A stretch of 12,257 nt of DNA from Bacillota bacterium (GTDB taxonomy: Bacteria > Bacillota > Bacilli > Thermoactinomycetales > DSM-44946), in the NCBI GenBank assembly GCA_021793745.1, contig JAJYSD010000005.1:1-12257 (forward strand), given 5' to 3'. Within the stretch, counting starts at the first letter, position 1. Each line of letters opens with the position of its first letter. The notes under the pieces were generated by a model. That model ran no database searches, was not told the DNA's origin, and worked only from the letters and a program-made list of their open reading frames with translations. The position numbers and the translations under genes were made by a program. Shown here one piece after another: positions 1 to 12,257 of the stretch.

Positions 1-1144
1 CCATCTTCGGGCTGTCTCCCCACACGGGGAAAATCATCTGCGCCCGGAAGAGCGGAATCTGCTCCTCCTTCACCTTTTGCCGGAGCTCCTGGTTGGTGTC
101 TTTCCGTTCCAGGTCGCGCTCGAAGTCCGTCAGGTCGTCGGAATCGGAGTCCCCTTCCCGGGCGGATTCTTTGACATGTTGGATTTGCCCGGTGATGTAC
201 TGGAAGACGTTTTGCAGCTGGGACAGGGCCTGTTCGTGGGGAATGGGGACGGTCCGCACCATCAGTTCCACCGGAAAGTCCAGCTCCCGCACGTGCTGAA
301 AGATTTCCGCCCCGCCGGGAAAGCGGAGCCCCCAGGGCAGCCAGGAGAGGGTGAGGTGGGAAAACCAGCCGCTCTTCTGGCCGTCGGGAAACTCCTTGGT
401 CCACTTGACCATCCCGAGCTGTTTCCCGAAGTCCAGGACCACATCGTGGAGCCCCCGTTCCAGATCGGCCCGGGAGGTGTAGATGTGGCCGTCCTGCACC
501 ACCAGCTCCATCGGTTCCTCCTGGTAGGGAGGGCTGATGCCCCGGCATCCGCACCGTTCGATCAGCCAAAGCACTTCGCTTTCGCTGCAGCGCTCGATGC
601 CGGAGTGGAATTCCTGCCGGATGCGTTGGAAGATTTCCTCCTCCGCCTGTTCAAATCGTTTCCACTCGCTCCAGGGCAGGCGATAGGGTTCGCCGCCCAT
701 GATGTCGTCGATGAGGGCCATGGGATCCCGGATGATCTCATAGAAGTTGCGGGCGATCTCCTCGCCCAGGTTTCCGGTGGCCGGTTCCAGGTCGACGGCA
801 AGATAGAGGGGATGCCGGTAGGGGACCATTTCCCGAATCGCCTCCGCCGTGGACCGGATGTTTTCCTCCCAGGCCTTGAGCCGATCGGCGGGAACCTGGG
901 ATCGGCCCTGATCCAACACATCCTGGGGCGAGTGGGGGACGGGGACCTGCCACCAGGTCAGGGTGTGGGGAAATTCATTGAGAAAGTTGGCCAGATGATC
1001 GCGCAATCCCCGTTTTTCCGCGGAGGAGAGAAACTCGTAGTTCACCTGCGGCACCCGATAAAAGGCCTGGCCTCTCCCGTCTTTCGTGATCATCAGGTTA
1101 CCGGAACGAAAGAGAGCGGGCACCTCAAGCCGTTTCCGTTTCAC
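1..1144 (-). CDS. VirB4/ConE-like conjugation ATPase, N-terminal part (runs off left edge)
   Basis: This is probably the N-terminal half of the VirB4-type motor ATPase of a Gram-positive type IV secretion (conjugation) apparatus, the ConE/TcpF equivalent. About 381 codons are visible and the frame is open to the window edge. No Walker A motif is seen; it would lie further left. The assignment rests mainly on position: it directly follows TcpC-, TcpD- and TcpE-like genes in the conB-conC-conD-conE order of ICEBs1. The protein is soluble in character, rich in Trp and acidic residues, and has an acidic stretch (EGDSDSDDLTDFERD) near residue 335. Start choice: an AAGGAGG SD at 1153-1159 lies 8 nt before a GTG at 1144, but only 2 nt before an in-frame ATG at 1150, so GTG is preferred and ATG is possible. 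A terminator-like hairpin precedes it. It could be another conjugation ATPase type; the C-terminus would settle this. Confidence 0.65.
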   Translation of the reverse strand, partial: MKRKRLEVPALFRSGNLMITKDGRGQAFYRVPQVNYEFLSSAEKRGLRDHLANFLNEFPHTLTWWQVPVPHSPQDVLDQGRSQVPADRLKAWEENIRSTAEAIREMVPYRHPLYLAVDLEPATGNLGEEIARNFYEIIRDPMALIDDIMGGEPYRLPWSEWKRFEQAEEEIFQRIRQEFHSGIERCSESEVLWLIERCGCRGISPPYQEEPMELVVQDGHIYTSRADLERGLHDVVLDFGKQLGMVKWTKEFPDGQKSGWFSHLTLSWLPWGLRFPGGAEIFQHVRELDFPVELMVRTVPIPHEQALSQLQNVFQYITGQIQHVKESAREGDSDSDDLTDFERDLERKDTNQELRQKVKEEQIPLFRAQMIFPVWGDSPKM

Positions 1145-1161
1145 ATTCATACCCTCCTTGA

Positions 1162-1188
1162 GAAAAACGGCGGTCGACTCAACCGCCG
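1162..1188 (-). terminator. Intrinsic-terminator-like hairpin between tcpE and virB4-like genes
   Basis: On the minus strand a perfect 7-bp stem, CGGCGGT (1182-1188) with ACCGCCG (1168-1174), has a 7-nt loop and is followed at once by TTTTTC. The TcpE stop codon (1179-1181) lies in the loop, and the SD of the VirB4-like gene begins 3 nt past the T run. It may cut read-through into the ATPase gene, so the ATPase would be made in smaller amount than the membrane components. The geometry is seen; the effect is inferred. Confidence 0.55.
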
Positions 1189-1613
1189 CTTTTCTTGCGC
1201 TTGTTCCGGACCGGAACGCGTCGACTCAGGATGCGGAACCGCTCCCGACCGGCATCGACGGGCTCCAGGTTCCCGGAGACCCTTTTTTCCGTCCGGATGA
1301 ATTCGATGAAGGAGATGAACCCGTGAACGAGCGATCGGGCCCGGGGTTTGATGAATTTGTTGATCAGGAAGACCAGTCCGACGGGCACTGTGACGTACTG
1401 GTTCAGGGGCAGGAGGCTGAGGCCCAGGTACTGATCCATCACGTAGGCGATCCCCTCAAACAGGAAGAAGAGGATGGCCGTCTGGAAATCCAGCCAAAAC
1501 CCCTTCAGATATTTACCGAAGAAGGGAATCCAGATCAGCGAGACCCAGACGCGGATCGATCGGTTCCACCCCTCGTGGTAGGAAGGCACCCACTCTTCGT
1601 CCATCCGTTGCAC
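1179..1613 (-). CDS. TcpE/ConD family conjugation membrane protein
   Basis: This is a 144-aa protein resembling the TcpE family (pCW3 TcpE, ICEBs1 ConD/YddD), a membrane component of Gram-positive conjugation machines. The N-terminus is hydrophilic. It is followed by a Trp/Phe-rich amphipathic region (WVSLIWIPFFGKYLKGFWLD, residues 23-42) and two adjacent hydrophobic helices at about 43-58 and 66-85. The tail is basic (RRVPVRNKRKKSGG). Start: GTG at 1613, with a purine-rich SD (GAGGCGGTGG) overlapping the upstream stop; an ATG at 1604 is the alternative. Only 12 nt separate it from the TcpD-like gene, so the two are clearly co-transcribed. Length and topology match the family. The call combines sequence character and gene order. 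Confidence 0.72.
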   Translation of the reverse strand: MQRMDEEWVPSYHEGWNRSIRVWVSLIWIPFFGKYLKGFWLDFQTAILFFLFEGIAYVMDQYLGLSLLPLNQYVTVPVGLVFLINKFIKPRARSLVHGFISFIEFIRTEKRVSGNLEPVDAGRERFRILSRRVPVRNKRKKSGG

Positions 1614-1625
1614 GGTTCCACCGCC

Positions 1626-1898
1626 TCAGAAAAACCCGGCAAAAAATTCGATGGTGTTGCGGAGCGCATCTTCCTTTAAGATGAAAACCCCGGCGATGGC
1701 AGCCCCCGCGATGAAGGCGGGCAGTTTGGGACGAGCGCTCTTGACGACCAGCATGGTGAAGAAGATGATCGGGACGATGAGAAAATAGGCTTGCTCCAGG
1801 TTGGGACGGATCCAGTTTTCAAAATTGTTAACAAAGTTCCACAGTTTATTCTCCTGAGGGGCCTGCAAGAGCACGAGCGCGAGAAATAACCGATCCAT
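1626..1898 (-). CDS. Small TcpD/ConC-like membrane protein of the conjugation module
   Basis: This is a 90-aa integral membrane protein. It has a short hydrophobic N-terminus (MDRLFLALVLL), a polar stretch, then two transmembrane helices at about 37-52 and 60-74 around a basic loop (KSARPK). An AAAGGAGG SD lies 7 nt before the ATG. The gene sits 13 nt after the TcpC-like gene and 12 nt before the TcpE gene, which is where ICEBs1 has conC and pCW3 has tcpD. Those proteins are small, poorly conserved membrane subunits, so the assignment is by size, topology and position and not by recognisable motifs. Confidence 0.6.
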   Translation of the reverse strand: MDRLFLALVLLQAPQENKLWNFVNNFENWIRPNLEQAYFLIVPIIFFTMLVVKSARPKLPAFIAGAAIAGVFILKEDALRNTIEFFAGFF

Positions 1899-1911
1899 CA
1901 GCTTTCCTCCT

Positions 1912-2718
1912 TTACTCCCGCGGGATTTCCGGAATGGTCTTTTTGATCAACCAGCGGTTTCCGCTCTTCTCCACTTGGAATTGAAAGGTCTGAGGAACCG
2001 CCTCTCCATCGATTTTCAGCCGAACCCGGGCGTCAATCTGCAGCTGGTCCTTCTCCGGTCGGCTGACGTGAATCCTCTCCAGTCCCCCGTACTCGGCTTT
2101 GAGGGATGGGGACAACACCCGCCGCGGCCGGCTGTCGCTGAAGAGCAAGGCCAGGTCCTGGGGAGTCCCCTGGGTGTACTGCCGGAAGAAGGATTCGACC
2201 AGGGAACGGGCCGCTTGCGTGGTGGCCGAATCCGTCACCGGCGGGAGGGGCTCCTCTTTTGGGGCCTTCGCCGGCGTCGGCTCGGGAATGAAGTTCGGCA
2301 GGCCGATCACCCCGAAACGATCCTGACGCACGGTGACCGGAACCGACAGATATACGACCTGTCCTTCATCCAGGAGAGCGCGAACGGTGACATTCGCCTT
2401 CTCTTTGCCCGAGGGTTTCATATCCCATGCGATGATATTTTCCACCTTTCGGGGTTTCCCGAAGGCCGGCGGATTGAATCCCTCTGCGGCAAACTTTTTG
2501 GCCTCTTCCAGGTTGCCCGTCAACCAGAAATGGGTGAAATAGACGGCGTAGTTTTCCGCCCCTCTGCGGGCTTCCAGCTGAACGGGCGCGCTTTTGGTGT
2601 TGTCGGTGTCCGCTGCGGCAGGGGCCCGGGGCGGGCGGAGAATGTCGTAGGCTCCCTTGGCTGCGAGGAAGAGGAGGATCGCCGTGATCACGATCATCCG
2701 CACCCTTCGCCAGTACAC
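1912..2718 (-). CDS. TcpC/ConB-like conjugation protein with NTF2-like periplasmic-side domains
   Basis: This 268-aa protein resembles the TcpC family (pCW3 TcpC, ICEBs1 ConB/YddB), a bitopic VirB8-like scaffold of the conjugation channel. A basic N-terminus (MYWRRVR) precedes one transmembrane helix at about residues 8-24. Two extracytoplasmic segments follow, compatible with two NTF2-like folds. One is at about 50-145 (ENYAVYFTHFWLTGNLEEAK...). The other is at about 168-268 (SLVESFFRQYTQGTPQDL ... GNRWLIKKTIPE). They are joined by a Pro-rich linker (PEPTPAKAPKEEPLPP). Start: GTG at 2718 with a GGGGG SD 7 nt upstream; no ATG lies nearer than residue 8. It is the first gene of the four-gene module, separated from the sortase gene by about 200 bp with no promoter clear to me. 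Confidence 0.75.
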   Translation of the reverse strand: MYWRRVRMIVITAILLFLAAKGAYDILRPPRAPAAADTDNTKSAPVQLEARRGAENYAVYFTHFWLTGNLEEAKKFAAEGFNPPAFGKPRKVENIIAWDMKPSGKEKANVTVRALLDEGQVVYLSVPVTVRQDRFGVIGLPNFIPEPTPAKAPKEEPLPPVTDSATTQAARSLVESFFRQYTQGTPQDLALLFSDSRPRRVLSPSLKAEYGGLERIHVSRPEKDQLQIDARVRLKIDGEAVPQTFQFQVEKSGNRWLIKKTIPEIPRE

Positions 2719-2893
2719 GCCTTTTCCCCCTTTCGGTCAGAAGTGAAACGGGAATCGATAGGGGAGGTGGTCCGCGAAGCGCCTTGTCACGGCGAAGGTC
2801 GCGGTTTCCTCCGACGCCCCGGCAAGGGTTTGCCGAGGCTGTCAGGGACGCGGTGATCTCCACAACCACTATCGATTTTCGCTATAACGGAAA
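2719..2893. other. Intergenic gap upstream of the conjugation module with inverted repeats
   Basis: This 175-bp GC-rich gap separates the sortase terminator from the TcpC-like gene. It holds a 9-bp perfect inverted repeat, AATCGATAG (2753-2761) and CTATCGATT (2869-2877), placed about 107 bp apart. Between them is a hairpin, CGGCAA-gggt-TTGCCG (2820-2835). I see no convincing sigma-A promoter on the minus strand, although the module would be expected to start here. An open frame on the minus strand (from 2869) runs on into the TcpC-like gene out of frame and has no usual protein character, so it is not called. Confidence 0.4.
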
Positions 2894-2914
2894 GGGACAG
2901 AGGCCCTCTGTCCC
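2891..2914 (-). terminator. Hairpin terminator after the sortase gene
   Basis: A perfect 9-bp stem (GGGACAGAG / CTCTGTCCC, 2894-2902 with 2906-2914) with a 3-nt loop lies 8 nt past the sortase stop codon. On the minus strand it is followed by TTTCCGTTAT, a weak T tract. It probably ends the LPKTA-sortase transcript, at least partly, and separates it from the conjugation genes. Confidence 0.6.
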
Positions 2915-2922
2915 GTGGTTCA

Positions 2923-3531
2923 TCAGGAATTGGGAATCATCCTGGTCAGTTTTGCCTCGACGAGGTAGCGCTTGGGCGCATTGCCGACGTAGTGAAAGGG
3001 ATAACAGGTGACGAGTAGCAGTTTGGCCTGTCCTTTACCGTTGGATCTTACGGTTTCGGATCGATCGGCAATCCATGAACGGGTCACCCGGAAGGTGAAC
3101 CGTCCCGCCTCCGTTTCCACAAGGATGGGGTCGCCCTTTTCCAGTTCACCGATTTGCCGAAGTCTGGTTTCCCGGTGTCCACCGATCACCGAGGTGTCGG
3201 GTTCTCCCGGCAGGACACTGGTTTCCGCGTGACCGATCCCCTTGCGGAGCTGGGGCTCCCTCGTTCCTTCCACCAGAGGGAATTCCGCGTTGATCCGGGG
3301 GATGGACAGTTTTCCAAAGATTTGTCCCCGCTCCGGCCGGCGGTCATAGACCACCCACTTGGGAGATTCCGATTTCGTCGGAGGGGCTGTCTCCCGGGAG
3401 GTTTGGGCCGATGTGGAGGCGTCGGGGACCGTTTGGCGATCCATGTTCCAGAGCTGCCAAATCTCCCACAGTCCGAAGGCGAAGAGCCCCAGACCCGCCA
3501 GGGTGATGAGGGAAAAGACGTGTCGCTTCAC
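2923..3531 (-). CDS. Class D sortase
   Basis: This is a cell-wall transpeptidase that would cleave an LPxTA sorting signal and join the protein to peptidoglycan on the outer face of the membrane. It has 202 aa. The N-terminal hydrophobic helix (about 5-26) serves as signal anchor. A Ser/Thr-rich linker (35-58) follows, then the catalytic domain. Visible landmarks are GKLSIPRI (73-80), GGHRET with catalytic His119, LLVTCYPF with nucleophile Cys176, and Arg188 in KRYLVEAKL. The LVTCYPF context and the N-terminal anchor point to class D (type D-1) sortases, which prefer LPNTA-like motifs. Start: GTG at 3531; the SD (GGAGA) is close to it, so translation is perhaps coupled to the upstream gene, 6 nt away. 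That upstream gene encodes an LPKTA protein, the obvious substrate. The downstream hairpin at 2894-2914 ends the unit. Confidence 0.9.
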   Translation of the reverse strand: MKRHVFSLITLAGLGLFAFGLWEIWQLWNMDRQTVPDASTSAQTSRETAPPTKSESPKWVVYDRRPERGQIFGKLSIPRINAEFPLVEGTREPQLRKGIGHAETSVLPGEPDTSVIGGHRETRLRQIGELEKGDPILVETEAGRFTFRVTRSWIADRSETVRSNGKGQAKLLLVTCYPFHYVGNAPKRYLVEAKLTRMIPNS

Positions 3532-3537
3532 TCTCCG

Positions 3538-4434
3538 TCAACCCTCGGAGGAACTGATTTTTCGCCCCGCCCAGCCGACGACTGCCGTCAAGAGGCCGAT
3601 GATCATCATCCACGGGCCGTGACTGGCCGTTTTGGGCAGGGGGGTTTCCTCCGTGCGGGGAAGCTGCCGATCGGTTTGAGCGGAGGATGCGGCGACCTCC
3701 GTTCGCCGATCCGCTTCTTTCCCGGGACGGGTCGCTATCGCCAGGTTCGGTGAACTTCCTCCGGTCCTGGCCGTTGCCCGGTCCGCGGATGATGCCGCTT
3801 CCGGGGAGGGAGTGTCCGAGGATTTTTTTGGCGAATCCTGCTTCCGGTTTTCGGACGGAACCCCGGCCGGCTTTGCCTCCGCCACTCGAGGGATGGTGTT
3901 CGGCTCCTGTCCCCGGCGAAGGTCGGCTGAGTCCGTCGGTTTCCGCTCCTGCCGGGGGTTGGGCTGCTTCTCCGCAGACCGTTCATCCGAGGTTTCTGGA
4001 GAAGATTTTGAATTTGCCCCGGAGCGGTTCGCCGATTTGGACTCGGGATCGGTCGGCTTCAACCGTTTCCAGATCGGGCCGGACTGATTCGGTTCGGTAA
4101 AGTCCTTTGGAGATGGAAGCGCTCGTTCCAGGCGTTTTTTCAGGGGTTGGCTTCGCTCTCCCTTGTCGGATGTCCCATCCGGCGCATCCTTGGAGGGCTT
4201 CGAAGGCTTGGCGGCCGAGGATTCCCGGGACAGGTCGAAGGGCGGTTCAAGGGTCCGCTTCTGCCCGGGGGGATTCGATGGCTTGGGCGTTGACGGCGCT
4301 TCCTTTTCAGCCGGCGTCTTTGGAGGGCCCGGGGCGGGACCGATGGGCGGCTCCTGGGAGCCGGCATAGACCGAAGGACTGACGAGCGTCAGGGAGAGGG
4401 CGACTGTCAAAATTGAAAGACTTTTCCTTCTCAA
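3538..4434 (-). CDS. LPKTA-anchored, low-complexity cell-wall surface protein
   Basis: This 298-aa secreted protein is destined for covalent wall attachment. It has a signal peptide with a likely cut after VYA (residue 24). About 240 residues follow that are dominated by Pro, Ser, Lys, Glu, Arg and Ala with no recognisable folded domain. The C-terminal sorting signal is LPKTA (266-270), then the hydrophobic segment MMIIGLLTAVVGWAG and the charged tail RKISSSEG. LPxTA is the motif associated with class D sortases, and such a sortase is encoded 6 nt downstream. Start: TTG at 4434 with an AGGAGGGG SD 8 nt upstream; no ATG is available. A near-consensus promoter lies upstream. The wall-spanning, disordered composition suggests a stalk or spacer; its partner and role are unknown. 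The adjacent conjugation genes make a role at the cell surface during mating possible but unproven. Confidence 0.85.
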   Translation of the reverse strand: MRRKSLSILTVALSLTLVSPSVYAGSQEPPIGPAPGPPKTPAEKEAPSTPKPSNPPGQKRTLEPPFDLSRESSAAKPSKPSKDAPDGTSDKGERSQPLKKRLERALPSPKDFTEPNQSGPIWKRLKPTDPESKSANRSGANSKSSPETSDERSAEKQPNPRQERKPTDSADLRRGQEPNTIPRVAEAKPAGVPSENRKQDSPKKSSDTPSPEAASSADRATARTGGSSPNLAIATRPGKEADRRTEVAASSAQTDRQLPRTEETPLPKTASHGPWMMIIGLLTAVVGWAGRKISSSEG

Positions 4435-4485
4435 CGAAGTAACCCCTCCTCAAAAAACGAATTCCCTCCTGGCCTGTCACCCGAT

Positions 4486-4526
4486 GGTTTATCGTGCCCT
4501 TCATCCAGCGTGCGAAAAGGTTTATC
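4486..4526. repeat. Two GGTTTATC direct repeats in the LPKTA gene leader
   Basis: The 8-bp word GGTTTATC (GATAAACC on the transcribed strand) occurs at 4486-4493 and 4519-4526, exactly 33 bp apart start to start, about three DNA turns. Both lie just downstream of the predicted transcription start. They could be a regulator site or part of a leader RNA. No known riboswitch class was recognised in this leader of about 100 nt. Confidence 0.35.
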
Positions 4527-4536
4527 TCTTTAAAGA

Positions 4537-4565
4537 ATCATATAATATTCTTCCCGTTTTATCAA
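4537..4565 (-). promoter_or_regulatory. Sigma-A promoter of the LPKTA-sortase operon
   Basis: On the minus strand, -35 TTGATA (4560-4565) and -10 TATGAT (4537-4542) are 17 bp apart. Each matches consensus at 5 of 6 positions, in an AT-rich setting. The start would be near 4530, giving a leader of about 95 nt before the TTG start. Confidence 0.7.
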
Positions 4566-4692
4566 TGCATATCGATAATTCGAACCAATAAAAAATGATT
4601 TTTACGGGCTGTCCTCAACATACAAAACTCGACATTTTTTGCTTGTTTTCCAAATTCCTGAAAAATCCCCTTTTCTTACGGTAAGGCGCATT

Positions 4693-4722
4693 TTGGCCTT
4701 TGTACGGCAGGTGAGATATAAT
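4693..4722 (+). promoter_or_regulatory. Sigma-A promoter of ispH
   Basis: A perfect TATAAT -10 box (4717-4722) has a weaker -35, TTGGCC (4693-4698), 18 bp upstream. Transcription would begin near 4729, about 45 nt before the ispH start. It is divergent from the LPKTA promoter, with about 130 bp of AT-rich DNA between them. Confidence 0.65.
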
Positions 4723-4734
4723 AGGGAAGAATCC

Positions 4735-4756
4735 GCCCTGAAAAAGAAAACAGGGC
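4735..4756 (+). promoter_or_regulatory. 5' leader hairpin of ispH mRNA
   Basis: GCCCTG (4735-4740) pairs with CAGGGC (4751-4756) around a 10-nt A-rich loop, right at the expected 5' end of the ispH message. It ends 1 nt before the GGGAGGGG SD (4758-4765). It may stabilise the mRNA; a regulatory role is only a guess. Confidence 0.35.
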
Positions 4757-4774
4757 TGGGAGGGGAAAAGGGTT

Positions 4775-5722
4775 ATGGAAGTGGTTAAAATTGCCCCCCG
4801 GGGTTATTGTTACGGTGTTGTCGATGCCATGGTGCTGGCCCAGCAGGCGGCGAAGGATCCCACCCTTCCGCGGCCGATCCATATCTTGGGGATGATCGTG
4901 CACAATTCGCATGTGGTGGAAGCCTTCAAAAAGGAAGGGATTATCACCCTGGACGGGGATAACCGCCTGGAGCTGCTGGATCAGGTGGACAAGGGAACGG
5001 TGATTTTTACCGCCCACGGGGTGTCGCCGGAAGTGCGGCGCCGCGCCCAGGAGAAGGGTTTGACGGTGGTCGATGCGACGTGCCCCGATGTGACCCGTAC
5101 CCATGACCTGATTCGGGAGAAGGTCGCCGAGGGGTACGAGGTGGTTTACATCGGCAAGAGCGGCCACCCCGAGCCGGAGGGAGCGATGGGAGTGGCTCCC
5201 GGCCGCGTCCATCTGGTGGAGCGGGAAGCGGATGTGGATGCCCTCGACCTGAAGGCCGACAAGGTCCTGGTTACCAACCAGACCACCATGAGCAAGTGGG
5301 ATACCGAGCATCTGATGAAACGGGTGAAGGAGAAATACCCCCAGGCGGAGATCTACAATGAGATCTGCTTGGCGACCCAGCTTCGGCAGGAAGCCGTGGC
5401 CAAACAGGCCCGGGGGACGGATCTGGTGATCGTGGTCGGCGATCCCCGCAGCAACAACTCCAACCGGTTGGCCCAGGTGTCGAAGGAGATCGCCGGTGTG
5501 GATGCATACCGGGTGGCCGACGTGACGGAAATCGACCCGGAGTGGCTGAAGGGGAAGAAAAAGGTGGGCGTGACCGCCGGCGCTTCCACCCCCACCCCGA
5601 TCACCCGGGAAGTGATCCAATATCTGGAGCAGTTCGACGAAAACGATCCTTCCACCTGGAAGCCGAAACGGATGGTGGACCGGACTCGTCTCCTTCCCCC
5701 CGTTCGGCAGAAAAAGCGCTGA
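4775..5722 (+). CDS. ispH: 4-hydroxy-3-methylbut-2-enyl diphosphate reductase
   Basis: This is the last enzyme of the methylerythritol phosphate pathway. It is a cytosolic [4Fe-4S] enzyme that reduces HMBPP to isopentenyl and dimethylallyl diphosphate. It has 315 aa, the usual length in Bacillus. The three cluster cysteines are visible: Cys12 (RGYCYGV), Cys103 (DATCPDV) and Cys198 (EICLAT). Substrate-site residues are also present: His43 (VHNSH), His81 (TAHGVSPE), His131 and Glu133 (GHPEPEG), the NQTTMS stretch near 168-173, and RSNNSNR (225-231). The C-terminal tail is short and basic (RQKKR). The ATG has a GGGAGGGG SD 9 nt upstream. It is monocistronic, with its own promoter (4693-4722) and a terminator just past the stop. 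Essential housekeeping gene, so it gives a chromosomal anchor for the conjugation module to its left. Confidence 0.98.
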
Positions 5723-5733
5723 GATCGGAAACG

Positions 5734-5761
5734 ACGCGGGAGAGCATGCCCCGCGTTTTTT
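5734..5761 (+). terminator. Rho-independent terminator of ispH
   Basis: ACGCGGG (5734-5740) pairs with CCCGCGT (5750-5756) around a 9-nt loop, followed by a run of T's to 5761. It starts 11 nt after the ispH stop. Confidence 0.85.
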
Positions 5762-5792
5762 GTTTAGTTCGGATTACTGCGGAAAGGGAAGT

Positions 5793-5828
5793 AAAAAATG
5801 GAAGGGCCGAGGGGTTTCCCGTCGGCCC
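5793..5828 (-). terminator. Rho-independent terminator of the 56-aa gene
   Basis: On the minus strand GGGCCGA (5822-5828) pairs with TCGGCCC (5804-5810), with three further inner G-C pairs after one mismatch and an AAA loop. TTCCATTTTTT follows. It faces the ispH terminator, as expected between convergent genes. Confidence 0.75.
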
Positions 5829-5897
5829 GTGACGCGTTTCGGATGGATGTTAAGGGCGAGTTTTCTGAAAGTTCCCGACCTGAAAAGCGCATCCCTT

Positions 5898-6068
5898 TTA
5901 CACCTGGATGCCCGGATACCGGGACATGAGGTAGTCGTAGCACTGGTTCATCGAACCGCGGAACTCCACCCGATGATCCTTTTTCATGGGATTGTACCAC
6001 TGAAAGTAATTGTCTTCATGAAGGATGGTCGGGGGATATTTTTCCGAATCGCGGATCACGTAATACAT
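5898..6068 (-). CDS. 56-aa protein of unknown function
   Basis: This small gene is well formed: a strong TAGGAGGTG SD lies about 7 nt before the ATG at 6068, a TAA stop at 5898-5900, and a terminator about 70 nt downstream. The protein begins MYYVIRDSEKYPPTI and ends MSRYPGIQV. It is rich in Tyr and other aromatic residues and carries one cysteine (residue 43). No signal peptide or membrane segment is evident and I do not recognise a family. Ribosome binding site, terminator and a candidate promoter all agree on the same strand, so I take it as real. It is monocistronic between ispH and the FHIPEP gene. Confidence 0.75.
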   Translation of the reverse strand: MYYVIRDSEKYPPTILHEDNYFQWYNPMKKDHRVEFRGSMNQCYDYLMSRYPGIQV

Positions 6069-6104
6069 CGCTTTGCACCTCCTAGGGCTAGTATGTTCAA
6101 AAAA

Positions 6105-6133
6105 ATTCCAAGATAATCCCTTTCACTAATCAA
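6105..6133 (-). promoter_or_regulatory. Candidate promoter of the 56-aa gene
   Basis: On the minus strand TTGATT (6128-6133) and TGGAAT (6105-6110) are 17 bp apart, each 4 of 6 to consensus, in a very AT-rich stretch. A start near 6098 would leave a leader of about 30 nt. It is weak; another sigma factor is possible. Confidence 0.35.
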
Positions 6134-6150
6134 AAAAGACCTTTTCCATC

Positions 6151-6180
6151 AAAAAAAGAACCCTCCGCCATCGGAGGGTT
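6151..6180 (-). terminator. Rho-independent terminator of the FHIPEP-domain gene
   Basis: A perfect 9-bp stem, AACCCTCCG (6172-6180) with CGGAGGGTT (6159-6167) on the minus strand, has a 4-nt loop and is followed by C and seven T's (6151-6157). The stem starts inside the stop codon of the gene it ends. Confidence 0.9.
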
Positions 6181-6926
6181 CATTTGACGAAGCCGATTAC
6201 ATTGCCGGTACTTTTTTTCGCGGGCATGCGCCGCTTCCGCTTTTCGGCGATAAATTTGGCGATGGATTCGGGATGTGGATGGGTCCATTCCGGCGGGGCA
6301 TACCCGTGAGGGGGATGGGAAATGTAGTAGTCCAAAATGTTTTCCAATAGCTCCTCAAAGGGGTGGATGGGGATTCGATCCCGAAGGAGGAGTTTGATCA
6401 CCGACCAGAGGAGGCCCGGTGTCATTCCCCGTTCCTTCAGCTCGTCGACCAGTTCGGGGACGTGGGATCGCGCCTGTTTCAGCCAGCGGACCGCCAGCTC
6501 GTAGGTGAAGAGCTCATCCACCCGGGAGTGGAGGATGTGGCGCAGGTGGGCGGTGATGATCTCCCGGGCCGTTTCCCCCTCGCCCTCTGTCCAATACCCT
6601 TCGACCCGTTTCATCGGGTGAATGGCGGGTCGATCGGACTCCTGTTGGGTGGAGAATCGCAGCGGCGGATACAGCTCGCCGTCGGCCACCCGCCTGCCCC
6701 GGATGCGGATGACATAACGGTTCGGCTCCTCGGCGGAACCGGTTTTAATCCGGACGGCGGGCAGATAGACCCCTCGCTCCTGGAGAACCGATTTCCGCAG
6801 GCTCTGGATGGTCGCGGCAAAGTCGGATTCTTTCATCAAGTATTCGTATAAGGCCGGCCCGATCTCCAGCCGGATGGTTTCTGCCTTTTGATCCGTATAG
6901 GCATCGGACAGATTCCAGTCTGCCAT
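6180..6926 (-). CDS. Free-standing FHIPEP (FlhA cytoplasmic domain-like) protein
   Basis: This 248-aa soluble protein reads like the cytoplasmic part of FlhA/YscV (FHIPEP family), the export-gate protein of flagellar and type III secretion. Residues 17-85 fit the first FlhA-C subdomain: IRLEIGPALYEYL, then SLRKSVLQERGVYLPAVRI, then RYVIRIRGRRVADGELYP. Residues about 120-200 fit the helical region: REIITAHLRHIL, DELFTYELAVRWL, VPELVDELKERG, LLLRDRIPIHPFEELLENI. The eight-helix membrane domain and the last FlhA-C subdomain are missing. In their place is a His/Pro-rich stretch (203-220) and a basic tail (KRKRRMPAKK). A GGAGGAATTCC SD precedes the ATG at 6926. There is no flagellar or secretion gene nearby. 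It has its own terminator; its promoter is unclear (AT-rich TATATTATAT near 6995-7005). Function unknown; it may bind export-chaperone-like partners. Confidence 0.78.
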   Translation of the reverse strand: MADWNLSDAYTDQKAETIRLEIGPALYEYLMKESDFAATIQSLRKSVLQERGVYLPAVRIKTGSAEEPNRYVIRIRGRRVADGELYPPLRFSTQQESDRPAIHPMKRVEGYWTEGEGETAREIITAHLRHILHSRVDELFTYELAVRWLKQARSHVPELVDELKERGMTPGLLWSVIKLLLRDRIPIHPFEELLENILDYYISHPPHGYAPPEWTHPHPESIAKFIAEKRKRRMPAKKSTGNVIGFVK

Positions 6927-7048
6927 GGAATTCCTCCTTCCTTGCGCAGGTGCGCCAGCCGGTTTCCGAAGGAAATGCCGATCCTATCATCTCTATATAA
7001 TATACCCGGACGCCGTCGCCGGAGATCTTTCGCGAGTCGAGCGTTTCC

Positions 7049-7783
7049 TCAATCGGAGGCTTCTCTTTTTCGAAGGAGCAATGATCGGATCTCTTCCAGG
7101 ACCGGCATCTCCTTGCGCTCCTCGTCGGTAACCCGTTCCCAGTCGATCCCGGAGGGCTTGGGGTACGGGGTGCGGGTGGCCATCGTTTCCCGTTCGGTCA
7201 CAATCCAATCGACGGCGAGGTCGAAGGGCTCAAAGGGAATCTCCTCCTCCACCACCTGGATGGAATGGACCGTGGTGACCACAGGGACGGGAGGATTGCC
7301 CAACTCCCGCAGGATGGCGTATTCCCGGTCGGCGTACCCTTCCCCTTTTCCCAGCCGCCGCCCGTCCCGATGGACGGCGACGGAGCCGACGACGATCAGA
7401 TCGACGGCGGGGAGTTCCGACAGGGGCAGTTCCCGGCCGTATTCCCGAAGCCGAGAAAGACTGGCAGCCCGGCGTTCTTCGCCGGGGGGAACCCATTCGG
7501 GACGCACCTGGATGAACCCGGCCTTTAGACGAGGCGTAGGGACGAGCAGCGTCTTTCCGTCCTTCAGCACCTGGGCGCGGAGGGGGAGTTGGGGCGAATC
7601 CGGATTCACTTTCACCGTTCGCGCCGTTTGGTAGGCTTCCAACTGCGTGACGCGGTGGGCCGCCTGTTCAGCCCCCTGAAAATTGGGAATCCGCCCGGTC
7701 AAGGGCAGGGGAAAACGGCCGACACGGGCCTCTTCCATCGCCTTCCATACGCGCATGCGGATTGCCTGCTTGTCCGGGGCCAT
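7049..7783 (-). CDS. 5-formyltetrahydrofolate cyclo-ligase family protein (MTHFSD-like branch)
   Basis: This belongs to the family of ATP-dependent 5-formyl-THF cyclo-ligases (methenyl-THF synthetases), cytosolic folate one-carbon enzymes. It has 244 aa, longer than the roughly 180-200 aa of ordinary bacterial enzymes. Landmarks: GRIPNFQGAEQAA (30-42), LLVPTPRLKAGF (79-90), VDLIVVGSVAVHRDGRRLGKGEGYADREYAIL (near 128-158, split here as the nucleotide/folate-binding region), and TTVHSIQVVEEEIP (170-183). The usual GGGYYDR loop is replaced by GKGEGYADRE, as in archaeal and MTHFSD-type members, so the true substrate is uncertain. Start: ATG at 7783 with a GAGGAGGCG SD at 7791-7799 overlapping the yfhH stop; an in-frame ATG at 7813 would overlap yfhH and lacks an SD. 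It is the second gene of an operon with yfhH. Confidence 0.82.
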   Translation of the reverse strand: MAPDKQAIRMRVWKAMEEARVGRFPLPLTGRIPNFQGAEQAAHRVTQLEAYQTARTVKVNPDSPQLPLRAQVLKDGKTLLVPTPRLKAGFIQVRPEWVPPGEERRAASLSRLREYGRELPLSELPAVDLIVVGSVAVHRDGRRLGKGEGYADREYAILRELGNPPVPVVTTVHSIQVVEEEIPFEPFDLAVDWIVTERETMATRTPYPKPSGIDWERVTDEERKEMPVLEEIRSLLLRKREASD

Positions 7784-7796
7784 CCTCGACGCCTCC

Positions 7797-8114
7797 TCAA
7801 TCCACCGGTTCATCCGGTTTCAGAATCCCGATCGGCAGGGCGACGGATTCGGCTTCCCCTTCCCAGTGTCCCCAGGCCATAACCCCCCTGAGGTATTCCA
7901 CCAAAAAGGGTTTATCGGATCCTTCCGCCTTGTATCTGCGGCCGGGTTTGATTTGATGCGGATCCATCAGGTAGGACTTGGCCATATTGAGCCGTTGACG
8001 GAGGATCTCCTGTTCGCTGAGGAGACCTTTTCTCTGCGCCCGTTTCCATTCTTCTTCTAGGCGCCCGATCTCCCGCCGGAGTTCCTCCTCATTCATTTCA
8101 CTGAATAGGCGCAT
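7797..8114 (-). CDS. yfhH: YfhH family protein (DUF1811)
   Basis: This 105-aa cytosolic protein matches the DUF1811/YfhH family found in Bacillales; its function is not established. The N-terminal half is a charged helical segment (MNEEELRREIGRLEEEWKRA). It is followed by RQRLNMAKSYLMDPHQIKPG, the best-conserved stretch compared with B. subtilis YfhH. A small beta-rich region comes next (YKAEGSDKPFLVEYLRGVMAWGHW) and then ALPIGILKP near the end. A CGGAGGATTGAC SD precedes the ATG at 8114. It is first in an operon with the cyclo-ligase-like gene, 13 nt downstream, and has its own promoter at 8147-8175. Confidence 0.9.
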   Translation of the reverse strand: MRLFSEMNEEELRREIGRLEEEWKRAQRKGLLSEQEILRQRLNMAKSYLMDPHQIKPGRRYKAEGSDKPFLVEYLRGVMAWGHWEGEAESVALPIGILKPDEPVD

Positions 8115-8146
8115 GTCAATCCTCCGGGTTTTTATCGCTGCATGTT

Positions 8147-8175
8147 ATGATAGTATATTGGACGCTATTCCTCAA
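8147..8175 (-). promoter_or_regulatory. Promoter of the yfhH operon
   Basis: On the minus strand TTGAGG (8170-8175) and TATCAT (8147-8152) are 17 bp apart, 4/6 and 5/6 matches. The leader would be about 25 nt. Its -35 overlaps that of the divergent promoter at 8172-8200. Confidence 0.55.
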
Positions 8176-8200
8176 CACCGGCGCAGGGGCGTGGTAAAAT
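8172..8200 (+). promoter_or_regulatory. Promoter of the metalloenzyme operon (extended -10)
   Basis: A TAAAAT -10 box (8195-8200) is preceded by TGG, an extended -10, with a weak -35 TCAACA (8172-8177) at 17 bp. A start near 8207 gives a leader of about 30 nt. It shares its -35 bases with the opposite promoter. Confidence 0.55.
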
Positions 8201-8235
8201 AGAAAGATAACCGACAGTGGGAAGTGAGGATCTGG

Positions 8236-9141
8236 ATGTCGGTCATCATGCTGTTTATCGACGGAGTCGGTCTGGGTGACGAAATTCCCGACAACCCGTG
8301 GTTCACGGTGCCGACGCCCCATCTGGACCGGATCTTGGACGGGCATTCGCTCACGAAAAGCGCTGTCGGCCGCCCAACGGAGTCGACGCTTCTGATCGAA
8401 ACGGATGCGACGTTGGGTGTCGCCGGTCTGCCCCAAAGCGCTACGGGACAAGCGACCATTTTTACCGGCCGGAATGCCCCCGCGGCGATGGGAAGGCACC
8501 TGAGCGGATTGCCCTTCCGAAGGCTGCGGGAATGGGTGAAGCGGGATAATGTGTACCTGCAGTTTGAACGCCGCGGAAAAAAGGCCACGTTTCTCAACAG
8601 TTATTCGGAGGAGTATTTCAACCTCCCAACGACGCGCCGGGGTTGGGTTTCCGTATCGACGGCGGCCATCCAGAGCGCCCGCGAACCGCTGCGGATGATG
8701 GAGGACTTGCTCTCCGGTCGCGCGGTTTATCATGATCTTACCCGCCGAACGCTGGTGGGACGCCATCCGGGCATATCGGAAATCGCTCCGGAGGAGGCGG
8801 CCCATCACCTGTTGGAGACGGCATGGGATTACGATTTGGCCGTCCATGAGTTTTTTCTGAGCGATTTGGCGGGACACAGGCAGGATACCGAATTGATCTC
8901 CTGGGTCGTGACGACCTACGATCGCTTTCTCGGTGAATTGATCCGTCAAAGGCGGAAAGATGACGTGGTGGTTCTGGTGAGCGATCACGGAAACAGTGAG
9001 GACTTTCGGGTCAAAACCCACACGATGAATCCGGTTCCCACGATGATCATCGGTCCCCCCGGCCGATTGGATGCCATCGATACCGAGGGATGGGACCTGA
9101 CGGCGATCGCTCCGCTGCTGATCCAAATGGCTGGGGGCTGA
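8236..9141 (+). CDS. Metalloenzyme of the alkaline phosphatase/iPGM superfamily (core domain only)
   Basis: This 301-aa cytosolic metal-dependent phospho-transfer enzyme has the fold of phosphopentomutase and cofactor-independent phosphoglycerate mutase. The whole two-metal set is visible: Asp9 (FIDGVGLG), nucleophile Ser68 (SATGQATIFTG, matching the SxVGH position of iPGM), Asp210 and His214 (SDLAGHR), Asp250 and His251 (SDHGNSED), and His262 (THTMNPVP). It is far shorter than the roughly 510-aa iPGM because the inserted mutase domain is absent. It may therefore be a phosphatase or phosphodiesterase; the substrate is unknown. Start: ATG at 8236 with SD GAGGA 5 nt upstream; an in-frame GTG at 8224 would add four residues but lacks a good SD. 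It heads a three-gene operon. Confidence 0.85.
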   Translation: MSVIMLFIDGVGLGDEIPDNPWFTVPTPHLDRILDGHSLTKSAVGRPTESTLLIETDATLGVAGLPQSATGQATIFTGRNAPAAMGRHLSGLPFRRLREWVKRDNVYLQFERRGKKATFLNSYSEEYFNLPTTRRGWVSVSTAAIQSAREPLRMMEDLLSGRAVYHDLTRRTLVGRHPGISEIAPEEAAHHLLETAWDYDLAVHEFFLSDLAGHRQDTELISWVVTTYDRFLGELIRQRRKDDVVVLVSDHGNSEDFRVKTHTMNPVPTMIIGPPGRLDAIDTEGWDLTAIAPLLIQMAGG

Positions 9142-9163
9142 ACGAGGTGGAAGGGGAGAGAGA

Positions 9164-9550
9164 ATGACCAAACGCTACATTCCCCGGGTGCAGGAGGCGG
9201 CCATTCCCGAAGATGGGGCATGGGCGGAATTGGGGAACGAGAATGTGCTCGTCTTGTCGATCCCCGAGTGGGGGGACGTGGTGGAGCGCCCCTCCAGGGG
9301 ATATCGTTACGCCTGGTTGTATGACCGGGAAAAAAGGACGTATATTTTCTGCTTCCGTCTGGAGGACGGGACGGAAAAGGCCATCGCCTTTCCGAAGGAT
9401 CACGCGGGATTGCTTCTCCAGGACGGGCGCGCCTACGAGCCCTTTTCCTTTCTGATCACATCCCGTCCGCTGGCGGAGGCGGATGACGACAGCCCGTCGC
9501 TTCTCCTTCGAAAAGTGAAGCTGGTTCGTCACCCGGAGGCGGGTTGGTGA
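9164..9550 (+). CDS. 128-aa protein of unknown function
   Basis: A well-supported gene with no family I recognise. An AGGGGAGAGAG SD precedes the ATG, and it starts 22 nt after the metalloenzyme gene in the same operon. The protein is soluble, with many aromatic residues and short beta-like stretches (NVLVLSIPEWGDVVE, YRYAWLYDREKRTYIFCFRL, KAIAFPKDHAGLLLQDG). It has one cysteine and no signal peptide or membrane helix. Its end overlaps the next small gene by GTGA. Conserved context with the metalloenzyme would suggest a shared job, but the sequence does not say which. Confidence 0.8.
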   Translation: MTKRYIPRVQEAAIPEDGAWAELGNENVLVLSIPEWGDVVERPSRGYRYAWLYDREKRTYIFCFRLEDGTEKAIAFPKDHAGLLLQDGRAYEPFSFLITSRPLAEADDDSPSLLLRKVKLVRHPEAGW

Positions 9551-9696
9551 ACGGGAGCATGAGCCGTGATGCGATGAAAAACCACCGGAGGGGCGAGAAA
9601 CGGGTCGCCGGGGATCCGGGCTGGGTAATGCCTTGGATCGATCCGGAAACGAGGCGGGATATGCTCCTCCGGTTGGGTGTGGGAACTTTTCCTTGA
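9547..9696 (+). CDS. 49-aa GTG-start small protein, translationally coupled
   Basis: GTG at 9547-9549 overlaps the TGA (9548-9550) of the 128-aa gene, a typical coupling arrangement. A CGGAGG SD lies 7 nt before the GTG. The product is a basic 49-aa protein: N-terminus MNGSMSRDAMKNHRRGEKR, core GWVMPWIDPETRRDMLLRLG. No family is recognised. The frame ends at TGA 9694-9696, just before a hairpin. An internal ATG (9559) has a worse SD position, so GTG is chosen. It has no stop-free length to argue for it; the SD and overlap are the evidence. Confidence 0.62.
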   Translation: MNGSMSRDAMKNHRRGEKRVAGDPGWVMPWIDPETRRDMLLRLGVGTFP

Positions 9697-9720
9697 AGGA
9701 CTGAAGCCGAGAAGGGTCTT

Positions 9721-9750
9721 CGGGGACGGTTATTCCGCGTCCCCGGGGGC
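9721..9750. terminator. Hairpin between convergent genes
   Basis: CGGGGACG (9721-9728) and CGTCCCCG (9738-9745) form a perfect 8-bp stem with a 9-nt loop, between the end of the metalloenzyme operon (9696) and the end of the L,D-transpeptidase gene (9756). The T tract is weak on the plus side (GGGGCCCTTTT) and absent on the minus side, so its efficiency is uncertain. Confidence 0.5.
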
Positions 9751-9755
9751 CCTTT

Positions 9756-10166
9756 TCACTGCGGAAGGGGATCCGCATCGGAGGTGTGGCTCCTGTCGGA
9801 AACGCCTGCGGGCCCCTCCTGGATGATCACCTGGGTGCCGATGCCCACCCGTCTGCCCAAATCCTCCACATCCTCGTTGTGCATGCGGATGCATCCCCTG
9901 GAAACCATCTGTCCGATGGAGTCCGGCCGGTTGGTTCCGTGGATCCCGTATCCCGGCCGGCTTAACCCCATCCACAGGGTTCCGTATGCACTCAAGGGAC
10001 CGCCGGGCCAGGAGTAGGGGTAGGGAACCTTGTTGATGATGGTATACCTGCCGGTGGGGGTTCGGGAAGCGATCCGGCCGATGCCGACGGGATAGGAGCG
10101 GATCAGACGGCTCCCCTCGAACAGATACAATCGGCGTTGGGACAGGGAAACGACGATGCGGGGCAT
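9756..10166 (-). CDS. L,D-transpeptidase (YkuD domain)
   Basis: A cell-wall enzyme family that makes 3-3 peptidoglycan cross-links or attaches proteins through a catalytic cysteine. This copy is 136 aa, essentially one YkuD domain: VVSLSQRRLYLFEGSRLIRS (5-24), SRTPTGRYTI (34-43), GIHGTNRPDSIG with His76, and SRGCIRMHNED with catalytic Cys92. No signal peptide, LysM or membrane helix is seen, so export is unexplained, as for other minimal members. Start: ATG at 10166 with an AAGGAG SD 9 nt upstream. An in-frame ATG at 10190 (MGKKECGF) would place that SD inside the gene and is less likely. The SD lies inside a long hairpin (10167-10218). It follows a 90-aa unknown gene and is probably co-transcribed with it. 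Confidence 0.9.
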   Translation of the reverse strand: MPRIVVSLSQRRLYLFEGSRLIRSYPVGIGRIASRTPTGRYTIINKVPYPYSWPGGPLSAYGTLWMGLSRPGYGIHGTNRPDSIGQMVSRGCIRMHNEDVEDLGRRVGIGTQVIIQEGPAGVSDRSHTSDADPLPQ

Positions 10167-10218
10167 AAAACCACACTCCTTTTTTCCCATCCTATGGTGA
10201 AAAGGAGTGTTTGGTTTT
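10167..10218 (-). promoter_or_regulatory. Hairpin that buries the ribosome binding site of the L,D-transpeptidase gene
   Basis: On the minus strand ACACTCCTTTT (10200-10210) pairs perfectly with AAAAGGAGTGT (10173-10183). After a 2-nt bulge (10211-10212), AAAACC (10213-10218) pairs with GGTTTT (10167-10172). The 17-bp stem contains the whole AAGGAG SD (10176-10181) and ends at the base before the ATG. The loop is 16 nt and can form a small inner stem (CCAT/ATGG). It could act as a translation switch, or as an intrinsic terminator for the upstream gene or for plus-strand read-through (seven T's follow on the plus strand, 10215-10221). Confidence 0.6.
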
Positions 10219-10235
10219 TTTAAGGCCGGTTTCCC

Positions 10236-10508
10236 TTAAAATTCGTCGTAATCATGGGGATATTCCTCGGGCGGTTCCAGGCTTTCCCCCTTCAGCCGGT
10301 CTAACAGCTGTTTGTACTGATCGGATCGGGCATAGGGGGGTTGTGTCTCAATCACCCTTTGCAGTGCCCGAATCACCAGCATGCGCTCTTCAGGGTCGAG
10401 GAACAAGGGTGTCCCCTCCTCGGCGACCGGTTTTTTTCTTAGTCTTCCCCGGATGGGACGGCTCAAATACTGGAAGAAACCATTTTTGGAAATACTTTCA
10501 TATAACAT
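10236..10508 (-). CDS. 90-aa protein of unknown function
   Basis: This small soluble protein has a basic N-terminal half (LSRPIRGRLRKKP), a predicted helical middle (LDPEERMLVIRALQRVIE) and a Pro/Glu/Asp/Tyr-rich acidic end (EPPEEYPHDYDEF). No family is recognised and no membrane or export signal is visible. The ATG at 10508 has only a poor SD, and no promoter is obvious in the 22 bp before the divergent gene at 10531. The frame is preferred over the plus-strand frames because its composition is protein-like and it lies head to tail with the L,D-transpeptidase gene. Confidence 0.6.
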   Translation of the reverse strand: MLYESISKNGFFQYLSRPIRGRLRKKPVAEEGTPLFLDPEERMLVIRALQRVIETQPPYARSDQYKQLLDRLKGESLEPPEEYPHDYDEF

Positions 10509-10530
10509 CCTGGGATAATGGGGGAATATC

Positions 10531-10866
10531 GTGAACGGCTTGTTGAAATTTCTTCTCTACAGCGCCATTCTGTACGGTGTGGACTTCCTATCCGCCGAAT
10601 TCCACTATGAGCCCCGGTGGCTTCCTGGGCTGGTGGCCCTGTTTTTGGCCATTGTCGGTCACTTTGCGGATCGCTGGGTATTGCCCCGGACCGGGGACCC
10701 CCTGGCGGTACTGTTGGGGGGCGGCTTTATGGTCTTCACCATTTGGGGGGCCTCTTTTCTGTTTCCCGGGTCCGAGGTGACCCCGGACGCGGCCTTGCTG
10801 GCCGGGGTTTTGCTGGGAATCACGGAATACGGCATGCACCGGCTTGTTTTGGGCTATGGAAAATGA
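10531..10866 (+). CDS. DUF2512-like small integral membrane protein
   Basis: This 111-aa protein has four hydrophobic helices at about 4-20, 31-48, 57-78 and 86-107. The motif HFADRWVLPRTGDPLAV (44-60) between helices 2 and 3 resembles the YndM/DUF2512 family of Bacillales (a D-x-x-[IVL]-LPR-x-G-[ND] pattern after helix 2). Its function is not established. Start: GTG at 10531 with a GGGGGA sequence 5-6 nt upstream; no in-frame ATG is available. It is divergent from the 90-aa gene by only 22 bp, so its promoter must overlap that gene's start, and I do not see a good one. A clear terminator follows at 10885-10908. Confidence 0.72.
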   Translation: MNGLLKFLLYSAILYGVDFLSAEFHYEPRWLPGLVALFLAIVGHFADRWVLPRTGDPLAVLLGGGFMVFTIWGASFLFPGSEVTPDAALLAGVLLGITEYGMHRLVLGYGK

Positions 10867-10884
10867 AGCGGCATGTCGGCTGCC

Positions 10885-10908
10885 AAGCCTCGGTATGCGA
10901 GGTTTTTT
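10885..10908 (+). terminator. Rho-independent terminator of the DUF2512-like gene
   Basis: CCTCG (10888-10892) pairs with CGAGG (10898-10902) around GTATG, extended by A-T and G-T pairs, followed by six T's (10903-10908). Confidence 0.75.
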
Positions 10909-10955
10909 GAGGCGCACAGATGCGGTGCCCGTTACGGTGATGAAGTCGACCCGAT

Positions 10956-10967
10956 GGAGAGCTCTCC
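10956..10967. repeat. 12-bp perfect palindrome upstream of the ThuA operon promoter
   Basis: GGAGAGCTCTCC is a perfect palindrome ending 12 bp before the -35 box at 10980. Its place fits an activator or repressor binding site for the sugar-type operon that follows. A second short dyad, CCGC-TG-GCGG (10984-10993), overlaps the -35 and spacer. Confidence 0.4.
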
Positions 10968-10979
10968 TTAGGGGAACAA

Positions 10980-11009
10980 TTGACCGCTGGCGGGAAATAT
11001 TGATACAAT
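10980..11009 (+). promoter_or_regulatory. Sigma-A promoter of the ThuA-oxidoreductase operon
   Basis: TTGACC (10980-10985, 5/6) and TACAAT (11004-11009, 5/6) are 18 bp apart, with an extended -10 TG at 11001-11002. Transcription would start near 11016, leaving an unusually long leader of about 190 nt. Confidence 0.75.
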
Positions 11010-11207
11010 ATATAATGAATTTATTAAAAATTTTAACATATATCCGGGCATTGGCAAAGGAAAGGGCTGTGTGCAGATGAATGCGGGATGATTGGCCAGC
11101 TCCGCCCGATTCATCCCTTTGGCGGAAGTGTTTGCCGTAAAAGGAGTGTATCCCCCGGGCCCTTGTGACCGATCCGTCGCCATGAGGATGAGAGGAGGGG
11201 CATCGAC
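11010..11207 (+). other. Long 5' leader before the ThuA-domain gene
   Basis: This roughly 190-nt untranslated stretch is AT-rich at first (to about 11045), then GC-rich. It holds an inverted repeat, GGGATGA (11085-11091) and TCATCCC (11111-11117), with a 19-nt loop. A GC-rich patch (11150-11162) follows. No known riboswitch or T-box is recognised. A 21-codon frame at 11015-11080 begins at the predicted transcription start without an SD and is not called. The SD of the next gene is AGGAGGGG at 11193-11200. Confidence 0.45.
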
Positions 11208-11855
11208 ATGAAAAAGGCGCTGATCTTTCAGGGAGGATGGCCGGGGCACCATCCGGAGGAAGTGGCTAACATGTTGGAGGAATGGCTGACCGGTGAGGGC
11301 ATCGATGTGGAAGTGGCGGACACCCTGAACTGTTTGCTGGACCGGGACAAGCTTTTGCAGATGGACCTCGTCATTCCCAACTGGACCATGGGCCGCATCG
11401 GGGATGAAGCGCTGCAAAATTTGATGGAGGCCGTGGAGCGGGGGGCCGGCCTCGCCGGCCTTCACGGGGGCATGGGGGACGCCTTCCGGGAGGCCCCCGG
11501 CTTTCAATATATGGTGGGAGGCCAGTTCGTCGCTCATCCGGGAGGGGATTCCGTCGCCTATCCGGTGCGCATCGCGGACCGCCACCATCCGATCACCCAG
11601 GGATTGACCAGCTTTGATGTGGTCTCTGAACTGTACTACATGCACGTTGATCCGGCCATCCGGGTGCTGGCGGAGACGACGGCCCACAACGGATCGGCGA
11701 TGCCGGTGGCCTGGACCAAATCATACGGGGCAGGACGGGTTTTTTACTGCTCCCTCGGTCACACGCCGGATGTTCTCCGCATGGAGCCGGTGAAAACCAT
11801 GGTGATCCGGGGCATGAAGTGGGCCGCCCGGACGGGAAAGGAGGGGCACCGGTGA
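11208..11855 (+). CDS. ThuA-domain protein (trehalose-utilization-like, glutamine amidotransferase-like fold)
   Basis: This 215-aa cytosolic protein belongs to the ThuA family (class I glutamine amidotransferase-like fold without the catalytic Cys). Landmarks: MKKALIFQGGWPGHHPEEVA at the N-terminus, LVIPNWTMGRI (54-64), the glycine-rich GLAGLHGGMGDAF (81-93) where amidotransferases have the nucleophile elbow, GGQFVAHPGG (104-113), and AGRVFYCSLGHTPDVL (174-189). In rhizobia ThuA works with the oxidoreductase ThuB on 3-keto sugar derivatives of trehalose and related disaccharides. Here a Gfo/Idh/MocA oxidoreductase overlaps its end by GTGA, which suggests the same kind of pair. The ATG has an AGGAGGGG SD 7 nt upstream. 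The exact sugar is unknown. Confidence 0.88.
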   Translation: MKKALIFQGGWPGHHPEEVANMLEEWLTGEGIDVEVADTLNCLLDRDKLLQMDLVIPNWTMGRIGDEALQNLMEAVERGAGLAGLHGGMGDAFREAPGFQYMVGGQFVAHPGGDSVAYPVRIADRHHPITQGLTSFDVVSELYYMHVDPAIRVLAETTAHNGSAMPVAWTKSYGAGRVFYCSLGHTPDVLRMEPVKTMVIRGMKWAARTGKEGHR

Positions 11856-12257
11856 AGATCGGTATCGCGGGATGCGGCAACATCAGCGGGGTCTATCTGG
11901 AAAACCTCCGCCGGTTCGCCGGGATGGAGGTCGTCGCCTGTGCGGATCTGGACCTGGAACGGGCTCGGAAAAAGGCCGCCCGCTACGGGGTTCCCGTCGC
12001 CTGCAGTGTGGAGGAATTGCTGGATGACCCGGCCGTCGATCTGATCCTGAATCTGACGCCTCCCCGGTCCCATGCCGCCATCAGTCTGGCGGCCCTGGAG
12101 GCGGGCAAACACGTCTATTCGGAAAAGCCCCTGGCGGTGGATCCGGAAGAGGGGCGCCGCATCCTTTCCTTGGCGAAGCGGAAGAACCTGCGTGTCGGAT
12201 GTGCACCGGACACCTTTTTTGGAGCGGGATTGTCCACGGGACGGCGACTGCTTCAGG
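11852..12257 (+). CDS. Gfo/Idh/MocA family NAD(P)-dependent oxidoreductase, N-terminal part (cut by right edge)
   Basis: About 135 residues of the Rossmann-fold N-terminal domain are visible. It starts MKIGIAGCGNISGVYLENLR with the dinucleotide-binding GxGxxxxxY pattern, then an acidic strand end (VVACADLD) for ribose binding. LILNLTPPRSHAAISLAALE follows, and the family signature GKHVYSEKPLAVDPEEG (about 86-102) contains the Lys of the EKP motif, a catalytic or cofactor-contact residue in this family. Start: GTG at 11852-11854 overlapping the ThuA stop TGA (11853-11855), with SD AAGGAGG 8 nt upstream, so translation is coupled. With ThuA it resembles the thuAB arrangement for oxidising sugar hydroxyls. 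The C-terminal domain lies outside the window. Confidence 0.93.
   Translation, partial: MKIGIAGCGNISGVYLENLRRFAGMEVVACADLDLERARKKAARYGVPVACSVEELLDDPAVDLILNLTPPRSHAAISLAALEAGKHVYSEKPLAVDPEEGRRILSLAKRKNLRVGCAPDTFFGAGLSTGRRLLQ

Follow-up and report, generated by a model that had tools for sequence, protein, structure and literature searches.

A 248-residue protein encoded in the window (the whole 12,257-nucleotide stretch of DNA analysed here, from contig JAJYSD010000005.1 of the Bacillota assembly GCA_021793745.1, order Thermoactinomycetales) is, as we hold with near certainty, a homologue of the cytoplasmic region of FlhA. The homology and the domain content are established, as are membership of a single family of short proteins, purifying selection on that family, a constant chromosomal neighbourhood and persistence in genomes where export genes were not found. 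Taking these together, we propose, tentatively and at rather less than even confidence, that this FlhA-C-like protein is an old, truncated and remodelled FlhA relative that would associate with itself in solution and serve a new partner as scaffold or adaptor.

A truncated homologue of the FlhA cytoplasmic region

The protein matches the Pfam family FHIPEP (PF00771) with E 1.5e-23 and 83.7 bits versus a cut-off of 29.1, residues 12-201 aligning with positions 327-534 of the 657-position profile. A profile search was the test that the preliminary description, made from the sequence alone, had set for its claim of FlhA/FHIPEP cytoplasmic homology, and that claim stands. The best PDB relatives are Salmonella FlhA-C chains (E ~5e-11), and when the short family was aligned profile to profile with full FlhA, the alignment spanned 205 columns at a probability of 99.0, running through D1, D2 and D3 to the last D3 helix. 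A profile of 20 full FlhA sequences scores 21 short proteins at 21.5-61.4 bits; the best of 420 shuffled sequences reached 9.6 bits (233 reported) and the best of 21 reversed ones -1.3 (10 reported).

Scores against more specific models are far lower. NCBIfam FlhA (TIGR01398) gives E 2.3e-22 and 79 bits, well under its equivalog cut-off of 772.1, and the injectisome export gate SctV/InvA (TIGR01399), which belongs to the same cytoplasmic fold family, gives 34.4 bits, likewise far under its equivalog cut-off of 692.25. By score, the short protein is thus a member of the FHIPEP superfamily and not an FlhA.

What it shares with FlhA is the linker end, D1, an eroded part of D2, and D3 up to and including the final helix; what it lacks, relative to FlhA, includes both flanking domains. 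The Pfam match begins at profile position 327 of 657, with the N-terminal membrane domain absent, and D4 is missing as well, the alignment stopping at the last D3 helix and the protein ending ~17 residues beyond. The preliminary description had likewise seen neither a membrane domain nor the last subdomain. It had also considered that the membrane domain might lie in a nearby frame or gene. No second FHIPEP match was found in the window's genome (68% complete), nor any further one in two genomes of its genus that are 99-100% complete, and we reject a membrane domain hidden elsewhere. The names and limits of D1-D4 are those used for FlhA in the literature, and on the window protein the limits are approximate:

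6882..6926, minus strand: residues 1-15, N-terminal motif [DE]W-x3-[DE]A[YF] at the position of the FlhA linker end (present in all 21 short proteins)
6669..6881, minus strand: residues 16-86, first part of D1, limits approximate (FlhA consensus residue in 35% of columns)
6579..6668, minus strand: residues 87-116, eroded D2 (conservation 0.46, lowest of the core)
6531..6578, minus strand: residues 117-132, end of D1, the THL helix of FlhA (alignment)
6324..6530, minus strand: residues 133-201, D3 with family-specific W148, W174, P186, P189 and F190 (conservation 0.71)
6237..6323, minus strand: residues 202-230, HP-x5-PPxW insert followed by HPExIAKFI, the last D3 helix (alignments)
6183..6236, minus strand: residues 231-248, variable, partly basic tail (conservation 0.43, lowest part)

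Two details of the preliminary description need amending. Beyond the lost domains, D2 is eroded too, and in the alignment the D2 segment is missing altogether from P0013-P0015, P0020 and P0021. The His/Pro-rich basic tail that it saw in place of the lost part is not entirely foreign: the motif HPExIAKFI corresponds in the alignment to FlhA's final D3 helix, with a 12-residue insert ahead of it.

Residues lost, kept and gained

Docking residues named for Salmonella FlhA in passages of PMC5932034 and PMC8166844 (Asp456, Phe459, Thr490 and Leu461) are largely changed in the short family. At the Asp456 position, where the 20 FlhA compared carry Glu or Asp, 16 of the 21 short proteins have His and the other five a deletion; at the Phe459 position 16 carry another residue and five a deletion. 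Thr490 is still Thr in two (P0007 and P0008), and the Leu461 position holds Val or Ile in 8 of the 16 long forms. The GYXLI hinge motif of FlhA is also lost.

Conservation is concentrated in the N-terminal Trp motif, D3 and the HP-x5-PPxW insert. The motif [DE]W-x3-[DE]A[YF] stands in all 21 short proteins where the FlhA linker meets D1. A Trp within the 35 residues before GYXLI is lacking in all 20 Bacilli FlhA compared, so W4 is a feature of the short family; its likeness to the ring-holding Trp354 of Salmonella is only suggestive. In D3, FlhA has Leu, Gln, Ser, Asn and Leu where the short family has W148 (21 of 21), W174 (21), P186 (19), P189 (21) and F190 (20). The insert HP-x5-PPxW is present in 20 of 21 short proteins, in its strict form HPxxGYxPPxW in 17, and its PPxW part in all 21.

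One family under purifying selection

Protein searches yielded 15 clusters from 508 candidates, and a second search, which scored only the 8000 candidates sharing most words, yielded 23. Three partial members aside, family lengths are 220-252 residues, and members come from Planifilum fimeticola, Desmospora, Marininema halotolerans, Kroppenstedtia guangzhouensis and 'Bacillaceae bacterium G1', among others. Among named relatives, P0002, from a Planifilum MAG, is closest to the window protein at 92%, so that Planifilum is the probable genus of the window. One member, P0003, has residues ~25-51 unlike those of its relatives, as though its assembly carried a compensated frame change.

In a maximum-likelihood tree of 41 rows (21 short proteins and 20 full FlhA; 214 of 271 columns), the short proteins make up one side of a branch with support 100/100 and a very long stem. 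The full FlhA were a non-random set, made up of the loci on which the short-family profile scored best and of those of genomes G017, G046 and G069. The tree shows the short proteins to be one family; the place of its origin within FlhA lies outside its reach. In the four pairs with dS below 0.6, three of them within one genus, dN/dS is 0.104, 0.094, 0.084 and 0.155 (the remaining pairs had dS above 1.2 or saturated), and the family is therefore under purifying selection.

A constant locus beside yfhH and ispH

The gene lies on the minus strand, running from an ATG at 6926 to 6180. Its signals and the neighbours that recur with it are:

4775..5722, plus strand: ispH (LytB), convergent with the FlhA-C-like gene and belonging to the conserved locus (Pfam, locus comparison)
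6158..6181, minus strand: intrinsic terminator, a 10-pair stem and then T7, overlapping the stop codon of the FlhA-C-like gene (terminator scan)
6180..6926, minus strand: FlhA-C-like gene including stop codon (ORF, Pfam FHIPEP match, family search, dN/dS)
6939-6933, minus strand: Shine-Dalgarno AAGGAGG, 6 nt 5' of the ATG (read from the sequence)
7049..7813, minus strand: 5-formyltetrahydrofolate cyclo-ligase gene, upstream neighbour (Pfam, locus comparison)
7797..8114, minus strand: yfhH (DUF1811), upstream (Pfam, locus comparison)

The gene thus has a Shine-Dalgarno sequence and a terminator of its own, as first described. The scan gave three terminator-like sites against a mean of 3.4 in shuffles, and only strength and placing argue for the one at this gene. 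A Pfam search of the 13 other ORFs in the window found no flagellar gene, which agrees with the preliminary description, and we reject an operon with flagellar genes.

Elsewhere in the window, a TcpC-like conjugation protein (1912-3531, minus strand; E 5.5e-15) and a sortase-domain protein, both near ispH, suggest a conjugative element adjoining the locus; a 383-residue ORF at 2-1150 (minus strand), which runs off the window and has no Pfam match, may be part of it. On the other side, a 128-residue ORF of no Pfam family (9164-9550, plus strand) adjoins a metalloenzyme gene in many of the compared loci.

Across the order, yfhH lies upstream on the same strand in all 11 genomes that carry the FlhA-C-like gene. 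In seven of them 22-63 nt separate the two genes, counted from where the tblastn match ends, and in the other four (G000, G001, G002 and G004) the cyclo-ligase gene stands between them. On the other side ispH is convergent, with one or two genes intervening in several genomes. Of the 30 order genomes with YfhH, 19 lack the FlhA-C-like gene, so YfhH also acts in its absence. In 12 of those 19, yfhH and ispH lie within the same 3.3 kb with no short-family match, which fits either a clean loss or an original empty site. Column 95 of the YfhH alignment is Gly in 11 of 11 carriers versus 5 of 19 non-carriers, a contrast from which we claim nothing because the groups partly follow phylogeny. We regard YfhH as a quite unlikely partner of the FlhA-C-like protein.

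The short family also occurs in two genomes from outside the order, G046 and G069 of family f11, where the setting differs. A tblastn search of both loci (13.5 and 19.5 kb) found no yfhH, and in both a trypsin/PDZ protease gene (htrA-like) adjoins the FlhA-C-like gene. No flagellar gene appeared among the 10 neighbours searched, and the neighbours are not those of the order, save for ispH some kilobases off.

Persistence where export genes were not found

Eleven of 42 genomes of the order carry the short family, 10 of them with an unbroken frame. Full FlhA, FlhB, FliP and FliS were each found in one of the 42, in every case G017. Profile searches found none of the four in the other 10 carriers (the window's genome 68% complete, the other nine 99-100%), the gate parts covered besides FlhA being FlhB and FliP. 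This is the outcome of the distribution survey that the preliminary description had proposed. The searches with PF00771, PF01312 and PF00813, which we take to cover injectisome parts as well, found nothing else in the order carriers except in G017. Since most order carriers show no flagellar export genes, the FlhA-C-like protein probably does a job other than flagellar export.

In G017, which has a full FlhA too, the short copy is broken into two pieces that lie in different frames. P0018 is unbroken and 93-96% identical to the two pieces, so the break is either recent or a sequencing error. The same genome holds, at G017:C1:1431923-1432141, a match confined to the C-terminal part of FlhB (profile 262-335 of 335). 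Proteins of this kind, known as the YlqH/FhlB type, resemble the present case in being the cytoplasmic part of a gate protein as a separate gene. The gate protein is a different one, and no FlhB match of any kind was found in 41 of the 42 order genomes. FlhB-C is accordingly not the partner there, and we reject an FlhB-C-only partner; the search for flhB-like partners suggested earlier thus returned nothing in these genomes.

The wider samples each comprised 398 genomes drawn evenly from larger groups. In the class, the profile matched 287 of 398. Among the matches listed (E to ~5e-15), the short family was present in 13 genomes, the 11 order carriers and the two f11 genomes, both of which also carry full FlhA; the other matches listed have open frames of at least 676 residues, as full FlhA does. 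In the phylum sample, one of 398 genomes matched at E up to 1e-27, the window's own.

Proposed role and alternatives

FlhA homology lacking the gate, surroundings free of flagellar genes and the absence of decay together support the earlier suggestion of a repurposed module. Passages on Salmonella FlhA suggest what may have been kept and what lost: the linker attaches to D1 and D3 of the adjacent subunit and lends the ring stability (PMC8166844), the cleft between D1 and D2 is where chaperones bind (PMC5932034), and FliJ has been modelled between D4 domains (PMC9431611), while the ring interface is reportedly not significantly conserved, according to a passage in PMC5932034. The regions that hold FlhA-C subunits together (linker end, D1 and D3) would thus have been retained and those serving export (membrane domain, chaperone dimple and D4 with its modelled FliJ site) lost, while an aromatic and proline surface would have been gained on D3 (W148, W174, P186, P189, F190 and the PPxW insert).

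Kept in the order as a soluble protein at the constant locus yfhH - gene - ispH, it would form by self-association a soluble oligomer, perhaps ring-like, that presents the D3 surface to a cytosolic partner. From ring parts kept, export parts lost and a new D3 face we infer a self-associating scaffold or adaptor, a mechanism that we consider possible though distinctly doubtful, the oligomer and its surface being predicted from sequence. Some non-chaperone partner may be bound, for example through D3. A bolder version, a free cytosolic ring or scaffold domesticated from the self-assembling half of the export gate, with a new aromatic and proline face and acting with YfhH in flagellum-less bacteria as a non-secretory use of the FlhA/SctV ring, we hold to be unlikely as a whole.

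The main rival is a flagellar one, in which the short protein would be an accessory that joins or caps the FlhA ring of the export gate, originally and still today in flagellates (f11 and G017), and from this role a second task in non-flagellates would have come. Its presence beside full FlhA in both f11 genomes, and as a split copy in the only sampled order genome with full FlhA, speaks for such a history, and in f11 and G017 the protein may have a flagellar role. However, 10 of the 11 order carriers show no gate, the f11 loci adjoin the htrA-like gene with no flagellar gene among the neighbours searched, and most class genomes matched show FlhA-sized frames only, among the matches listed, so full FlhA needs no short partner; we judge this history unlikely, though it deserves weight. 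Docking of chaperone-cargo complexes as in FlhA, the role the preliminary description had offered as an example, shares the fold family and, in the 248-residue form, D1 with part of D2, and could draw on the occasional Thr490 and on the Val or Ile at Leu461. We nevertheless give it very little credence: the Asp456 and Phe459 positions are altered or deleted in every short protein, and FliS, the flagellar chaperone covered by the search, was not found in 41 of the 42 order genomes.

Nucleic-acid binding, with D3 as a helix-turn-helix-like unit aided by the basic residues near the C-terminus, takes its cue from a weak match of residues 147-184 (window 6375-6488, minus strand) to a ribosomal S13/S15 N-terminal domain (E 0.00049; 20.5 bits versus a cut-off of 25.4). 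FlhA D3 explains the same stretch and the tail is the least conserved part of the protein; we judge the S15-like match to be chance or convergence and such a function very unlikely. Barely credible, finally, is a decaying, functionless remnant of a lost flhA. The lack of full FlhA in 41 of the 42 order genomes and the split G017 copy would suit it, but dN/dS of 0.08-0.16 at unsaturated dS, the same ends and family-specific residues in 21 proteins, a single 100/100 branch apart from the sampled FlhA, and frames unbroken in 10 of 11 order carriers, with P0018 intact beside the broken copy, all count against decay, as the preliminary description had argued.

Implications

Sequences of this family are already in databases under a misleading name: the 'FHIPEP family type III secretion protein' of Desmospora, Marininema and Planifilum is the short family itself. 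Of the 11 order carriers, 10 show no gate for the type III secretion that this name implies. Among the best-ranked literature matches (titles and abstract openings), we found no report of a stand-alone FlhA-C protein. Genomes annotated with this name are not thereby flagellated or competent for secretion. The known role of the FlhA cytoplasmic domain is that of a docking ring in flagellar export, and a relative that has neither the channel nor the key docking residues and is still selected in bacteria that show no gate would part the fold's own abilities from its role in secretion.
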